Shown here: positions 1 through 64,000 of the stretch, piece after piece
Layout of the letters: every line of letters begins with the position of its first letter
Numbering within the stretch: the stretch's first letter is position 1
NCBI RefSeq assembly: GCF_900111005.1
Contig: NZ_FOFV01000021.1
Span: forward strand, 62,001 to 126,000
Direction of reading: 5' to 3'
DNA length: 64,000 bases
From: Lentzea albida
GTDB taxonomy: Bacteria; Actinomycetota; Actinomycetes; Mycobacteriales; Pseudonocardiaceae
Made by a program: the position numbers and the translations under genes
Notes under the pieces: model-generated
What the model was told of the DNA's origin: nothing
Databases searched by the model: none
What the model saw: the letters and a program-made list of their open reading frames with translations, nothing else

Positions 1-1457
1 CGACCGGCCGCACGAGGTACGGCATCGACTCGCGACCGCCCGGCGGTCTGGTCGCGGTCGTCGCGCGGCCGCCGTGGATCGGCGCGGTGCCCGACACGAT
101 CGACGACGCGGCCACCCGTGCGCTGCCCGGAGTCGTCGACGTGCTGCCGCTGATCGCGCCCGCCGAGGGGCAGGGCGGTGTGGCGGTGATCGCGAGGTCG
201 ACCCACCAGGCGTTGCGCGGACGCGACGCGTTGCGGGTCACGTGGCGTGGCGGCACCCCCACCGCGGACAGCCGCGCCTGGCTCGCGGACCTGAGGGCGG
301 CGTTGCCCGCGCAGAGCCCCGTCGACGGGCTGCAACGGGTGTTCGAGATGCCGTTGCTCGCGCACGCGCCGATGGAACCGATGAACGCCACCGCGCACGT
401 CCGTCCAGATGGCGTGACCATCTGGGCTCCGACGCAGGACCCCGGTTCGCTGCGCACCCAGCTGGCCCGCCAGCTCGGCCTGCCCGCCAGCTCTGTGCGG
501 GTGGAGACGACGGCGTCCGGCGGCGCGTTCGGGCGGCGCATCGAGCCCGACCCCGTGCTGGAGGCCGTGGCGTGCTCGCGGAGGGCCGGAGCGCCCGTGC
601 AGGTGCTGTGGACCCGCGCCGACGACATGCGCAACGACTCCTACCGGCCGATGTCGGTGCACCGGCTGTCCGCGGAGATCGGTCCGGATGGTCTGCCCAT
701 CCGGAGGGCGCACGAGGTCGTCACCTGGCCGTTGACGGTCCTGCCGATCTTCTCGAACCCGGCCCTGATCAAGGCGAGCGGCGACCACTTCCCCTACTCC
801 GTGCCCGGCGACGTCACGGTCGCGGTACGACCCGCTCCCCTGCGCACCGGGTTCTGGCGGTCCGTCTACGCGGGGCAGTTCGTGTACGCCGAGGAGAACT
901 TCCTCAGCGAGATCGGCAGGCGGTCCGGCCTGGACCAGGTCGCGTTGCGCAGGTCCCTGCTGCCCGCGGGCTCGCGGCTGCACCAGGTGCTCGACAAAGT
1001 CGCCGAGCGCGCCCGGTGGAGCAGGCCACCGGCTCCCGGCACGGCCCGCGGCGTGGCCTGCCTGGAGGAGTACGGATCCGCGATCGCGGTGATCGCCGTC
1101 GCCGAGCCGTCGTCCCGCCGGGTGCTGCGCGTGCACGCGGCCGTGGACGTGGGCGTGGCGCTGCACCCGTCCGGCGTCCGCGCCCAGGTGGAGGGGTGCG
1201 TGGTCGACGCGCTGTCAACGGTGCTCGGCGCGCAGATCACCGTCCGGGAAGGACAGGTCGCGCAGTCCTCGTTCGGCGACTACCGGTGGGCGCGCATCGG
1301 CCAGACCCCGGACGTCGACGTGACGATCGTGCCGTCGACCGCCCCGCTCGGCGGCCTGGGCGAGCTGGCCTACCCGCCCGCGGCCGCGGCCATCGCGGCG
1401 GCGATCAGCGGCGACACGCCGGTGACCGGCATGCCCTTCGGTGCCGACGTGGGGTGA
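1..1457 (+). CDS. Molybdopterin-binding oxidase subunit, 3' part
   Basis: Open from the left edge (codon frame starts at base 3), so the N-terminus is missing. The protein resembles the large molybdopterin-cytosine-dinucleotide subunit of xanthine dehydrogenase/aldehyde oxidase enzymes, closest in style to the isoquinoline 1-oxidoreductase beta type. Visible signatures are SGGAFGRR, the following VLWTRADDMRND segment, and near the C-terminus GGLGELAYPP, at the place where this family carries its catalytic glutamate. Such subunits hydroxylate N-heterocycles or aldehydes together with a [2Fe-2S] partner, which would lie outside the window on the left. The substrate cannot be told. A MarR gene follows 26 bp downstream on the same strand. 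Confidence 0.85.
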   Translation, partial: TGRTRYGIDSRPPGGLVAVVARPPWIGAVPDTIDDAATRALPGVVDVLPLIAPAEGQGGVAVIARSTHQALRGRDALRVTWRGGTPTADSRAWLADLRAALPAQSPVDGLQRVFEMPLLAHAPMEPMNATAHVRPDGVTIWAPTQDPGSLRTQLARQLGLPASSVRVETTASGGAFGRRIEPDPVLEAVACSRRAGAPVQVLWTRADDMRNDSYRPMSVHRLSAEIGPDGLPIRRAHEVVTWPLTVLPIFSNPALIKASGDHFPYSVPGDVTVAVRPAPLRTGFWRSVYAGQFVYAEENFLSEIGRRSGLDQVALRRSLLPAGSRLHQVLDKVAERARWSRPPAPGTARGVACLEEYGSAIAVIAVAEPSSRRVLRVHAAVDVGVALHPSGVRAQVEGCVVDALSTVLGAQITVREGQVAQSSFGDYRWARIGQTPDVDVTIVPSTAPLGGLGELAYPPAAAAIAAAISGDTPVTGMPFGADVG

Positions 1458-1483
1458 CGGGGTGGGTCTGGGATGATGGGACC

Positions 1484-1957
1484 GTGGCCGAGGGAGACGA
1501 GCTGGCGGTGGCCGACCGCCCGGACCAGGTGGGCGCGGACGTCGCCTCCTGGCCCACGGGCAGGCTCCTCTCGGTCGCGGCCCGCGTCGTCGAGAAGCGC
1601 TTCGAGGACTTCCTGGCGACCCGCGGCCTCACCCACGCCGGCATGATCACCCTGCACCACCTGGCAGAGGGCCCGCGCTCGCAACGGGAACTGGCCGTGC
1701 TCAGCCGCGTCACCGACCAGACCATGAGCCGCACGATCGAGCACCTCGACCGCGGCGGCCACGTCGTGCGCAGCCAGGACCCCAAGGACCGCAGGCGCAC
1801 CTCGGTGAAGATCACCCCGGCGGGCCGCCGCGCCCTCGCCGCCGCCCGCCGCGAGGAGCGCGAGTCCGACACGCTGCTGGGCGCCGTGGAGGACTACGAC
1901 CACTTCCGGCGGCAGCTGATCGCGCTGATCGCGGCGGCGACGTCCACACGGGACTGA
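1484..1957 (+). CDS. MarR family transcriptional regulator
   Basis: Encodes about 157 residues with a typical MarR winged helix: SQRELAVLSRVTDQTMSRTIEHLDRGGHV as helix-turn-helix, then the DPKDRRRTSVKITPAG wing. MarR proteins are dimeric repressors that usually respond to phenolic or drug-like ligands. The frame is open upstream through the oxidase gene, so the start is a judgement: GTG at 1484 gives a normal length, while GTG at 1508 has a better purine-rich stretch (AGGGAGA) about 10 bp upstream. It lies 26 bp after the oxidase gene and may be co-transcribed with it, possibly controlling it. Confidence 0.8.
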   Translation: MAEGDELAVADRPDQVGADVASWPTGRLLSVAARVVEKRFEDFLATRGLTHAGMITLHHLAEGPRSQRELAVLSRVTDQTMSRTIEHLDRGGHVVRSQDPKDRRRTSVKITPAGRRALAAARREERESDTLLGAVEDYDHFRRQLIALIAAATSTRD

Positions 1958-2048
1958 TCGGACGGCGCCCCGGTCCGGCGGGAGCGTGCGGTGTGGTGGT
2001 GGCTGGGGGGTGAATGAGCGTCGTCGGCGGGGTTCAGTCGGGTTCGGC

Positions 2049-2138
2049 AAGACCCAGCGGGGTTCGGTGCTGTTCAGCGAGGCCCGGCGCCTTTCGGTGA
2101 GGCCCGGCGGGTTTCGGCGAGGCCCGGCGCGTTTCGGC
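2049..2138. repeat. 20-bp tandem repeat in intergenic region
   Basis: Three near-identical 20-bp units (GAGGCCCGGCGNNTTTCGGY) occupy 2079-2098, 2099-2118 and 2119-2138. They are preceded by degenerate half and full units from 2049 (AAGACCCAGCGGGGTTCGGT). The gap 1958-2307 holds no convincing gene: open frames across it on either strand are low-complexity by-products of the repeat. Function is unknown; slipped-strand expansion is the likely origin. Confidence 0.8.
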
Positions 2139-2307
2139 GACAACGGGATCGACGGCGCGACGCCCGCCCGCGAGTTCGGATGACAGCTCGCCGCCGATGC
2201 CGTCGGGGCAGGGCCGGGAACGGCACGACAGAGCCCGGCGGACCTGCCCGCGCCGGCCGCGCCGCGGCCTCGCGTTCGGCGTAGTTTTCGGTCTCGTTAC
2301 GTCGGGT

Positions 2308-3285
2308 ATGTACGTTTTCGTGACCGACGTGACTGTTGACCCCGCGGACCTCTTAGTCGAGGGCTACACGGCGGAGTTCCCCGACGCCGACGAGCCCGTT
2401 CTCCGTGACGCCGACGGCCGCGAAGTGCTGACGTGGCAGGAGAACTACCCCTTCACCGAACGGATGGCGCGGCCCGAGTACGAGCGGCTCAAGCGGTTGC
2501 TGCAGATCGAGTTGCTCAAGCTGCAGCACTGGGTCGCCGAGACCGGGCAGCGGATCGTGATCCTCTTCGAGGGCCGGGACGCCGCCGGCAAGGGCGGCAC
2601 CATCAAGCGGTTCACCGAGAACCTCGACCCCCGCGGCGCGCGCACGGTGGCGCTCGACAAGCCCACCGAGCGGGAGCGCGGCGAGTGGTACTTCCAGCGC
2701 TACGTCCGCGAGTTGCCGACGGCCGGGGAGATCGTGCTGTTCGACCGGTCCTGGTACAACCGGGCCGTGGTCGAGCACGTCATGGGCTACTGCACGCAGG
2801 CCGAGTACGACCTGTTCATGAAGCAGGCCCCGCAGTTCGAGCGCATGCTCGTCGAGGACGGCGTGCTGCTGGTGAAGCTGTGGTTCTCCGTGTCCCGCAA
2901 CGAACAGCGCACCCGGTTCGTCATCCGGCAGATCGACCCGGTGCGCCAGTGGAAGCTCAGCCCCAACGACATCAAGTCGCTCGACCGCTGGGACGACTAC
3001 ACCGAGGCCAAGGTCGCGATGCTGCGTTCCACGGACACGGAGATCGCGCCGTGGACGGTCGTCAAGAGCAACGACAAGAAGCGAGCCCGCATCGAGGCCA
3101 TGCGCAGTGTTCTGGCACGCTTCGACTACGACGACAAGGATCCCGACGTGGTCGGCACGCCGGACGTGCGCGTCGTCGGTGCCGCCGCCACGCTGCTCGA
3201 GGACGGTGAGGACGACACCGCGCTCAGCCCCACCCCCATCGCCCCGAGCGCCGAACCGGGACCGGGCCTGCACCCGGCGCCGTAG
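2308..3285 (+). CDS. ppk2: Polyphosphate kinase 2 (PPK2), class I
   Basis: About 325 residues. PPK2 uses inorganic polyphosphate to phosphorylate nucleoside diphosphates (or the reverse). A Walker A motif GRDAAGKGG near residue 89 and a Walker B/lid region FDRSWYNRA near residue 145 are intact, followed by the family block SPNDIKSLDRWDDYTEAK. One PPK2 domain with ordinary spacing points to class I. A C-terminal tail of about 40 residues rich in Pro, Asp and Glu is extra. Start chosen at ATG 2308; GTG 2320 is an alternative, and a longer frame from 2197 adds only a basic low-complexity stretch. It stands alone, with no exopolyphosphatase or ppk1 nearby. Confidence 0.93.
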   Translation: MYVFVTDVTVDPADLLVEGYTAEFPDADEPVLRDADGREVLTWQENYPFTERMARPEYERLKRLLQIELLKLQHWVAETGQRIVILFEGRDAAGKGGTIKRFTENLDPRGARTVALDKPTERERGEWYFQRYVRELPTAGEIVLFDRSWYNRAVVEHVMGYCTQAEYDLFMKQAPQFERMLVEDGVLLVKLWFSVSRNEQRTRFVIRQIDPVRQWKLSPNDIKSLDRWDDYTEAKVAMLRSTDTEIAPWTVVKSNDKKRARIEAMRSVLARFDYDDKDPDVVGTPDVRVVGAAATLLEDGEDDTALSPTPIAPSAEPGPGLHPAP

Positions 3286-3355
3286 GGCGAGCCCCACCAC
3301 GACGACTCCGGTCCGCCCCAGTGATCATCACGGCGATCACCGGTTGACTGCCCGC

Positions 3356-3973
3356 ATGACCTCACCCCTGTCCCGGCGCACCGCCCTGCGCGGTGCCGCC
3401 CTCGCCGCCGCCGCGAGTGCGGTCGCCGTGCCCGCCCACGCCGCCGAAACGACCGCGAACCACCACTCGTTCACAGTGCGCGACAACAGGGGCAGGCAAC
3501 GGCTGCTCGCAGACACGCGGCGGCCCCCGATCCTCATCGGCGGCAAGGTGATCCCCGCCGAGCAGCGCCAGGGACCTGAGCACGGCACGTACCTCGTCTT
3601 CAACGACGAGAACGGCTCCGAACGCGGCGGCATCGTCGCGGGCGCGTCGGAGGCCAGCCTCTCGCTGGACTACGCCAACGCGCAGGCGCTCACCCTCGCC
3701 ACCCGCTGGCAGGGCGAGCACGGCGCGACCGCCCTGTTCTTCAAGCAGATGCCCGACCCGAGCCTGCCCGTCGAGCAGACGCCGCCGACGCCCACGAGGG
3801 TCGAGCTGGTCTGGTCGACGGCGGACGGCGCGGTGCTCGCGTTGAACGACTCGAAGGGCAGGCCGCGCATCGTGATCTCGGTGGACGCGCAGGACGTGCC
3901 GGGCATCCGCGTGCTCGACGAGCAGGGCAACGTCGTCTCCGACCTCGTTCAGGCGACCGGGAAGTCGAAGTAG
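3356..3973 (+). CDS. Tat-exported protein of unknown function
   Basis: Protein of 205 residues. The N-terminus MTSPLSRRTALRGAALAAAAS is a twin-arginine signal peptide (SRRTALRG then an alanine-rich core, AHA cleavage near residue 33). The mature part of about 170 residues is predicted beta-rich, with repeated short segments such as GTYLVFNDENGSERGG and GRPRIVISVDAQDVPGIRVLDEQG. These resemble bacterial proteins that start with a conserved FNDENG-like strand motif, but no enzyme family is assigned. ATG 3356 follows the PPK2 gene by 70 bp. It converges on vanX with a 25-bp tail-to-tail overlap at 3949-3973, so no terminator fits between them. Confidence 0.7.
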   Translation: MTSPLSRRTALRGAALAAAASAVAVPAHAAETTANHHSFTVRDNRGRQRLLADTRRPPILIGGKVIPAEQRQGPEHGTYLVFNDENGSERGGIVAGASEASLSLDYANAQALTLATRWQGEHGATALFFKQMPDPSLPVEQTPPTPTRVELVWSTADGAVLALNDSKGRPRIVISVDAQDVPGIRVLDEQGNVVSDLVQATGKSK

Positions 3974-4551
3974 GTGTCCGGGTACGGCTCGTCGACCAAC
4001 GTGTAGTGCCACCACTCGCTGTCGTAGCGCTGGAACCCGCACGCCTCCATGATCGAGCAAAGGTGCTGCCGGTTCGCCGTCTCCGCCTCGCCGATCCCGG
4101 CGGCGCCGTGGTGCGAGAGCGGGTCCATCAGGTCGTGGCCGCCGCCCATCGGCACGAGCTCGTCAGTCGCCGAACAGTAGAGCGTGAGGTCGACGGTGCT
4201 GCCGCGGCTGTGCCCGGACCTGGCCGCCACGTACCCCAGTGAGAACATCTCGGCCCTGCTGATGCGCGGGTGGAACCGGGCCTTGGTCCGGGCGTCGTCG
4301 GGTTCCGCGGCCCAGCGCACGAAGCGGTCGACGGCGCGTTGCGGGCGGTAGCCGTCCCACAGCAGCAGGCCGAAGCCGAGCGACTCGGCCTTCTCCTGCG
4401 CCATTTCGAGGGCGTTCACCAGCGCGCGAGTGCCGGCGACGCGGTTGACCAGGTAGCCGTCGACGGGCTTGCCGGTGAAGTTGTCCCACGTGGCGTACTT
4501 GGCGTCCCAGCGGATCCCCGGCACGTCCACGAACGCGAAGTCGGCGTTCAC
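3949..4551 (-). CDS. vanX: D-Ala-D-Ala dipeptidase VanX
   Basis: Zinc dipeptidase of 200 residues (VanX is about 202) that hydrolyses cytoplasmic D-Ala-D-Ala, removing the vancomycin-binding precursor. Visible active site: His114 and Asp121 in SGHSRGSTVDLT, Glu179 and His182 in EWWHYTL, and Arg69 in WDGYRPQ, matching the VanX/DdpX zinc ligands and transition-state arginine. The opening DVPGIRWDAKYATWDNFTGKPVDGYLV stretch is characteristic of VanX. GTG 4551 overlaps the vanA stop by 4 bp (GTGA), implying translational coupling. Last gene of vanHAX; no vanY or vanZ follows. Confidence 0.96.
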   Translation of the reverse strand: MNADFAFVDVPGIRWDAKYATWDNFTGKPVDGYLVNRVAGTRALVNALEMAQEKAESLGFGLLLWDGYRPQRAVDRFVRWAAEPDDARTKARFHPRISRAEMFSLGYVAARSGHSRGSTVDLTLYCSATDELVPMGGGHDLMDPLSHHGAAGIGEAETANRQHLCSIMEACGFQRYDSEWWHYTLVDEPYPDTYFDFPVA

Positions 4552-5546
4552 CTGAGCTTTCCCGTCAGCGCCAACGACACCAGCCGGTCGATCACGTCGG
4601 CCAAGCGCAGCCCGGCGGCCGCCATCATCCTCGGGTAGCGGCTGTACGAGGTGAGGCCCGGCATGGTGTTCACCTCGTTCAGCACCACTTCCCCCCGCGG
4701 TGTCAGGAACAGGTCGACCCGCGCCAGGCCCGAGCACCCCAGCGCGCGGTAGACGGTCTTCGCGGTCTCCCGGACGAGGTCGCGCGACTCCGCCGGGATG
4801 TCCGCGGGCACGACGAAGGCCGAGTTCTCCGAACCGGTCTCGGGCGTCGCCTCCTGGTGGATCCGGAAGAACCCGTGGGTCAGCGCGACCCTGTCCAGCT
4901 CGCCGACGACGAGGTCGTCACCGTTGCCGAGCACCGCACAGCCGATCTCGCTGCCCACCACGGCTTCCTCGACCAGGACCTTCAAGTCGTACTGGCGGGC
5001 CACCTCCAGGGCGACGCCGAGCTCGTGCTCCGCGGACACCTTCGTCACGCCGAACGACGACCCCGACCGGGCCGGTTTCACGAAGACCGGGTACGCCGGG
5101 TCCGCGGGGACCTCGGTCCAGAAGTTCGGTGTCGCGACCCCGGCACCGCGCGCGACGACGTAGGTGAGTGCCTTGTCCATGCACAGCGCCGAGCTCTGCA
5201 CGTCGCAACCGATGTACGGGATGCCGCACAGCTCCAGCAGTCCCTGCACCGCGCCGTCCTCGCCCAGCCTGCCGTGCAGGACCGGGAACACGACGTCCAG
5301 CTCGACCACCTCGAACCGGCCGCCGTCCAGGACGAGCAGCCCCTCCGGCGACAGCACGACCGGGCGGCCGTCCCCGGCGTCGGGCCCCGTGCACAGCCTC
5401 CAGTCGCCGCCGCGGGTGATCTTGATCCAGTACAGGTCGTACCTCGTGGTGTCGAGGTGCCGCGCGACCTCCCGCGCGGACTTCACCGACACGGGATGTT
5501 CCTCGAACGCCCCGCCGAAGATGATCCCGATCCTCACCTCGGTCAT
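4548..5546 (-). CDS. vanA: D-Ala-D-Lac ligase VanA-type
   Basis: ATP-grasp ligase of 332 residues that joins D-Ala to D-lactate, giving peptidoglycan precursors that bind glycopeptides poorly. Family marks: N-terminal GIIFGGAFEEHPVSVKSA, HGRLGEDGAVQG at 91-102, GCDVQSSALCMDK, VFVKPARSGSSFG and the C-terminal NEVNTMPGLTSYSRYPRMM. The omega loop around 217-236 reads ELDRVALTHGFFRIHQE, the VanA/VanB-like form with a His where D-Ala-D-Ala ligases carry a Lys-Tyr pair, which supports D-lactate use. Overlaps vanH and vanX by 4 bp each. GC content and codon use look like the neighbours, as expected for an actinomycete-native copy. Confidence 0.95.
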   Translation of the reverse strand: MTEVRIGIIFGGAFEEHPVSVKSAREVARHLDTTRYDLYWIKITRGGDWRLCTGPDAGDGRPVVLSPEGLLVLDGGRFEVVELDVVFPVLHGRLGEDGAVQGLLELCGIPYIGCDVQSSALCMDKALTYVVARGAGVATPNFWTEVPADPAYPVFVKPARSGSSFGVTKVSAEHELGVALEVARQYDLKVLVEEAVVGSEIGCAVLGNGDDLVVGELDRVALTHGFFRIHQEATPETGSENSAFVVPADIPAESRDLVRETAKTVYRALGCSGLARVDLFLTPRGEVVLNEVNTMPGLTSYSRYPRMMAAAGLRLADVIDRLVSLALTGKLR

Positions 5547-6505
5547 GCCGTCCCCCGGTTCTCGAAGCTCAAGCAGTCGATGAGCGTGTTCTCGACGACG
5601 TCGCTCAGCGCGTGGTCGGTGTAGTAGGCGGTGTGCGGGCTGACGACCACGTTCGGCATCTCCTGCAGCCGCCGCACCGGTTCGTCGTCGAATTTCCTTG
5701 CGCGGCAGTCGGTGTAGAAGATCCCTTCTTCACCTTCGAGCACGTCCAGCGCCGCACCGCCGAGCCTGCCGCCCTCCAGCGCCTCGACCAGCGCCGAGGT
5801 GTCGACGAGCGCACCACGACCGGTGTTGACGACGACCGCACCGCTCTTCATCGACCCGATGCGGGCGCGGTCGAGGAGGTGGTGCGTTCCCGAGTTCAAC
5901 GGCGTGTGCAGCGTGACGACGTCGCTGACCCGCAGCAGTTCGTCCAGCGGTACGTGGTCCGCCGAGTCGCGCGGCCGGCTGTCGAACGCCAGCACGCCGC
6001 ACCCGAAGCCGCGCAACCGGTCCAGGACCGCGACGCCGATCCGCCCGGTCCCGACCACGCCGATCGTCAGGTCGCGCAGCTCCCTGCCGCGCACCGGGTT
6101 CAGCCGGTAGTCGTACCGGTCGGCCCTCCGCAGCAACGACTTCATGCCGCGCACGGCCATGAGGATCAACATGACGGTGTAGTCGGCGACGCCGTCCGGC
6201 GAGTAGGCCGTGGTGCCGACGGTGATGCCGAGGCTCTCGGCGCACTCGACGTCGACGTGGTCGAAGCCCGCGCTGCGGGTCGAGAGGTACCGCACGCCGA
6301 CCTGGCTGAGCCCGACGAGCGCCGAAGCGGTCACAGGGGTCCGGTGGCCGACGCTGACGCACCGGTTCCCGGACGCCAGGCCGACGTTCGCCTCGGACAC
6401 CGCCGCGCCGGTGATCGTCGGCGTCACCCCGCAGCGGGGCGCCCTGTCCCGGAACAGCGCGGCCTCGTCCTGCCCGCACCCGTAGATCGTGATGCCTGTT
6501 GCCAT
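5543..6505 (-). CDS. vanH: D-lactate dehydrogenase VanH
   Basis: NADH-dependent 2-hydroxyacid dehydrogenase of 320 residues that reduces pyruvate to D-lactate for VanA. It contains the Rossmann motif GVVGTGRIG, the catalytic Arg in NTGRGALVD, Glu in DVLEGEEGIFYTDC and His in SPHTAYYTDHALSD. The last two blocks, and the N-terminal GNRCVSVGHRTPVT, are specific to VanH rather than general lactate dehydrogenases. ATG 6505 gives the family length; the frame stays open upstream without homology. First gene of vanHAX; a perfect 10-bp-arm inverted repeat lies 30 bp upstream, between it and a co-directional TetR gene. No vanR/vanS pair is present in the window. Confidence 0.95.
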   Translation of the reverse strand: MATGITIYGCGQDEAALFRDRAPRCGVTPTITGAAVSEANVGLASGNRCVSVGHRTPVTASALVGLSQVGVRYLSTRSAGFDHVDVECAESLGITVGTTAYSPDGVADYTVMLILMAVRGMKSLLRRADRYDYRLNPVRGRELRDLTIGVVGTGRIGVAVLDRLRGFGCGVLAFDSRPRDSADHVPLDELLRVSDVVTLHTPLNSGTHHLLDRARIGSMKSGAVVVNTGRGALVDTSALVEALEGGRLGGAALDVLEGEEGIFYTDCRARKFDDEPVRRLQEMPNVVVSPHTAYYTDHALSDVVENTLIDCLSFENRGTA

Positions 6506-6535
6506 GCGCCCAGTCAAGGGAACACGGCGTTGCCG

Positions 6536-6561
6536 TCGCGTATCCGCTTTCGGATACGCGA
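6536..6561. promoter_or_regulatory. Inverted repeat upstream of vanH
   Basis: Perfect 10-bp arms TCGCGTATCC (6536-6545) and GGATACGCGA (6552-6561) around 6 bases, 12 bp past the TetR stop and 31 bp before the vanH ATG. There is no U-tract on either side, so an operator for vanHAX is at least as likely as a terminator of the TetR gene. Confidence 0.6.
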
Positions 6562-6573
6562 ACGACAGGGCTC

Positions 6574-7212
6574 CTACTCGGCGACGGTGACCATGAGGCC
6601 GACCGCCTCGGGCAGCTCGGCCCGCAGCCGCGCCACGGTCTCGGCGTTGCCCGAGAGGTGGTGCAACAGAGCGCGCTGGAAGATGCCGTCGAGCGTCACG
6701 TAGATCATGGACGCCGAGGCCGCGGGCGTGCCGCCGAGCAGTTCGGCGTAGCGGTGGACCACGCGCCACACCATGGCCTCGCGGTGGCCGTCGATCTCCA
6801 GCACGGCGGCGCGGAACGACGCGTCGAACAGGCTCTGGTTGCGCAGGTCGTACCAGAGGCGGTGCAGCGTCGCGTCCTGTTCCAGGGTCTCGAAGAACAT
6901 CGCGACGAACTCGTCGCGCAGCTGCTCGGCGGACTTCGCGCGGGCCACGACCTCGTCGTAGCGCGTCACGCAGACCACCTCGTACTGGCGGACCGCCTCG
7001 GTGATCAGGTCGCGCTTGTCCTCGAAGTAGTAGTGCAGGACGCCGTGGGAGAACTCGGAGTTCTGCGCGATCTCCCGCAGGCTCGTCCGCGCGTACCCGA
7101 GCTCGGCCAGCGTGTGCAGCGTCGCCACGGCGAGCTCGGTCCGCCGGGCGTCGAACTTGTCGACCTGCCGGCGGGCGATGCGGTCCTGCTTGCGCGAAGC
7201 GACTTCTGTCAC
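6574..7212 (-). CDS. TetR family transcriptional regulator
   Basis: About 212 residues. N-terminal TetR DNA-binding domain: ELAVATLHTLAELGYARTSLREIAQNSEFSHGVLHYYFEDKRDLI, preceded by a basic stretch (SRKQDRIARRQVDKFDARR). The C-terminal helices resemble the BetI/YcdC-like group. GTG 7212 follows a GAGGC ribosome site; TAGGCT sits just upstream and could be a -10. It is divergent from the SDR gene at 7347, with three TTGAC/GTCAA-type palindromic elements between them, so it most likely represses itself and the SDR-DUF5938-ligase operon. Although it lies directly upstream of vanH on the same strand, a role in vancomycin response is not indicated. Confidence 0.88.
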   Translation of the reverse strand: MTEVASRKQDRIARRQVDKFDARRTELAVATLHTLAELGYARTSLREIAQNSEFSHGVLHYYFEDKRDLITEAVRQYEVVCVTRYDEVVARAKSAEQLRDEFVAMFFETLEQDATLHRLWYDLRNQSLFDASFRAAVLEIDGHREAMVWRVVHRYAELLGGTPAASASMIYVTLDGIFQRALLHHLSGNAETVARLRAELPEAVGLMVTVAE

Positions 7213-7243
7213 GCCTCGCAGCCTACCGCTCACTGCGACAAAG

Positions 7244-7317
7244 CTTGACCACCCGTCCAAAAAATCTTGGACAGTCGTCAAGGAAAAACTTGACGACTGT
7301 CAAGGAATAGCTAGTGT
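7244..7317. promoter_or_regulatory. TetR operator cluster and SDR promoter
   Basis: A larger inverted repeat pairs 7266-7282 (CTTGGACAGTCGTCAAG) with 7289-7304 (CTTGACGACTGTCAAG); the core TTGACGACTGTCAA at 7290-7303 is itself palindromic. A related element CTTGACCACCCGTCCAA is at 7244-7260. TTGACG (7290-7295) and TAGTGT (7312-7317), 16 bp apart, form a plausible promoter for the SDR operon, so the repressor site covers the -35. Confidence 0.7.
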
Positions 7318-7346
7318 GTGAGCCATCTCACCGAGGAGGCGACTCA

Positions 7347-8150
7347 ATGACGAGTTATCAGCTGACAGGCCGAAAAGCGCTGGTCACCGGGGGTGCACGA
7401 GGTCTGGGCGCGGGCATGGCCGCGGCTCTCGCGGCCGCCGGGGCGTCGGTCCTGATCGGCGACGTCCTGGAGGACGAGGGCAAGCAGACCGCCCAAGCCC
7501 TGCGCGACTCGGGCGCCACGGCGGAGTTCGTGCCGCTGGACGTCACCGACGACGAGAGCTGGGCCTCCGCGGTGAGCACGGCGGTCGACGCGATCGGCGG
7601 GCTCGACATCCTCGTGAACAACGCGGGCATCGAGATCACCAGCCTGATCACCGAGCTCGTCCCCGCCGACGTCCGCAAGATGCTCGACGTCAACGTGCTG
7701 GGCACCGCGCTCGGCCTGAAGCACGGCCTGCGGGCGATGCGCCCCGGCGGTGCGGCGGGCAACGGCGGCTCGATCATCAGCATCGCGTCGGTCGCGGCGA
7801 CCATCGCCTTCCCCGGCATCAGCGTCTACTCGGCGACCAAGTCCGCCATCGACCGGCTGACCAGGGTCGCGGCGGCGGAGTCGGGCAAGCTCGGCTACGG
7901 CGTGCGCGTCAACTGCATCTACCCCGGCCTCACGCCCACCACGATGGGCAACCAGCTGGCCGTCGACTGCGCCGAGCTGGGTCTGTTCCCCTCGGTCGAG
8001 GCCGCCGTCGGCGCCGTCGTGGAACTCACGCCGCTCGGCCGGCTCGGGCAGGTCGACGACATGGCGGACGCGGTGGTGTTCCTCGCGTCCGACGCCTCGA
8101 AGTTCATCTCCGGAGCGGGGCTTCCGGTCGACGGCGGAATGGGGATGTGA
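7347..8150 (+). CDS. SDR family oxidoreductase
   Basis: Classical short-chain dehydrogenase of 267 residues: nucleotide motif TGGARGLGAG near residue 14, NNAG, and catalytic Ser/Tyr/Lys in SIASVAATIAF and YSATKSA. The pattern is like 3-alpha/20-beta-hydroxysteroid dehydrogenases, i.e. oxidation of a secondary alcohol on a steroid- or lipid-like substrate; the precise substrate is not readable. ATG 7347 has a strong GAGGAGG site. First gene of an operon whose next gene starts within its stop codon (GTGA at 8147-8150); divergent from a TetR gene. Confidence 0.88.
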   Translation: MTSYQLTGRKALVTGGARGLGAGMAAALAAAGASVLIGDVLEDEGKQTAQALRDSGATAEFVPLDVTDDESWASAVSTAVDAIGGLDILVNNAGIEITSLITELVPADVRKMLDVNVLGTALGLKHGLRAMRPGGAAGNGGSIISIASVAATIAFPGISVYSATKSAIDRLTRVAAAESGKLGYGVRVNCIYPGLTPTTMGNQLAVDCAELGLFPSVEAAVGAVVELTPLGRLGQVDDMADAVVFLASDASKFISGAGLPVDGGMGM

Positions 8151-9280
8151 CCGTGCCTACGGACAAGCCTGTCGTCGTATATGGAGCCTCCGGCTACACC
8201 GGACGCCTGATCTGCGAGTACCTGCGCGAGTACGGGATCGAGTTCCTCGCCGTCGGCCGTGACGGCAAGAGGGTCAAGGAAGCCGTCGACGCGGTGCCCG
8301 GCATCGAGACGGTCTCCTACGACGTCGCGGAGGTCGAGCACTCGGAGGAGGCGCTCACCGAGGCCTTCACCGGCGCGAAGGTCGTGCTCAACACCGTGGG
8401 CCCGTTCTCCCGCTACGGCCACGAGGCGGTGAAGGCGAGCCTGAACGTCGGCGCGCACTACACCGACACCAACGGCGAGCAGGACTGGATGATCGACGCC
8501 GACGCGCAGTACGGCGCCGCGTTCGCGAAGGAAGGCCTGCTGCTCTCCCCCGGCATCGCGCAGATGTACACGGTCGGCGAGATCGCGGCGCAGATCTGTC
8601 TGGAGCAGCCCGGACTGGACACCTTGGACATCGGGGTGTTCTGGAAGGGCTATCCGACGGTCGCCTCCACGAACACGATCCTCACGAACGCGGCGTTCGC
8701 GAAGGCGTACTACCTGGAGCAGAACGAGTACGTGGAATGGCCGCCGGACGCGGGCCTCTACGAGCTCGTCGTGCCCGGCCAGCACGAGCTGGGCCTCGCG
8801 CTGCCGTGGGGCGGGACGGCGCATCCCGTGTGGTTCAAGAGGGATCCGCGCGTCGCGTCGGTGCGGGCGCTCGGCGGCGTGTTCAACCGGCCGTTGATGC
8901 TCGGTGTGCCGCAGATCGTCACGGCCGCGCTCGCCGAGATGGAGGGCAAGACGGACGAGGAGAAGTACCAGATCGTCGACGCGTTCTCGGCCCAGGTGCG
9001 CAGCGAGATGCCGCCGCGCGAGAACCCGCGGATCAACATCTCCCTCGACTCCGTGCACGCGTCGGGCCCGCTGGGCCGTGCGTCCTGCGTGATCCACGGC
9101 AACTGCAACTACAAGCAGACGGCGTTGCTGAACGTGCACGCCGCCGTGCACCTGTTGCAGGACGCGCCCCGCCGCGTCGGGTTCGCCTCGGGCTGCCAGG
9201 CGTTCGGGCACCGGGAACTGCTGGGCGCGCTGCGCTCGTTCGGTCTGGTCCTCGACCCGATCGTCGAAGTGCACCGCTGA
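8147..9280 (+). CDS. Saccharopine dehydrogenase-like protein (DUF5938 type)
   Basis: Protein of 377 residues with an N-terminal Rossmann fold (VVVYGASGYTGRLICEYL) as in trans-acting enoyl reductase/saccharopine dehydrogenase-like proteins, then LNTVGPFSRYGHEAVKA and HYTDTNGEQDW, which are common to that superfamily. The second half (LLSPGIAQMYTVGEIAAQ onward) matches the DUF5938-like group known only from sequence. Translationally coupled to the SDR gene (4-bp overlap; GTG 8153 is an alternative start) and to the acyl-CoA synthetase (stop and start share one base). A redox step on a CoA- or carrier-linked acyl chain is plausible but not shown. Confidence 0.75.
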   Translation: MTVPTDKPVVVYGASGYTGRLICEYLREYGIEFLAVGRDGKRVKEAVDAVPGIETVSYDVAEVEHSEEALTEAFTGAKVVLNTVGPFSRYGHEAVKASLNVGAHYTDTNGEQDWMIDADAQYGAAFAKEGLLLSPGIAQMYTVGEIAAQICLEQPGLDTLDIGVFWKGYPTVASTNTILTNAAFAKAYYLEQNEYVEWPPDAGLYELVVPGQHELGLALPWGGTAHPVWFKRDPRVASVRALGGVFNRPLMLGVPQIVTAALAEMEGKTDEEKYQIVDAFSAQVRSEMPPRENPRINISLDSVHASGPLGRASCVIHGNCNYKQTALLNVHAAVHLLQDAPRRVGFASGCQAFGHRELLGALRSFGLVLDPIVEVHR

Positions 9281-10818
9281 TGCGTCTCAGCGACTACCTC
9301 GACAAGGGCGCGTCGCTCGGCGGCGACGCGCCCTGTCTCACCTTCGACGGCGTCTCCCACAGCTACGCCGAGGTCCAGCGGCGCTCCTCGCTCGTCGCGG
9401 GGGCGTTGCAGGACAGCGGGATCGCCGTGGGAGACCGGGTCGCGGTGCTGTCCGCGAACGACCCGCTGGCGCTCACCTGCGTGTTCGCCATCTCCCGCGC
9501 CGGGGCGGTGTGGTGCCCGGTCAACCCGCGCAACGAGGCGGCGGAGAACCGGGAGCTGCTCGACCTGTTCGGGTGCCGGTGCCTGTTCTTCCAGGCGAAG
9601 TTCGCGCCGCTGGTCGAGCGCATCCGCGGCGACCTGCCCGCGCTGACCACGCTGGTGTGCCTGGACGGCGAGGTGGAGGGCGCCGTCACCTTCACCGACT
9701 GGCTGTCGCGGCACGGACGCGAGCCGGAGCCGGTCGAGGTGTCCGACGACGACCTCTGCGTGCTGGCCGGAACCGGCGGCACGACCGGGCGCCCCAAGGG
9801 CGTGCGGCTGACCGGGCACAACCTGGAGACCGCGACCGCCCTGACCCTGATGGGGTACCCGATCAGCCACCGGCCCCGCTACCTGGCGCTGGCGCCGCTC
9901 ACGCACACGGCGGGCGTGCTCACGTTCCCGATCATGTCGCGGGGCGGCGAGACGGTGATCATGCCGGCACCGGACCTCGGCGAGTTCCTGCGGCTGATCG
10001 AGCACCACCGGATCACGCACGCGTTCCTGCCGCCGACCGTGATCTACGGCCTGCTCGACCACCCCGCGCTCGACTCGACGGACCTGAGTTCGCTGCAATG
10101 CCTCTGGTACGGCGCCGCGCCGATGTCCCCGGTGCGGCTGACGGAGGCGTTGCAGCGGATCGGCCCGGTGATGGGCCAGCTGTTCGGGCAGACCGAGGCC
10201 CCGAACATGATCGCCACCCTGTCCCCCGCCGACCACTTCCGGCCCGACGGCTCGATCGCGACCGAACGCCTGTCCTCGGCGGGGCGGCCGACGCCGTTCA
10301 CGCAGGTCGCGATCATGGCGCCGGACGGGGAGCTGCTGCCGGTGGGCGAACGCGGCGAGATCGTCGTGCGCGGGCCGCTGGTGATGGCCGGCTACCACGA
10401 GAACCCGGCGGCCACGGCCGAGGTGAGCGCGCACGGCTGGCACCACACCGGCGACATCGGGTACCTCGACGCGGACAACTTCCTGTTCATCGTCGACCGC
10501 GCCAAGGACATGATCATCACGGGCGGCTTCAACGTGTACTCGGCCGAGGTCGAGCAGGCGTTGCAGGCGCACCCGGCGGTGCAGGACAGCGCGGTGGTCG
10601 GCCTGCCGGACCCGAAGTGGGGCGAGCGGGTGACCGCCGTAGTCCAGCTGCGGGCCGCCGGGCACACCGACCCGGCCGCGTTGATCGCGTTCGTCAAGGA
10701 GAGGCTGGGCGGGGTGAAGGCGCCGAAGCAGGTGGAGATCTGGCCGGACCTGCCGCGGTCCAAGGTGGGCAAGGTGTTGAAGGCGGAGATCCGGGAACGG
10801 CTCAACGCCGGGAGCTGA
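9280..10818 (+). CDS. Acyl-CoA synthetase (class I AMP-forming)
   Basis: Adenylate-forming ligase of 512 residues that activates a carboxylic acid as acyl-AMP and then acyl-CoA. Motifs: P-loop GTGGTTGRPKG near 163-173, LFGQTEAPN (A5-type), HHTGDIGYLD, DRAKDMIITGGFNVYSAEVE (hinge) and C-terminal PRSKVGKVLK with the catalytic lysine. Length fits medium/long-chain or aryl-acid FadD-like ligases; substrate unknown. Start ATG 9280 overlaps the previous stop by one base (TGATG). Together with the SDR and the DUF5938-like gene it forms a TetR-controlled lipid or aromatic-acid module. Tail overlaps the next convergent gene by 17 bp. Confidence 0.9.
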   Translation: MRLSDYLDKGASLGGDAPCLTFDGVSHSYAEVQRRSSLVAGALQDSGIAVGDRVAVLSANDPLALTCVFAISRAGAVWCPVNPRNEAAENRELLDLFGCRCLFFQAKFAPLVERIRGDLPALTTLVCLDGEVEGAVTFTDWLSRHGREPEPVEVSDDDLCVLAGTGGTTGRPKGVRLTGHNLETATALTLMGYPISHRPRYLALAPLTHTAGVLTFPIMSRGGETVIMPAPDLGEFLRLIEHHRITHAFLPPTVIYGLLDHPALDSTDLSSLQCLWYGAAPMSPVRLTEALQRIGPVMGQLFGQTEAPNMIATLSPADHFRPDGSIATERLSSAGRPTPFTQVAIMAPDGELLPVGERGEIVVRGPLVMAGYHENPAATAEVSAHGWHHTGDIGYLDADNFLFIVDRAKDMIITGGFNVYSAEVEQALQAHPAVQDSAVVGLPDPKWGERVTAVVQLRAAGHTDPAALIAFVKERLGGVKAPKQVEIWPDLPRSKVGKVLKAEIRERLNAGS

Positions 10819-11557
10819 CGCGGGCCTCCAGGTCGGCGAGGTGCTCCTCGAACGTCCGAGGCGCCTCGCTGAACGGCCCCTGCGGCAGCAGAGCCCCACC
10901 GGTCATCGCCCTGCCGACCCGCCCGGGCAGCTGCACGGGGATCAGCACCTTCCGGTCCCCACGAGCCCGGGCGATCCGCTTCGCCATCTCCTCCATCCGC
11001 CACTCCGCGGGCCCGGCGATCGGCTGCACCAGACCGCCCGGCCGCTCCACCAGTTCCACGAGCCTCGCCGCCACGTCGAGGGTCGCGACCGGGCGGCACA
11101 GCATCTTCGGCACCACCACGAACGGCCCGCGCCCGTCGAGCAACGGCTCGGCGAACTCGTGGAACTGGGTGGCGCGCAGGATCGTCCACGGCAGCGGACC
11201 GCCGCCGACCAGCTCCTCCTGCTTCCGCTTGCCCTTGTAGTAGCCCGTGTCGACCTCGTCGAGGCCCACGATCGACAAGGCGACGAGGTGGCCGACGCCG
11301 GCCCGCACGCCCGCGTCCAGCAGGTTCCGCGTGACCGTGCCGAAGAACTCGACCGCGGCCTTCTCCCGCAACGCCACGCGGTTGCTGACGTCGATGATCG
11401 CGTCGCACCCCTTCAGCCGCTCTGCAAGACCGGCCCCGGTGGTGAGGTCCACGCCGGTCGACCGGGACAGGACCACGGCGTCCTGACCGGTCCGTTCCAG
11501 CTCCGCCACCACGTGCCTGCCGACGGCACCCGTTCCTCCGGCCACTGCCACGCGCAT
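10802..11557 (-). CDS. NmrA/SDR-like NAD(P)-binding protein
   Basis: Atypical SDR of 251 residues with N-terminal MRVAVAGGTGAVGRHVV, then HLVALSIVGLDEVDTGYYKGKRKQEE and WTILRATQFHEFAEPL, the pattern of NAD(P)H-binding NmrA/YtfG-like proteins annotated as sugar-epimerase-like or quinone-oxidoreductase-like. The classical YxxxK occurs here as YYKGKRKQEE. Divergent from a TetR gene at 11638, its probable regulator. Substrate unknown. Confidence 0.82.
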   Translation of the reverse strand: MRVAVAGGTGAVGRHVVAELERTGQDAVVLSRSTGVDLTTGAGLAERLKGCDAIIDVSNRVALREKAAVEFFGTVTRNLLDAGVRAGVGHLVALSIVGLDEVDTGYYKGKRKQEELVGGGPLPWTILRATQFHEFAEPLLDGRGPFVVVPKMLCRPVATLDVAARLVELVERPGGLVQPIAGPAEWRMEEMAKRIARARGDRKVLIPVQLPGRVGRAMTGGALLPQGPFSEAPRTFEEHLADLEARVSSRR

Positions 11558-11637
11558 CGCTGCTCCTCCTCTGACGTCGTCACCAGGGGGACGAGGTGGC
11601 GCTGCGCTTTGTGACAGGCCCGGTAGCGTTCGGAGTC

Positions 11638-12246
11638 GTGGAACCTGTCGCGCTGCCGCTGGGCCGTCCTCGCGAGGAGCGGGCCGACGCCGCGCGCAAC
11701 CGCGCCCACCTGATCGAGGTCGCGCGGGAGATGGTCGCGGAGCTCGGCGCCGACAAGGTCACGATGGACGGGCTGGCCGAACGCGCCGGGCTCGGCAAGG
11801 GCACGGTGTTCCGGCGGTTCCGCACCCGTGCGGGCATCTTCCTCGCGTTGCTCGACGAGGAGGAGACGCGCTTCCAGGAGCAGCTGATGAGCGGGCCACC
11901 GCCACTCGGGCCGGGAGCGCCCGCGGTCGAGCGGCTGGTCGCGTTCGGACGGGCGCGGATCGAGTTCCTCGTCCGGCACACCGTGCTGGCCCGTGCGTCC
12001 TTCGACCCCGGCCAGCCGGTTCCCGCCGGGGACAGCCCTTCGCGGTTCCACGTGCAGATGCTGCTGAGCGAGGCCTGCCCCGCCGACGCGGCGAGCGGCG
12101 CGCTGGCGGTGCAGCTGGTGGCGGCGCTGGAGGGTCCGATCCTGTTCTACCTGCGCAGCCAGGACGAGAACGCGCTCGACCAGCGGTCCGTGGTGACCGA
12201 TCTGATCACCGGCTGGACCGTGCTGGTCGAGCGCGTCTGCGGTTAG
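11638..12246 (+). CDS. TetR family transcriptional regulator
   Basis: About 202 residues with an N-terminal TetR domain: RAHLIEVAREMVAELGADKVTMDGLAERAGLGKGTVFRRFRTRAGIF. GTG 11638 is preceded by TAGCGT at a distance that would fit leaderless translation; GTG 11596 with AGGGGGACGAG upstream would add 14 residues. Divergent from the NmrA-like gene, which it probably controls. The 3' end overlaps the convergent glycosidase gene by 4 bp. The ligand-binding half (FHVQMLLSEACPADAASG, LFYLRSQDENALDQR) shows no known ligand signature. Confidence 0.86.
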   Translation: MEPVALPLGRPREERADAARNRAHLIEVAREMVAELGADKVTMDGLAERAGLGKGTVFRRFRTRAGIFLALLDEEETRFQEQLMSGPPPLGPGAPAVERLVAFGRARIEFLVRHTVLARASFDPGQPVPAGDSPSRFHVQMLLSEACPADAASGALAVQLVAALEGPILFYLRSQDENALDQRSVVTDLITGWTVLVERVCG

Positions 12247-15200
12247 TTCCTGGCGCGCACCGTGAAGCGGTCGATCGTCAGCGCGCCCGCGTCCAGGCGC
12301 AGGCCGAGACCCGGTGCCCAGCCCGCGACCACCGCCGGGTCCACGACAGCACCGATCGGCGCTGCCCGCAGCAGCGTCCACCGGTTGTCGTGCTGCTGCC
12401 AGCTGGTCAGCTGACCGCCCTCGACCACGACGGCGAGCCGGTCGCCCGCCGCCCAGTTCAGGGTCGCGCAGCAGCCGCCGGTGGCCTCGTCACCGCGCCG
12501 GACACCGCCCACCGTCACGTCGACCCCCGAGGCCTTGCCCGCGTTGTTGAACCAGGCCAGGGCGAAGTCCCGGTTGCCGGCGGTCTGGCCGAGGAACAGG
12601 CTGTCCTCGGGCGCCGACCCCGCGAACGACCGGGGTTCGACGACCACGGCGGTCCCGCGCGCGTCCCCGGCCACCGGCGCGGCCAGCACCGCGCCGGCAC
12701 GCGACCCGGCGCTCGCGGTCAGCACCCCGTTCGCCACCCCCAACGCCGGTGCCGGCTCACCGAACGGGCCGTCCACCCGGTAGCCGCGGTCGGTGTCGAA
12801 CGTGTCGTCCCAGAGCACCCTGCCGTAGTCGGCGGGATCGAACACGCTCTGCGCCGACCCCACCGCGGAGCTTGCACCGCTCTCACCGGAAGCCGTTGCC
12901 AGCAACCGGATCGGCGCCCGCTCACCCAGCCGCAGACCGGGTGCGGTGACGCGCCACCGGGTCACCAGGCTCTGGCCGGACGCGAGCTGTGCCGCGTACG
13001 CCGACGTGAGCGGCGTGGCCGTCCAGCCCGGCGGCACGGCGAGCGCGGCCTGGACCCCGCGCAGGAGTCGTTGTGCCGTCAGGGTCGTGGTCGTCTCGAC
13101 GGCGCCGCCGCGGATCGCGAGGTCGTCCGGCACGACGGCGGTCAGTCCGGTGACGGGTGACCGCCACGACGAGAAGGCGGTGATGCCCACGGCCCCGCCG
13201 TCCGCCCGGCGCGGCAGGATCCGCACGCGGGACGTGGTCAGCGCTGGCTGCACCAGGACGCGGTTCACCTGGCGGGCCACCGGTTGCGCGGGACTTCGTT
13301 GCTGACCGGGAATGTCACGCCATTGGCCGTCCCAGTACTGGAGGTCGAACGTCGTCGGCACGCGCACACCTCCGCCGTCGTCGTAGAACGCCACGCGCAG
13401 ATCGGAGATCGTCGTCGGCGCGCCGAGGTCGACCTCCAGCCAGTCGGCCGCGTTCGGGCTGCCGTACGACGTCCAGCGCGTGCCGGGCACGTCGAGGTGG
13501 AAGTCCTGGCCGTCGATCGCCTTGGTGGGCGGGTCGGCGCTGTAGCTGTACGAGGCGCGGGCCGTGGGGAACCCGGTGCGGCTGACGTTCGCGAAGTCGT
13601 CGACCTGCTCCTGCAGGTCCGCACCGGTCCGCGCGGGGATCGTCAGGTTCACGGCCGTGAGCCCGGTCTGGGTGTGCTTGAGCGTGCCGTCGACCCAGAC
13701 GCGCAGGCCGGCGCCCTTGCCGTACTTGCTGCCGTCCCTGTCCCACAGCACCGTGAGGTTGTGACCGTGGTACGGCACGTTCTCGGCGGCGAAGTGGCTC
13801 CAGGAACTCGGGGCCAGCGGCGCGATCCGCACGGTGTTGCCGAGCTGCGGCCGGATGCCGAGGAGTCCGGACAGGACGTTGTCGTTGAACGTCGAGTGGT
13901 TGTAGTCCTCGCTGTGGCCCTTGCCGTCGTAGATCCAGCGGTTCTCGTCGGGGTGGTGGGCCTCCGCGACGTACGGCTGGCCGTTCTTGCGCTGGGTCAG
14001 CGCGTAGCCGCGCAGCACGGACAGGTAGTCGTCGCGGTCGACGTAGGACTGGGCCGGGTAGTCGATCAGCAGGTTCGCGAGCGCCGTCAGCGTCTGGCTG
14101 GTGGCGTACGGCCAGCTGGGACCGTTCCAGCGGCAACACCCGTTGAGCGCGTCCTTCATGAACCACGGGCTGCGCCGTTCCGCGGTGGTCGGGCCGTACA
14201 CGGCCGCGAACCCCTGCGGGTCGGTGAGCTGCGCCCACGCCGCGCTGTTCGCCGCCGGGGGCATGTGGAAGTACCAAGGCACGAAACCGATCGACTCGCG
14301 GTCGGCGAGCTTCGCGCGGTTCGGGTTGTCGTCGCGCATGACGTGCTTGTAGAACTTGCCGGCGTCGTCCCAGAGCCACTTCTCCTGGTTGGCCTTGAGC
14401 GCGTCGGCGGCCTGGTCGTACTGACGTGCCGCGTTCGCGTCACCGCGGGCCCGGTAGAGCTCGGCGATGGTCCGTGCGTCGCCGTACTGGTAGGCGTTGA
14501 GGGTCGGCCGGAAGCCGTCGCCGCCGTGGTAGGGGTCCGGGCTCTGGTAGGAGCTGGCCGTGTACTCCATCGCGTCCCACACCGGGGTCTGCCAGTACAG
14601 GCCGAGGTCCTGGTTGAACTGCGGCGACCAGCGCTGCCACTGCCGCACGAGTTCGGGCAACCGGTCGGTGGCGAACCGCTGGCGGCCGTCGACCGCGGCG
14701 CGCGCGGCCACGGCGTCGGCGGCCCAGAACGAGTACTGGTGCGCCCAGTCCGTGGTGTTCTCGTTGAGGAAGTCGGTCGCGGGCTTGGGACCGGCGCCCG
14801 AGCCGCGCAGCCAGTAGTCGACGTAGTCGTCGAGGTAGCGGTGGTCGCGCAGCCAGCGGCCCTCGTAGACGTGGTGGCCCGCCGCGGCGACGATGCCGCC
14901 GTTCGGTGCCGAGTAGCCGACCGGGCCGAGGAACTCGGACACGATCCAGCCGTCCTTCGGGCCGGTGTACTTGAGCGCCTCGCGGTAAGTGCGCCAGCGG
15001 TAGTAGTAGGTGTCGCGGATCTCGCGGTCGGGCAGGTCCACGAACGGGATGTTGGCCTCGTACCAGGCCGACTCCGGGACGTTTCCGAGCAGCTCGGCGT
15101 GGTTGAGGAAGTTCGTGCCCGCGCCGACGGACGGGTAGAGGTCCGCCGCGAGCGCCTCCCGCTCCGTCACCGGGTCGAGGCCCGCCGTCGCAGGCAGGGT

Positions 15201-15251
15201 CGTTGAGATCGTCAACGCCGCCACCACGAGCATCGTCATTGACACGCGCAT
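12243..15251 (-). CDS. Secreted multidomain (alpha/alpha)6-barrel glycosidase
   Basis: Protein of 1002 residues with a Sec signal peptide (first about 23 residues, ending ATAG). Residues about 30-540 look like an MGH1/GH63/trehalase-type six-hairpin glycosidase: YYYRWRTYREALKY, FLGPVGYSAPNGGIVAAAGHHVYEGRWLRD, CCRWNGPSWPYATSQTLTAL and HSEDYNHSTFNDNVLSG. Then an F5/8 type C (discoidin) carbohydrate-binding domain (about 560-697, ending near FSSW), an NPCBM-associated NEW3-like domain (about 697-808) and a C-terminal LamG-like beta domain (WDDTFDTDRGYRVDG onward). It probably trims plant or microbial glycans outside the cell; the sugar is not determinable. A perfect TGAGAGCGCTCTCA palindrome lies 14 bp before the start. 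Confidence 0.85.
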   Translation of the reverse strand: MRVSMTMLVVAALTISTTLPATAGLDPVTEREALAADLYPSVGAGTNFLNHAELLGNVPESAWYEANIPFVDLPDREIRDTYYYRWRTYREALKYTGPKDGWIVSEFLGPVGYSAPNGGIVAAAGHHVYEGRWLRDHRYLDDYVDYWLRGSGAGPKPATDFLNENTTDWAHQYSFWAADAVAARAAVDGRQRFATDRLPELVRQWQRWSPQFNQDLGLYWQTPVWDAMEYTASSYQSPDPYHGGDGFRPTLNAYQYGDARTIAELYRARGDANAARQYDQAADALKANQEKWLWDDAGKFYKHVMRDDNPNRAKLADRESIGFVPWYFHMPPAANSAAWAQLTDPQGFAAVYGPTTAERRSPWFMKDALNGCCRWNGPSWPYATSQTLTALANLLIDYPAQSYVDRDDYLSVLRGYALTQRKNGQPYVAEAHHPDENRWIYDGKGHSEDYNHSTFNDNVLSGLLGIRPQLGNTVRIAPLAPSSWSHFAAENVPYHGHNLTVLWDRDGSKYGKGAGLRVWVDGTLKHTQTGLTAVNLTIPARTGADLQEQVDDFANVSRTGFPTARASYSYSADPPTKAIDGQDFHLDVPGTRWTSYGSPNAADWLEVDLGAPTTISDLRVAFYDDGGGVRVPTTFDLQYWDGQWRDIPGQQRSPAQPVARQVNRVLVQPALTTSRVRILPRRADGGAVGITAFSSWRSPVTGLTAVVPDDLAIRGGAVETTTTLTAQRLLRGVQAALAVPPGWTATPLTSAYAAQLASGQSLVTRWRVTAPGLRLGERAPIRLLATASGESGASSAVGSAQSVFDPADYGRVLWDDTFDTDRGYRVDGPFGEPAPALGVANGVLTASAGSRAGAVLAAPVAGDARGTAVVVEPRSFAGSAPEDSLFLGQTAGNRDFALAWFNNAGKASGVDVTVGGVRRGDEATGGCCATLNWAAGDRLAVVVEGGQLTSWQQHDNRWTLLRAAPIGAVVDPAVVAGWAPGLGLRLDAGALTIDRFTVRARN

Positions 15252-15264
15252 GTGCTCATTGAAC

Positions 15265-15278
15265 TGAGAGCGCTCTCA
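15265..15278. promoter_or_regulatory. LacI-type operator TGAGAGCGCTCTCA
   Basis: A perfect 14-bp palindrome with central CG, typical of LacI/GalR-family sugar repressors in actinomycetes. It is 14 bp upstream of the glycosidase start and overlaps the last codon of the glycosyltransferase gene. The identical 14-mer occurs upstream of the S1 protease (28736-28749). Confidence 0.75.
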
Positions 15279-16433
15279 ACGCGCAATACCCAACAAAGTC
15301 CGACACACCTCGACAGGACATCGAACATCGGCGATCGTCGCGGCCGCCCGAGCCGCCGAGCGGGCGAACCCCGGCTCGTCGAGCACCCGCGTCACGGCGT
15401 TCCGCAGACCCTCCACAGTGGACGGCCGGACCACGAGGCCGCTCCCCTGCCGCGCGACCCGGCAGGCCATCTCCCACTGGTCCCCACCGCCGGGCACCAC
15501 CACGACGGGAACGGCGGCGCGCAACGCCTTGACGAGCATCCCGTGCCCGCCACCGCACACCAGCACGGACGCCTGGCCGAGCAGCTCGTCCTGCTTGCCC
15601 GGCCCCGACCGCGCCCACCCGGGAAGCCCGGCCGGCGCGGGCGCGAAGGTCGACACCACGGCACGCAAGTCCCGTCCCTGCAACGCTTCCAGCGTCATCT
15701 CGGCCATCCCCCGCGCCCCGGTCCACGCCGTCGACGGGGCGATCACCACCAGTGGGGCGTCACCGGGCGGCGGCTCCAGGGCCTCCCGGCTCGCCTCCCA
15801 CAGCAACGGCCCGACGACGTGCGCGTCGCGCGGCCAGTCCGGGCGCGGCACCTCCAGTGCGGGCAACGTGGCGATCAGCCGCGCCGCCGGGCCGGGCTCC
15901 TCGCCGGGAAGCCCGATCCGCCGCCGCACAACGGCACGCTGCCGTGCGCCCTGCCGCAACGACCGCGCCGTCAACGCCCGCAGCACCGCGTCCCGCAGCC
16001 TGCCGCGCACGCCGGTGCCGGGCTCCAGCCCGCTGCCCATCGGCGGCAGCCACCTCGACGGCTCGTAGAGCGGGTGCGGCGACAGCTGAACCCAAGGCAC
16101 CCCGACGAGTTCGGCGGCCATGCCCGCCCCCAGCGCGAGGACGTCGCACACCACCAGGTCGGGTTCCAGCGCGGTGAGGTGCGGGACGAGCGCCATCGCC
16201 AGTTCGCCCGCCTGGTCGTGCAACGCGAGCCCGAGGTCCGGCGCGTCCTTCAGGTCCCCCAACGACAGACCCGTGACGCGCGAGGCCGCGATCCCCTCGG
16301 ACCGGGCCGCCCCGACCCAGCGGTCCCCGGTCAGCAGGACCGGCGTGTCCCCGGCCTCCGCGAACCGCAGGCACAACGCGATGGCCGGCACCACATGGCC
16401 GGGGTCTCCCCCGGAGACAACGACGACTCGCAC
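15276..16433 (-). CDS. GT1/MGT-type glycosyltransferase
   Basis: GT-B glycosyltransferase of 385 residues. The N-terminus MRVVVVSGGDPGHVVPAIALCLRFAEAGDTPVLLTG is the GT1/MurG-like opening with the glycine/His loop. The C-terminal nucleotide-sugar half contains GQASVLVCGGGHGMLVKALRAAVPVVVVPGGGDQWEMACRV, equivalent to the GG(x)GT/HGGxGT plus DQ motifs. It transfers a sugar from an NDP-sugar to a small acceptor; such enzymes decorate antibiotics, sterols or lipids. It is a stand-alone gene with no sugar-biosynthesis partner, so the acceptor is unknown and detoxification by glycosylation is possible. Same strand as the glycosidase downstream, 24 bp away. Confidence 0.87.
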   Translation of the reverse strand: MRVVVVSGGDPGHVVPAIALCLRFAEAGDTPVLLTGDRWVGAARSEGIAASRVTGLSLGDLKDAPDLGLALHDQAGELAMALVPHLTALEPDLVVCDVLALGAGMAAELVGVPWVQLSPHPLYEPSRWLPPMGSGLEPGTGVRGRLRDAVLRALTARSLRQGARQRAVVRRRIGLPGEEPGPAARLIATLPALEVPRPDWPRDAHVVGPLLWEASREALEPPPGDAPLVVIAPSTAWTGARGMAEMTLEALQGRDLRAVVSTFAPAPAGLPGWARSGPGKQDELLGQASVLVCGGGHGMLVKALRAAVPVVVVPGGGDQWEMACRVARQGSGLVVRPSTVEGLRNAVTRVLDEPGFARSAARAAATIADVRCPVEVCRTLLGIAR

Positions 16434-16531
16434 GCACCGGATCCTCGCGCACGGCCTGATGATCCGCGTGCTGCAACTGGGCGTGGCCCGCGACTTCCGC
16501 CGCCTGCCAGCCGATCAGCGACCAGGGCTGA

Positions 16532-16651
16532 TCAAGGACGGACGCGGTCCGTCGCGCAGCCGACGATGAGCATCGCCATGACGGCTGCGAGCGCGTGGTC
16601 ACCGCTCAGCGCACACGCGCCGGCGATTGTGATCCAGAGCACAAGCCTCAT
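16532..16651 (-). CDS. Possible 39-residue hydrophobic peptide
   Basis: A small frame in the 317-bp gap 16434-16750, starting ATG 16651: MRLVLWITIAGACALSGDHA followed by a second hydrophobic stretch LAAVMAMLIVGCATD. Two short hydrophobic segments would make it a small membrane peptide. A TAACCT hexamer ends 6 bases before the ATG, the spacing expected of a leaderless transcript. There is no Shine-Dalgarno sequence. Chance cannot be excluded for such a short frame; nothing else is seen in this gap. Confidence 0.35.
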   Translation of the reverse strand: MRLVLWITIAGACALSGDHALAAVMAMLIVGCATDRVRP

Positions 16652-16750
16652 GGATCGAGGTTAGGGACCGTACGACGATCGCCGCATCTCATTTGGGGAA
16701 GGCTTGATGGTCTCTTAAGCGAAACTGGAAAATGGGACGTACTGGAACGG

Positions 16751-18280
16751 CTACTCGCGCTGTCGGCCAGGCACGGCCGCCCTTGCGGGACAGGTCACGT
16801 CGGCTGCCGGGAGCACGCCGGTGGCCAGGTAGGTGTTCGCGATCTCGGTCGCGCAGGTGTTGCCGGCCTTGTAGACACCGTGTTCAGGCGCGCCTTCGAC
16901 CTTCACCAGGCGCGACGCCCGCAGTGCGCGGCGCATGCCCTCACCCGGCGCGAGCGGGGTCGATGCGTCCCACTCGTTCTGCAGGAGCAACGCCGGCACG
17001 TCGTTGCCCACGGTCAGGTCCGGCTCGGTCGGCGGAAGCGACCAGAAGGCGCATGCCCTGATGTTGGCGTCGAAGTCCCACGAGATCGGGTAGAGCTTCC
17101 TCAGCCGGGCGAGGTCGTCGAGGTACGGCTGCTCTCCTCGTGGCCAGGTCGTCGTGTCGTTGCACAGGACCGAGGTCAACGCCGAGGTGTAGCTGTCGTC
17201 CTCGCCGGCCCCGGTCGGGACGCTGAGCTGATGGGGTTCGCCCGCCAGGGCCCTCCTGAGGTCGAGGAGGAAGTTCGCACCCGTCGGCTCCCTCGCGGAG
17301 AGGAGGTTCATGGTGGAACGGGCGTGCTGCTCGGTGAACCTGGCCCCCTTCACGATGAGCGGGGTGCGCTCGAGTTGGTCCACCATGTCCCAGAAGGTGC
17401 GCTCGACGGCCGCCGGGGTGTCGCCGAGGCGGTAGGTCGTGTCGCGTGCCGCGGCCCACTCCGTGAAGTGGGTGAAGCGTTGGGCGGCCGCGGCGGTTCG
17501 CTCCTCGTAGACCTTCTTCCAGACCCTCGCGGGATCCACGTTGCTGTCCAACAGGAACCTGTCGGACCGCTGGGGGAAGAGCTGGGTGTAGACGGCGCCC
17601 AGGTACGTGCCGTAGGAGGTGCCGAAGTAGGAGATCCTGTCCTCTCCCAGCAACTCCCTGATCAGATCCATGTCCCTGGCGGTGGCACGGGTGGAGATGT
17701 GACCGGCGGTAGGACCGGCCGCGGCGCACTTGTCCGCGACGGATTTCGCGGCGGCCGCGTGCTGCGCGAACTTCGTCGCGTCGTAGGGGATGTCGGACAC
17801 CGCCTCGGTCCCGACCAGCCCGCAGCTGATCGGTGAGCTGCGGCCGACGCCTCGGGGATCGAAGCCGATCAGGTCGTACTGGTCGAGAACGTCCCGGGGT
17901 AGGTTGCTGCTCCAGAACCACGGATTCTTCAGACCACTGAGTCCTGGCCCGCCCGGGTTGAAGAACAGCACACCGCGGCGCTTGGCCGCGACGGCCGTGG
18001 GGAACCGGGAGAACGTGATCTTCATCGAGCCCGACAGCGGGTGGAGGTGGTCGATCGGCGCATCGACGGTGGCGCACTGGAACCTGGGCTCGGCCGGATA
18101 GCACGTCGTCCACTCGACGGCCTGACCGGTGAACCGCTCGGGCAGTGGCGGCACAACGGCGGGCCCGCTCGGGTCCGCACCGCTCGCGGGGTTCGCCGGC
18201 GAGGCGGTCAGGCATGCGACGGTGAGAGCGGCGGTCAACGGCGCCACGACCCACCGCCTCCAACCTCGAAATGCGTTCAC
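16751..18280 (-). CDS. Secreted tripeptidyl-aminopeptidase-like S33 hydrolase
   Basis: Alpha/beta hydrolase of 509 residues close to Streptomyces tripeptidyl aminopeptidases (TAP family). N-terminal signal peptide (WRRWVVAPLTAALTVACLTA; the Cys at about 23 could be a weak lipobox). Core motifs: FFNPGGPGLSG, IGFDPRGVGRSSP, nucleophile in FGTSYGTYLG, acid in QNEWDASTP and His in PEHGVYKAGNTC; a TAP-like C-terminal domain carries the last two. It releases N-terminal peptides from extracellular protein and fits the secreted-hydrolase theme of the window. Start ATG 18280; the frame needs no correction. Confidence 0.9.
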   Translation of the reverse strand: MNAFRGWRRWVVAPLTAALTVACLTASPANPASGADPSGPAVVPPLPERFTGQAVEWTTCYPAEPRFQCATVDAPIDHLHPLSGSMKITFSRFPTAVAAKRRGVLFFNPGGPGLSGLKNPWFWSSNLPRDVLDQYDLIGFDPRGVGRSSPISCGLVGTEAVSDIPYDATKFAQHAAAAKSVADKCAAAGPTAGHISTRATARDMDLIRELLGEDRISYFGTSYGTYLGAVYTQLFPQRSDRFLLDSNVDPARVWKKVYEERTAAAAQRFTHFTEWAAARDTTYRLGDTPAAVERTFWDMVDQLERTPLIVKGARFTEQHARSTMNLLSAREPTGANFLLDLRRALAGEPHQLSVPTGAGEDDSYTSALTSVLCNDTTTWPRGEQPYLDDLARLRKLYPISWDFDANIRACAFWSLPPTEPDLTVGNDVPALLLQNEWDASTPLAPGEGMRRALRASRLVKVEGAPEHGVYKAGNTCATEIANTYLATGVLPAADVTCPARAAVPGRQRE

Positions 18281-18362
18281 CGTGAGATCCCTTCACATGA
18301 CTGACCTGACGTCGGTGTCCCGCTTGTGCACGTCGCCGGGGGACGCCGGCGTGGCGAAGCTT

Positions 18363-19556
18363 TCACGACGCGTTCAGCGCGAACCACGAGTACCGCGGGC
18401 AGGTGCGGTCGACCCTGCGGAACGCGCGCCGGAGCTCTCCGGTCAACAGTTCCGGCTGTTCCCATCCCGGGAAGTGACCACCGCGGTCCACCTCGTTCCA
18501 CTGGATGAGGTTGCTGAAGCGCCGTTCCGCCCACTGCCGGGCGATCGGGTAGGGCTCGGCCGGGAACAGCGTGCAGGCCGTGGGAACCGTCACCTGGGAC
18601 TCGGTCTCGTCGTCCTCGAGGCCGGGAGCCCACCGCTTCGTCTCGCGGTAGCAGCGGGCCGTGGAGGCGGCGGTGCCGGTGAGCCAGTACAGGGCGATGT
18701 TGTCGACCTGCTGCTCGACGCTCACGCCGCCGCCGGCCTCGGGCCGTGTGTCGGAGGACGCGACGAGCTTCTCGCCGAGCCACGAGGCCAGGCCCACCGG
18801 CGAGTCCTGCAGGGAGTAGGCGAGCGTCTGCGGCCGGATGCTCTGGATCGGCTCGAAACCGAAGCCGTCCACCAGGTGCCGCTGGTGGTGGTCGAACACG
18901 CGGCGGTCCGCGTCCCGGGGGTTGACGCGGTCCTCGGGGGTCGCGGAGGCCAGGGGCATCGTCAGGTGCAGGCCGATCACGCGTTCGGGGAAGAGACGGG
19001 CGAGCTCGATGCTGACGAACGCGCCCCAGTCGCCTCCGTGCGCGGCGAAGCGCTCGTAGCCGAGCGCGGTCATGAGCTCCGACCAGACCTGTGCGGTCCG
19101 GCAGGGACTCCAGTCCTGGCCCAGCGGCCGGTCGCTGAACCCGAAGCCCGGCAGGGAGGGGATCACGAGGTGGAACGCCTGGTCCGCGGAACCGCCGTGG
19201 GCCACCGGGTCGGTGAGCGGTCCGATGAGCGTTTCGAACTCGAGCGGGGAGCCCGGCCAGCCGTGCGTGAGGACCAGGGGAACGGCGGTGCGCTCCGGGG
19301 AGGGCACGTGCCAGAACGCGATGCCGAGCCCGTCGATGTGCGCGCGGTAGTGCGGAATCGCGTTCCACCGCTGCTCCAGGCTTCGCCAGTCGTGCTGCCT
19401 CCAGGCGTCCACGAGGATCTCGAGGCGGTCCAGATGCCGGTCGTGCACCGCTTCCACCGGCTCCGGGGTGGGGAGCCGGGCGAGATCGAGCCGGAGGCGC
19501 AGATCGGTCAGGTCCTGCTCCGGAACGCGGACGGGGAAAGGTTCGATTCGAGGCAT
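18363..19556 (-). CDS. Epoxide hydrolase (EHN type)
   Basis: Protein of 397 residues with the epoxide hydrolase N-terminal segment (PFPVRVPEQDLTDLRLRLDLARLP) and an alpha/beta hydrolase core: oxyanion motif LTHGWPGSPLEF, nucleophile Asp in HGGDWGAFVSIE, and His in DRGGHFPGWEQPE. It hydrolyses epoxides to diols in the cytoplasm and is common in actinomycete detoxification or terpenoid/lipid pathways. ATG 19556 follows a GTGAGGACC ribosome site. Upstream (19600-19625) a TGATC/GATCA pair flanks an AT-rich nonamer that could be an operator. Not in an operon with the S33 peptidase (82-bp gap). Confidence 0.92.
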   Translation of the reverse strand: MPRIEPFPVRVPEQDLTDLRLRLDLARLPTPEPVEAVHDRHLDRLEILVDAWRQHDWRSLEQRWNAIPHYRAHIDGLGIAFWHVPSPERTAVPLVLTHGWPGSPLEFETLIGPLTDPVAHGGSADQAFHLVIPSLPGFGFSDRPLGQDWSPCRTAQVWSELMTALGYERFAAHGGDWGAFVSIELARLFPERVIGLHLTMPLASATPEDRVNPRDADRRVFDHHQRHLVDGFGFEPIQSIRPQTLAYSLQDSPVGLASWLGEKLVASSDTRPEAGGGVSVEQQVDNIALYWLTGTAASTARCYRETKRWAPGLEDDETESQVTVPTACTLFPAEPYPIARQWAERRFSNLIQWNEVDRGGHFPGWEQPELLTGELRRAFRRVDRTCPRYSWFALNAS

Positions 19557-19720
19557 TTCAGGTCCTCACCCTTGGGTGTCGCTGCGCCACTCAGCGTAGA
19601 GTGATCGATACATACAGATCATCCAGGGGGTTGTTCGGAGCAGTTGCGCGGTCGACTGCCGACTCGATCGGATCATGCGGTCACGGGCGTCGCGCCGCAG
19701 CCGGTGCCGCCCTCCACCTC

Positions 19721-20110
19721 TCAGACCTTCGGGGTCGCGCGGCCGCCCAGGTGGACGTACGGCTCCTTGGTGGGGAGCCGGTAGAACGTCACAGGCAGCC
19801 AGGAGGTGCCGGACCGCTGGCGCGCCAGGAAGTGGTCGTCCGGGCCGGGCAGCAGTTCGCCGTCGAAGATGGTGGGGTCGGGGTACAGGTCGGCCATCGC
19901 GCCGGTCGCCGTCATGCGCAGGCGGGGGCCGTCGTCGGTTCCGGTGACGTCGATGCGCACGCCTGCGCGCTCGTAGGCGCCCGCGTGTGGAGTCACGTCG
20001 AAGGGTGGCGCGGGCTCGACCGGGGCCACCCTGGGCGGCACGGTGACGCCGGCCTCCTCCGCGAAGATCTGTGTGAGCAGGTCCTGGTGGAGGGGCTCGG
20101 CGACCTCGCT
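19721..20110 (-). pseudogene. Remnant of beta-lactamase-family serine hydrolase (3' end)
   Basis: The last about 120 codons of a class C beta-lactamase-related serine hydrolase: HQDLLTQIFAEEAGV, PHAGAYERAGVRIDV and the closing LPTKEPYVHLGGRATPKV match the C-terminal beta domain these esterase/peptidase relatives carry. The catalytic domain with SxxK is absent: homology stops near 20110, where a fragment of another gene begins on the opposite strand. An open frame continues further but with unrelated, proline-rich translation. Non-functional on its own. Confidence 0.7.
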
Positions 20111-20112
20111 GG

Positions 20113-20361
20113 CTCTCGGCCGAGATGGTCCGGTACTGGGGTTCGTTCGTCCGCCAGGGCACCCCGGACGCGCCGGGCCTCGCGGCCTGGCAGGGAATCC
20201 CGAAGGGGCAGGTGATGGTCCTGCGGACCGGTGGCAGTTCGGCGGTGAGCTCGGAGGAGTTCTCCGCCGCGCACCACTGCGATCTGTGGAGCAGCATCGA
20301 CTACCGGTGGCTCGACCTGGATCCGGGCGAGTTGGCGCGCCAGGTCGGGGTGGGGCTGTGA
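20113..20361 (+). pseudogene. Remnant of type-B carboxylesterase (3' end)
   Basis: The last about 80 codons of a para-nitrobenzyl-esterase-like type-B carboxylesterase: LSAEMVRYWGSFVRQGTP, then PGLAAWQGIPKGQVMVLRTGG and EFSAAHHCDLWSSIDYRW, the usual C-terminal helix and strand pattern of this family. The GESAG serine, Glu and His portions are missing because the gene is cut at its 5' side exactly where the oppositely oriented beta-lactamase-family remnant is cut. No start signal is seen. Confidence 0.7.
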
Positions 20362-20408
20362 CGCCTTTCTGAGCGCCCCCGGAACGAGGCGGCTTCGGTG
20401 CCGGCGAG

Positions 20409-20466
20409 TGCGGCGGGAAGTCCGGGGTGGGTTCGATGCACACTCCATTTCGGACTTCCCGCCGCA
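20409..20466. terminator. 16-bp inverted repeat, bidirectional terminator candidate
   Basis: Perfect 16-bp arms TGCGGCGGGAAGTCCG (20409-20424) and CGGACTTCCCGCCGCA (20451-20466) around a 26-base loop. It lies 47 bp past the esterase remnant stop and 63 bp past the stop of the converging 20530-20937 gene, so it can serve both strands. No U-tract follows, as is usual in actinomycetes. Confidence 0.65.
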
Positions 20467-20529
20467 GTGGCGCCCGAGTCACGTCGATCGGTCTGCTCGG
20501 TGGCTGACCAAGCTCGGTGACGTTCGCGG

Positions 20530-20937
20530 TCACCGCCTCCGCTGCAGGAGCTTCCACAGCAGCAGCACGACCGCTGCGGCACCGGCCGCGACCACCGCCG
20601 GGTGCCGGCGAGCCTGGTGCACGCGTTGCTGGACGGGCTCGGGCAGCGCATCGACCGCCTCGATCGCGGCCACACCGACCTGGGTCGCCACAACGCCCGC
20701 CTTCTCGCCGACCTGACCCGCGATGACGGTCGCCTTCTCGCTCACCTGGCCGGCGATCGTCTTCGCGTTCTGGCCGACCTGCGCGGCCTTCTCGGCGGCC
20801 TGGGAAGCGACGTCCGCCGCCTTCTGGACGGTCGAACCGGTAGCGGTCCCCTTTCCGGTGTCACCGAGATCCCGCCGCGTCCGGGCGCCTTCGGCGCGCA
20901 GGTCGTCCGCACCGGCGGGAACGTGCTTGTCGGTCAT
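20530..20937 (-). CDS. Ala-rich membrane-anchored protein (DUF3618-like)
   Basis: Protein of 135 residues. N-terminal hydrophilic region (MTDKHVPAGADDLRAEGARTRRDLGDT) with the DL-x-RR-x-L spacing seen in DUF3618-like proteins, then amphipathic repeats (QKAADVASQAAEKAAQVG, QVSEKATVIAGQVGEKAG) likely forming a long helix, and a single C-terminal transmembrane segment (VVAAGAAAVVLLLWKLL) ending in RRR. Relatives are small stress-associated envelope proteins of unknown role. ATG 20937 has an AAAGGG site; a GGGTAG hexamer about 55 bp upstream on the coding strand may be a weak sigma-B-type -10. Confidence 0.75.
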   Translation of the reverse strand: MTDKHVPAGADDLRAEGARTRRDLGDTGKGTATGSTVQKAADVASQAAEKAAQVGQNAKTIAGQVSEKATVIAGQVGEKAGVVATQVGVAAIEAVDALPEPVQQRVHQARRHPAVVAAGAAAVVLLLWKLLQRRR

Positions 20938-21042
20938 CGGTATGCCCTTTCGCTGACGGTGACAACGTCTTGCTCGATGTCCACCTCTACCCAAAAGGAC
21001 GGCCGTGTACGCCTGCTGTTCGACGGACGCCGTCGCGCGCGC

Positions 21043-21930
21043 TCACTGGTCGACGGGCCACCGCCCGTGCGCCCCTTCTCCGGCCGGGTGCGGCTCGAAC
21101 ACGTTTCCCCGCGTGGGCGCGACAGCCTTCCTCGTCAGCGCCGCGATGCGGAAAAGGGGCCCGACGAGCAGGTCGTACAGGCCGGGCAGGAACCGGAATC
21201 CCGCGATGACGAGCGGATTTCCCGGACCGACCCGCACGGAGACGTTCCGCCGTGGACGGTCGGCCAGCCGGACGATCGCGGCGGCGACCCGTTCGGGACT
21301 CAGGACCGGGACCGGCGGCCGCGCCGCGTGACCGGTGTAGTTGGCGGCCTGGTAGTACACCGGCGTGTTGACGCTGCCGGGACTCACGATGCACACGTGC
21401 ACCTGTGGCTCGTCGCGCGTTTCCTGCTGCAGCGTGCGCAGCACGGCGCGTTGTCCCCATTTCGCGGTGGAGTAGGCGCCCATCTGCGGCACGGTGATCG
21501 AGCCGAGCAGCGAGTTCACGCCGATGAAGACACCGGCGCGCTGGCGGCGCAGAACCGGCAGGACGGCCTGTGCGAGGTGCAGCGTTCCGTGGATCGCGGT
21601 GTCCACGACGGAGGTGAACACATCCGGTGGCATTCCTTCCACGCTGCCATAACCCATCGTCGTCGCACTGTGCACGACGACGTCGATCCGCCCGTGGCGC
21701 TCGAGGGTCTGACCGACGATCCGGCCGGCGCCGCCGGGATCGCCGATGTCGTCGACGATGACGTCCACCCCGGCGATTCCCGTCTCCCGGCACGCCTTCT
21801 CCGCGGCGTCGAGCGCCTCACCGCTGCGGGAGACCAGGACCACGGCATCACCGCGGGAGCTGAACGCCACCGCGGCGGCCAACCCGATCCCGCTGCTCGC
21901 TCCCACCACGAGGACCACCCGGCCGGTCAT
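21043..21930 (-). CDS. SDR family oxidoreductase
   Basis: SDR of 295 residues: VVLVVGASSGIGLA at the N-terminus, HSATTMGYG in place of the usual NNAG, and Ser/Tyr/Lys in VNSLLGSITVPQMGAYSTAKWGQR. The C-terminal extension (FRFLPGLYDLLVGPLFRIAALTRK) is hydrophobic and typical of membrane-associated SDRs in stress loci of Streptomyces relatives. Overlaps the upstream alcohol dehydrogenase stop by 4 bp (ATGA), so the two are translationally coupled and share the sigma-B-like promoter at 23254-23279. Substrate unknown. Confidence 0.88.
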   Translation of the reverse strand: MTGRVVLVVGASSGIGLAAAVAFSSRGDAVVLVSRSGEALDAAEKACRETGIAGVDVIVDDIGDPGGAGRIVGQTLERHGRIDVVVHSATTMGYGSVEGMPPDVFTSVVDTAIHGTLHLAQAVLPVLRRQRAGVFIGVNSLLGSITVPQMGAYSTAKWGQRAVLRTLQQETRDEPQVHVCIVSPGSVNTPVYYQAANYTGHAARPPVPVLSPERVAAAIVRLADRPRRNVSVRVGPGNPLVIAGFRFLPGLYDLLVGPLFRIAALTRKAVAPTRGNVFEPHPAGEGAHGRWPVDQ

Positions 21931-23123
21931 GGGCTCAGCACGACCTTGACGCAGCCGTCGCTCTTGGCGCGGAACATGTCGTAACCCCGCGCGGCCTCGG
22001 CGAGCGGGAGGCGGTGCGTGGTCAGGTCCAGCGTGCCGAGCGGATCGGCCGGATCCAGCACCAGCGGCAGGATCTCGTCGGTCCACCGGCGCACGTGGGC
22101 CTGCCCCATCCGCAGCTGGATCCCGCGGTCGAACATCTCCATCATCGGCATCGGGTCCTGCTCGCCGCCGTACACACCGGACACCGACACCGTGCCACCG
22201 CGGCGCACACCCTTCAGGGCGGTGTGCAGGGCGTCGAGGCGGTCCAGGGCGACTTTGTCGATCACCTTCTGGGCGAGGCGGTCGGGCAGCAGCCCGGCGG
22301 CTTTCTGCGCCGCGGCGACCAGACCTCCACCGTGGGCCTCCATCCCGACGGCGTCGATGGTGGCGTCCGGTCCACGTCCGTCGACCATGTCGATCAACGC
22401 CGCCGCCACCTCGTCGGAGCCGTCGAAGTCGTCGAGGTCGACGGGTTCGGCCCCGTGCCGCTCGGCCAGCGCCAGGCGTTCGGGAACCCGGTCCACGCCG
22501 ATGACGCGGCCGGCGCCGAGCCGCCGGGCGATCCGGACGGCGAACTGCCCGACCGGACCGAGTCCGAGCACGGCGACGGTGCCGCCGGGTGGGACGTCGG
22601 CGTAGCGCACCGCCTGCCATGCCGTCGGCAGGATGTCCGACAGGAACAGGAACTGCTCGTCGGGTGTGCCGTCCGGGACCACGATCGGCCCGAACTGCGC
22701 CTGCGGTACGCGCAGGTACTCCGCTTGGCCGCCGGGAACCGAGCCGTAGAGCGAGGTGTAGCCGAACAGGCTCGCGCCCTTGCCCTCGGCGCGCACCTGC
22801 GTCGTCTCGCACTGCGCGAACAGCTCGCGCTCGCACATCCAGCAGTGACCGCACGAGATGTTGAACGGCACCACCACCCGGTCGCCCACCTTCAGGTGAC
22901 CGCTCGCACCGGAGCCGACCTCCTCGACGACGCCCATCGCCTCGTGGCCGAGCACGTCACCCGGCTTCAAGTAGGGCCCGAGCACCCCGTACAGGTGGAG
23001 GTCGGATCCGCAGATCGCGGTCGAGGTCACCCTGATGATCGCGTCGGTGGGCTCCTCGATCCGGGGTTCCGGCACGTCGACGACCTCGACCTTCTCGTTG
23101 CCCTGCCAGGTCAGCGCCTTCAT
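21927..23123 (-). CDS. Zinc-dependent alcohol/formaldehyde dehydrogenase
   Basis: MDR-family dehydrogenase of 398 residues resembling glutathione-independent formaldehyde dehydrogenases. Catalytic zinc region TAICGSDLHLYG and GDVLGHEAMGVVEEVG, structural-zinc cysteines in CGHCWMCERELFAQC, NAD-binding VLGLGPVGQFAVRIA, and a long insert (ATIDAVGMEAHGGG) specific to this group. It oxidises short alcohols or formaldehyde with NAD. ATG 23123 has a GGGGGAGGTGG site; the frame is open further upstream without homology. First gene of a two-gene operon with an SDR, preceded by a sigma-B-type promoter, suggesting induction by osmotic or oxidative stress. Confidence 0.9.
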   Translation of the reverse strand: MKALTWQGNEKVEVVDVPEPRIEEPTDAIIRVTSTAICGSDLHLYGVLGPYLKPGDVLGHEAMGVVEEVGSGASGHLKVGDRVVVPFNISCGHCWMCERELFAQCETTQVRAEGKGASLFGYTSLYGSVPGGQAEYLRVPQAQFGPIVVPDGTPDEQFLFLSDILPTAWQAVRYADVPPGGTVAVLGLGPVGQFAVRIARRLGAGRVIGVDRVPERLALAERHGAEPVDLDDFDGSDEVAAALIDMVDGRGPDATIDAVGMEAHGGGLVAAAQKAAGLLPDRLAQKVIDKVALDRLDALHTALKGVRRGGTVSVSGVYGGEQDPMPMMEMFDRGIQLRMGQAHVRRWTDEILPLVLDPADPLGTLDLTTHRLPLAEAARGYDMFRAKSDGCVKVVLSP

Positions 23124-23253
23124 GACCGCGCCACCTCCCCCACCGGCGCGGTGGGACTTGCGAGCGTGGTCGGCGATGCGGACATGGCCGCCGTCGAGCA
23201 GGTGGTCCGGGGCATACGACTTCTCCTCCTGGCTGCTGGGTGACAAGACAGCG

Positions 23254-23279
23254 ATACCCCCCGAAATCGACTCAAAACC
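23254..23279 (-). promoter_or_regulatory. Sigma-B/SigF-type stress promoter
   Basis: On the minus strand GGTTTT (23279-23274) and GGGTAT (23259-23254) are 14 bp apart, matching the actinobacterial general-stress consensus G-x-x-T, 14-16 bp, GGGTAY. The alcohol dehydrogenase ATG is about 120 bp downstream. Confidence 0.65.
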
Positions 23280-23333
23280 GTTTCATGCTCCGCGGGACCC
23301 GGGCTACCGTTGATCTTGAGCCACACTGCAAGC

Positions 23334-23909
23334 GTGACAACGCGAGAGTTCTGGGACCGGCACGCCGCGACCTTCGACGACGAGCCGGACCACGGGCTGC
23401 GCGAACCGCGGGTGCGCGACGCCTGGGCGCGCCTGCTCCTGCCGCTGGTGCCCGCCGGCTCGTCCGCGCTGGACCTGGGGTGCGGCACCGGCAGCCTGTC
23501 GGTCCTGCTCGCCGAGGCGGGTCACGACGTGCACGGCGTGGACCTGTCCGAGGAGATGATCAAGGCCGCGCGGGCGAAGGCGTCGGCGGCAGGCCTGTCG
23601 ATCGACTTCGCCGTCGGCGACGCCGCCCACCCGCGAGGCTCGTTCGACGTGGTGCTGGCGCGGCACCTGTTGTGGGCGTTGCCGGACCCGGCCGCGGCGC
23701 TCGGGAGGTGGGTGTCGGTGCTGAGGACCGGCGGCGTCCTCCTGCTGGTCGAGGGCCGGTGGTCGACCGGGGCCGGGCTGACCGCCGACGAGACCCGGAG
23801 GCTCGTCCTCGGGGTGCGCGCCGAGGCCGAGGTCACCCCTCTCACGGACGAGGACCTGTGGGGGCGGCCGATCGCGGACGAGCGCTACCTGGTCGTCAGC
23901 CGGCGCTGA
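23334..23909 (+). CDS. SAM-dependent methyltransferase (class I)
   Basis: Protein of 191 residues. Rossmann-type methyltransferase: motif I ALDLGCGTGSLSVLLAEAG, motif II acidic VHGVDLSEEMI, motif III DFAVGDAAHP, and LRTGGVLLLVEGRW. The small size and absence of a substrate domain leave the acceptor unknown; UbiE-like or small-molecule O/N-methylation is usual. GTG 23334 is the best start for an N-terminal helix (TTREFWDRHAATFDDEPDHG), which is typical of the family. Convergent with the TetR gene (14-bp overlap at 23896-23909). Confidence 0.88.
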   Translation: MTTREFWDRHAATFDDEPDHGLREPRVRDAWARLLLPLVPAGSSALDLGCGTGSLSVLLAEAGHDVHGVDLSEEMIKAARAKASAAGLSIDFAVGDAAHPRGSFDVVLARHLLWALPDPAAALGRWVSVLRTGGVLLLVEGRWSTGAGLTADETRRLVLGVRAEAEVTPLTDEDLWGRPIADERYLVVSRR

Positions 23910-24576
23910 CCAGCATCGACCGGATCGCGAACTCGAACCGCTCGTGCCCCTCACCCGAGTTCAGCTCGTCCACGTGCGCGGAGATGCACGGGAAGTGGCT
24001 CGCCGGCAGCATCCGCAGCCGCTCCAGCACCTCCCCCCGATCCACCTCCCCGCGCAACGACGACTCGACCGTGTACGCGCTCACGTACAGCAGCACGGCG
24101 TCGATCGTCCACGCCGCCGCCCGCGGTGACACGCCGCCGGCCAGGAAGATCGCCAGCAGGCCCTCGGTGATCCGGAGGGTGTCGAGGTTCGCAGGCGGCG
24201 CGGACAGCGCCGCCCGCGCGATTCCCGGGTAGCGCAGGAACTGGTCGCGCAGCTGCCCGCACACGTCGAGGACCTGCTCCCGCCAGCGGGCGGCGTCGGG
24301 CTTCGGCGGGACGACGTTCCTGCTCAGCGCGCCGATCAGCAGGTCGTCGAGCTCGGCCTTGTTGCGCACGTGCGCGTAGAGGGAGGCCGGGCCGGTCTGC
24401 AGGGCGGCGGCGACGCGGCGCATGGTCAGCGCGTCGAACCCCTCCGCCTCGACCAGCGCCAGCGCCGTGGCGACGATGCGCCCGACCGTGATCGGTTCCT
24501 TGCGCGCCGGGGTCTGCTGGTCGAGCGAGGCGATCTGAGTCGCCCACTCCTCGCGGGACGAGGCCTTCCTGTTCAT
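23896..24576 (-). CDS. TetR family regulator of the adjacent exporter
   Basis: Protein of 226 residues. DNA-binding domain TVGRIVATALALVEAEGFDALTMRRVAAALQTGPASLYAHVRNKAELDDLL followed by a tetracycline-repressor-like C-terminal domain (TetR_C_1 type: REQVLDVCGQLRDQFLRYPGIARAAL). Divergent from a DHA2 drug exporter; two identical GAACAGTGTTC palindromes sit between them, so it very probably represses the exporter and itself. TAGGGT ends 6 bases before the ATG, so this gene may be leaderless. Confidence 0.9.
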   Translation of the reverse strand: MNRKASSREEWATQIASLDQQTPARKEPITVGRIVATALALVEAEGFDALTMRRVAAALQTGPASLYAHVRNKAELDDLLIGALSRNVVPPKPDAARWREQVLDVCGQLRDQFLRYPGIARAALSAPPANLDTLRITEGLLAIFLAGGVSPRAAAWTIDAVLLYVSAYTVESSLRGEVDRGEVLERLRMLPASHFPCISAHVDELNSGEGHERFEFAIRSMLVSAG

Positions 24577-24592
24577 GTCACCACCCTACCAG

Positions 24593-24628
24593 TTGACCCG
24601 AACAGTGTTCGTGAGTAGAACAGTGTTC
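24593..24628 (+). promoter_or_regulatory. Exporter promoter with double GAACAGTGTTC operator
   Basis: TTGACC (24593-24598) and TAGAAC (24616-24621) are 17 bp apart. Two copies of the palindrome GAACAGTGTTC occupy 24600-24610 and 24618-24628. The expected transcription start is at or next to the GTG at 24629, so the mRNA is probably leaderless and the repressor covers both spacer and start. Confidence 0.78.
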
Positions 24629-26038
24629 GTGACAACTCACGTCGTAACCCCACCGCGATCGCTGCGGGAGGCGTGGATCGCCCTCGCCGGCCTGTCCGCG
24701 GTGTTCCTCTTCGAGATGCTCGACAACTCGATCCTGAACGTCGCGCTGCCCACGATCGGCCGCGACCTGCACGCCTCGACGACCGCTCTGCAGTGGGTGT
24801 CGAACTCCTACGCGGTCGTGTTCGGCGGCCTGATGCTGGTGTTCGGGGCCGTGGCGGACCGTTTCGGGCGGCGCCGCGTGATGCTCGCCGGGCTCGCGCT
24901 GCTCGGTGCCGCGAGCCTCGCGACGCTGTTCGTGACGTCCGTGGGCGGGCTGATCGCCGTGCGGTCGGTGATGGGCGTCGCCGCCGCCATGACCACGCCG
25001 GGCTCGATCGCGCTGGCGTTCCGCCTGTTCCAGGGCGACGATCTGCGCGTCCGCGCGATGACGCTCATCTCCACCGTCGGCCTGGTCGGTCTGGCGATCG
25101 GTCCCCCGCTGGGCGGGTTCCTGCTGGCCGTCGCGCCCTGGCAGGCGTTGCTGCTGGTGAACGTGCCGATCGCGGTGCTCGCGTTCGCCGGCATCGGTCG
25201 TGGCGTCGGGCCTGACACCGACCTGCACCGCGAGCCCGCCGACTACCTCGGCGGAGTGCTCGGCACCGTGACGATCGTGCTCGCCCTCGCCGTCCCGACC
25301 CTCTTCGTCGAGGGGTCCTCGCTGGCGTGGGCCGCCGCCGCGCTCACTGTCGTCGCCGCGGTGGCGTACGTCGTTCGTGCACGCACGGCCAGCCATCCGC
25401 TGCTCGACCTCAAGCTTGTCGCGCATCCACTTGTTTCCGCAGGTCTCGCCTACAAGGCCGCGACCGGGCTGGCGGCGGCCGGCCTCACGTACCTGGTGAC
25501 GCTCCAGTTGCAGCTCGACTGGGGCTGGTCCCCCGCGCTCGCCGCCGCCGGGATGCTGCCGCAGGTCGTGGTGCTGATCGCGGCCGGTCCGGTGGTCAAC
25601 CGGTTCGTCGAGTGGGCCGGTCTGAACCGCGGCGTCCGGCTCGGGTCTCTCGCCGTCGTGGCCGGACTGGCCGTGTACGCGCTGTTCGGCCGCCTGGGCT
25701 ACCTGCCGGTCGCCACCGCCCTGGTCCTGGTCGCGATCGGAATCCGCGTGGTCGGCGCCGTCGCGGGGGTCACCGTCCTCAAAGGCCTGCCGGAGAACCG
25801 GACGTCGATCGGCGCCGCCCTGGTCGACACGGCGTCGCAGGTCACGTCGGCGGCGGGAGTCGCCGTCAGCGGGACGGTGCTCGCCGTGCTGTTCGCCGGC
25901 GGCATCGCGCAACCGGGCTGGAGCGCCGGGCAAACGGCGCGGTTCGAGCAGGCGGTCACGGTCGGCGGACTGGCGCTGACGGCGATGGCGGCGGCACTCG
26001 CCGGATGGGCGTACGTCCGCTCGCGCCGCGCGCACTAG
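24629..26038 (+). CDS. MFS drug exporter, DHA2 (14-TM) family
   Basis: About 469 residues of hydrophobic protein with the EmrB/QacA-type pattern: [25 protein letters not shown] in TM1 (motif D1), the loop [14 protein letters not shown] (motif A), and [26 protein letters not shown] in TM5-6 (motif C). It is a proton-driven multidrug or antibiotic exporter. GTG 24629 lies where the divergent promoter would start transcription. It is controlled by the TetR gene next door. The inducing drug is unknown. Confidence 0.9.
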
Positions 26039-26060
26039 GCCGAATTGCGCCAGAAAGTTC

Positions 26061-26074
26061 TTGCAACGCTTTGC
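26061..26074. promoter_or_regulatory. MalR-like operator upstream of amylase
   Basis: TTGCAACGCTTTGC contains GCAA-N4-TTGC, a LacI-family maltose-regulator type site similar to those before Streptomyces amylase genes. It lies 56 bp before the amylase start. It is an imperfect palindrome, so moderate support only. Confidence 0.5.
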
Positions 26075-26129
26075 CCGGTGTGTCCGCGGGTGCTACCACA
26101 TGGGTGAACCCTGCAAACAAGGAGACAAC

Positions 26130-27491
26130 GTGGTTTCCTCGGCTTTGCGCACCATTCTGGCTGCGCTGCTGATCGTCGGACTGTCCGCACCGGTGCAAAG
26201 TCTTGCAGCGCCACCGGGCGCGAAGGACGTCACCGTCACACTGTTCCAATGGCCGTTCGCCCGCGTGGCTTCGGAGTGCACGAACGTGCTGGGCCCGAAG
26301 GGCTACGGCTACGTCGAGGTGTCACCCGCGACCGAGCACATCCAGGGTCCGCAGTGGTGGACCACCTACCAGCCCGTCAGCTACAAGATCGCCGGGCGCC
26401 TCGGTGACGAGAACGCCTTCCGGAACATGGTCACCACCTGCCACAACGCGGGCGTGAAGGTCATCGCGGACGCGGTGATCAACCACATGAGCGCCGGGTC
26501 GGGCACGGGCACCGGCGGCACGAACTACTCCAAGTACAACTACCCCGGCTACTACAGCGACTGGGACTTCCACTCGTGCCGGTCGGCCATCAGCAACTAC
26601 CAGGACCGCTACAACGTCCAGAACTGCGAGCTGGTCAACCTGTCCGATCTGAACACGGGCAGCGACTACGTGCGTTCGACCATCGCCGCGTACCTGAACC
26701 GGTTGATCTCGATGGGGGTCGACGGTTTCCGAGTCGACGCGGCCAAGCACATGGCGGCGGCCGACCTCGCCGCGATCAAGGGGAAGCTGAGCAACCCCAA
26801 CATCTTCTGGGTGCACGAGGTCATCTACGGCGCGGGTGAGGCCGTGCAGCCCGGCGAGTACACGGGCTCGGGCGACGTGGACGAGTTCCGCTACGCCTAC
26901 GACGTCAAGCGGATCTTCCAGAACGAGAACCTGGCCTACCTGAAGACCTTCGGGCAGTCGTGGGGCTTCCTGCCCAGCGGCCAGGCGCGGCCGTTCGTGG
27001 ACAACTGGGACACCGAGCGCAACGGTTCCACGTTGACCTACAAGGACGGTTCGACCTACACGCTCGCGAACGTCTTCATGCTGGCGTGGAACTACGGTGC
27101 GCCGCAGGTGTACTCGGGCTACGAGTTCAGCGACAAGGACGCCGGCCCGCCCGGCAACAACGTCTGCTACAGCGGCTGGAAGTGCCAGCACGCCTGGACG
27201 CAGATCGCGAACATGGTGCAGTTCCGCAACACCGTGGCGGGCACGGACGTGAACAACTGGCAGGACAACGGGTACGACCTGATCGCGTTCGGCCGCGGCA
27301 ACAAGGGCTTCGTCGCGATCAACCGCGAGACGTTCGCGGTGACCCGCACGTTCCAGACCGCGCTGCCGGCCGGGAGTTACTGCAACGTCCAGGAAAACGG
27401 CTGCGTGCGCGTGACGATCGACTCGCAGGGCCGGTTCACCACAACGCTCGGCGCCGGAACCGCGCTCGCGTTGCACGTGAACGCCCGTTAA
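26130..27491 (+). CDS. Secreted alpha-amylase (GH13)
   Basis: Protein of 453 residues with a Sec signal peptide ([16 protein letters not shown]). GH13 regions: DAVINHMS (I), GFRVDAAKH with nucleophile Asp203 (II), FWVHEVI with acid/base Glu230 (III), and FVDNWDTER with Asp294 (IV). The Trp in region IV in place of the usual His is a normal variant of actinomycete amylases. It endo-hydrolyses starch alpha-1,4 bonds. There is no starch-binding domain after the C-terminal beta domain ([15 protein letters not shown]). GTG 26130 follows AAGGAGA. A MalR-like operator is upstream and a strong hairpin (27499-27533) is downstream. Confidence 0.95.
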
Positions 27492-27498
27492 TGGATCA

Positions 27499-27533
27499 CC
27501 GGCTGTCCACCGCGCGAAGCGGTGGACAGCCGG
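27499..27533. terminator. Strong hairpin between amylase and protease genes
   Basis: Perfect 15-bp arms CCGGCTGTCCACCGC (27499-27513) and GCGGTGGACAGCCGG (27519-27533) around GCGAA. It starts 8 bp after the amylase stop and is 11 bp from the stop of the convergent protease gene: a bidirectional terminator. Confidence 0.85.
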
Positions 27534-27543
27534 GAGTTCCTCA

Positions 27544-28677
27544 TCAGGCCGTGTGCAGCCTCAGGCCGTACACGTTCAGGATCTCGTTGATCGGCTGGAA
27601 CCAGGTGCGGCCGCCGCTCGAGCAGTTGCCGTACCCGCCGGACGTGACGCCCTGGGCCTGGTCACCGGTGATGAACGAACCACCGGAGTCGCCGCCCTCG
27701 GCGCAGACCGACGTGCCGACCATCTGGTAGACGGCGCCCTGCGCGTAGTTCACGGTCTCGTTGCGGCCCTGGATCACGCCGCAGTGCCAGCGCGTCGTCG
27801 AGCCGGAGCGGCACACGGAGGTGCCCACGGGCGCCTCCCACGAGCCGCGGACCAGCGCGTCCGGCACGGTGCCCCAGCCGAGCACGACCGGCACGGTCCA
27901 CCAGCCGCCGCCGGTGCGCACCCACGCGTAGTCGTTGCCGGGGAACGAGGAACCGGCGAAGTTGCCCTGGAACGAACGGTCCCAGCCGTAGACCGCCGCG
28001 CCGCCGCCACCGCAGTGGCCCGCCGTGACGTAGCCGCCGTGCACCGAGAAACCGATGGAGCAGCGGACGTTGCCGGTGTAGTACGGGTCGCCGCCGACGG
28101 TGCCGGCCGCGAAGGTCTGCGGCTGCTGCACGCCCTCGGTGTTCACGGTGATGGCACCGTACTGACGTGCCTTCTCCAGGAAGGAAGCCACTTCCGCGGT
28201 CTGCTTGCCCGCCTCGACGTTCACCACGACGGTCCCGGTGCGGGGGTCGGGGCGCCAGCCCGCCACCGCGGCCGGCACGGAGCCGGTCGCGGACAGCGCG
28301 TCGAGGCGGTTCTTGTGGGCCGCCATGGAGTTCGCCGAGCGGCTGACGACGACCGCGTCGGCGCCGGTGGCCTCCACCTTGCGGGCGGCGGCCTGGTCGG
28401 TGACGGCCACGACCAGGCGGTTGGTCGCCTCGTCGAACCAGCTGCCGGCCAGTGCGGCACCGGCCTCGCCTTCGGCGCGCGGCGCGAGCTGCGACGCGCG
28501 GTTCTCCTTGTCCAGGCGCAGCCGCGCCTGGGATTCGGTCAGCCCGAACGCCGAGCTCATCGCGGTGAGCAGGCCGGGTGACAGTTCCTTCTCCGACGCC
28601 TGGGCCGGAACGGTGAACGTCGTCCCGACCAGCACGAGCGCCAGCGCGGGCACGATTCTGGGCACGGTGAAGCGCAT
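27544..28677 (-). CDS. Secreted S1 serine protease (streptogrisin/alpha-lytic type)
   Basis: Protein of 377 residues: signal peptide (ALALVLVGTTFTVPAQA), an alpha-lytic-protease-type pro-domain (LTESQARLRLDKENRAS ... GSWFDEATNRLVVAVTD), and a chymotrypsin-like mature domain of about 185 residues with His in VTAGHC, Asp in GNDYAWVR and Ser in GGDSGGSF, plus three cysteine pairs. Secreted and self-matured; degrades extracellular protein. The mature part begins near TVGGDPYYTG. Upstream lies TGAGAGCGCTCTCA (28736-28749), the same operator as before the large glycosidase, so expression may depend on a sugar signal. Confidence 0.94.
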   Translation of the reverse strand: MRFTVPRIVPALALVLVGTTFTVPAQASEKELSPGLLTAMSSAFGLTESQARLRLDKENRASQLAPRAEGEAGAALAGSWFDEATNRLVVAVTDQAAARKVEATGADAVVVSRSANSMAAHKNRLDALSATGSVPAAVAGWRPDPRTGTVVVNVEAGKQTAEVASFLEKARQYGAITVNTEGVQQPQTFAAGTVGGDPYYTGNVRCSIGFSVHGGYVTAGHCGGGGAAVYGWDRSFQGNFAGSSFPGNDYAWVRTGGGWWTVPVVLGWGTVPDALVRGSWEAPVGTSVCRSGSTTRWHCGVIQGRNETVNYAQGAVYQMVGTSVCAEGGDSGGSFITGDQAQGVTSGGYGNCSSGGRTWFQPINEILNVYGLRLHTA

Positions 28678-28735
28678 GCTCTTCTCCTTGTCCGTGCAGG
28701 GATCGCTTCCGCCCCGTTGCGAGAAGCGACGAACA

Positions 28736-28749
28736 TGAGAGCGCTCTCA
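28736..28749. promoter_or_regulatory. LacI-type operator TGAGAGCGCTCTCA (second copy)
   Basis: Perfect 14-bp palindrome 58 bp before the S1 protease start, base-for-base identical with 15265-15278 in front of the glycosidase. Points to one shared regulator encoded outside the window. Confidence 0.75.
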
Positions 28750-28834
28750 CCGTGCAGCAGGAAAGCAGCGGTGGTCAACACCTGTTACCGGAGTTGTCCT
28801 GCCCGACAATTGACCGAATGGGCGAAAACGGGCA

Positions 28835-29935
28835 TCACCGCATCACGACGACCTGGCGCACGGCCTCCCCGGACGCGAGCTTCGCGAACCCGTCGTTGAT
28901 CTCGCCGAGCCCGAGCCGCCCGGACAGCAGGCCCTCGACCGGCAGCCGTCCCGCGCGATACAGGTCGACGAACCGCGGCACGTCCCGGCGCGGCACGCAC
29001 GAGCCGAGGTAGCTGCCCTTGAGCGTGCGTTCCTCGGCCACCAGGTTCAGCGCGGGCAGGCTGACGGTCCGGTCGGGGTGCGGCAGGCCGACCGTGACGG
29101 TGGTGCCGCCGACGGCCGTCGCGGCGTAGGCCTGTTCGAGCACGGCCGCCACGCCCGTGGTGTCGATGACCTTGTCCGCGCCGCCGCCGGTCAGGTCCCT
29201 GACCTGCGCGACCACGTCGGGGCCGCCCGCCGCATCGTGCGTCGCGCCGAGGGTGAGGGCCAGCGCGCGCTTGTGCTCGACCACGTCGACCGCGACGACC
29301 TGGGTGGCGCCCGCCGTCACGGCGGCGAGCACGGCGGCCAGGCCGACACCGCCGAGCCCGAACACCGCGACCTTCTCGCCCGGCTTCACGTCGGCGCTGT
29401 AGAACGCCGCACCGGCACCGGTCAGCACCGCGCAGCCGAACAGCGCGGCGATGTCGAGGGGGAGGTCGTCCGGCACCTTCGTGGCGGACCGGTCGGAGAT
29501 CACCGTGTACTCGGCGAACCCCGACACGCCGAGGTGGTGGTGCGGGCGCGTGCCGTCCGGAAGGGTCCATCGGCGGGCACCGCTCAGCAGGGTTCCGTCT
29601 CGATTGGCCGCGGCACCCGGCTCGCACAGGGCCTGGCGGCCCGACGCACAGCGGCGGCAGGCGCCGCACGCGGGGACGAACGACAGCACGACGTGGTCGC
29701 CCGGCGCGAACTCGGCGTTCGGACCGGCCTCCACGACCTCGCCCGCCGCCTCGTGGCCGAGCACCATGGGCAGCGGCCGGATGCGCGAGCCGTCAATCAC
29801 GGACAGGTCGGAGTGGCACAGGCCGGTGGCGTGCACGCGCACCAGCAGCTCACCGGGTCCCGGCGGGTCGAGTTCGAGGTCGACGACCTCGAGCGGCCCG
29901 CCGACACCCGTCAGCACCGCGCCTCGGGTCTTCAC
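28835..29935 (-). CDS. Zinc-dependent alcohol dehydrogenase (class III-like MDR)
   Basis: MDR dehydrogenase of 366 residues: catalytic zinc ATGLCHSDLSVIDG and VLGHEAAGEVVEAG, structural zinc cysteines in CGACRRCASGRQALC, and NAD site FGLGGVGLAAVLAA. It is most similar to class III/mycothiol-type or aryl-alcohol dehydrogenases that act on formaldehyde adducts or benzyl alcohols. The catalytic loop FGCAVLTGAGAAF is standard. GTG 29935 overlaps the thioesterase stop by 4 bp, so the pair is coupled. The substrate may be an alcohol released after thioester hydrolysis; this is inference from the coupling only. Confidence 0.9.
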   Translation of the reverse strand: MKTRGAVLTGVGGPLEVVDLELDPPGPGELLVRVHATGLCHSDLSVIDGSRIRPLPMVLGHEAAGEVVEAGPNAEFAPGDHVVLSFVPACGACRRCASGRQALCEPGAAANRDGTLLSGARRWTLPDGTRPHHHLGVSGFAEYTVISDRSATKVPDDLPLDIAALFGCAVLTGAGAAFYSADVKPGEKVAVFGLGGVGLAAVLAAVTAGATQVVAVDVVEHKRALALTLGATHDAAGGPDVVAQVRDLTGGGADKVIDTTGVAAVLEQAYAATAVGGTTVTVGLPHPDRTVSLPALNLVAEERTLKGSYLGSCVPRRDVPRFVDLYRAGRLPVEGLLSGRLGLGEINDGFAKLASGEAVRQVVVMR

Positions 29936-30345
29936 GCCACCACCAGTCCTTCCATCGCCGTGCGCAGGGTCGCGGGGATCTCCACCGGCTTGCGGGTCGC
30001 GCGGTCCACGAACACGTGCACGAAGTGGCCCTCCGCCACGACGTCCTCGCGTCCGTCGAAGAAGAACCCGACCTCGTAGCGCACGCTCGATCGGCCGAGG
30101 TGCCCGACGCGCAGGCCAGCGTCGAGCGACTCCGGGAACGAGACCGAGGCGCGGTAGTTGCAGTGCGACTCCACGCACAGCCCGATCTCCTGCCCGGCCT
30201 GGATGTCCAGCCCGGCGCCGATCAGCCACGTGTTGATCACGGTGTCCATGAACGCGTAGTGGACGACGTTGTTCACGTGGCCGTAGACGTCGTTGTCCGC
30301 CCACCGGGTCGGAATCCGCTGCCAGTGCCGGTACTTCTCGCGCAA
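29932..30345 (-). CDS. Acyl-CoA thioesterase (4HBT hotdog)
   Basis: Protein of 137 residues with the single-hotdog signature TRWADNDVYGHVNNVVHYAFMDT, in which Asp (WADND) and the following His/Asn region form the active site of 4-hydroxybenzoyl-CoA/YbgC-like thioesterases. It hydrolyses acyl-CoA or aryl-CoA. The start is unusual: the frame opens with TTG 30345 behind GGATGGAAGC; the nearby ATG at 30353 is out of frame. First gene of a two-gene unit with an alcohol dehydrogenase. Confidence 0.88.
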   Translation of the reverse strand: MREKYRHWQRIPTRWADNDVYGHVNNVVHYAFMDTVINTWLIGAGLDIQAGQEIGLCVESHCNYRASVSFPESLDAGLRVGHLGRSSVRYEVGFFFDGREDVVAEGHFVHVFVDRATRKPVEIPATLRTAMEGLVVA

Positions 30346-30366
30346 GCTTCCATCCTCTGCCGTAGG

Positions 30367-32745
30367 TCAGACGCTGTCGTCGAGTCTCCTGGTGAGCTCG
30401 ACCCTCGACCGCACGCCGAGCCGCGCGAAGATGTTGCGCAGGTGGTGCTCGACGGTGCGGTGGCTCAGGAACAACCGCGCGGCGACCTCGCGGTTCGTGG
30501 CACCCTCGGCGACCAGCCGCGCGATCTGCGCCTGCTGCGGCGTCAGGCTCGGGTGGTCCTTCGGTTCGCCGGTGGAGTCACCGGCAGCGCGCAGCTCGGC
30601 GCGGGCGCGGTCGACCCAGTGGTCTGCCTGGTAGGACTGGAAGATGTGCACGGCGTCGCGCAGGTGTTCGCGCGCCGCCTTGGGCTTGCGCCCGCGCCGC
30701 AGCCGGTTCCCGTACAGCAGCTCGGTCTTGGCGAGCTCCAGCGCCGTGCCGCTGGCCCGGTGCAGCCGGATCGCCTCCTCGAAGTGCTCGTCCGCCGTGC
30801 CGCTCTCGAGCAGGCCGTGGCAGCGGTGCGACAACGCCAGGCGCGCGGTGCTCCCCGTCGACCCGGCCCACCTCTCGTACGGCTCCAGCGCCCTGTCCCC
30901 CGTGGACGGTCTGCCGCAGGCGACGGCGGCCTCCACGACGTGCGGCGCGGCCATCACCTTGATGCCCGCGTGCCCGGGGTTCAGCCGAAGCCGCTCCAGC
31001 GCGTCGGCGGGCCGGTCGCGGGCGAGGTCGACGCACGCGAAGGCCCACGCGCCGAACGTGCCGGGCCGCGTGAGCCCGCGCTGGGTGATCTGCTCGGTCG
31101 CGGTGTCGATGCGGTCGAGCGCCGTTTCCGAGTCGCCCCTCAGCGCCGCGAGCAGCGCGAGGATCGTCAGGTGGTCGACGACGGCGTTGTGCTGGCCGAT
31201 CGCCGTCGCCGCGTGCACGCCCTCGGTCGCCGCCGTCAGCGCCGCCGCGTGCTGGTCCAGCAGCAACGCGGACAGCGCGCGGTACACCAGCGCCCACGGC
31301 ACGAGGGCGGTGAAGCCGCTCTCCCGCGCCGCCGTGACCGCGCTGGTCGCCATCTCGAACGACCGGGTGGCGTCCCCCAGCACGTAGGCGGCCTGACTCC
31401 CCCAGATCCGCGCCTGCGGTCCCGGCACCTGGTCGGCGAGGCCGACCACCGAGCGCAGCGCGGGCAACGCCTCGTCGTGCCTGCCGTCGAACGTCGCCAG
31501 CATCCCGACGAGGTGGTCGAGCGTGAGCCGGGTCGCGGCCGGCTCGTCGTGCGCGCGGATCTCCCTCGCGAACTCGGCGACGGCGGTGTAGCGGCGGTGG
31601 TCCCCGGCGATGCTGGCCGCCTCACCGGCGAACCCGAGCGCGGCCACCGCGAGCTCGCGCCGGGTGCCAACCAGGCCCTTCGCCGCGCGGATCAGCCGGT
31701 CCGCGGCCACGTCCGGGAGGCTCTCGCCGAGGTCTATGCCGCCGACGACGAGGTCCATCAGCGCCCTGAGCTCCGGGGTGGCGGTCATCTTCGTGGCCGT
31801 GCGCAGGACGGCCCGCGACCGGTGCGGCGCGCCGTGCGCCCAGTGGTCGGCGGCGGCTCTGAGCAGGTGGTGCGCCTTCTGCTCGGGATCGGTCGTGAGG
31901 GTGGCCGCGCGGTCGTGGTCGCGGGCGGCCGTCGCGAAGTCGCCGCACCGGCGGGCGTGCTCGGCGTGGGCGGTGAGGACGTCCGCGAGCCCGGCGTCAC
32001 GGGTCAGGACGGCCTGGTGCCAGGTGCGGCGGCTGCCCGGCGGCAGGGTCTCCGCGAGCTCGGCGTGAGCCCGTCGCCGCTGCGGGAGCGGCACGTCGAG
32101 CTGGAGGGCGGACCGGATGAGCCTGCGCCGGTCGAACAACGGCCCGGCCTCGGTCACCGCGTCCAGGTCGAGCGTCTCGGCGTCGACCTCCTCGTCGACC
32201 GCGGCCAGCGCCACGACGTGCTGCGCCTGCGGCGACAACGACTCGAACCGGGCCCGCCACCGCCGGCGCAGCGAGCTGTTCTCCGGCAGCACGTCCGGCG
32301 CCGGCGCGATGCCGCCGAGCTGCGCGGACGTGAGCGATCCCGCCAGCTCGACCAGCGCCAGCGGGTTGCCGCAGGCGAGGTCGGCCAGGTCCGCGGCGAG
32401 GGTGGAGGGCAGTCCGGGCCTCAGGTCGTGCAGCACCCGGACGCTCGTCTCGGCGTCCAGCGGGTCGAGCGTGACGCTCGGCAGCCCGCGTGGCTCCCCC
32501 TCGGTGGCGATGAGCAACACGGCCCGTGTGTCGACGACTTCCCGAGCGAGCGCGACCAGATCGTCGTCGACTTCGGCCACCTCTACGCACAACAACGCGT
32601 CGTAGGTGCCCCTCACGGCGTTGAGCAGCGACGTCTTGCCCGAGCCGGCCTCTCCGCGCAGCACGAGCACTCCGCCGCGCCCAACGCGCGCACGGTCCAC
32701 CAACGCGTCCACGGCGACGCGTTGCGGCTCCCGGCCACGCAACAT
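30367..32745 (-). CDS. LuxR-type large ATPase regulator (LAL) with shortened NTPase
   Basis: Protein of 792 residues. Walker A GEAGSGKT at 31-38, LLIATEGEP at 77-85, GNPLAL at 126-131, a long TPR-like helical middle, and a C-terminal LuxR helix-turn-helix ([45 protein letters not shown]). In ordinary LAL regulators Walker A and GNPLAL are around 180-200 residues apart; here only about 90, and no clear LLVVDDAQWLD Walker B is seen, only [12 protein letters not shown] at 51-62. ATP hydrolysis may be weak. ATG 32745 is the first start before MLRGRE. Neighbours do not show its target. Confidence 0.88.
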
Positions 32746-32932
32746 CGGCCCAGTCTTACGGCGGAAACCGCTCCACCGGAAGAGGGAACGGGCAAATTCA
32801 CCTACCACCGTTAGTTTTTCGGTCGAAGCTGTTCACCGAGACCGGTGGTTGCACCGATGCGCACCCGGTGACCGGGGTTGCAGTGTCGAGGTCGTCCCCC
32901 CGTTCTCCCTGTCGAATGAGGTGTACAACGCC

Positions 32933-33784
32933 GTGCAACTCCGAACCCTGCTCCCCGTCGCACTGACCCTGACGCTCCTGGGCGGCACAGTCGCCCAGGC
33001 CGCCGACAACCCCTACGAACGCGGGCCCGCCCCCACCAACTCGAGCATCGAGGCACTGCGCGGGTCGTTCGCCGTGTCGGAGACCTCGGTGTCGTCACTG
33101 GTCGGCGGCTTCGGCGGCGGCACGATCTACTACCCGACGAGCACCTCCGCCGGCACGTTCGGCGCGGTCGCCATCTCCCCCGGCTACACGGGCACGCAGT
33201 CGAGCATCTCGTGGCTCGGCCCGCGCCTCGCGTCCCAGGGCTTCGTGGTCTTCACGATCGACACCAACACGATCTACGACCAGCCCGACAGCCGCGCGTC
33301 CCAGCTGCTGGCCGCGCTCGACTACCTCACCGGCCAGAGCAGCGTGCGCTCGAGGATCGACTCGTCGCGCCTCGGCGTGATGGGCCACTCGATGGGCGGC
33401 GGCGGCACCCTGCGCGCCGCGAGCCAGCGCCCGGCCCTGCAGGCGGCGATCCCGCTCACCGGCTGGCACACCACGAAGAACTGGTCCTCGGTCCGCGTCC
33501 CCACCCTGGTCGTGGGCGCCGAGGACGACTCCATCGCCCCGGTCGCCTCGCACTCCGAGCCGTTCTACACCTCGCTGCCGTCCACCCTGGACAAGGCGTA
33601 CCTGGAGCTCAACAACGCGTCGCACTTCGCGCCGAACTCGAACAACACGACGATCGCGAAGTACAGCATCTCGTGGCTCAAGCGGTTCATCGACAACGAC
33701 ACCCGGTACGAGCAGTTCCTCTGCCCGGCGCCGGGGCGCAGCACCCTGATCGAGGAGTACCGGGACACGTGCCCGCACTCCTGA
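32933..33784 (+). CDS. Secreted cutinase / PET-hydrolase-like polyesterase
   Basis: Protein of 283 residues with a signal peptide ([18 protein letters not shown]). The mature part [19 protein letters not shown] and onward closely follows Thermobifida/Thermomonospora cutinases. Catalytic Ser153 in GHSMGG, Asp199 in GAEDDSIAP, His231 in SHFAPN; aromatic clamp Tyr in SPGYTG and Trp in LTGWHT; C-terminal disulfide in FLCP...DTCP. It hydrolyses cutin and short-chain polyesters and is a candidate for PET. Two of the three acidic calcium-site positions known in TfCut2 (D174, D204, E253) read Glu and Asn here, the Asn as in IsPETase. GTG 32933 has an AATGAGGTG site 8 bp upstream. A hairpin terminator follows. 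Confidence 0.95.
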
Positions 33785-33796
33785 TCCGCTGATCGG

Positions 33797-33837
33797 GGGT
33801 CGCGGCGCCGTCCGAGCGCGGGGCGCCGCGACCCTTT
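33797..33837 (+). terminator. Rho-independent-like terminator after cutinase
   Basis: Arms GGGTCGCGGCGCC (33797-33809) and GGCGCCGCGACCC (33822-33834), 12-base loop, followed by TTT; it begins 13 bp past the cutinase stop. Confidence 0.85.
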
Positions 33838-33961
33838 CCACGAACGCAACACCAACTGTCCGCGCACGACCCGAGTCGGCCCACGCGGTGGTCAATCGCA
33901 TCCGGCCACCCGATCGGCTCAACGGAGTAACGGCGCGACCGTCCCGTCCTATGAAGCAGGG

Positions 33962-35731
33962 GTGACGCCGCCCCGCACACCGAAGTCCCGCCGCCGGACG
34001 ACCACCTGGATCGCGCTGGCCGTGGTGCTCGCCTGCGCCACCACCGCCGTGGTCGCGATCAGGCAGGGGTGGTTCGCCTCGAGTTCGTCCGACGCGAACT
34101 CGGCCGCGGTCGGCAGGGACGGCGTCGACCTCACCGTCGGCGGTGTGCGCATCCACGGCCCGGCCGGCATCGCGCCGGAGGGCACGACCCTCACCGCCCA
34201 CGCGACCACCGCCGCCGCGCCGGGCCTGAGTTCGACGATCACCGCGAACATCGGTACCGGCATCGAGATCTCGCTCGGCGGCCGGCAGCCCGAGAAGCCG
34301 TTGGAGCTGGAGTTCCCGGTCACCGGCACGCCGCCGGAGGGCCGACACGCGGTCCTCGTCACCACGCCGTCGGACGGGTCCGGTGCGCGCCTGGTGCCCG
34401 CCTCGTTCGACGCCGGCAGGAACACGATCACCGCCACAGCGGACCACCTCAGCTCCTTCTGGCCGGCCTTCCTCGACCTCCGCGCGGCGGGCAGGGTGGT
34501 CGACGAGGTCGTCGGCAACGCGCTGGGGATCACCTCCGCCCGCCCCGCGTGCGCCGGAACGCCCGCCACCGACCCGTCCGGCATGAAGATCACGATGGAC
34601 GGCGACTACTCGGCGTCCGCGAAGCCCGTCGTGTGGCCGTGCGTGACCGTCCAGAACGGGCGGATGACCGTCGAGCTGACGAGCAACTCCCCGCTGCCGT
34701 GGCGGGTCCGCGCCGCCCCGTCCGCGACCCTGGAACCCCAGGGCGCCATCGATCCCGCCAAGGCCGCGGTACTGGGCGGGTACCACGCGCTGGCGACCAA
34801 GCGCCCCTACGCGGAGGGTCTGCTGATCCCCGGCAGCGGTCTGAAGCACACGTTCCCGGTGTCCTCGCTGCCCGCGACCGTCGAAGGTCAGGTCGACGTC
34901 GGCACGTGGCTCGTCATGGACCTCGTGTTCGCGGTGCAGGCGATCATGGCGCTGTTCCACGTCGACCTCGGTGCCGTGACGGACGACGCCGCCGCGCTCG
35001 GCTGCCTCGGGGACGCCGTCGAGGCGGCGAAGCTGGACGCCAAGCCCGGTGCCGACGCGGTGGCCGCGCTCGCCAAGGCGGCGCTGACGTGCCTCGAACC
35101 CGTGGCGAAGGCCTTGGGCGGTGGGCTTTCCGCCGTGGCGGGCTTCGTCCTGCTGGTCCTGTCGAGCGGAGTCGCCCTGGTGTTCGGCGGGCTGCAGGGC
35201 GCGCTGATGTCGTTGACGGGCACCGACAGGTTCAAGATCGCTCTCAACGGCACCGGCAGGCCCGTCAGCGCGGCCGATCTGCGCTCGGCGCCGGTGCCGG
35301 GCATGTGCCGGCACCCCGCCGGGAAGCTCGTCGACGGCAAGCTTCCCGGGATCCCGGAGAACGACGGCTTCGTCAGCCTCCAGAGCGAGACGATCCAACT
35401 GGGCGACCTCACCGGTGACGGCACGCGGGACGCGGCAGCGATTTTCGACTGCTCCCGGGGTGGGGTCGGCTGGCCCAACCACGTCGTGCTCTACGGACCG
35501 GGCCCGAAGGTCCTCGGCTCGATCGACCTGGGCGACGTCATCACCGACGCCGAGCACTCGGTCGTGAGCCGCATGAGCATCGCCGACGGCGACATCTCGC
35601 TCACCTGGAACTCCTACCAGGGCGCGTCCTTCTGCCTGCGCGAATGGACCGGCCGGATCCACTGGGACGGCTCGAAGGCGTCCCTGCTCGGTCTGAAACA
35701 GGTGTCCGGAGCCGCCAGGGGAACCTGCTAG
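33962..35731 (+). CDS. Membrane-anchored exported protein, unrecognised
   Basis: Protein of 589 residues. Basic start MTPPRTPKSRRRTTT and one N-terminal membrane segment (WIALAVVLACATTAVVAI), so most of it lies outside the cell. Residues about 50-180 look like an immunoglobulin-like or ZU5-type beta region (VRIHGPAGIAPEGTTLTAHA, EKPLELEFPV). A central hydrophobic helix pair (LSAVAGFVLLVLSSGVALVFGGLQGALMS) is odd for a soluble domain. The C-terminus (LGDLTGDGTRDAAAIFDCSRGGVGWPNHVVLY) resembles an FG-GAP/repeats-in-toxin beta-propeller blade with a DxTxDGxxD calcium-type loop. Function unknown. GTG 33962; TATGAA about 6 bases upstream could be a -10 (leaderless). Overlaps the convergent regulator by 4 bp. 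Confidence 0.65.
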   Translation: MTPPRTPKSRRRTTTWIALAVVLACATTAVVAIRQGWFASSSSDANSAAVGRDGVDLTVGGVRIHGPAGIAPEGTTLTAHATTAAAPGLSSTITANIGTGIEISLGGRQPEKPLELEFPVTGTPPEGRHAVLVTTPSDGSGARLVPASFDAGRNTITATADHLSSFWPAFLDLRAAGRVVDEVVGNALGITSARPACAGTPATDPSGMKITMDGDYSASAKPVVWPCVTVQNGRMTVELTSNSPLPWRVRAAPSATLEPQGAIDPAKAAVLGGYHALATKRPYAEGLLIPGSGLKHTFPVSSLPATVEGQVDVGTWLVMDLVFAVQAIMALFHVDLGAVTDDAAALGCLGDAVEAAKLDAKPGADAVAALAKAALTCLEPVAKALGGGLSAVAGFVLLVLSSGVALVFGGLQGALMSLTGTDRFKIALNGTGRPVSAADLRSAPVPGMCRHPAGKLVDGKLPGIPENDGFVSLQSETIQLGDLTGDGTRDAAAIFDCSRGGVGWPNHVVLYGPGPKVLGSIDLGDVITDAEHSVVSRMSIADGDISLTWNSYQGASFCLREWTGRIHWDGSKASLLGLKQVSGAARGTC

Positions 35732-36897
35732 CCGAGCACGGTCATCCGCACGTCCCCCGACAACCGGTAGGGCCGCGTCTCCACCAACGCCCCCAGCAGC
35801 CGCCGCAACCGGGACACCTCGGCCCGCACCGTCACGACGTGCTCCGCGTCCCCGTACAGAGCGTTGCTCAACGCCTCCGCGGACATCCCCGCCCGTCCGG
35901 CCCGGTGCAGCAGCACCAGGACCTCCGCGTGCCGCCGGGTGACCGTGCGGCGCCAGTCCGCGTCGCCGCCGGACAGCCGCACCTGCGGGGTGCGGGTCAG
36001 GTCGAGCTCCAGCGACACCGTCCGGTCCACAGAGGACGGACGAATCAGCCAGCCGCCCGCGAGGCGTTCCGGCACGCAGGCTCCCAGGCCGGGCACCGCG
36101 ACGGGCCGGCCCGCCACGGGAACCGCGATCCTCGACCCCACCGCCACCCCGTGCGATGCGGCGACCCAGCCGTGGTCGTCCACGACGAGCGACGGGCCGG
36201 TGAGCAGGACCGCGGACCGCAGCCGCTCCAACCGCTCCTGGTGGTAGCGCCAGAGCCGCGACTCGGCCAGCATGCGGCCGGTCTCGACCAGGGCACCGAT
36301 CGCGGGGTGCAGGGTCAGCGCCGGGCCGCTCACGTCGATCACGCCGAGCAACGAGCCGGTGCGCGGGTCGTGCACCGGTGTCGCGGTGCAGTACCAGGGG
36401 TGCTGGCCCTGCTCGAAGTGTTCGCCCGCGAGCAGTTCGACGGGGGCGGCCTCGGCGATCGCCGTGCCGATGGCGTTGGTGCCGACGCGGCGTTCGGTCC
36501 AGTCGGCGCCCTCGAAGAAGCCCAGCGCGTCGGCGCGGCGGCGGACGGCGGGGGTGCCGGAGCGCCACAGGATGACGCCCTCGGGGTCGGTCACGACCAG
36601 GAGCAGCTGGGAGGCGTCGGCGAGGGAGCCGACGACGGCGCGCAGGTCCGGGACGACCTCGCGCAGTGGTGAGGCCTCCTGGCGGCGGCCGATCTCGGCG
36701 TCACCGAGCCAGTTGCGGGTGTTGACGTCGTCGGCTCGCAGGCCCAGGCCGAGGACGCGGTTCCAGGAGCGCGACACCAGGGCCCGCGGTCGCAGCGCGG
36801 AGCGGCTGCCCGCGATGACCGCGTCGTGCATGCGCACGAGTTCACGGGCATACGTGGGAAGGTGCTGACCGGGCGGCACTGCCCTGGGCACGCTCAC
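35728..36897 (-). CDS. GAF-domain transcriptional regulator
   Basis: About 389 residues. The N-terminal half contains a GAF sensor of the acetoin/phenol-regulator type (LLLVVTDPEGVILWRSG, RVGTNAIGTAIAEAAPVELLAGEHFEQGQHPWYCTATPVHDPRTGSLLGVIDVSG). The C-terminus is a winged-helix-like DNA-binding region (TRRHAEVLVLLHRAGRAGMSAEALSNALYGDAEHVVTVRAEVSRLRRLLG). No sigma-54 AAA domain is present. Divergent from the flavin monooxygenase gene at 36995, its probable target. GTG 36897 chosen; GTG 36891 is possible and neither has a strong ribosome site. A direct repeat GTGCAA (two copies 10 bp apart near 36917-36932) lies upstream and may be its site. Confidence 0.83.
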   Translation of the reverse strand: MSVPRAVPPGQHLPTYARELVRMHDAVIAGSRSALRPRALVSRSWNRVLGLGLRADDVNTRNWLGDAEIGRRQEASPLREVVPDLRAVVGSLADASQLLLVVTDPEGVILWRSGTPAVRRRADALGFFEGADWTERRVGTNAIGTAIAEAAPVELLAGEHFEQGQHPWYCTATPVHDPRTGSLLGVIDVSGPALTLHPAIGALVETGRMLAESRLWRYHQERLERLRSAVLLTGPSLVVDDHGWVAASHGVAVGSRIAVPVAGRPVAVPGLGACVPERLAGGWLIRPSSVDRTVSLELDLTRTPQVRLSGGDADWRRTVTRRHAEVLVLLHRAGRAGMSAEALSNALYGDAEHVVTVRAEVSRLRRLLGALVETRPYRLSGDVRMTVLG

Positions 36898-36994
36898 CGG
36901 ACGAGCATGAACCAGGCGTGCAATCCGGTGCAACGGTTTCGCCGACCTGGAGCAAGGAGGTGAATGCGGGCAGGACGAGCGAGGAGGAGCGGCG

Positions 36995-38791
36995 ATGACG
37001 CAGACCATGGACCGCACGGCGCAGGCGAGGGTCGACGCCTGGCTCGGGGAGTTCGAGGGCGCGCTCAGGGCACGGGACGTCGACGCGGCCGCCGGGCTGT
37101 TCGCCACGGACAGCTACTGGCGCGACCTGGTCGCCTTCACCTGGAACATCAAGACCGTCGAGGGGCGTGAGGGCGTCGCGGACCTGCTCAGCGCGTGCCT
37201 CGACGGCACCGACCCGGGACACTTCCGCACCACCGAGCCGCCGGCCGAGGCCGACGGGGTCGTGGAGGCGTGGCTCGAGTTCGAGACGGCGGCCGGGCGT
37301 TGCCGCGGGCACCTGCGCCTGAACGACGAGGGCGCGTGGACGTTGCTGACGAGCCTGCACGAGCTGAAGGGCTTCGAGGAGCGCAAGAAGGCGACGCGAC
37401 CCAAGGGCGTGCGGCACGGCGTGGTCGAGGAACGCCTGTCGTGGGCCGAGGAACGCGAACGCGAGCAGGCCGAACTCGGGTACGCGCGACAGCCGTACGT
37501 CGTGGTCATCGGCGGTGGCCAGGGCGGGATCGCGCTCGGCGCCCGGTTGCGGCAGCTCGGGGTGCCCGCGCTGGTGCTGGAGCGCAACGACCGGCCGGGC
37601 GACTCGTGGCGCAAGCGGTACAAGAGCCTCTGCCTGCACGACCCGGTCTGGTACGACCACCTCCCGTACCTGCCGTTCCCGGACAACTGGCCGGTGTTCG
37701 CGCCCAAGGACAAGATCGCGGACTGGCTGGAGATGTACACGCGTGTGATGGAGGTGCCCTATTGGACCCGGTCGGAGGTCAGGTCGGCGACCTACGACGG
37801 TGCACAGTGGACGGTCACGGTCGACCGGGACGGTGAAACCGTGACGCTGCACCCGAAGCAGCTCGTGTTCGCGACGGGCATGTCCGGCAAGGCGAACGTG
37901 CCGAGCTTCCCCGGCGCGGACGTCTTCGAGGGCGACCAGCACCATTCGTCGAAGCACCCCGGCCCGGAGGCCTACGCCGGGCGCAGGGCCGTCGTGATCG
38001 GCTCCAACAACTCCGCCCACGACATCTGCGCGGCGCTCTGGGAGCACGGCGCCGACGTCACGATGGTCCAGCGTTCGTCGACGCACATCGTGCGCTCGGA
38101 CTCGTTGATGGACATAGCCCTGGGCGACCTCTACTCGGAACGGGCCGTGGCCGCCGGCGTCACGACCGACAAGGCCGACACGATCTTCGCCTCCCTGCCC
38201 TACCGGATCCTGCCGCAGTTCCAGATCCCGGTGTACCAGCGGATCCGGGAGCGCGACGCCGACTTCTACGACCGCCTCGAGAAGGCGGGCTTCGACCTCG
38301 ACTGGGGCGACGACGACTCCGGCCTGTTCCTCAAGTACCTGCGCCGCGGCTCCGGCTACTACATCGACGTGGGCGCCTCGGAACTGGTGGCGGACGGCAA
38401 GATCAAGCTCGTCCGCGGCCAGGTGGACCACCTCACGAGGAACGCCGTGGTGCTCGCCGACGGCACCGAACTGGAGGCCGACCTCGTCGTCTACGCCACC
38501 GGCTACGGCTCGATGAACGGCTGGGTCGCCGACCTCGCCGGGCAGGAGATGGCTGACCGCGTCGGCAAGTGCTGGGGCCTCGGGTCCGGCACCACCAAGG
38601 ACCCCGGTCCGTGGGAGGGCGAGCAGCGCAACATGTGGAAGCCGACCCGGCAGCCGGGGTTGTGGTTCCACGGCGGCAACCTGCACCAGTCGCGGTACTA
38701 CTCGCTGTTCCTGGCGCTGCAGCTGAAGGCGCGGTTCGAGGGGGTGCCGACACCGGTGTACGGGTTGCAGGAGGTGCACCACCTCAGCTGA
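36995..38791 (+). CDS. Flavin-containing monooxygenase with NTF2-like N-terminus
   Basis: Protein of 598 residues in two parts. Residues 1-130 form a SnoaL/NTF2-like fold (VDAWLGEFEGALRARDVDAAAGLFATDSYWRDLVAFTWN). Residues 160-598 form a class B flavoprotein monooxygenase: FAD site VVIGGGQGGIALGARL, NADPH site VVIGSNNSAHDIC, and ATGYGSMNGWV near the C-terminus. Such enzymes oxygenate ketones, amines or indoles with NADPH. The fusion is a known actinobacterial and fungal arrangement without a fixed substrate. ATG 36995 has GAGGAGG; another AAGGAGG upstream precedes an out-of-frame ATG. Divergent from the GAF regulator; 8-bp tail overlap with the next SDR gene. Confidence 0.9.
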   Translation: MTQTMDRTAQARVDAWLGEFEGALRARDVDAAAGLFATDSYWRDLVAFTWNIKTVEGREGVADLLSACLDGTDPGHFRTTEPPAEADGVVEAWLEFETAAGRCRGHLRLNDEGAWTLLTSLHELKGFEERKKATRPKGVRHGVVEERLSWAEEREREQAELGYARQPYVVVIGGGQGGIALGARLRQLGVPALVLERNDRPGDSWRKRYKSLCLHDPVWYDHLPYLPFPDNWPVFAPKDKIADWLEMYTRVMEVPYWTRSEVRSATYDGAQWTVTVDRDGETVTLHPKQLVFATGMSGKANVPSFPGADVFEGDQHHSSKHPGPEAYAGRRAVVIGSNNSAHDICAALWEHGADVTMVQRSSTHIVRSDSLMDIALGDLYSERAVAAGVTTDKADTIFASLPYRILPQFQIPVYQRIRERDADFYDRLEKAGFDLDWGDDDSGLFLKYLRRGSGYYIDVGASELVADGKIKLVRGQVDHLTRNAVVLADGTELEADLVVYATGYGSMNGWVADLAGQEMADRVGKCWGLGSGTTKDPGPWEGEQRNMWKPTRQPGLWFHGGNLHQSRYYSLFLALQLKARFEGVPTPVYGLQEVHHLS

Positions 38792-39590
38792 CGAGCAGTT
38801 CCTCGGTCGCCTCCCACAACTCGCGCTGCACGTCGCCGCGCCCCGGCCCAGGGCACTGGAGGGGCGCGGCGTTCCTCACGGAGAAGTAGCCGCCGGTGAC
38901 GTCCGCGAAGGCCGGATCGGTCGCGAGCCGGGTGATGATCGAGGCACCACGAGCGGGGTCGCCGATGCGCAACGCGTGCAGCACCTTCTCCAGCAGTCCG
39001 ACGAACGGCAGCTCCCGGCCGAGGCCCGTGGTGTTGAAACCGGGGTCGCAGCAGTTGGCCGTGACCCCGGTGCCCTCCAGCCGCCGCGCCAACTCCTGGC
39101 TGAACATGACGTTCATCAGCTTGGTCCGGCCGTAGTGGGCGGCGGACGCGAGCGCCGTCGCCGGGTCGAACTCACGGACCTGCCGTGCCGCCTCGGAGGC
39201 GACGATGACGACCCTGGCCGGCGCCGAGGCGACCAGCTTGTCGCGCAAGGCGTTCGTCAGCACCCACGGCGCGAGGTAGTTCACCGCGGTCATCTCGGGC
39301 ATGCCCTCCGGGGTGACCCGAGGGCTGAAGGCGTGGATGCCGGCGTTGTTGACGAGCACGTCGATCCGGTCGTACCGGGCGTCGACCTCCTCGGCCACCC
39401 GGCGCACGTCCTCCAACGACGACAAGTCGGCCCTGAACGCCGTGACGCCCGAACCGATCTCGGCGCGCAGGTCGTCCACCTTCGCGGCGTCGCGGGCGAT
39501 GACGGCCAGGTCGAAGCCCCGGCGGGCGAGGTCGAGCGCGACGAGCCTGCCGAGGCCGTGCGTCGCGCCGGTGATGACGGCGGTGGTCAT
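38784..39590 (-). CDS. SDR family oxidoreductase
   Basis: SDR of 268 residues related to retinol dehydrogenase/WW-domain oxidoreductase types: VITGATHGLGRLVALDLARRG, NNAGIHAFS, and catalytic residues in IVASEAARQ and HYGRTKLMN. It reduces or oxidises a lipophilic carbonyl or alcohol; substrate unknown. ATG 39590 has TAGGAG. Divergent from a MarR gene with two copies of TGAGGTACCTCA between them, making that MarR its probable repressor. Confidence 0.88.
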   Translation of the reverse strand: MTTAVITGATHGLGRLVALDLARRGFDLAVIARDAAKVDDLRAEIGSGVTAFRADLSSLEDVRRVAEEVDARYDRIDVLVNNAGIHAFSPRVTPEGMPEMTAVNYLAPWVLTNALRDKLVASAPARVVIVASEAARQVREFDPATALASAAHYGRTKLMNVMFSQELARRLEGTGVTANCCDPGFNTTGLGRELPFVGLLEKVLHALRIGDPARGASIITRLATDPAFADVTGGYFSVRNAAPLQCPGPGRGDVQRELWEATEELLVS

Positions 39591-39605
39591 GGTTCTCCTA
39601 TATCG

Positions 39606-39643
39606 TGAGGTACCTCAGCATGACACAAAACTGAGGTACCTCA
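39606..39643. promoter_or_regulatory. MarR operators, TGAGGTACCTCA twice
   Basis: Perfect 12-bp palindromes at 39606-39617 and 39632-39643 with 26-bp spacing between a divergent SDR and MarR pair; the second ends 13 bp before the MarR start. Confidence 0.85.
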
Positions 39644-39655
39644 CAAAGGAGGCTC

Positions 39656-40069
39656 ATGGACGCCGGTGAGCTCGGCCTGCGCTACCTGACCACGTCCGCG
39701 AGGATCCGCCGGACGGTCGACGAACGCATGGCCGCGAGCGGGGTCTCGCTCGCGCGGACGAAGATCCTGCAGGTCCTCGCCGGACTGGGCCCGGTCAAGC
39801 AGACGCGGCTGGCCACCGAACTGGGGATGGCCGCGCGTTCGATCACCCAGGCCGTCGAGGCGATGGAACGGGACGGGCTCGTGAAGCGGTCCTCCGACGC
39901 CGCCGACAAACGGGCCAAGGTGGTCTCCGCCACCCCGGCGGGCTTGGCCGCGCTCACGGCCGGCGAGGCGTCCGGCGACGCGGTGCTGCGGTCGATCTTC
40001 GAACGGCTCGGTCCTGCTCGGCTGGAGGCGTTGGACGAGATCTTGGAGGTGCTCGGGGAGCACGACTGA
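39656..40069 (+). CDS. MarR family transcriptional regulator
   Basis: Protein of 137 residues with MarR winged helix LGPVKQTRLATELGMAARSITQAVEAMERDGLVKRSSDAADKRAKVVSATPAG. ATG 39656 sits behind AAAGGAGGC. Two perfect palindromes TGAGGTACCTCA in the divergent region fit an autoregulated repressor that also controls the SDR at 38784. The ligand is unknown, possibly the SDR substrate. Confidence 0.92.
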   Translation: MDAGELGLRYLTTSARIRRTVDERMAASGVSLARTKILQVLAGLGPVKQTRLATELGMAARSITQAVEAMERDGLVKRSSDAADKRAKVVSATPAGLAALTAGEASGDAVLRSIFERLGPARLEALDEILEVLGEHD

Positions 40070-40106
40070 GGAAGTGCCCGTCAGGCCGCACCGTCGGGAG
40101 GACAGC

Positions 40107-41348
40107 TCACGCCAGGTGCCCGTCCGGCCGCACCAACCCCGCCTCCGTCTCCACGTGCCCACCACCCCGCAGCCGCGCGAACAGCGTGCCCCCGTCCGGC
40201 AGCCGCTGCTCCGGCACCCGCCTACCTGTCGCATAGGCGACGTCCAGCCCCGACAACCGTTCGGCGAGCTCGCGGGACATGTCCGGCGCGGACGCGATCA
40301 GCCCGCTCACCACCGCGCGCAGCGCCTGCCCCTCCGGCGAGTAGGCCGTCATCAGCGCGGTCTGGGCCCTGGTGTGCCGCAGCAGGTCGGCGCCGACCGG
40401 GTGGCGTTCGGCGTGGTAGGTGTCGAGCAACGCGTCGTCGGCGCGGCCCGTCACGACGGCGGCGAGTTTCCAGCCGAGGTTGTGCGCGTCCTGGATGCCC
40501 ACGTTCATGCCGACACCGCCGGTCGGGAAGTGCATGTGCGCGGCGTCGCCCGCCAGGAGCACGGTGCCGGACCGGTACACCGCCGCCTGCCTGGTGGCGT
40601 TGCCGAAGCGCGACAACCACCTCGGGTCGCGCATGCCGTAGTCGGTGCCCGCGATCGCCTGCACCGTCGTGCGCAGCTCGTCGAAGGTCAGCTCGCCAGG
40701 GCGGGTGCTCCCGGGATCACCTCCCACGATCCGGTGCACGCCACCGGGCAGCGGCACGACCATCAGGCCGCCGCGGGGTCCGGCGACGTTCGCGAAGCCC
40801 CGCCCGGGCGGGGAGTCCAGGACGACGTCGCCGAGCCAGCCCCAGGTGGTGGCGTCGGTGCCGGGGAAGTCGATGCCCGCGGCCTCCCGCACGGTGCTGC
40901 GCGTGCCGTCGCAGCCGACCACGTAGCGCCCGGCCACGACCTCGCCGTCGGCCAGTTCGACGCCTGACGGAGCCATGCCGGTCACACGGCAGCCCCGCCT
41001 GATCACGGCGCCCAACTCCACGGCGCGGCGTTGCAGGAGTTCCTCGGTGCGGGCCTGCGGCAGGGCCAGCGTGAACGGGTACGGCGTGTCCAGCACGGAG
41101 AAGTCCATGCGGTCGGGCAGTCCCCCGAAGTGCCCGTTCGGGATCCGGAGGCCTTCCGCCAGGAACGGCTCCACGACACCCCGGCAGTCGAGGACCTCGA
41201 TCGTGCGCGGGTGGATCGTCAGCGCCTTCGAGTTCTCGTCGCGCGCCGGCCGCGTCTCCAGGACCACGACCGAAGCACCTCCCAGTCGCAGCTCCCCTGC
41301 CAGCCACAGCCCTGTCGGGCCCGCGCCCACGATGACGACGTCGAACAT
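40107..41348 (-). CDS. FAD-dependent aromatic monooxygenase (PheA/TfdB, Rox-like)
   Basis: Class A flavoprotein hydroxylase of 413 residues: FAD site VVIVGAGPTGLWLAGELRLGG, the middle motif VVGCDGTRSTVRE (DG), and GTVLLAGDAAHMHFPTGGVGMNVGIQDAHNLGWKLA (GD motif). This subgroup includes phenol hydroxylases, polyketide hydroxylases and rifampicin/tetracycline-inactivating enzymes. It lacks the C-terminal thioredoxin-like domain that the 480-540-residue members carry. ATG 41348 with GGGGAGTGGAG. Divergent from a TetR gene with a palindrome covering both promoters, an arrangement frequent for inducible antibiotic inactivation. Confidence 0.88.
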   Translation of the reverse strand: MFDVVIVGAGPTGLWLAGELRLGGASVVVLETRPARDENSKALTIHPRTIEVLDCRGVVEPFLAEGLRIPNGHFGGLPDRMDFSVLDTPYPFTLALPQARTEELLQRRAVELGAVIRRGCRVTGMAPSGVELADGEVVAGRYVVGCDGTRSTVREAAGIDFPGTDATTWGWLGDVVLDSPPGRGFANVAGPRGGLMVVPLPGGVHRIVGGDPGSTRPGELTFDELRTTVQAIAGTDYGMRDPRWLSRFGNATRQAAVYRSGTVLLAGDAAHMHFPTGGVGMNVGIQDAHNLGWKLAAVVTGRADDALLDTYHAERHPVGADLLRHTRAQTALMTAYSPEGQALRAVVSGLIASAPDMSRELAERLSGLDVAYATGRRVPEQRLPDGGTLFARLRGGGHVETEAGLVRPDGHLA

Positions 41349-41361
41349 GACTCCACTCCCC

Positions 41362-41411
41362 TTGGTCACTGACCAATACGACTTCGTCGAGTAGACTAGG
41401 TCAGTGACCAA
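41362..41411. promoter_or_regulatory. TetR operators and leaderless tetR promoter
   Basis: TTGGTCACTGACCAA (41362-41376) and the partial copy GGTCAGTGACCAA (41399-41411). The promoter on the + strand is CTGACC (41369-41374), 17 bp, TAGACT (41392-41397), placing the transcript start near GTG 41404, so the message is probably leaderless. The second operator overlaps that start codon. Confidence 0.75.
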
Positions 41412-41973
41412 GAGTCAAGCGGACGTGGTGCGGACCGCCCTGGAGATCCTCGACGAGCGCGGCGCCGAGGCCGTGTCGATGCGGGCCATCGCGGAGAGGC
41501 TCGGCGTGCGGATGAACACCGTGCTCTGGCACGTGAAGACGAAGGCGCGGCTCGAAGAGCTGATGGCCGACGCGATCGTGGCCGGCGTGTCCCTCGACGG
41601 CCTGCCGGAGCACTGGCGCGAGCGGGCGGCGGAGGTCGTCCGCCGCTACCGGCGGGCGTTGCTGGCCCACCGCGACGGCGCCGCGCTCGTGGCGGGCACC
41701 TACGCCGCCGAACCGGCCACTTTGGACACCGCCGAGGCGCTTGTCGCCTCACTGCTCGAAGGCGGGCTCTCCGCCAAGGACGCGGCGTGGACGTGTTGGG
41801 GCGTCATCTACTTCGTTCTCGGCCTGGCGCAGGAGGAGCAGGCGCTGCCGAACGGGTCGTCCACGCTCGACGTGGGAGAACGGCCGGCACTGCGCCGCGC
41901 GCTGCCGTTCCTCGCCGAGGAGTCCTTCGACGAACGGTTCGAGTTCGGCGTCGCGAAGCTGCTCGGGAACTGA
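41404..41973 (+). CDS. TetR regulator (tetracycline-repressor class)
   Basis: Protein of 189 residues. DNA-binding domain VVRTALEILDERGAEAVSMRAIAERLGVRMNTVLWHVKTKARLEELM is close to that of classical TetR proteins, and the C-terminal part (HWRERAAEVVRRYRRALLAHRDGAALVAGTY) matches the TetR_C ligand domain. Divergent from a flavin monooxygenase gene; operators overlap both starts. Together they resemble drug-inducible tetR/monooxygenase pairs. Ligand unknown. Confidence 0.92.
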   Translation: MTKSQADVVRTALEILDERGAEAVSMRAIAERLGVRMNTVLWHVKTKARLEELMADAIVAGVSLDGLPEHWRERAAEVVRRYRRALLAHRDGAALVAGTYAAEPATLDTAEALVASLLEGGLSAKDAAWTCWGVIYFVLGLAQEEQALPNGSSTLDVGERPALRRALPFLAEESFDERFEFGVAKLLGN

Positions 41974-41983
41974 GTCGGTCGGT

Positions 41984-43870
41984 TCACTCGATCGGGGCCT
42001 CGGTGACGGCGTCGAGCGCCTGCTCGACCACCTCCGACAACGAGCGCATGAACGTCGCGCTCACGTGGTTGTCGTCGAAGTTGACCAGCAGGTCGCCCTT
42101 CACCGGCGGGCACTGGTCCTCGGTGCAGAGCTCGTCGCTGAAGTCGAGGAACGACACGTTGCCCGGCACGTCGAGGTGGGCGTAGGGAGGCACCGGCGAG
42201 AGCAGTTCGGACCGCGGTGCGCCGCACCGGGCCGCGGGGCCGTGCACCTGCACGCAGTCGAGCACCGAGAAGCTGTAGCGGGGGTTGTCCCGCACCGCCA
42301 CGACCGGGATTCCCGCGTCGTCGAGCTGGCGCCAGCGCTCGACGAAGCCCGGCGGCGTCACCTCGGTCAGTCCTACCTGGACGTTGCGCGTGGCGAGGGT
42401 GAACACGAAGTCGGGGCGCAGGTCGAGGATCTCGGTGGTGGCGTCCTCGTTCCACCGCACGCACGACTGGTCGCCGGGGTTCTTCTCCGACCGCGTGGAG
42501 TACGGGCAGGCGCCCTTGAGCATCGCGACCAGCTGCCAGTTCCGGCGTTGCGCGATCGGCTCCAGCGCGGCGATGTACTGCTGGACGTGCGAGTCGCCGA
42601 CGAGGACGACGCGTTTGGCCGGGGTGCCGCCGGCGGGGCCGTGGCAGATCTCCAGGTCCTGGTTGCGCGGTGACCTCTCGCAGTGCTGGCCGTCGATCGC
42701 CGCGAAGTCCGTGGCGGCGACCTGCGCGGCCACCTCGCGTGGGCCGGCCGGGTGCAGGAACGCGGTCGCCGCGAGCAGCGGGACGAGCAGCAGCGGGACG
42801 AGTGTGCGGGCCCTCCAGCGCGACTTGCGCACGGGTTCCTCGACGAGGTGGTGCGTGGCCGCCGCGAGCAGCAGCGACGCGCCGATGACGGCGAGTCCGC
42901 CGAGCATGCCGACCTCGCCGCGACCCTTGATCACGAGCCACCCCACCAGCACCGGCCAGTGCCAGAGGTAGAGGGAGTAGCTCAGGTTCCCCAGGTACCG
43001 CAACGGTTCGGCGGACAGGAAGCGGTCCGCGCCGAACCGGCTGCCGGTGGCCCCGGCGACGATCACCGCGGCGGCGCACGCCGTCGGCCACAGCGCCAGG
43101 TAGCCGGGGAAGGCCGCGCCGACGTCCAGGACCAGTCCGCAGACCAGCAAGCCCAGCAGCCCGGCCCAGCCCAGCACCGTCCTCAGTGGACGCGACAGGT
43201 CGATCCGCGACACCACCAGCGCCAGGAGCCCACCGAAGGCGAACTCCCAGATCCGGGTCGCCGTGTGGAAGTAGGCCAGCGGCTGGTCGAGGGCCGTGAG
43301 CCACACGGAGAAACCGAGCGACACAGCGAAAACCGCGAGCAGAACGCGTGAAAGCGAGCCCCGCAGCAGCGTGACCACCAGCACGAGCAAGGGCCACAGC
43401 AGGTAGAACTGCCCCTGGATCGACAGCGACCAGAAGTGCTGGACCACGCTCGCGTGCTCGTGCTGCGCGTAGTAGTCCGTCGAATCCGACGCCAGCTGCC
43501 AGTTCTCGACGAACAACGCGGAGGCGATCACCTCGCGCACGGTCTGCGACCAGCGGTTCTCCGGCAGCAGCAGCGCACCGGCCACGAGTGTCGTGCCGAG
43601 CACGACGACCGCCGCGGGCAACAGCCTCCTGGCCGTCCTGCTCCACGTCGCGCGCAGGTCGATCCGCCCGCGTCCGGCGGCGCGCACGAGCTGACCCGTC
43701 ACCAGGAAACCGGAGATGAGGAAGAAGACGTCGACACCGCCGGAGACGCGGCCCAGCCACACGTGGTAGACGACCACGAGCAGTGCGGCCACCGCACGCA
43801 GGCCCTGCAGTTCCGCGCGATAGGTCCGGCCCGGCGCCCGCTCCGCCGCTCTGTGATCACTGCCCAGCAC
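41984..43870 (-). CDS. OafA/YrhL acyltransferase with SGNH domain
   Basis: Integral membrane protein of 628 residues. N-terminal acyltransferase-3 domain: YRAELQGLRAVAALLVVVYHVWLGRVSGGVDVFFLISGFLVTG, with the family Arg in GLRAVA and His in YHVW, about ten membrane segments, and LWHWPVLVGW near residue 325. C-terminal extracytoplasmic SGNH hydrolase-like domain from about 400: VVLVGDSHVQQYIAALEP (GDSH) and FDDNHVSATFM (D-x-x-H). It transfers acyl (often acetyl) groups to cell-wall glycans or secondary metabolites, the SGNH domain completing transfer. Target unknown. Confidence 0.93.
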   Translation of the reverse strand: MLGSDHRAAERAPGRTYRAELQGLRAVAALLVVVYHVWLGRVSGGVDVFFLISGFLVTGQLVRAAGRGRIDLRATWSRTARRLLPAAVVVLGTTLVAGALLLPENRWSQTVREVIASALFVENWQLASDSTDYYAQHEHASVVQHFWSLSIQGQFYLLWPLLVLVVTLLRGSLSRVLLAVFAVSLGFSVWLTALDQPLAYFHTATRIWEFAFGGLLALVVSRIDLSRPLRTVLGWAGLLGLLVCGLVLDVGAAFPGYLALWPTACAAAVIVAGATGSRFGADRFLSAEPLRYLGNLSYSLYLWHWPVLVGWLVIKGRGEVGMLGGLAVIGASLLLAAATHHLVEEPVRKSRWRARTLVPLLLVPLLAATAFLHPAGPREVAAQVAATDFAAIDGQHCERSPRNQDLEICHGPAGGTPAKRVVLVGDSHVQQYIAALEPIAQRRNWQLVAMLKGACPYSTRSEKNPGDQSCVRWNEDATTEILDLRPDFVFTLATRNVQVGLTEVTPPGFVERWRQLDDAGIPVVAVRDNPRYSFSVLDCVQVHGPAARCGAPRSELLSPVPPYAHLDVPGNVSFLDFSDELCTEDQCPPVKGDLLVNFDDNHVSATFMRSLSEVVEQALDAVTEAPIE

Positions 43871-44042
43871 GCCTGCGAGGCTGGCGTGTCACGGCCGCGC
43901 GGTAAATCCGTGGCAACACCCAAATCCGCCCCGCGCCACCCCTGCCCACGGCGGGAGGTTGAGTGCCCGGACGGATCGTCCGCACAGCGTGCGACGGGCA
44001 TCGTGGACGGCACAACCCCTCCGACCGCCGCTGGGAGGCGCC

Positions 44043-44207
44043 ATGGTCCACACCGGCCACACCACCCGCACTCGACGGCAGCTGCCCTGGGTCCTGCTCG
44101 GGGTCGCACTGGCCCTGCTGATCGCTGGAATCGCCACGCCGCACGCACTTCTGATCGCCGCCGGGCTCATCCTGGCCGGTCTGATCGGCCTGCACCGCAA
44201 GCCCTGA
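44043..44207 (+). CDS. Small two-segment membrane protein
   Basis: Protein of 54 residues with a basic start (HTTRTRRQ) and two hydrophobic stretches: LPWVLLGVALALLIAGIA and ALLIAAGLILAGLIGL, ending HRKP. ATG 44043 follows GGGAGGC. Together with the CBS-domain gene at 44310 and the ion transporter at 44898 on the same strand it may form a transport-related group. Upstream (43871-44042) nothing else is seen. Confidence 0.65.
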   Translation: MVHTGHTTRTRRQLPWVLLGVALALLIAGIATPHALLIAAGLILAGLIGLHRKP

Positions 44208-44309
44208 CTACATGTCCACGAAGTCCGAAATGGGTGTTGCACCCGATAGTTCCGGACGGCCGTCCCGCCCAGACTGGGAACCACGACCTGGCTGGAGACG
44301 GGAGGCGAC

Positions 44310-44816
44310 ATGTCCACAGCGGGACGACTGGCCGGACGCACCGAACGGGCTGATGCCATGCAGGCACGCGACATCGCCATCAACGTCCCGACCGTGACGG
44401 TCGACGACCCGATCACCAAGGCGGTGCGGGTGATGGCGGTCAACAGGCTGCCGGGGCTCATCGTGGTCGACGACCGCGCCCGGCCGTGGACGGTGCTGCC
44501 CGGCACCCAGGTGCTGCGGCTCGCGGTTCCCCAGTCCTACCAGGAGGACCCGGCGCTCGCCCGCGTCCTGGACGAGGGTTCCGCCGACCTGTTCTGGGTG
44601 GAGCTGAGCGACCGCACCGTCGGCGACGTGGCGCCGCACCAGCGCGCCAAACCCGCGACCGTCCGCGCCGACGCGACCCTGCTGGAGGTCGCGGCGCTGA
44701 TGGCACGCCAGCACAGCCCGCTCGTCGCCGTCGTCGACGAGGCGGGAGTGCTCGTCGGGGCGATCACCCTCGACCGCCTCATCACCTCGCTCGCCGTCTA
44801 CACCGGCGAGGACTGA
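44310..44816 (+). CDS. CBS-domain protein
   Basis: Protein of 168 residues with two CBS motifs in one Bateman module: [39 protein letters not shown] near residue 17 and [44 protein letters not shown] near 112. CBS modules bind adenosine nucleotides or SAM and gate the activity of transporters and enzymes. ATG 44310 with GACGGGAGG; ATG 44358 is an alternative. Its gene is followed by an ArsB/NhaD-type transporter, so the CBS module may regulate that pump; this is a context inference. Confidence 0.9.
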
Positions 44817-44839
44817 GTTCACCGGACCATCTGTCCCCC

Positions 44840-44876
44840 GTCACCGCCGGCGTGCTGAACTCGCGCCGGCGGTGAC
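44840..44876 (+). terminator. Hairpin between CBS gene and transporter
   Basis: Perfect 13-bp arms GTCACCGCCGGCG (44840-44852) and CGCCGGCGGTGAC (44864-44876), 11-base loop, placed between the CBS gene stop and the transporter start (44898). Either a terminator or an attenuator. Confidence 0.65.
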
Positions 44877-44897
44877 AGCCATCGGGTTGGGAGATCC

Positions 44898-46181
44898 GTG
44901 AGCGCCGCACTCGCCCTGACGATCTTCCTCGTCGCGTTCTTCTTCATCGCCACCGAGAAGGCGAACAAGGTCAAGGTCGTCCTCGTCGCCGCCGGGCTGA
45001 TGGCCGTGTTCGGGCTGGTCCCGGGCTCGGAGGTGTTCTTCTCCGAACACGCGGGCATCGACTGGAACGTCATCTTCCTGCTGTTCGGCATGATGATCAT
45101 CGTCGGCATCGTCAAGCAGACCGGCGTGTTCGACTACCTGGCCATCTGGGCCGCCAAGAAGGCCCGCGGCCGCCCGTACCGGTTGATGGTCATGCTGATG
45201 ATCATCACCGCGATCGCGTCGCCGTTCCTGGACAACGTCACCACGATCATGCTGGTCGCGCCGGTCACCATCGTGGTCTGCAACCGCCTGAAGATCGCCG
45301 CCCAGCCGTACCTGATCGCGGAGGTGCTGGCGTCCAACATCGGTGGCGCCGCGACGTTGATCGGTGATCCGCCGAACATCATCATCGGCAGCCGGGCCGG
45401 GCTGACGTTCATGGACTTCCTGGTGCACATGGCGCCGATCGTCGCCGTCGTGTTCGTGGTGTTCGTGCTGCTCACGAAAGTCCTGTTCCGCAGGTCGTTC
45501 CAGTACAACGCCGAGAACGTCGAAGCCGTGATGGCGTTGCAGGAACGGCGGGCGATCACCGATCCGGCGATGCTGCGCCGGTGCCTGATCGTGTTCACCG
45601 GCGTGGTGATCGGGTTCGGCCTGCACGCGGTGGTGCACGTCGATCCCGCGATCGTCGCCCTCGTCGGCGCGGGCGTGATGCTGCTCGTGACGCGGGCGGA
45701 CGTGAACGACGTGCTCGCCGAGGTCGAGTGGCCGACGCTGACGTTCTTCATGGGCCTGTTCGTGATGGTCGCCGGTCTCGTCCACACAGGAGTGATCGAG
45801 ACCGTGGGCACGTGGGCGGTCTCGGCGTTCGGCGACAACTACTTCGCCGCCGCCACCGCGTTGCTCTTCGGTTCGAGCGTGCTCGGAGCGTTCTTCGACA
45901 ACATCCCGTACGTCGCCACGATGACCCCGGTGGTCGAGGGCATGGTCGCGGAGATCCCCGACGCCGCGACGGGTCAGTCGCTGTGGTGGGCGTTCGCCCT
46001 CGGCGCGGACTTCGGCGGCAACGGCACGGCGGTCGCCGCGAGCGCCAACGTCGTCGCGCTCGGCATCGCCGCCCGCGCCGGGCACCGGATCAGCTTCTGG
46101 CAGTTCACCCGGTACGGCATCGTCGTGACGCTGGTCAGCACCGCGATGGCGTGGGTCTACGTCTGGCTGCGGTACTTCTGA
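44898..46181 (+). CDS. ArsB/NhaD-type ion transporter
   Basis: Polytopic membrane protein of 427 residues in the IT superfamily: VIFLLFGMMIIVGIVKQTGVFDYLAIWAAKKARGRPYRLM, FLDNVTTIMLVAPVTIVV, NIGGAATLIGDPPNIIIGSRAGLTFMDFL and the inverted-repeat counterpart SSVLGAFFDNIPYVATMTPVVEGM with GADFGGNGTAVAASANVV. The pair of DN-[VI]-x-[TY] helices is the NhaD/ArsB pattern. It could export arsenite or Na+ or carry organic ions; there is no ArsA, ArsC or ArsR in the window. GTG 44898 with TTGGGAG. Preceded by the CBS gene; overlaps the convergent MFS gene by 25 bp. Confidence 0.9.
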   Translation: MSAALALTIFLVAFFFIATEKANKVKVVLVAAGLMAVFGLVPGSEVFFSEHAGIDWNVIFLLFGMMIIVGIVKQTGVFDYLAIWAAKKARGRPYRLMVMLMIITAIASPFLDNVTTIMLVAPVTIVVCNRLKIAAQPYLIAEVLASNIGGAATLIGDPPNIIIGSRAGLTFMDFLVHMAPIVAVVFVVFVLLTKVLFRRSFQYNAENVEAVMALQERRAITDPAMLRRCLIVFTGVVIGFGLHAVVHVDPAIVALVGAGVMLLVTRADVNDVLAEVEWPTLTFFMGLFVMVAGLVHTGVIETVGTWAVSAFGDNYFAAATALLFGSSVLGAFFDNIPYVATMTPVVEGMVAEIPDAATGQSLWWAFALGADFGGNGTAVAASANVVALGIAARAGHRISFWQFTRYGIVVTLVSTAMAWVYVWLRYF

Positions 46182-47383
46182 CGCCGCAGCACGGGGGACA
46201 CCCAGGCCGTCGTGACTCCCGCGAACAGCACCGCGAGCCCGCCGGCGAGTCCCGCCCGCGGATCACCGGCGGCGACCGACAGGACACCGGCCAGCCCCGC
46301 CCCCAGGGGCTGGCCGAGACCCCATGCGACCATCCGCGCCGTGGTGTTGACCCGCGACTGCAACTCCTCCGGGCAGACCTGCTGCCGGTAGGTGATCCCG
46401 TTGATCACGACGAGGGCGCCGGTGACGCCCCACAGCGTGGCCGTGACGCACAGGACGGTCCAGTGCCCGCTGACGAGCACCAGGCAGCCGCAGAGCAGGG
46501 ACAGCGGCAGCGTCGCGAGCGACACCTTCGCGTTGCCCCAGCGCCGGGTCACCTTCGGGAACAACCGCGAGGCGACGACCGCGCCCACGCCCCAGCAGCT
46601 GAACAGCACGGCGAGCCGCGGATCGCCCTTCGGCGCCACCCCGAGCACCTTGTCGGCGAACGGCACGAGCACCGCCATCCACGCGCCGCTCGCCACCGAG
46701 TGCGTGGCGCCGACGAGGGTGAGGACCCGGATGACCGGCTCGCGCCAGAGGAACCGCAGCCCCTCCTTCACGTCCTCGGTGAGCTCACCCGCCCCGCGCA
46801 CCGGCCGCGGAGTGCTCAGCACGCTGGTGATGGCGCGCAACAACAACGCGGACCCGACCGCCGTCAACGCGTTCACCGCCAGCAGTGCCGCCGGCGCGAC
46901 GACCGCCACGAGCAGACCCGTCAGGCCGGGCACGACGAGTTCCACGACGGTCGTGCGCCCGTACAGGGTCGAGTAGGCGGCGGGCAGCTTCTCCTTGCCC
47001 ACCAACGTGGGCAGCGCGCCGAAGTTCGCGGCGTCGAAGAACACGAACGCGGTCTGCGTCGCGAACGCCACCACCACGACGTGCGGCGCCGTCAGTCCGC
47101 CGAGCAACCAGGCCACCGGCACGCTGAACAACACCACGGCGACGGTGACGTCCATCGCGACCATCATCAGCCGGCGGTCCAGCCGATCCGCGAGAGCACC
47201 GGCAAGCAGCCCGAACACGAGGTACGGCAACGCTTCCGCGGCCGTGACGGCCGACGTCCAGCCCACCGAGCCCGTCAGCTGGTAGACGAGGACGGGCAGC
47301 GCCACCGCCGACACCACGGCACCTGTCACCGACAGCACCCGTGCGTTGAGGTACCGGCGGAAGTCGTGTTCGGTTCCTGTCAC
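46157..47383 (-). CDS. MFS transporter (MFS_3 / enterobactin-exporter-like)
   Basis: About 408 residues, 12 membrane segments: FRRYLNARVLSVTGAVVSAVALPVLVYQLTGSVGWTSAV, GLLAGALADRLDRRLMMVAMD (motif A-like), and a second half beginning FLWREPVIRVLTLVGATHS. This pattern is that of EntS-like exporters of siderophores or macrolides. GTG 47383 overlaps the WYL regulator stop by 4 bp, so the regulator and transporter are co-translated. Substrate unknown. Confidence 0.88.
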   Translation of the reverse strand: MTGTEHDFRRYLNARVLSVTGAVVSAVALPVLVYQLTGSVGWTSAVTAAEALPYLVFGLLAGALADRLDRRLMMVAMDVTVAVVLFSVPVAWLLGGLTAPHVVVVAFATQTAFVFFDAANFGALPTLVGKEKLPAAYSTLYGRTTVVELVVPGLTGLLVAVVAPAALLAVNALTAVGSALLLRAITSVLSTPRPVRGAGELTEDVKEGLRFLWREPVIRVLTLVGATHSVASGAWMAVLVPFADKVLGVAPKGDPRLAVLFSCWGVGAVVASRLFPKVTRRWGNAKVSLATLPLSLLCGCLVLVSGHWTVLCVTATLWGVTGALVVINGITYRQQVCPEELQSRVNTTARMVAWGLGQPLGAGLAGVLSVAAGDPRAGLAGGLAVLFAGVTTAWVSPVLRRQKYRSQT

Positions 47384-48354
47384 TGCGATCCCTCCCCGTA
47401 CCGGCCGGCCACCGCCACCGCCCGGTCCCGCACCCTGTCGCGCAACCACTGCGGCTCCAGCGCTTCCGCCCCCGTCGACAGCTGCCACAACGCCCACTCC
47501 GCGTGCCGGGCGTCCTGGAACGTGACCTCCATCCGCAGCCGGTCGCCGTCGGGTCCCTCCACGAGCACGGCCAACGCGGTCCTCACCAGTTCCTCGCGCC
47601 GTGCCGGATCCACCCGCAACACCACCGCCACCTGGTCACCGCCGGTCCGGAACCGCGTGCTGCGTTCCTGCCAGAGCCGGTCGAGGTCGACCCGGTCCGG
47701 ACGCTCCGCCGGTTCGTCCAGTTCCTCGGCGGCCAGGACCCGCGACAGCCGGTAGGTCCGGTCCTCCCCCGCCCTGCGCGCCAGCAGGTACCCCTGCCCC
47801 CGCGCGGTGACCAGGCCGATCGGGTCGACCGTGCGCCACCGCGCCGCGCTGCCCGAGGCCTCGTAGCGGATGCGCAGCCGACGTCCCGCGAACACCGCGC
47901 GCCGCACCTGCGCCACGACCGCGTCCGGCAGTTCCTCCTCGGCGGAACGGCGGGCGAGCAGATCGATCTCCGGGTCGACGAGCAGGCGCTCCGCCGCACC
48001 GGCCGCGGTCTGCCGGTAGCCCTCGGGCAGCGCGTCGACCACCTTCAGCATCGCCGAGGCGAGCGCCGAACCGAGACCGAACACCTGCGCCCCGCGGCGC
48101 GAGCCGGCGACCAGCAGGGCGAGCGCCTCGTCGTGGTTCAGGCCGGTCAGCTCGGTCCGGAAACCGGGCAGCAGCGCGAAACCGCCGTGCCGGCCGCGTT
48201 CGGCGTAGACCGGGACCCCGGCCGCGGACAACGCCTCGACGTCGCGCAGCACCGTCCGGGTGGACACCTCGAGCTCGCGGGCGAGCGAGGTGGCGGACAG
48301 CCGCCCGTGCCGCCGCAGCAACAGGACCAGCGAGACCAACCGGTCGGCACGCAT
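47380..48354 (-). CDS. WYL-domain HTH regulator
   Basis: Protein of 324 residues with an N-terminal HTH_11 (ADRLVSLVLLLRRHGRLSATSLARELEVSTRTVLRDVEALSAAGVPVYAERGRHGGFALLPG) and a WYL region in which the tripeptide is degraded (RIRYEAS ... TVDPIGLVTARGQGYLLARRAG). A C-terminal WCX domain completes it. WYL proteins sense ligands or nucleic acid. Divergent from a RidA-like gene with a near-perfect palindrome between; upstream of and coupled with an MFS gene. TAGGGT 6 bases before the ATG suggests leaderless translation. Confidence 0.92.
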   Translation of the reverse strand: MRADRLVSLVLLLRRHGRLSATSLARELEVSTRTVLRDVEALSAAGVPVYAERGRHGGFALLPGFRTELTGLNHDEALALLVAGSRRGAQVFGLGSALASAMLKVVDALPEGYRQTAAGAAERLLVDPEIDLLARRSAEEELPDAVVAQVRRAVFAGRRLRIRYEASGSAARWRTVDPIGLVTARGQGYLLARRAGEDRTYRLSRVLAAEELDEPAERPDRVDLDRLWQERSTRFRTGGDQVAVVLRVDPARREELVRTALAVLVEGPDGDRLRMEVTFQDARHAEWALWQLSTGAEALEPQWLRDRVRDRAVAVAGRYGEGSQ

Positions 48355-48369
48355 GCGGAAACCCTACGG

Positions 48370-48398
48370 GAATACACGACAGAGGATGTCGCGTATTC
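48370..48398. promoter_or_regulatory. Palindromic operator between WYL and RidA genes
   Basis: GAATACACGACA (48370-48381) and TGTCGCGTATTC (48387-48398), 11 of 12 positions complementary, 5-base spacer GAGGA. Probably bound by the WYL regulator and controlling both directions. Confidence 0.75.
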
Positions 48399-48440
48399 GT
48401 TGGCAGGCTCACCAGCGACAACCTCGAGATTGGAGCTGCA

Positions 48441-48842
48441 GTGGCACTGGAACGAACGCCCGTCAACCCGTGGGCGTGGTCGGCAGAGCTGGGCTACCAC
48501 CAGGGCGAGGTCGTGACCGGGCAGACCCGGACGCTGTACCTCGCCGGGCAGACCTCGACGAACGCCGACGGCAAGCCCGAGCACCCCGGCGACATGGCGG
48601 CGCAGGTCGCGCTGAGCCTCGACAACCTGGAGGCCGTGCTGGCGAAGGCCGGGATGACGCTGGCGAACCTCGTGCGGCTCAACGTCTACACCACTGACGT
48701 CGACCTGCTCTTCCAGCACTACGGCGTGCTGGCGGCACGGCTGGGCGCCGCGCGGGTCGCCCCGCCGACGACGATGCTCGGGGTCGACAGGCTGGCGCTC
48801 GCGGACCTGTTGGTGGAGTTGGAAGGGACGGCCGTGGCATGA
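48441..48842 (+). CDS. RidA/YjgF-family protein
   Basis: Protein of 133 residues of the RidA fold: LYLAGQTSTNADGKPEHPGDMAAQVALSLDNLEAVLAKAGMTLANLVRLNVYTTDVDLLFQHYGVLAARLGAARVAPPTTMLGVDRLALADLLVELEG. Archetypal RidA deaminates reactive imines using an Arg in the position before C-terminal strand residues; here the usual RxxxP region reads GAARVAPPTTMLGV with Arg present. A divergently transcribed WYL regulator and an exporter are neighbours, and all three may be controlled together. Whether it has imine deaminase activity or another role is open. Confidence 0.9.
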   Translation: MALERTPVNPWAWSAELGYHQGEVVTGQTRTLYLAGQTSTNADGKPEHPGDMAAQVALSLDNLEAVLAKAGMTLANLVRLNVYTTDVDLLFQHYGVLAARLGAARVAPPTTMLGVDRLALADLLVELEGTAVA

Positions 48843-48918
48843 CGACCGCGGGGGCCGGGACCGCCCTCCGCCGGGGTCCCGGTCACCTCGCACGACCGCG
48901 AAGAGATCTGCAGGCGGA

Positions 48919-49995
48919 TCACCCTCGCGAACCGGTTCTCCCGTTCGGTGCGGGAGTCGCCGAACGCCCGGCCGGCTGCGGCGGGCCGCTGAGGTCGGCC
49001 CCGGATCCGACACCCTGCTGGTCGGGCACGAGTGCGGCTCGCCGATCGGGTCCGTCGTCGTAGTGGTGTTCGACCGCGGAGGTGAGGAGGGCCAGTTGCC
49101 GGTCGAGCGCGGGATGCCGTTGCGGTGGCGCGACCGCCTTGAGGTCGTGCAGCGCGGCGAAGATCCGGCGCGGGACCTGCGGTGAGGCGACTCCGGCCAG
49201 CCGGAGCTCGTCGAAGGCGAGTCGCACGTAGCCGTCCCATCCGAGAACGCGCTCGGTGAGGCGGACGTCGCCGTGGGCGTCGTCGTGCCGGCCGGTCGGG
49301 AAGCTCCGGGTGGCGAGCTGGCGGAGGGCGTCGTGCAGGCGGTCGATGACCATGACGGTCGTGGTGGGGTCGGTGAAGGGCTGGGCGATGCCGCGTTCGG
49401 CGATGTCGACGAGCTTGCGGAAGCCGTAGGCCGGGTCGTCGCCGTGGGTGCGTTCGGCGGCGAGGACGACGAGCCCGGCCAGCTGCCCGTGGTCCAGGCG
49501 GGCGGCGTCGCCGCGGATCCGGAACAGCGGCGCGCCCGCGGGCACGAAGTCACCCATCATGGGAACCAGTTCGAGCACGCAGCCGGCGTCGTGGGCGGCG
49601 GCGACCAGGGCGGGGCGGTCGAGGTCGTCCACGATCCCGGATTCGGGGCAGACGACCACGTCACGCGCGGCCGGCGTCGAGTCGTCGGACGTGTAGAGCC
49701 GGTCGATCTGTTCGTGGAGGTGGTCGCCGACCAGGTCGATCAGGCCGGCGGCGCGCAGCGAGTTCCCGGAGTGGTGCATGTAGAGGAACAGGGTGACCAT
49801 GGCCGACGCGATCGTGCTGAGGATCGTGGACACCGCGTCCGGCTTGCCGGTGATGCTGGTCGGGATCATGCGGTCGCCGAACGCCCGGTCGATCGCAACC
49901 GTGACGACGGACAGCGCGATCGCGGCGAGCACGCAGAGCAGGGGAACGATCCAGAGCTCGCCTCGCAGGCGGTGACGGGTGCGCAGGGACGGCAT
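48919..49995 (-). CDS. DUF2254-type membrane protein with internal deletion
   Basis: About 358 residues. N-terminal TM region (LWIVPLLCVLAAIALSVVTVAIDRAFG) and STILSTIASAMVTL match the start of DUF2254 predicted membrane proteins. The text then jumps straight into FLYMHHSGNSLRAAGLIDLVGDHLHEQIDRLY, which in the family lies after about three more membrane segments. So roughly 70-80 residues are missing in frame near nucleotide 49788. The cytoplasmic C-terminal part (VPAGAPLFRIRGD, ERTHGDDPAYGFRKLVDIAERGIAQPFTDPTTTV) is otherwise normal for the family, with a low-complexity tail after it. Function of DUF2254 is unknown. ATG 49995; the 238-bp gap 49996-50233 shows nothing. Confidence 0.75.
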   Translation of the reverse strand: MPSLRTRHRLRGELWIVPLLCVLAAIALSVVTVAIDRAFGDRMIPTSITGKPDAVSTILSTIASAMVTLFLYMHHSGNSLRAAGLIDLVGDHLHEQIDRLYTSDDSTPAARDVVVCPESGIVDDLDRPALVAAAHDAGCVLELVPMMGDFVPAGAPLFRIRGDAARLDHGQLAGLVVLAAERTHGDDPAYGFRKLVDIAERGIAQPFTDPTTTVMVIDRLHDALRQLATRSFPTGRHDDAHGDVRLTERVLGWDGYVRLAFDELRLAGVASPQVPRRIFAALHDLKAVAPPQRHPALDRQLALLTSAVEHHYDDGPDRRAALVPDQQGVGSGADLSGPPQPAGRSATPAPNGRTGSRG

Positions 49996-50233
49996 CGGCG
50001 ACTTCCTCTCAGCGGGCGGACTGGACGTCTTCGTCACCGGGCGCGGGCCGGACTCCCCCTCTCCCGCGCACCCCCGGGTCCCGTCTCCGACCGGTGTCGC
50101 CGGGGAACACGTCGAAGACGCCGAACGTCGGCTCACCGACTCGCACCACGGCTCCTCCTCCGGTTCCTGCGCCTTCAACCGGACGGCCTACCCGTGCGAG
50201 GACGGGGCAAACGCCGTCGTCCCGCCACCACGA

Positions 50234-51553
50234 TCAGAACGAGCCGGGCAGCACGAGAACCGCCCAGGCGGCGATCGGTCCGAGCGCGACGATGACGCAG
50301 GTGTAGGAGATCACCTGCCGGTAGAAGCGGGTCCGGTCGACACCGCGGGCGTTGGCGAGGACCAGTGCACCGTTGGTGGAGAACGGTGAGACGTCCACGA
50401 TCGTCGTGGAGATGGCCATGGCGGCGATGACCCCCACAGCGGGCAGGGAGTCCGTGAGCAGCAACGGGATCGCCATCGGGATGGTCGCGGTGAGGATCGC
50501 CGTCGAGGAGGCGAAGGCCGAGGTGACGCCGACGATGACGCACAGCACCAGCGCCACGAGCAACGGCGCGCCCAGCCCGACCGCGCCGTGGGCGACCCAG
50601 TCGATGGTGCCCGAGTGCTCCAGCACCCCCACGTAGGTGACCATTCCCGCGACCAGGAGGATCGTCGGCCAGCTGATGCCCTCGACGGCCCTGCCGAGGT
50701 TCTCCCGGTCGAACAGGGCGAGCACGGCACCCGCGGCCAGCGCCAGGAACCCGATCTGCAGGTGGAAGGCGAGCGCCCCGACCACGAGCACGACCAGCGC
50801 CGCCAGCGTGGCGCGCTGGCGCCAGGCCACCGCGACCGCCTGCGGCTTGACCGCGGTGGCCACTCCGCCGCCACTCGGCTCAGGTGCGCCACCCGCGCTC
50901 CCCGCGGCACCACCGGTCGCGGCGTCGTCCGGGTGCTCGACGAAGCTCTCCTCGCCGCGCCGGCGCAGCAACGCGTAGGTGCCGGCGGCCAGCAACAGGT
51001 TGAAGCCGAGGCTCGCGAAGAACAACGTGGCGTGGGAGATCGTCAGACCGGACTTGACGACGATGCCGTAGACGAGCGCCCCGGACACGGCCATCGGGGA
51101 GAACGCCCCGGCGTGGGCGCCGCAGATCACCATCATGCCGATCATCAGCGGGCTGATGCGGTAGGCGAAGGCGAAGCTCATCCCGACCGGCACCAGCAGT
51201 GCGACGGCCGCCGGGGTGAAGGTGCCCAGCGCGGTCAGCGTGGCGGCGACGACGAACAGGACCCACGGCACCAGGATCGCGCGGCCTCGCACCAGCCGGA
51301 TCCCACCCTGCACCAGCAGGTCGATCGTGCCGTTCAGCTTGGCGACGGAGAACAGGTAGGTCACCCCGACGACGGTGATGAACAGCGAGACCGGGAAGCC
51401 CTCGAAGATCTCCTTCTCGTCGAGACCGAACACGAACGTGCCGACCAGGAACGACGCGACCAGCGCGAGGATCCCGATGTTGATGGGCAGCACCGTGGCG
51501 ACCACGAACATGCCGCCGAGAACCAGGATCGCGATCATCTGTGATGACATCAT
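50234..51553 (-). CDS. MatC-type dicarboxylate carrier
   Basis: Integral membrane protein of 439 residues in the ion transporter superfamily, with a MatC-like N-terminal domain (IAILVLGGMFVVATVLPINIGILALVASFLVGTFVFGLDEKEIFEGFPVSLFITVVGVTYLFSVAKLNGTIDLLV) and a second half containing VGVTSAFASSTAILTATIPMAIPLLL and DVSPFSTNGALVLANARGVDR. MatC proteins carry malonate or C4/C6 dicarboxylates. It directly follows the PrpF-like gene (57-bp gap) and both are divergent from a LysR gene, suggesting uptake of the tricarboxylate or dicarboxylate that PrpF processes. Start ATG 51553 or 51550. Confidence 0.87.
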   Translation of the reverse strand: MMSSQMIAILVLGGMFVVATVLPINIGILALVASFLVGTFVFGLDEKEIFEGFPVSLFITVVGVTYLFSVAKLNGTIDLLVQGGIRLVRGRAILVPWVLFVVAATLTALGTFTPAAVALLVPVGMSFAFAYRISPLMIGMMVICGAHAGAFSPMAVSGALVYGIVVKSGLTISHATLFFASLGFNLLLAAGTYALLRRRGEESFVEHPDDAATGGAAGSAGGAPEPSGGGVATAVKPQAVAVAWRQRATLAALVVLVVGALAFHLQIGFLALAAGAVLALFDRENLGRAVEGISWPTILLVAGMVTYVGVLEHSGTIDWVAHGAVGLGAPLLVALVLCVIVGVTSAFASSTAILTATIPMAIPLLLTDSLPAVGVIAAMAISTTIVDVSPFSTNGALVLANARGVDRTRFYRQVISYTCVIVALGPIAAWAVLVLPGSF

Positions 51554-51610
51554 TGTCCTCTTCGGTCGTGCGCCCGCCCCGACGCTGCCGTCCGGGCGGG
51601 ACGGTACGGG

Positions 51611-52714
51611 TCAGGAGGCCGCGGCGGCCAGTGTCGGGAGAGAGGGCTCCAGCGGCGCGTCGTCGGGGAGCACGAGGGTCGCGTCGCCGATGCGGCGGGT
51701 GGTTCGGGTGACCCCGATCGCGAGCAGTCCGTCGCGGGTGCCGGCACGCGTGGTCACGACTCCTGCCGGGGTGTCCAGGCGCAGCACCTCCAGCTCACCG
51801 GCGGTGAAGTCGGACAGGACGGTACCCGGCGTGTGCGCGGCGGCGGTGAGTGCGACGCTGCCGGTGATGGCCAGTGCGGGGTGCGTCCGTCCCATGGACA
51901 GCATCCGCACGGTCACGTCGGAACGGTCCGGACGGCCTGGGCTGACCAGGGCGAGCTTGGGGGTGGCGCGGGCGGCCCCGGCGGGATCGCCGGCGAGACC
52001 CATGCGGACCGCGGCGCCGCGCCGAATGCGGTCCAACCGGGCCAGCAGGTCCTCCTGGGCGTCCAGGTCGGCCGGGGACGCCTCGCCGTCCACCCCGACC
52101 TCGTCCGCGGGGACGAGGACCACGGGCGCTCCGGCGTCGAGCAGCGTGACGCGCACCCCGTCCACCACGTCGACCGCGTTGCCCGTGGGCAGCAACGCCC
52201 CGGTCGTGCGGCCGGCCGGGTCGACGAACCACAGCCGCACCCCGAGGCCGGGCTGGACCACCCCGGGAATGCGGTCTCCGCCCTCCTCGGTCACCCGGCC
52301 CGAGGGCGTCGGCACGTCCACGACGATCAGCTGGCCGGTATTGGTGTTGTTGATCCGCACCGTGGTCACCTCGCCGGTGGGCACCACCCAGCCGCGCCGC
52401 AGCGCGTAGGGCCCGACGACCGCCGAGCAGTTGCCGCAGTTGCTCGTCCAGTCCACCCGCCCGTCGGCGATCCCGATCTGGGCGAACGTGTACTCGACGT
52501 CGATGCCCGGCCGATCGCTCCTGGCGAGCACGACGGCCTTGCTGGTCGTGGACGTCGCCCCGCCGACACCGTCGACCTGGCGCGGGTCAGGGCTTCCGTA
52601 CAACCGCAGCAGCACCTCGTCGAGGTCGCGACCGGGCACCGCGAGCACCTCGCGCTCGAACACCCAGCACTTGCTGGTACCACCGCGCATCCAGGTCGCC
52701 GGTATCTCTCGCAC
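51611..52714 (-). CDS. PrpF-family isomerase/tautomerase
   Basis: About 367 residues. Opens with the PrpF signature REIPATWMRGGTSKCWVFE, followed by GGATSTTSKAVVLA and SNCGNCSAVVGPYAL (the Cys-rich turn), and later PKLALVSPGRP, DVTVRMLSMGRTHPALAITGSVALTAAAHTPGTV. PrpF proteins isomerise aconitate, 2-methylaconitate or oxalomesaconate (diaminopimelate-epimerase fold). With a MatC-like carrier and a LysR regulator it forms a compact tricarboxylate or oxalomesaconate utilisation unit. GTG 52714 is preceded by AAGGAG at 5 bp; the frame is open further upstream without homology. Confidence 0.9.
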   Translation of the reverse strand: MREIPATWMRGGTSKCWVFEREVLAVPGRDLDEVLLRLYGSPDPRQVDGVGGATSTTSKAVVLARSDRPGIDVEYTFAQIGIADGRVDWTSNCGNCSAVVGPYALRRGWVVPTGEVTTVRINNTNTGQLIVVDVPTPSGRVTEEGGDRIPGVVQPGLGVRLWFVDPAGRTTGALLPTGNAVDVVDGVRVTLLDAGAPVVLVPADEVGVDGEASPADLDAQEDLLARLDRIRRGAAVRMGLAGDPAGAARATPKLALVSPGRPDRSDVTVRMLSMGRTHPALAITGSVALTAAAHTPGTVLSDFTAGELEVLRLDTPAGVVTTRAGTRDGLLAIGVTRTTRRIGDATLVLPDDAPLEPSLPTLAAAAS

Positions 52715-52817
52715 AGCCACTCCTTCGCGACGGTGCAACACCGCCGTAACAACCAGGGGACGACGGCAACGGTGACTCGCACGGACCTTGAACACAATCA
52801 CGGAAAACTCGACACCC

Positions 52818-52914
52818 GTGAAGCTTTGCTTCACGCTCAGATGCCCCGAAACAAGCGCCTGCACAGGTCGACTCGGCGAACTTCCCAGATGCACGCCTCG
52901 CTTCAGCGTGAAGC
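52818..52914. promoter_or_regulatory. GCTTCA/TGAAGC palindromes in LysR divergent region
   Basis: GTGAAGC-TTT-GCTTCAC (52818-52834) and GCTTCA-GCG-TGAAGC (52900-52914) share the half-site GCTTCA; a further GTGAAG is near 52939. Together with the divergent layout they look like LysR recognition and activation sites for the PrpF-MatC unit. Confidence 0.65.
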
Positions 52915-52979
52915 TAAGCTGCACGGAAGGTGCATATGAGTGAAGTTTCGAACCTGAGTTTTCTCGCAGAGGAGCGGCC

Positions 52980-53891
52980 ATGTTGGACGTCCGGCGTCTG
53001 GCACTGCTCGCGGCCGTGGTGGACACGGGTTCCATGACCGCCGCCGCGGACCAGCTGGGGTACACCCCGTCGGCGGTCTCCCAGCAGCTGCGCCGGCTCG
53101 AGGTGGAGGCCGGTCAGCCGCTTCTGCACCGGCAGGCCAGAGGGGTGCGTCCCACCGAGGCGGGCGCCCTGCTGGCAGGCCACGCCCGCCACGTCCTGCG
53201 CAGGCTCAGCGCCGCCGAGGCCGACCTCGCCGAACTCGCGGGACTGCGCCGCGGCACCGTCGCTATGGGCGTGTTCCCGACCATCGCGAGCGCCCTGCTC
53301 CCCCAGGCCGTCAGCCGGTTCCGCCGCCAGCACCCCGATCTCCGCCTGGACGTGCGCAGCACCCGCTTCGACGAACTCGTCGAGCTGCTGGAGGACGGCA
53401 CCGTCGGCATCGCCCTGCTGTGGGACTACGCGTGGAACCGCGTCGACGTGCCCGACATCTCCCTCACCCCGCTGCTGGACGACCCGACCGTGCTCATCGT
53501 CGCCGCCGACCACCGCCTGGCCCGCAAGCGGTTCACCACCATGTCCGACCTCGCCCACGAGGACTGGATCGTCCGCGCCCACGAGCACCCGGTGGCCGAG
53601 GTCCTCGAACGCAGCTGCCGCGCGGCCGGGTTCACCCCGAAGATCGCGTTCGAGGCCAACGACTACCAGGAGGCGCAGGCCATGGTCAGCGTCGGAGTGG
53701 GAATCGCGTTGGCGCCCAGGACCGCGGTGCGCAACCCGCACCCGGACGTCCGCGTGCTCGCGCTCGGCACGGACGTGCCGGCCCGCCGCGTTCTGCTGGC
53801 ACACCGCCAGGACCGGCTCCGCGCACCGGCCGAACTCGCCCTGCACCAGCTCGTGGTCGACGTCGCCCGCGAGTACCAGACCAAGCCCTGA
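52980..53891 (+). CDS. LysR family transcriptional regulator
   Basis: Protein of 303 residues: N-terminal LysR helix-turn-helix (LDVRRLALLAAVVDTGSMTAAADQLGYTPSAVSQQLRRLEVEAGQPLLHRQARGVRPTEAGALL) and a periplasmic-binding-like effector domain (GTVAMGVFPTIASALLPQAVSRFRRQHPDLRLDVRS). ATG 52980 with GAGGAGCGG. Divergent from PrpF-MatC; repeated GCTTCA half-sites lie between. Most likely activates that pair when a tricarboxylate-type inducer is present. Confidence 0.93.
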   Translation: MLDVRRLALLAAVVDTGSMTAAADQLGYTPSAVSQQLRRLEVEAGQPLLHRQARGVRPTEAGALLAGHARHVLRRLSAAEADLAELAGLRRGTVAMGVFPTIASALLPQAVSRFRRQHPDLRLDVRSTRFDELVELLEDGTVGIALLWDYAWNRVDVPDISLTPLLDDPTVLIVAADHRLARKRFTTMSDLAHEDWIVRAHEHPVAEVLERSCRAAGFTPKIAFEANDYQEAQAMVSVGVGIALAPRTAVRNPHPDVRVLALGTDVPARRVLLAHRQDRLRAPAELALHQLVVDVAREYQTKP

Positions 53892-53936
53892 CCTGGTTCC
53901 GCGCTCGTGGTGTGACCGGCCCGCGCTGATGGGCGT

Positions 53937-54743
53937 TCAGGTGCCGACCACCTCGACGGACTCGATGGCGGCGGCCGCGAGCGGGGCCGCCGTCTTCACG
54001 TAGCGCGTGGCGAGGGACTGGAACACCTGCTCCGCCTCGATCGCGGGCCAGTCGCGGTCGAGCAACTCGGCCGGAAGGTGCGGGTCCTGCCGCACGAGGT
54101 CGAGCCAGTCGGCGTGCAGCACCAGCTGGCGGGCCAGGTCGTCGGGCAACCCGTCGTCCGGCTCCCGCCAGCGCGCCAGGAAGTCCTGGTAGCGCGCGGC
54201 GATGGCCGCCGTGTCGAACGCACGCCGCGCCAGGTCCGCCGCCTCCGTCGGCTTCGCGTGCTGCGCGGTGAACACCGTGACGTTGCCGGCGAGACCGAGG
54301 CTCTCGACCACCTCGGTGACGTCACGGGTGCCGGGCGCGATCCAGAGCCCGTTCTGCACCGGGCCGAAGCCCGCCCACTGCAGTTGCGAGCGCAGGTCGT
54401 GCCGTTCGCCGCGGCGGCCCTCCGGCAGCGAGAAGCCGACGAGGGTCCACGTGCCGTCCCAGTCCCTGTTCACGGCGCCGCGCTGCCAGATCCGGCGTTC
54501 ACCGTCGCGCAGCACGTCCGTCGCGCGCGGCGTGAGTCCGAAGTAGACCTTGCGGCCGTTGCGGTGCTTGGTGAGCAGCCCGCGCGAGGTCATGCGAGTC
54601 AGCGTCGAGCGCACCGCCTCCTCCGAGACGTCCACGCGCCCGAACACGTCGATGAAGCTGCCCGAGTAGACCGCGATGCCGCGGTCGAACACGTACAGGC
54701 CCAGGAAGTTGAGCATCAAGGACTGGGGTGTCACCGGCACCAC
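53937..54743 (-). CDS. PaaX-family transcriptional regulator
   Basis: Protein of 268 residues: PaaX-like N-terminal winged helix (LMLNFLGLYVFDRGIAVYSGSFIDVFGRVDVSEEAVRSTLTRMTSRGLLTKHRNGRKVYFGLTPRA) and C-terminal effector domain (NRDWDGTWTLVGFSLPEGRRGERHDLRSQLQWAGFGPVQNGLWIAPG). PaaX proteins repress aryl-acetate-type pathways and are released by an aryl-CoA. Divergent from the SDR-amidohydrolase-MaoC-MFS-CoA ligase operon, whose CoA ligase would make the inducer. GTG 54743 is the best start; no strong ribosome site. Confidence 0.92.
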   Translation of the reverse strand: MVPVTPQSLMLNFLGLYVFDRGIAVYSGSFIDVFGRVDVSEEAVRSTLTRMTSRGLLTKHRNGRKVYFGLTPRATDVLRDGERRIWQRGAVNRDWDGTWTLVGFSLPEGRRGERHDLRSQLQWAGFGPVQNGLWIAPGTRDVTEVVESLGLAGNVTVFTAQHAKPTEAADLARRAFDTAAIAARYQDFLARWREPDDGLPDDLARQLVLHADWLDLVRQDPHLPAELLDRDWPAIEAEQVFQSLATRYVKTAAPLAAAAIESVEVVGT

Positions 54744-54825
54744 GATACATGTTGGGCAGCATCTAGACGAGCGTCATGAATGTGCCCTACTTTGGTGGCG
54801 AGCCCCCACCGAGAGGACTCGCCTG

Positions 54826-55704
54826 ATGGAGCTGTCGGGAAAGGTCGCGATCGTCACCGGCGCCGGCCGCGGACTGGGACGGGCGTACGCGGAAGCGCTG
54901 GCGCGCAACGGGGCCCGGGTCGTCGTCAACGACGTGGACGACTCCGCCGAGGAGGTCGCGGCGGGCATCGGCGGCCGGGCGGTGATCGCGCCGGTCGGGT
55001 CCGCCGAGACCGCCGACCTGCTCGTCTCCGCGGCCGTCGAGGAGTTCGGGCGGCTCGACGTGCTGGTCACCAACGCGGGCATCCTGCGCGACCGCGTGCT
55101 GTGGAAGATGAGCGACGACGACTTCGACGCCGTGATCGACGTGCACCTGCGCGGCACGTTCACCTGCGCCCGCGCGGCGGCGGTGCGGCTGCGCGAGCAG
55201 GGCACCGGTGGCAGTCTCGTGCTGGTCTCGTCCCCCGCCGGGCAGCGCGGCAACTTCGGACAGACCAACTACTCCGCCGCCAAGGCCGGGATCGCGGCCA
55301 TGGCGCGGACCTGGGCGCTGGAGCTCGCCAGGTCCGGCATCGCGGTCAACGCGGTCGTCCCGGTCGCGGCCACCGAGATGACGCGGACGATCCCCGTCTT
55401 CGCGCCGTTGATCGAGGAGTCGGAACGGACCGGCGCGCCGCTGCCGTCGTGGGTGCGGCACGACGAGGGCCTCGGCACGGTCGAGGACGTGGCCGAACTG
55501 ATCGTCTACCTGGCGTCGGACGCGGCGAAAGGCGTGACGGGGCAGGCGATCGGCATCGGTGGCGACCGGCTCGCGCTCTGGTCGCACCCCGCCGAGAAGC
55601 AGGTCGAGTTCTCGGATGGCGGTTGGAAGGCCGGCCAGATCGCCGAGCGGTTCGCCGAGTTCGAGCCCGAGACCTACGGGATCCCGCAGCCGGTGGCGCC
55701 GTGA
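54826..55704 (+). CDS. (3R)-hydroxyacyl-CoA dehydrogenase-like SDR
   Basis: SDR of 292 residues: VAIVTGAGRGLGRAYAEALARNGARVVVNDV is the multifunctional-enzyme-2-like opening used by (3R)-hydroxyacyl-CoA dehydrogenases, with NAGIL, VSSPAGQRGNFGQTNYSAAKAG (Ser, Tyr, Lys) and an extended C-terminus (DRLALWSHPAEKQVEFSDGG) typical of that group. In the proposed pathway it would oxidise a 3-hydroxy-acyl-CoA to the beta-keto thioester, the counterpart of CouN. First gene of a tightly overlapping operon; divergent from PaaX. Confidence 0.9.
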   Translation: MELSGKVAIVTGAGRGLGRAYAEALARNGARVVVNDVDDSAEEVAAGIGGRAVIAPVGSAETADLLVSAAVEEFGRLDVLVTNAGILRDRVLWKMSDDDFDAVIDVHLRGTFTCARAAAVRLREQGTGGSLVLVSSPAGQRGNFGQTNYSAAKAGIAAMARTWALELARSGIAVNAVVPVAATEMTRTIPVFAPLIEESERTGAPLPSWVRHDEGLGTVEDVAELIVYLASDAAKGVTGQAIGIGGDRLALWSHPAEKQVEFSDGGWKAGQIAERFAEFEPETYGIPQPVAP

Positions 55705-56576
55705 ACGTCGACGAGATCGTGGCCATCGACGTCCACACCCACGCCGAGATCTCGCGCGACGGGCACAGTTCGCTGAGCCCCGCGTTGCTCGAGGCGTCGG
55801 CCAAGTACTTCAAGGCGGCCCACCGGCAGCCGACGATCGCCGAGACCGCCGCGCTCTACCGCGAGCGGAGGATGGCCGCGGTGATCTTCACGGTCGACGC
55901 CGAGCACGCGACCGGTCACCCGCGCATCTCCAACGAGGAGGTGGCCGCGTCCTGCGCCGAGCACGCCGACGTGCTGATCCCGTTCGCGAGCGTCGACCCC
56001 TGGAAGGGCAGGGCGGCTCTGAGGGAGGCGCGGAAGCTCGTCGAGGAGCACGGCGTGCGGGGCTTCAAGTTCCACCCGAGCCTGCAGGACTTCTCGCCGA
56101 ACGACCGGATGGCGTACCCGCTGTACGAGGTGATCGAGGAGCTCGGCGTCCCCGCCCTCTTCCACAGTGGACAGACCGGGATCGGCGCGGGCGTCCCCGG
56201 AGGCGGCGGCATCCGGCTCAAGCACTCCAACCCCATGCTCGTGGACGACGTCGCCGTCGACTTCCCGCACCTGAAGATCGTGCTCGCCCACCCCTCGTTC
56301 CCCTGGCAGGACGAGGCGCTCGCGGTGGCGACGCACAAACCGTTCGTGCACATCGACCTGTCCGGCTGGTCGCCGAAGTACTTCCCGCCGAACCTCGTCC
56401 GCTACGCCAACACCCTGTTGCAGGACAAGGTGCTGTTCGGCTCGGACCACCCCGTGATCACCCCGGACCGCTGGCTGGCGGACTTCGCGAAGCTCGACAT
56501 CTCCGACGAGGTCCGCCCGAAGATCCTCAAGCACAACGCCGCCCGTCTGCTCGGACTCGTGAAGGAGGACGCGTGA
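55701..56576 (+). CDS. Amidohydrolase-2 family hydrolase (CouO-like)
   Basis: Protein of 291 residues, TIM-barrel metal hydrolase: IDVHTHAEIS (HxH metal pair), RGFKFHPSLQDFSPND, FHSGQTGIGAGVPGGGG, LAHPSFPWQDEAL and FGSDHPVITPDRW (metal Asp). Members act as decarboxylases or hydrolases; one, CouO of Rhodococcus, cleaves 4-hydroxyphenyl-beta-ketoacyl-CoA by hydrolytic retro-Claisen reaction. The placement between an SDR and a MaoC gene next to a CoA ligase is the same set of parts, so a beta-ketoacyl-CoA hydrolase role is proposed. GTG 55701 overlaps the SDR stop by 4 bp. Confidence 0.85.
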   Translation: MNVDEIVAIDVHTHAEISRDGHSSLSPALLEASAKYFKAAHRQPTIAETAALYRERRMAAVIFTVDAEHATGHPRISNEEVAASCAEHADVLIPFASVDPWKGRAALREARKLVEEHGVRGFKFHPSLQDFSPNDRMAYPLYEVIEELGVPALFHSGQTGIGAGVPGGGGIRLKHSNPMLVDDVAVDFPHLKIVLAHPSFPWQDEALAVATHKPFVHIDLSGWSPKYFPPNLVRYANTLLQDKVLFGSDHPVITPDRWLADFAKLDISDEVRPKILKHNAARLLGLVKEDA

Positions 56577-57031
56577 CCACCACCGTGAACGGAATCGCAG
56601 AGCTGAGGGCCCTGGCGGGCAGGGATCTCGGGCACACCGACTGGCTCCAGGTCGACCAGGACCGGGTCGACACGTTCGCCTCCGCCACCGACGACCACCA
56701 GTGGATCCACGTCGACCCGGAACGCGCCGCCGCCGGGCCGTTCGGCGGCACGATCGCCCACGGCTACCTGACGCTGGCGCTGCTCATCCCGCTGATGACC
56801 GAACTGCTGGAGGTCTCCGGCGTGCGGATGAGCCTCAACTACGGGCTGGACAAGGTGCGGTTCCCCGCGCCCGTGCCGGTCGGCGCCAAGATCCGGCTCC
56901 GCGGAACCGTCGCGTCCGTCGAGGACGTGCCGGGCGACGGCGTGCAGCTCACCGTCGACTTCACGGTCGAGATCGAGGGCTCCGCGAAGCCCGCTTGCGT
57001 CGCACGTGCCGTCTACCGCCACTACACATGA
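56573..57031 (+). CDS. MaoC-like (R)-enoyl-CoA hydratase
   Basis: Protein of 152 residues with the hotdog hydratase signature: DFASATDDHQWIHVD as VDTFASATDDHQWIHVDPERA, and GGTIAHGYLTLALLIPLM. The Asp and His of the hydratase-2 motif are present. It hydrates a trans-2-enoyl-CoA to the 3R-hydroxy form, feeding the adjacent (3R)-hydroxyacyl-CoA dehydrogenase-like SDR. GTG 56573 overlaps the amidohydrolase stop by 4 bp. This is the hydration counterpart of CouM in function, though whether by common descent is not determined. Confidence 0.92.
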   Translation: MTTTVNGIAELRALAGRDLGHTDWLQVDQDRVDTFASATDDHQWIHVDPERAAAGPFGGTIAHGYLTLALLIPLMTELLEVSGVRMSLNYGLDKVRFPAPVPVGAKIRLRGTVASVEDVPGDGVQLTVDFTVEIEGSAKPACVARAVYRHYT

Positions 57032-57040
57032 GGTGAAGCC

Positions 57041-58357
57041 ATGGCGCCAACAACGCAGTTACGCCGTGCCGTTACGTCCAGCTTCCTCGGCAGTGTGATC
57101 GAGTACTACGACTTCCTGCTCTACGCCACCGCGTCCGCGATCGTGTTCAACAAGGTCTTCTTCTCCTCGCTGGACCCGCTGGTCGGCACGATCGCGAGCT
57201 TCGGCACCTTCGCCACCGGCTACCTCGCCCGCCCGCTCGGCGGTGTCCTGTTCGGACACTACGGGGACCTGCTGGGACGCAAGAAGATGCTCGTGCTCAC
57301 CATGAGCCTGATGGGCGTGGCGAGCTTCCTGATCGGCCTGCTGCCCACCTACGCCCAGGTCGGCTGGCTCGCTCCCGCCGGCCTGATCCTGCTGCGGGTG
57401 CTGCAGGGCATCTCCGTCGGCGGTGAGTGGGGCGGAGCCGTGCTGATGTCGGCCGAGCACGCCACCTCGCGGCGCGGGCTGTGGGCGAGCTTCACCAACG
57501 CCGGCGCGCCGTGCGGCATGGTGCTCTCGACCGCCGCCCTGACCGGAACCGCCGCGCTCGTCGGCGAGCAGGCGTTCCTCGAGTGGGGCTGGCGGGTGCC
57601 GTTCCTGCTCAGCGTCGTGCTGCTCGGCATCGGTCTGTTCGTGCGGTTGAAGGTCGAGGAGACCCCGGTCTTCCGGGCCGGGCGCAGGCCGGGCTCCATG
57701 CCGTTGCTCGACGTGCTGCGCAACCACCCGCGCACGCTGGCGCTCGGCATCGGCGTCGGTCTCGCCGCGTTCGTCGCGCAGTCGACCCTGACGACGTTCG
57801 TGCTGGCGTACGGAGTGCAGGCGGGGGAAAGCAGGCAGATGATCCTCAACGCGCTGACGCTCTCCTCGGCGCTCGCGGTGCTCGGCATCATCGGCTGGTC
57901 GGCGGCGTCGGACAGGTTCGGGCGCAGGCCGGTCGTCCTCGCGGGCGCCGTGCTCATGGCGGCGTTCGGCTTCGCGCTGTTCCCGCTGGTGGACAACGGG
58001 TACGTCGTCATCGCACTGGTGCTCGGCCAGGCCGTGATCCACCCGATGATGTACGGGCCGCTCGCCGCGCTGTACAGCGAGCTGTTCACCACCGGCAGCC
58101 GCTACACCGGCGCCTCGCTCGGTTACCAGCTCGCGGGTCTCGGCGCCGGGTTCGCGCCGCTGATCTTCGCGCAGGTGCAGAAGTCGTCGGGCACGGGCGC
58201 GATCCCGTTCATCCTCGCGGCCTTCTGCCTGCTCACCGTCGTGTGCACGGTGGTCCTCCGGGAGACCAGCCGGACCAGCCTGACAGGAGACAGGGATGCG
58301 GAACTCGGGACTGGGCAGCTGGCCGCACCGCCGCGCACGCATGGCGCCGAAGCGTAA
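57041..58357 (+). CDS. MHS-family MFS transporter
   Basis: Protein of 438 residues with 12 membrane segments and the metabolite:H+ symporter marks: SSFLGSVIEYYDFLLYATASAIVFNKVFF, GHYGDLLGRKKMLVLTMSLMG and LQGISVGGEWGGAVLMSAEHA. MHS members import organic acids such as alpha-ketoglutarate, proline or shikimate, and aromatic acids. Position within the operon makes uptake of the acid activated by the next gene likely. ATG 57041 follows TGAGGTGAAGCC. Confidence 0.9.
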   Translation: MAPTTQLRRAVTSSFLGSVIEYYDFLLYATASAIVFNKVFFSSLDPLVGTIASFGTFATGYLARPLGGVLFGHYGDLLGRKKMLVLTMSLMGVASFLIGLLPTYAQVGWLAPAGLILLRVLQGISVGGEWGGAVLMSAEHATSRRGLWASFTNAGAPCGMVLSTAALTGTAALVGEQAFLEWGWRVPFLLSVVLLGIGLFVRLKVEETPVFRAGRRPGSMPLLDVLRNHPRTLALGIGVGLAAFVAQSTLTTFVLAYGVQAGESRQMILNALTLSSALAVLGIIGWSAASDRFGRRPVVLAGAVLMAAFGFALFPLVDNGYVVIALVLGQAVIHPMMYGPLAALYSELFTTGSRYTGASLGYQLAGLGAGFAPLIFAQVQKSSGTGAIPFILAAFCLLTVVCTVVLRETSRTSLTGDRDAELGTGQLAAPPRTHGAEA

Positions 58358-59732
58358 GGCGTTCACCTACAACGGGGTCTCGACGACGTACGACGAGCTG
58401 GCCGTCCGCACGACCCGCCTCGCGTGGCGGTTGCGGGAGCTCGGCGTGCGGCACGGCGACCGGGTCGCGTACCTCGGCCCGAACCACCCGTCGTTCGCCG
58501 AGACCATGTTCGCCGCGCACCAGCTGGGCGCGATCTTCGTGCCGCTGAACTTCCGCCTCACGCCCGCGGAGGTGAACTACCAGCTGGCCGACTGCGGCGC
58601 GCACGTCCTCGTGCACGCGCCTTCCCACGCCGCCGAGCACCCGCGCGCCGTGTCGCTCGCGGAGTACGAGGACTGGCTGCTGGGCGGCTCCGACGAACCG
58701 GTCGACGAGCCCGTCGACATCGGCGAACCCGCGCTGATCCTCTACACCTCGGGCACGACCGGCAGGCCCAAGGGCGCGGTGCTGACCCACGCCAACCTGC
58801 TGTGGAACACCTTCAACCTGATGATCGGCGTCGACCTCGCCTCCGACGAGGTCGCGCTGGTCACCGCGCCGCTGTTCCACGTCGCCGCGCTGGCCCAGAC
58901 GTTGCTGCCCACCTTCGTGAAGGGTGGGCACTGCGTCATCACCTCGGGCTGGGACGTCACGGCGTGCGTGTCGTTGATCGAAGAGCACGGCGTGACGTCG
59001 ATGTTCGGCGTGTCGACCATGTTCGCGGACCTGGCGTCGTCGTCGTTGTGGCACACGGCGGACCTGTCGTCGTTGCGGGTGCTGCTGTGCGGCGGGGCGG
59101 CGGTGCCGGACGCGGTGATCCGCGCCTACCAGGACCGCGGCCTGGTGTTCTGCCAGGGCTACGGCCTCACCGAGACCGCGCCGGGCGCCACGTTCCTGGA
59201 GGCTTCCGACAGCGTTCAGCGCGCGGGTTCGGCCGGTCCGTGCGTGTTCTTCGGCGATCTGAGGCTCTCGGACGTCGGTGAGGTCGAGGTGCAGGGCCCG
59301 AACGTGACCCCGGGCTACTGGAACGACCCGGTCGCCACCGCGGCGGCGTTCACCGAGGACGGCTGGTTCCGCACCGGCGACCTCGGCCGGCTCGACGACG
59401 GCCACCTGTACGTCCTCGACCGCCTCAAGGACATGTACATCTCCGGCGGCGAGAACGTCTACCCGGCCGAGGTCGAGAACGCGATCACCTCACACCCGGA
59501 CGTCGCCGAGGTGGCGGTCGTCGGGGTGCCGGACCAGCGCTGGGGCGAGGTGGGACGCGCGTTCGTGCGCCCGCGCGACGGCGCCGTCGTGGACGCCGCC
59601 GGGTTGCGGGAGTTCCTGGTGCCGCGCCTGGCGAAGTACAAGATCCCCGTGCACGTCGAGGTGGTCGCCGAACTGCCGCGCACGGGGTCCGGGAAGGTCC
59701 TCAAGCCCGCGCTGCGCCGGGTGCCGTTGTGA
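58296..59732 (+). CDS. Acyl/aryl-CoA ligase (FadD/4CL-like)
   Basis: Adenylate-forming enzyme of 478 residues: P-loop YTSGTTGRPKG near 150, GYGLTETAPGATF, GWFRTGDLGRLDDGHLYVLDRLKDMYISGGENVYPAEVE (hinge) and C-terminal PRTGSGKVLK with the catalytic Lys. It activates a free acid, probably an aromatic or phenylpropenoid one in view of the neighbouring enzymes and PaaX. ATG 58296 has CAGGAGACAGGG and lies inside the end of the MFS gene (62-bp overlap), unusually long. Convergent with a TetR gene (32-bp overlap). Confidence 0.9.
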   Translation: MRNSGLGSWPHRRARMAPKRKAFTYNGVSTTYDELAVRTTRLAWRLRELGVRHGDRVAYLGPNHPSFAETMFAAHQLGAIFVPLNFRLTPAEVNYQLADCGAHVLVHAPSHAAEHPRAVSLAEYEDWLLGGSDEPVDEPVDIGEPALILYTSGTTGRPKGAVLTHANLLWNTFNLMIGVDLASDEVALVTAPLFHVAALAQTLLPTFVKGGHCVITSGWDVTACVSLIEEHGVTSMFGVSTMFADLASSSLWHTADLSSLRVLLCGGAAVPDAVIRAYQDRGLVFCQGYGLTETAPGATFLEASDSVQRAGSAGPCVFFGDLRLSDVGEVEVQGPNVTPGYWNDPVATAAAFTEDGWFRTGDLGRLDDGHLYVLDRLKDMYISGGENVYPAEVENAITSHPDVAEVAVVGVPDQRWGEVGRAFVRPRDGAVVDAAGLREFLVPRLAKYKIPVHVEVVAELPRTGSGKVLKPALRRVPL

Positions 59733-60333
59733 CCGCGTGACGACACAGGAGCGTCTGGACCGCCTCGTCCACCGAGTGGGCCAAGGCCTTCTCGGTGGGC
59801 GCCCAGTTCACCAGCAGCATCCGCGGCCAGAACGCGAAGTTCGAGATCATGCCGAGGAACTGCGTCGCCGTGCCGACCGGGTCGTCGACCACCAGCGTGC
59901 CGGCGTCGCGCTCGGCCACCAGGTAGTCGCGGACGGAGTCGAAGAACGGCTGCTTGCCGAGCTTGAACTGCGTCTGGCCGAGCTCGGGGAAGCGTGGCGC
60001 CTCAGCGATGACGATGCGGAACAGCGCGACCATGCCCGGCCGCGTCAGCAGCGCCACGTACCGGTCGCCGAGCACTTTGAGCCCCTTCGCGGGGTCGCCC
60101 GGCGGCGGCGTGAGCGCGCCCTCCTCCGTGCGCCAGTAGTCGGTGACGATCGCGTCGAACAGCTCGGCCTTCGTCGGGAACTGCTTGAACAGCGTCGCCT
60201 TCGAGACCCCGGCCGCGTCGGCGATGCGCGCGAGTGACGTCTTGTCGTAGCCGGACTCCAGGAACAGCGTCGTCGCGGCGTCGACGATCGCCGTCCGCTT
60301 CTGCTCCGCCAGACGCTCGTGGTAGGTCGGCAC
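59701..60333 (-). CDS. TetR family transcriptional regulator
   Basis: Protein of 210 residues: QKRTAIVDAATTLFLESGYDKTSLARIADAAGVSKATLFKQFPTKAELFDAI is a typical TetR DNA-binding domain; the C-terminal part (GDRYVALLTRPGMVALFRIVIAEAPRFPELG) resembles AefR-like regulators. GTG 60333; CATACT lies 6 bases upstream, again possibly leaderless. Divergent from an SDR gene with two related palindromes between; it probably represses that gene and itself. Confidence 0.92.
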   Translation of the reverse strand: MPTYHERLAEQKRTAIVDAATTLFLESGYDKTSLARIADAAGVSKATLFKQFPTKAELFDAIVTDYWRTEEGALTPPPGDPAKGLKVLGDRYVALLTRPGMVALFRIVIAEAPRFPELGQTQFKLGKQPFFDSVRDYLVAERDAGTLVVDDPVGTATQFLGMISNFAFWPRMLLVNWAPTEKALAHSVDEAVQTLLCRHAVTTAPGAARA

Positions 60334-60352
60334 GCCCCCAGTATGCCACGAG

Positions 60353-60415
60353 GTGAGTCACTTGACTCACCATCGGTGTCATGTCTACCGTTCCGAGGTG
60401 AGTCACTCAACTCAC
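60353..60415. promoter_or_regulatory. TetR operator pair GTGAGTCA...ACTCAC
   Basis: GTGAGTCACTTGACTCAC (60353-60370, 8-bp arms, 2-base centre) and GTGAGTCACTCAACTCAC (60398-60415, 6-bp arms). Start-to-start distance is 45 bp. The second ends 17 bp before the SDR start. Confidence 0.85.
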
Positions 60416-60432
60416 CACTGGAGGAATGGACG

Positions 60433-61191
60433 ATGGGACGCTTCGACGGACGGACGGTGCTCGTCACCGGCGCGACGAGCGGGATGGGTGCGAGCCACGT
60501 GCGGGGCTTCCACGCCGAAGGGGCGCGGGTCGTGATCGGCGCGCGGGACCTGGCGGCAGGCGAGGCGTTCGCCGCGGAACTGGGCTCGCGGGCGGTCGCC
60601 GTGCGCCTCGACGTGACGTCCGAGGCGGACTGGACCGCCGCACTGGAGGCCGCCGGGCCGATCTCGGTGCTGGTCAACAACGCGGGCGCCCAGCACCCCG
60701 CCGCGCTGATCGAGGACACCGCGCTGCAGGTCTGGGAGCGGACGCTCGCGGTGAACCTGACCGGGCAGTTCCTGGGGATCAAGCACGCCGCGGCGTCGTT
60801 GCGACAGGCCGGTGGAGGATCGATCGTGAACATCGCCTCGACCATGGGCAACGTCGGTCAGGCCTACTACGCGCCTTACGTGGCGAGCAAGTGGGCGTTG
60901 CGCGGACTGACCCGCACGGCGGCGCTCGAACTCGGCCGCGACGGGATCCGGGTGAACTCGGTGCACCCCGGTGTGGTGGCGACGCCGTTCATCACCGAAC
61001 CCGTGGCGGACGGGCAGCCAGCCATCGGCGACCTCTACTCCCCCGCCCCGTTCGCCGTGCCGCGACTCGGGACGCCGCAGGAGGTCACCGCGCTCGTCCT
61101 GCACCTCGCCTCGGACGACGGGGCGTTCGCGACCGGGGCGGAGTTCGTGCTGGACGGCGGTCTGCTGCTCGGACCGGCACTAGCCGCGTAG
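60433..61191 (+). CDS. SDR family oxidoreductase (FabG-like)
   Basis: SDR of 252 residues: VLVTGATSGMGASHVRGF, NNAGAQHPAALIED, SIVNIASTMGNVGQAYYAPYVASKWAL (Ser, Tyr, Lys) and C-terminal FVLDGGLLLGPA. Most like 3-alpha-(or 20-beta)-hydroxysteroid dehydrogenases and beta-ketoacyl reductases. ATG 60433 with GGAGGAATGG. Controlled by the divergent TetR. Not part of the Cou-like operon on current evidence. 3' end overlaps the convergent SARP gene by 12 bp. Confidence 0.9.
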   Translation: MGRFDGRTVLVTGATSGMGASHVRGFHAEGARVVIGARDLAAGEAFAAELGSRAVAVRLDVTSEADWTAALEAAGPISVLVNNAGAQHPAALIEDTALQVWERTLAVNLTGQFLGIKHAAASLRQAGGGSIVNIASTMGNVGQAYYAPYVASKWALRGLTRTAALELGRDGIRVNSVHPGVVATPFITEPVADGQPAIGDLYSPAPFAVPRLGTPQEVTALVLHLASDDGAFATGAEFVLDGGLLLGPALAA

Positions 61192-63993
61192 GTACTCCTC
61201 CACCGGGCCGAACGTGAACAGCCCGGTGCCCGCCACCAGTTCTCCCTTGGCGGGCAACAGAAGTCTGTGTGCGCGCTCACGCAGTTCGTAGTCGTTCAAC
61301 CTGATCGCCGCCATCGCCAGCAGGCAGGCGCGGACCTCCGTCAGGAGGTCGGCCGGTCCGTCGGGAAGTGCCCGTGCGGCTGCGAGCGCTTCGTCCGGCG
61401 GCAAGGCCAGCGGCCTGACCCAGTCGAGGTGCGGGCCCCAGTCGTCGTCCAGGTCCACTGTGGACGGCCCGTGCAGGCTGAGCAGGGCGAGCGGCAGGAG
61501 TCCGCGTTCCATGCCCCACATGCCGGTTCCCCTGACGCGCTCGGCCGCGGCCCGATAGGCGCGGTCGGCTTCGGCCTTCCTGCCCGCCGCCGCGAGTTTG
61601 AGCGCGGTGTACCACTCCGTGAAGACGCTGACGAGCGGCAGGTCGTGTTCGTGGGCCAGTTCGTCGGCGGCGGCCGCGTGCCGGTCGGCGGTGGCGAAGT
61701 CGGCGAGCGCGGACGAGGCCTGCACGAGGATCAGGTGTCCCAGGACCTCGTGGGTGACCAGGCCGTCTGCCACCTCGACGAGTTCGCGCCCGATCTCGGC
61801 TCGTTCGCGGGCGAGGCCCGTGCGGTGGAAGGTGTGCATGAAGCGGGCGTTCAGCGCGAACGCGCGCAGTTCGGGTTCGCCGAGGTCGTTCGCGATGGCC
61901 TCGGCCTCCCGCGCTTCGGGCAGGCGGGCGCCGGTGCCGCGGTCCTCCATCGCGATGGTGGCGAGCAGGCGGGCACGGGTGGCGGTCGGGCCGGGGAACG
62001 CGGGCAGGACGCGTTCGGCGGCGGCGACGAGTTCGGCGGAGTGGGCCGGGTCGTCGTTGGTGGTCCAGATGCCGGGGACGTCGAACGACCCGATCGCCTC
62101 GGCCACCTCCCGCGCACCGCCGGCGAGCCGCAGCGCCACCGACCGCTGCCTCCGCGCCTCCTCCAGGTCCCCGCTCACCGCCAGCGCCCTGGCCAGCCCG
62201 ATCACCAGGTCAGCACGCTCCGTCCCGGCCGCGATCGCCGCCCTCCACCACCGCACCGCCTCACGAGGCGAGCGCGTCCCCTCCGCGGCCTCGGCCAGCG
62301 CGTGCACCGCAGCCGGACTTCGAGTCCCCGCGAGGGCGTAGTGGTGCGCAAGCGTCCGCACGTCACCAGAGCCGAGCGCCTCCGCCACCACCGCGTGCCA
62401 GCGGGCGCGTCTGGTCAGCGACACGTCCTCGTACAGGGTGTCGCGCACCAGCACGTGCGCGAACCGGGCGTGGCCGGGCGCCACCTCCACCACGAACCCC
62501 GCGGCGATCGCGGCGTCCAGCGCGTCGAGCACGTCGTGACCCGCCAGTGCGGCCAGCAGATCGACGTCGACGTCCCGGCCGAGCACGGAGGCCTGGTGCA
62601 ACACGGTCCGCGCTTCGGCCGGCAACCCCGAGAGCCGGTGGCGCAGGACGTCCCGCACACCGGCCGGGACCGCGCCGAGGTCACCGCCGGACTCGACCAG
62701 CCGCACGAGTTCCTTGACGTAGAACGGATTGCCTCCGCTGCGTTCGTGGATCGCCCGCGCGTCCAGCGATCCCACCAGCGCGGCGACCGCCTCCTCGTCG
62801 AGTCCGCGGAGCTCCACCCTGACCGGTTCGGCACGAGCCAGCGCTTCCAACGGCACTGCGGTGCGCGAGGTCACCACGATCAGCACCCTGCCCGACAACC
62901 GGGCCGTCGTGAAGGCGGCCAGCACCGCCAGTGTCTCCTCGTCGGCCTGGTGCAGGTCGTCCAGCACCACCAGGACCGGCGCCGCGGACTCCACTGTGGA
63001 CACCACGGCGCGGCGCAGGTGGAACCGGTCGGCCACCGGGAGTGCCGAACCCAGCGCCTCCACGACCTGCTGCCACGGCCACGCCACCGGCGCGTCCTCG
63101 GGGCAGCGCGCCCACACCGTCCGCCAGCCCTTCGCGCCGAGCACGGCGCTGAACGCCTCGGCCAGCGCCGTCTTGCCGACACCGGCCTCGCCGGTCACCA
63201 CCGCGATGCCGAGCCCGGCAGCAGGTGTCGCTGATTCCAGGGCCGCCAGTTCCGAAGACCGTCCCACCAGCGGAGACCGGGGTGCGGGCGTCAGGCGGGG
63301 CGACTGGGCGAGGATGTCCGACTCCAGCGCGCGGAGCTCGGGCCCGGGGTCCACGCCCAGGTTCTCGACGAGGGCGAGACGGGCGGAACGCACCGCCTCC
63401 AGCGCGTCTCCCTGACGGCCTTCGCGGTACAGGGCGAGCGCGAGCAGGCTCCACGCCTTCTCCCGCCACGGGTGGTCGGCCAGGTGTGCTCGCAGGTCGG
63501 CGACGACCCCGGCCGCCCGTCCGACGGCCAGCGCGGCCTCGGCACGGCGTTCGACCGCCACCAGCCGCAGTTCCTCCAGCCGGTCGATCTCCGCGCGCGC
63601 CCAGTGCTCGTCGGCGAACTCGGCGTAGGCGGGACCCCGCCACAGGCTCAAGGCGCTGTCCAGCACGGACAGGTCGCCGCCGAGCATCTCCTCGAACCGC
63701 CAGGCGTCCACGTCCTCCGCCAGCAACGCGTAGCCCGCGCCCTCGGTGACCAGCAGCGTCGACGGAGTCCGGGGTGGACGGCCGGGTTCGAGGGCCTTGC
63801 GCAACGCCCCGACGAACGTCTGCACCGTGCCGAGCGCGCCGTCCGGCGGGTCCTCCCACAGGTCGGCGACGAGCGTGCGCACGGGCACCACCCGGCGGCG
63901 CGCGACCAGCAGGCGGGCCAGCACGGCGCGTTGCCGCGGGCCGCCGAGCCGGGCCGACCCGGCGGTCAGGGGGCCCAGCACCCCGAACCTCAT
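61180..63993 (-). CDS. AfsR/SARP-type BTAD-AAA transcriptional regulator
   Basis: Protein of 937 residues. N-terminal OmpR-type DNA-binding domain (MRFGVLGPLTAGSARLGGPRQRAVLARLLVARRRVVPVRTLVADLWEDPP), a bacterial transcriptional activator domain (about 95-235, ending ALVENLGVDPGPELRALE), an AAA/NTPase core with Walker A TGEAGVGKTALAEAF and Walker B PVLVVLDDLHQADEETLAVLA, GNPFYVKEL, then TPR-like helices to the end. There is no LuxR helix. Unlike the other ATPase regulator in this window, this NTPase is complete. Such proteins activate antibiotic clusters or developmental genes, but no biosynthetic cluster is visible here. The start lies 7 bases from the right edge. Confidence 0.92.
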   Translation of the reverse strand: MRFGVLGPLTAGSARLGGPRQRAVLARLLVARRRVVPVRTLVADLWEDPPDGALGTVQTFVGALRKALEPGRPPRTPSTLLVTEGAGYALLAEDVDAWRFEEMLGGDLSVLDSALSLWRGPAYAEFADEHWARAEIDRLEELRLVAVERRAEAALAVGRAAGVVADLRAHLADHPWREKAWSLLALALYREGRQGDALEAVRSARLALVENLGVDPGPELRALESDILAQSPRLTPAPRSPLVGRSSELAALESATPAAGLGIAVVTGEAGVGKTALAEAFSAVLGAKGWRTVWARCPEDAPVAWPWQQVVEALGSALPVADRFHLRRAVVSTVESAAPVLVVLDDLHQADEETLAVLAAFTTARLSGRVLIVVTSRTAVPLEALARAEPVRVELRGLDEEAVAALVGSLDARAIHERSGGNPFYVKELVRLVESGGDLGAVPAGVRDVLRHRLSGLPAEARTVLHQASVLGRDVDVDLLAALAGHDVLDALDAAIAAGFVVEVAPGHARFAHVLVRDTLYEDVSLTRRARWHAVVAEALGSGDVRTLAHHYALAGTRSPAAVHALAEAAEGTRSPREAVRWWRAAIAAGTERADLVIGLARALAVSGDLEEARRQRSVALRLAGGAREVAEAIGSFDVPGIWTTNDDPAHSAELVAAAERVLPAFPGPTATRARLLATIAMEDRGTGARLPEAREAEAIANDLGEPELRAFALNARFMHTFHRTGLARERAEIGRELVEVADGLVTHEVLGHLILVQASSALADFATADRHAAAADELAHEHDLPLVSVFTEWYTALKLAAAGRKAEADRAYRAAAERVRGTGMWGMERGLLPLALLSLHGPSTVDLDDDWGPHLDWVRPLALPPDEALAAARALPDGPADLLTEVRACLLAMAAIRLNDYELRERAHRLLLPAKGELVAGTGLFTFGPVEEYLRG

Positions 63994-64000
63994 CCGGCGC

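Follow-up and report, generated by a model that had tools for sequence, protein, structure and literature searches.

A PaaX-family gene and a predicted concentric operator at a probable Cou-like hydroxycinnamate operon of Lentzea albida

A five-gene operon of the soil actinobacterium Lentzea albida, together with the PaaX-family repressor gene that diverges from it, probably directs the uptake and side-chain shortening of hydroxycinnamates under PaaX control. We put the probability of this reading at about 0.8, with the predicted activities, substrate range, PaaX binding, repression and effector all drawn from sequence comparison. The enzymes are those of a known pathway, the Cou route of Rhodococcus, and the control is a new regulatory variant. 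PaaX control of a Cou operon was not found in print within searches of the open-access literature. The assignment offers a likely function for an operon that recurs across many actinobacteria and whose genes carry generic names (SDR, amidohydrolase, MaoC, MFS and AMP-ligase). It also predicts a class of effector new to PaaX repressors and suggests a candidate biosensor for hydroxycinnamoyl-CoA.

Layout and conservation of the operon

The window is a 64,000-nucleotide stretch of L. albida DNA, and every gene of the locus within it (Table 1) has a Pfam match above the cut-off. A sequence-only reading had described a five-gene operon divergent from PaaX. Its positions hold, and the compact operon has two 4-bp overlaps and a 9-bp gap; the MHS and ligase genes overlap by 62 bp, which is more than that reading implied. 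An alignment that pairs the first residue of the ligase with residue 1 of feruloyl-CoA synthetase (8wev) supports its start at 58296. An overlap of these two genes also occurs in nine other loci of the same genus (L148-L155 and L167), at about -50 as in L. albida on a rough profile-based estimate.

The complete order, with PaaX on the opposite strand followed by SDR, amidohydrolase, MaoC, MHS and ligase genes, is found in 16 of 163 surveyed loci, 10 of which are the L. albida locus and its genus. A same-strand run of SDR, amidohydrolase and MaoC genes is present in 97 of the 163. This recurrence means that the arrangement is not due to chance, and the L. albida operon is real.

Table 1. Features of the L. 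albida locus (positions in the window)
Feature	Positions	Strand	Remarks
PaaX-family repressor gene	53937-54743	minus	GTG start; divergent from operon
Predicted PaaX operator	54754-54787	none	Concentric dyad GGGCA-N7-GACG-N2-CGTC-N7-TGCCC; centre 54770.5; 34 bp; read from sequence
Promoter-like TAGACG-18 bp-TACTTT	54764-54793	plus	Overlaps dyad; assigned from its alignment to the TTGACG...TACTTT-like cores seen at other PaaX loci
SDR dehydrogenase, CouN-like	54826-55704	plus	PF13561, 165 bits; predicted beta-hydroxyacyl-CoA dehydrogenase
Amidohydrolase-2 (Amidohydro_2), CouO-like	55701-56576	plus	PF04909, 194.6 bits; predicted beta-ketoacyl-CoA hydrolase, retro-Claisen-type cleavage
MaoC enoyl-CoA hydratase, CouM-like	56573-57031	plus	PF01575, 88 bits
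MHS-family metabolite:H+ symporter, CouT-like	57041-58357	plus	Predicted substrate uptake
Putative hydroxycinnamate-CoA ligase (AMP-binding), CouL/feruloyl-CoA synthetase-like	58296-59732	plus	Best PDB match 8wev

The enzymes and their predicted route

Rhodococcus Cou loci were recognised by a CouR that is 96-99% identical to PDB 3fm5. The SDR, amidohydrolase and MaoC genes are the ones that diverge from couR in these loci, and all five L. albida operon products have counterparts there. The three-gene cassette lies beside a CouR homologue in all five of R. opacus, R. wratislaviensis, R. koreensis, R. jostii NBRC 16295 and R. tibetensis, and in all seven of five Saccharopolyspora and two Nocardia species. 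The CouR search gave 22 loci, and the cassette was not seen in the remaining 10, whose matches are at most 38% identical. Otani 2014 is a primary paper on the Cou enzymes, among which we take couM to encode the hydratase and couN the dehydrogenase. A paper on CouR names couN, couR, couT, couH, CouL and CouO (PMC4737184).

The MaoC hydratase had been proposed as an enzymatic novelty relative to Cou. This proposal is abandoned because in the couR-identified Rhodococcus clusters themselves the amidohydrolase gene is immediately followed by one for MaoC; the equation of CouM with MaoC is based on R. opacus, R. jostii NBRC 16295 and other close relatives, RHA1 not being among the loci found.

Compared with the couR-linked R. 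opacus locus (L221), identity is 66% for the SDR (over 229 aligned residues), 63% for the amidohydrolase, 57% for MaoC, 50% for the transporter (against an MHS gene) and 44% for the ligase (against the CouL counterpart). The best PDB match of MaoC is Rv0130 (2c2i, E 2.9e-55), and the transporter scores 367 bits with TIGR00883, under its cut-off of 443. The ligase matches feruloyl-CoA synthetase 8wev at E 3.6e-155, with 55% identity over 470 aligned residues. It is thus closer to that enzyme than to its R. opacus counterpart, so its substrate preference may differ.

The amidohydrolase is assigned to the CouO type. Across 163 aligned homologues, residues H12, H14, H155, H197 and D249, a putative metal site, show at least 99.5% conservation, and the protein is 61% (tblastn) to 64% identical to an annotated 4-hydroxyphenyl-beta-ketoacyl-CoA hydrolase of a Rhizobium hydroxycinnamate cluster (L058). 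PF04909 presumably includes both hydrolase and decarboxylase types, and this shared superfamily would allow the protein to be a gamma-resorcylate-type or other decarboxylase in an unrelated aromatic-acid pathway. However, the match to gamma-resorcylate decarboxylase 2dvt, a type whose kinship the sequence-only reading had named as a refutation, reaches only E 0.51 and that to carboxyvanillate decarboxylase 4icm only 0.012, whereas the couR-linked and Rhizobium hydrolases are close, which leaves the decarboxylase reading barely plausible.

With a CouO-type hydrolase, a feruloyl-CoA-synthetase-like ligase and the same gene set, the earlier suggestion of a Cou-equivalent pathway stands. The MHS transporter would import a hydroxycinnamate, from which the ligase would form the cinnamoyl-CoA. 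MaoC could then hydrate this thioester to a beta-hydroxyacyl-CoA, which the SDR would oxidise to the beta-ketoacyl-CoA. Hydrolytic cleavage by the CouO-type amidohydrolase is predicted to release acetyl-CoA and a free benzoate (4-hydroxybenzoate or vanillate), and the benzoate may pass through protocatechuate into the beta-ketoadipate pathway. The genome has a pcaH gene above its cut-off, and 2 kb from it (contig C13) lies a gene resembling p-hydroxybenzoate hydroxylase; the best TIGR02360 score of such genes is 393 bits, under the cut-off of 538.7.

Ferulate, coumarate and similar acids of plant cell walls are very probably the substrates. The same enzymes and chemistry could instead serve for cinnamate, for an arylpropenoate with a methylenedioxy group or a longer chain, or for an aliphatic acid that is alpha,beta-unsaturated. 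Piperic acid is a substrate of PipU, V, W and X, which reportedly degrade fatty acids as well; the compounds tested included crotonic and trans-2-dodecenoic acids (PMC12753220). Given such breadth, the substrate cannot be read from sequence alone. The L. albida ligase also matches many fatty-acyl-CoA ligase models, although all 25 among the matches listed are under the cut-off. A different substrate is nevertheless unlikely: the Streptomyces counterparts appear only with ferulate (PMC6904314), a pca gene is present in the genome, and the nearest solved structure to the ligase is a feruloyl-CoA synthetase. This last match also speaks against the aliphatic-acid ligase that the sequence-only reading had named as a possible refutation.

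A non-oxidative route is a further alternative, in which a ligase and a hydratase/aldolase would yield vanillin or 4-hydroxybenzaldehyde. The ligase is of a suitable kind, and the two ferulate-to-vanillin enzymes of Streptomyces V-1 are, we assume, Fcs and Ech. That strain reportedly converts ferulate to vanillin with two enzymes (PMC3696112). No crotonase-type Ech is among the five operon genes, however, which instead include the MaoC, SDR and CouO-type hydrolase genes that occur together in 97 loci, and we regard the non-oxidative route as very improbable.

The PaaX regulator and its predicted operator

The divergent gene product scores above the cut-offs for Pfam PaaX, PaaX_M and PaaX_C (the N-terminal, Cas2-like central and C-terminal domains), the full architecture that it has in common with the phenylacetyl-CoA repressor PaaX. 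The structure of that repressor of phenylacetic acid degradation (8a39), which we take to be of the E. coli protein, is its best PDB match. The similarity is weak, however (E 6.5e-19), and the TIGR02277 equivalog score is 127.9 bits against a cut-off of 264.55. The predicted effector also differs. Release by an aryl-CoA may be expected, most likely the hydroxycinnamoyl-CoA made by the ligase.

The putative operator is a 34-bp concentric dyad over the -35 region, where bound PaaX would repress the operon. Its core, GGCA-N7-GAC-N4-GTC-N7-TGCC, has 0 mismatches at the L. albida locus and occurs exactly at two places in the 9.44-Mb genome, the operon and C37:28655-28686; the reversed-pattern control had no genome match. 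A longer pattern, allowed up to 2 mismatches, matched the genome once, and so did its reversed control. The dyad, with its short and gapped half-sites, was not among the output of a repeat search in the 91-bp intergenic stretch. The sole report of this search was a hairpin at 54797-54823. A generic promoter (sigma-70) and terminator scan gave no match.

The dyad surrounds a -35-like TTGAC in PaaX loci and is present with at most 1 mismatch in 24 of the 33 such loci from which it was derived, 10 of them from one genus. Taking the best locus of each genus, 9 of 14 have it with at most 1 mismatch and 12 of 14 with at most 2. Of 59 held-out loci from new genomes, 52 have it with no more than 2 mismatches; this set comes from one family with recurring genera, and 32 of its loci were not seen facing SDR or amidohydrolase genes. 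None of 55 MarR loci has the dyad at up to 2 mismatches. The published CouR box, by contrast, is found with at most 1 mismatch in 35 of these MarR loci and in 0 of the 33 PaaX loci, including L. albida, so that at this threshold the two operators are mutually exclusive.

The 97 operons with the three-gene run have a divergent MarR gene in 49 cases and a divergent PaaX gene in 27, L. albida included. With the CouR box missing at the L. albida operon, this agrees with the earlier proposal that PaaX takes the place of CouR. Quick hydrolase trees require at least 3 changes of the regulator label. In a tree of 163 hydrolases the PaaX label changes 9 times and the MarR label 13 times, each set against every remaining locus, whether or not a regulator was recognised there. 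One hydrolase tree has a midpoint root and the other an outgroup root, many forks are weak, and neither fixes the order of the regulators.

PaaX might also be a phenylacetyl-CoA-responsive regulator of paa genes that lies beside the operon by accident, as its family membership and the two paaZ-type genes of the genome would allow. Yet both paaZ-type genes are on another contig (C19), and a divergent PaaX gene with the dyad is kept at the operon in at least three coded families. In a quick midpoint-rooted tree, in which several long branches are flagged and the row L178_b is probably a second, spurious match, the protein groups with operon-linked PaaX proteins, apart from the other four PaaX-like genes of the genome. 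These observations, along with the low equivalog score and the two exact dyad cores, make an accidental neighbour quite improbable.

A wider interpretation, which we favour only slightly over its negation, is that an uncharacterised actinobacterial PaaX branch represses in response to hydroxycinnamoyl-CoA and has a concentric 34-bp operator of its own. At one promoter of one and the same operon, this branch and the unrelated MarR-type CouR would have changed places at least three times, with the operator rewritten around a kept -35 element. In other genomes this predicted operator also precedes MHS transporter, ligase and ABC solute-binding-protein genes, which may represent a PaaX-run uptake and catabolism regulon for lignin-derived acids. 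This would be a natural case in which one transcription-factor family has repeatedly given way to another at the same conserved operon and both operators are legible in the sequence.

Relation to known systems

The hydroxycinnamate cluster of A. fabrum (Atu1415-1421, HcaR) and its Rhizobium plasmid analogue follow the same overall route with a similar hydrolase. In the analogue the hydrolase gene is accompanied by genes for a feruloyl-CoA synthase, an enoyl-CoA hydratase and a MarR protein, the same kinds of gene as in the ferulate pathway of A. fabrum. These clusters differ from L. albida in a crotonase-type hydratase (in the Rhizobium analogue), another ligase and dehydrogenase, and a MarR regulator. 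The PipU, V, W and X proteins of Rhodococcus ruber No. 14 are described as similar to hydroxycinnamate enzymes and convert such acids to benzoates with acetyl-CoA (PMC12753220). By this description, they resemble the proposed route in their beta-oxidation-like chain shortening to a free aromatic acid, but they belong to a 48-gene piperine cluster.

A Streptomyces operon (L065) with the order MarR, SDR, amidohydrolase, ligase and MaoC has the same enzymes, and its sequences (SDR 79%, hydrolase 86% and MaoC 71% identical) are closer to L. albida than those of Rhodococcus Cou. It differs in its MarR regulator, seen in L065 itself, and in having the ligase before MaoC; an MHS gene was not seen within this stretch. 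SCAB_15591, 15601, 15611 and 15621 of S. scabies (MaoC, ligase, amidohydrolase and dehydrogenase/reductase), which are likened to it by tag order, were detected only with ferulate (PMC6904314).

The Cou system of Rhodococcus jostii RHA1 (CouR/CouNOM/CouHTL) has the same five kinds of enzyme and transporter as L. albida. In R. opacus and R. jostii NBRC 16295 the SDR-amidohydrolase-MaoC order and its divergence from the regulator are also the same, and in both Cou and L. albida the operator, predicted in the latter, lies over the -35 element. The L. albida operon differs in lacking an ACAD gene and in joining the MHS and ligase genes, a separate run in Rhodococcus, to the others, and it has PaaX in place of the MarR-type CouR and the concentric 34-bp dyad in place of the CouR box.

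The operon and its hydrolase

The five genes divergent from PaaX are joined by two 4-bp overlaps, one 9-bp gap and a final MHS/ligase overlap of 62 bp. The long overlap is probably genuine, since the first residue of the predicted ligase pairs with residue 1 of its nearest solved homologue and an overlap recurs in the genus. Just upstream of PaaX, a LysR regulator gene (52980-53891, plus strand) lies beside a long minus-strand frame (51611-53065) whose product presumably resembles PrpF/4-oxalomesaconate-tautomerase-type proteins. A divergent TetR (59701-60333, minus) and SDR (60319-61191, plus) pair stands at the far end, the last 32 bp of the ligase gene being shared with TetR. In two surveyed loci (L148 and L152) the operon is likewise trailed by genes for a TetR regulator and an SDR-like protein.

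Window coordinates of PaaX and the divergent operon
Feature	Position	Strand	Basis
PaaX gene, divergent from five-gene operon	53937-54743	minus	Pfam
SDR	54826-55704	plus	Pfam
Amidohydro_2 hydrolase	55701-56576	plus	Pfam
MaoC	56573-57031	plus	Pfam
MHS transporter	57041-58357	plus	Pfam
AMP-binding ligase	58296-59732	plus	Pfam

The genome (9.44 Mb, 40 contigs) has PF04909 matches at eight places, and among the hydrolase matches listed (12 of 21 first-look candidates scored) only the window gene reaches E ≤ 1e-40. An NCBIfam search of the hydrolase found no model at E 0.001. Among solved structures the protein comes closest to the uncharacterised BB4693 (3irs, E 3.2e-20). Residues D10, H12, H14, H155, H197 and D249, which we take to be the expected metal-site positions of the superfamily, show conservation of 99.5% or more across 163 aligned homologues. 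The hydrolase is 61% (tblastn) to 64% identical to the product of a Rhizobium plasmid gene (L058) annotated as 4-hydroxyphenyl-beta-ketoacyl-CoA hydrolase. This plasmid cluster also holds feruloyl-CoA synthase, enoyl-CoA hydratase and MarR genes, kinds of gene that the ferulate pathway of A. fabrum is described as comprising (PMC7797058). The Rhizobium cluster (L058 8919-16879) adjoins genes for TRAP-type transporters, which are followed by type I-C CRISPR genes. The gene for a haloarchaeal hydrolase relative (42.9% identity), on a Haloferax plasmid (L067 4983-10188), adjoins an enoyl-CoA hydratase gene and paaABCDE.

Divergent regulators and predicted operators

The survey comprised 163 loci, each containing the hydrolase: 140 regions fetched around homologues (of 178 other matches among those listed, in two listings of 95 and 85 that each include the window's own gene), 10 plasmid loci, 12 couR loci and the window. 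SDR, amidohydrolase and MaoC genes form one same-strand run in 97 of these. The sequence-only reading had placed such an operon opposite PaaX, and this arrangement is found in 27 of the 97, the window included; the other divergent neighbours within 450 bp are MarR (49), IclR (1) or none recognised (20). Regulators in this last group may have been missed by the profiles or the distance limit, an instance being the broken-up PaaX match of L158. Across all operon types the counts are MarR 55, PaaX 33, IclR 3 and none 72. With the window's genus taken as one, the 33 PaaX loci come from 14 genera of three coded families plus Nonomuraea. Four loci (L159, L181, L165 and L183) have a shortened PaaX operon whose run lacks SDR and MaoC and begins, behind the PaaX promoter, with the hydrolase gene; the order in L159 and L181 is PaaX<amidohydrolase>MHS>ligase>.

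When PaaX- and MarR-labelled loci alone are counted, the regulator label needs three changes on either hydrolase tree (FastTree, 163 rows; IQ-TREE quick, 92 rows). With four unlabelled rows also counted on the 92-row tree, MarR needs three changes and PaaX four (shuffled means 29 and 27). The window PaaX groups with operon-linked PaaX of other genera in the PaaX tree, and the four other PaaX-like genes of its genome stand apart. Two full-length PaaZ-type genes over cut-off lie on a single contig of this genome (C19:107225-109234 and C19:262886-264892), which probably puts the genes for phenylacetate degradation at a distance from the operon-linked PaaX.

The intergenic regions of PaaX operons have a common dyad, concentric at two levels (GGCA-N7-GAC-N4-GTC-N7-TGCC), that overlies a promoter core of the TTGAC...TACTTT- or TAACGT-like kind. 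It is exact in the window (core 54755-54786); the -35-like hexamer of the genus is TAGACG. Exact copies occur in 11/33 PaaX and 0/55 MarR loci; 24/33 PaaX loci have at most one mismatch and 27/33 at most two, versus 0/55 MarR loci. By genus, taking the best PaaX locus of each, these limits include 9/14 and 12/14. Shuffled PaaX regions never fall below three mismatches, and shuffled MarR regions go down to two in 0.5%. The CouR box, published as ATTGA-N5-TCAAT over the -35 (PMC4737184), has the opposite distribution (MarR loci exact 15/55, at most one mismatch 35/55; PaaX loci at most one mismatch 0/33). The window's genome contains the exact dyad core twice, the second copy at C37:28655-28686, and the reversed control not at all; a longer pattern with up to two mismatches has one match, as does its control.

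Because the dyad was read off the same PaaX loci on which it was first counted, it was retested in a second family, of which 200 genomes gave 98 PaaX matches; 70 loci were examined, 11 of them in already used genomes. Of the 59 new loci, 27 carry a strong match to SDR or amidohydrolase within the stretch on the divergent strand; these have 0, 1, 2 or 3 mismatches in 8, 13, 5 and 1 cases (at most two in 26/27), against shuffled means for the test of 4.4-5.3. Several genera are common to this set and the first, so the retest is phylogenetically non-independent. The 32 others have 1, 2, 3, 4 or 5 mismatches in 17, 9, 2, 2 and 2 cases (at most two in 26/32). Among them are PaaX genes that stand opposite MHS transporters, ligases (L294 and L295, with ligase-profile scores of 762-772 bits) and ABC solute-binding proteins, with Peripla_BP_6 in all four of the last that were tested (L297, L305, L310 and L319, one from an already used genome). 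This suggests a wider PaaX regulon, uptake genes included. Since the dyad is present also among these 32 loci, it is better described as the predicted operator of this PaaX branch, not just of the operon. Dyad-like motifs were seen at PaaX genes divergent from ligase or solute-binding-protein genes, and at others among L250-L319.

Predicted route and substrate

On orthology and published work on relatives, the MHS transporter would import an acid that the ligase would activate as a CoA thioester. MaoC would then hydrate it and the SDR oxidise it, after which the amidohydrolase would cleave the carbon-carbon bond hydrolytically to a benzoate and acetyl-CoA, the benzoate passing to the beta-ketoadipate pathway. 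PaaX responds to aryl-CoA, for which the entry name of 8a39 (PDB) is the basis here. From this response, the operator position and the CouR ligand, p-coumaroyl-CoA (PMC4737184), we infer that PaaX may sit over the -35 and repress the operon until the ligase product accumulates.

The nearest solved structure to the ligase is feruloyl-CoA synthetase 8wev (E 3.6e-155, 55% identity over 470 aligned residues). In S. scabies, the 69 proteins reported only with trans-ferulic acid include SCAB_15591 (MaoC), 15601 (ligase), 15611 (amidohydrolase) and 15621 (dehydrogenase/reductase), consecutive tags for the same kinds of protein as the window operon (PMC6904314). By tag order, this set agrees with the SDR-amidohydrolase-ligase-MaoC run of a Streptomyces locus (L065). 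The operon substrate cannot be fixed from sequence, because PipU, PipV, PipW and PipX of the Rhodococcus ruber No. 14 piperine cluster act on piperic acid and reportedly on fatty acids too (PMC12753220). A protocatechuate 3,4-dioxygenase beta gene (343 bits, over cut-off) is present in the genome and lies 2 kb from a p-hydroxybenzoate-hydroxylase-like gene (393 bits versus a cut-off of 538.7); together they are a plausible sink for the pathway product.

Comparison with couR-anchored loci

The comparison with Cou was made directly, with the CouR chain (PDB 3fm5) as query and loci gathered by CouR identity. Twenty-two loci were obtained, including five from Rhodococcus at 96-99% identity and seven from Saccharopolyspora or Nocardia at 61-77%. 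In these 12 the CouR homologue is always divergent from SDR, amidohydrolase and MaoC genes, and the fetched stretch also contains ligase and MHS genes, save that no MHS gene was seen for the two Nocardia loci. The SDR-amidohydrolase-MaoC cassette is absent from the other 10, whose CouR matches are weaker.

We found no description of PaaX control of a Cou operon in the open-access literature searched. All five window genes have counterparts at the R. opacus couR locus (L221), with identities over the aligned parts of 66% (SDR), 63% (hydrolase), 57% (MaoC), 50% (MHS) and 44% (ligase), which bears out the proposed resemblance to the Cou pathway. The operon had also been proposed as both a regulatory and an enzymatic variant; the enzymatic part falls away, as a MaoC gene is present in 12/12 couR loci, and the regulatory part stands, PaaX replacing MarR. 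The enzymes are ordinary and the pathway documented; the control is a regulatory variant.
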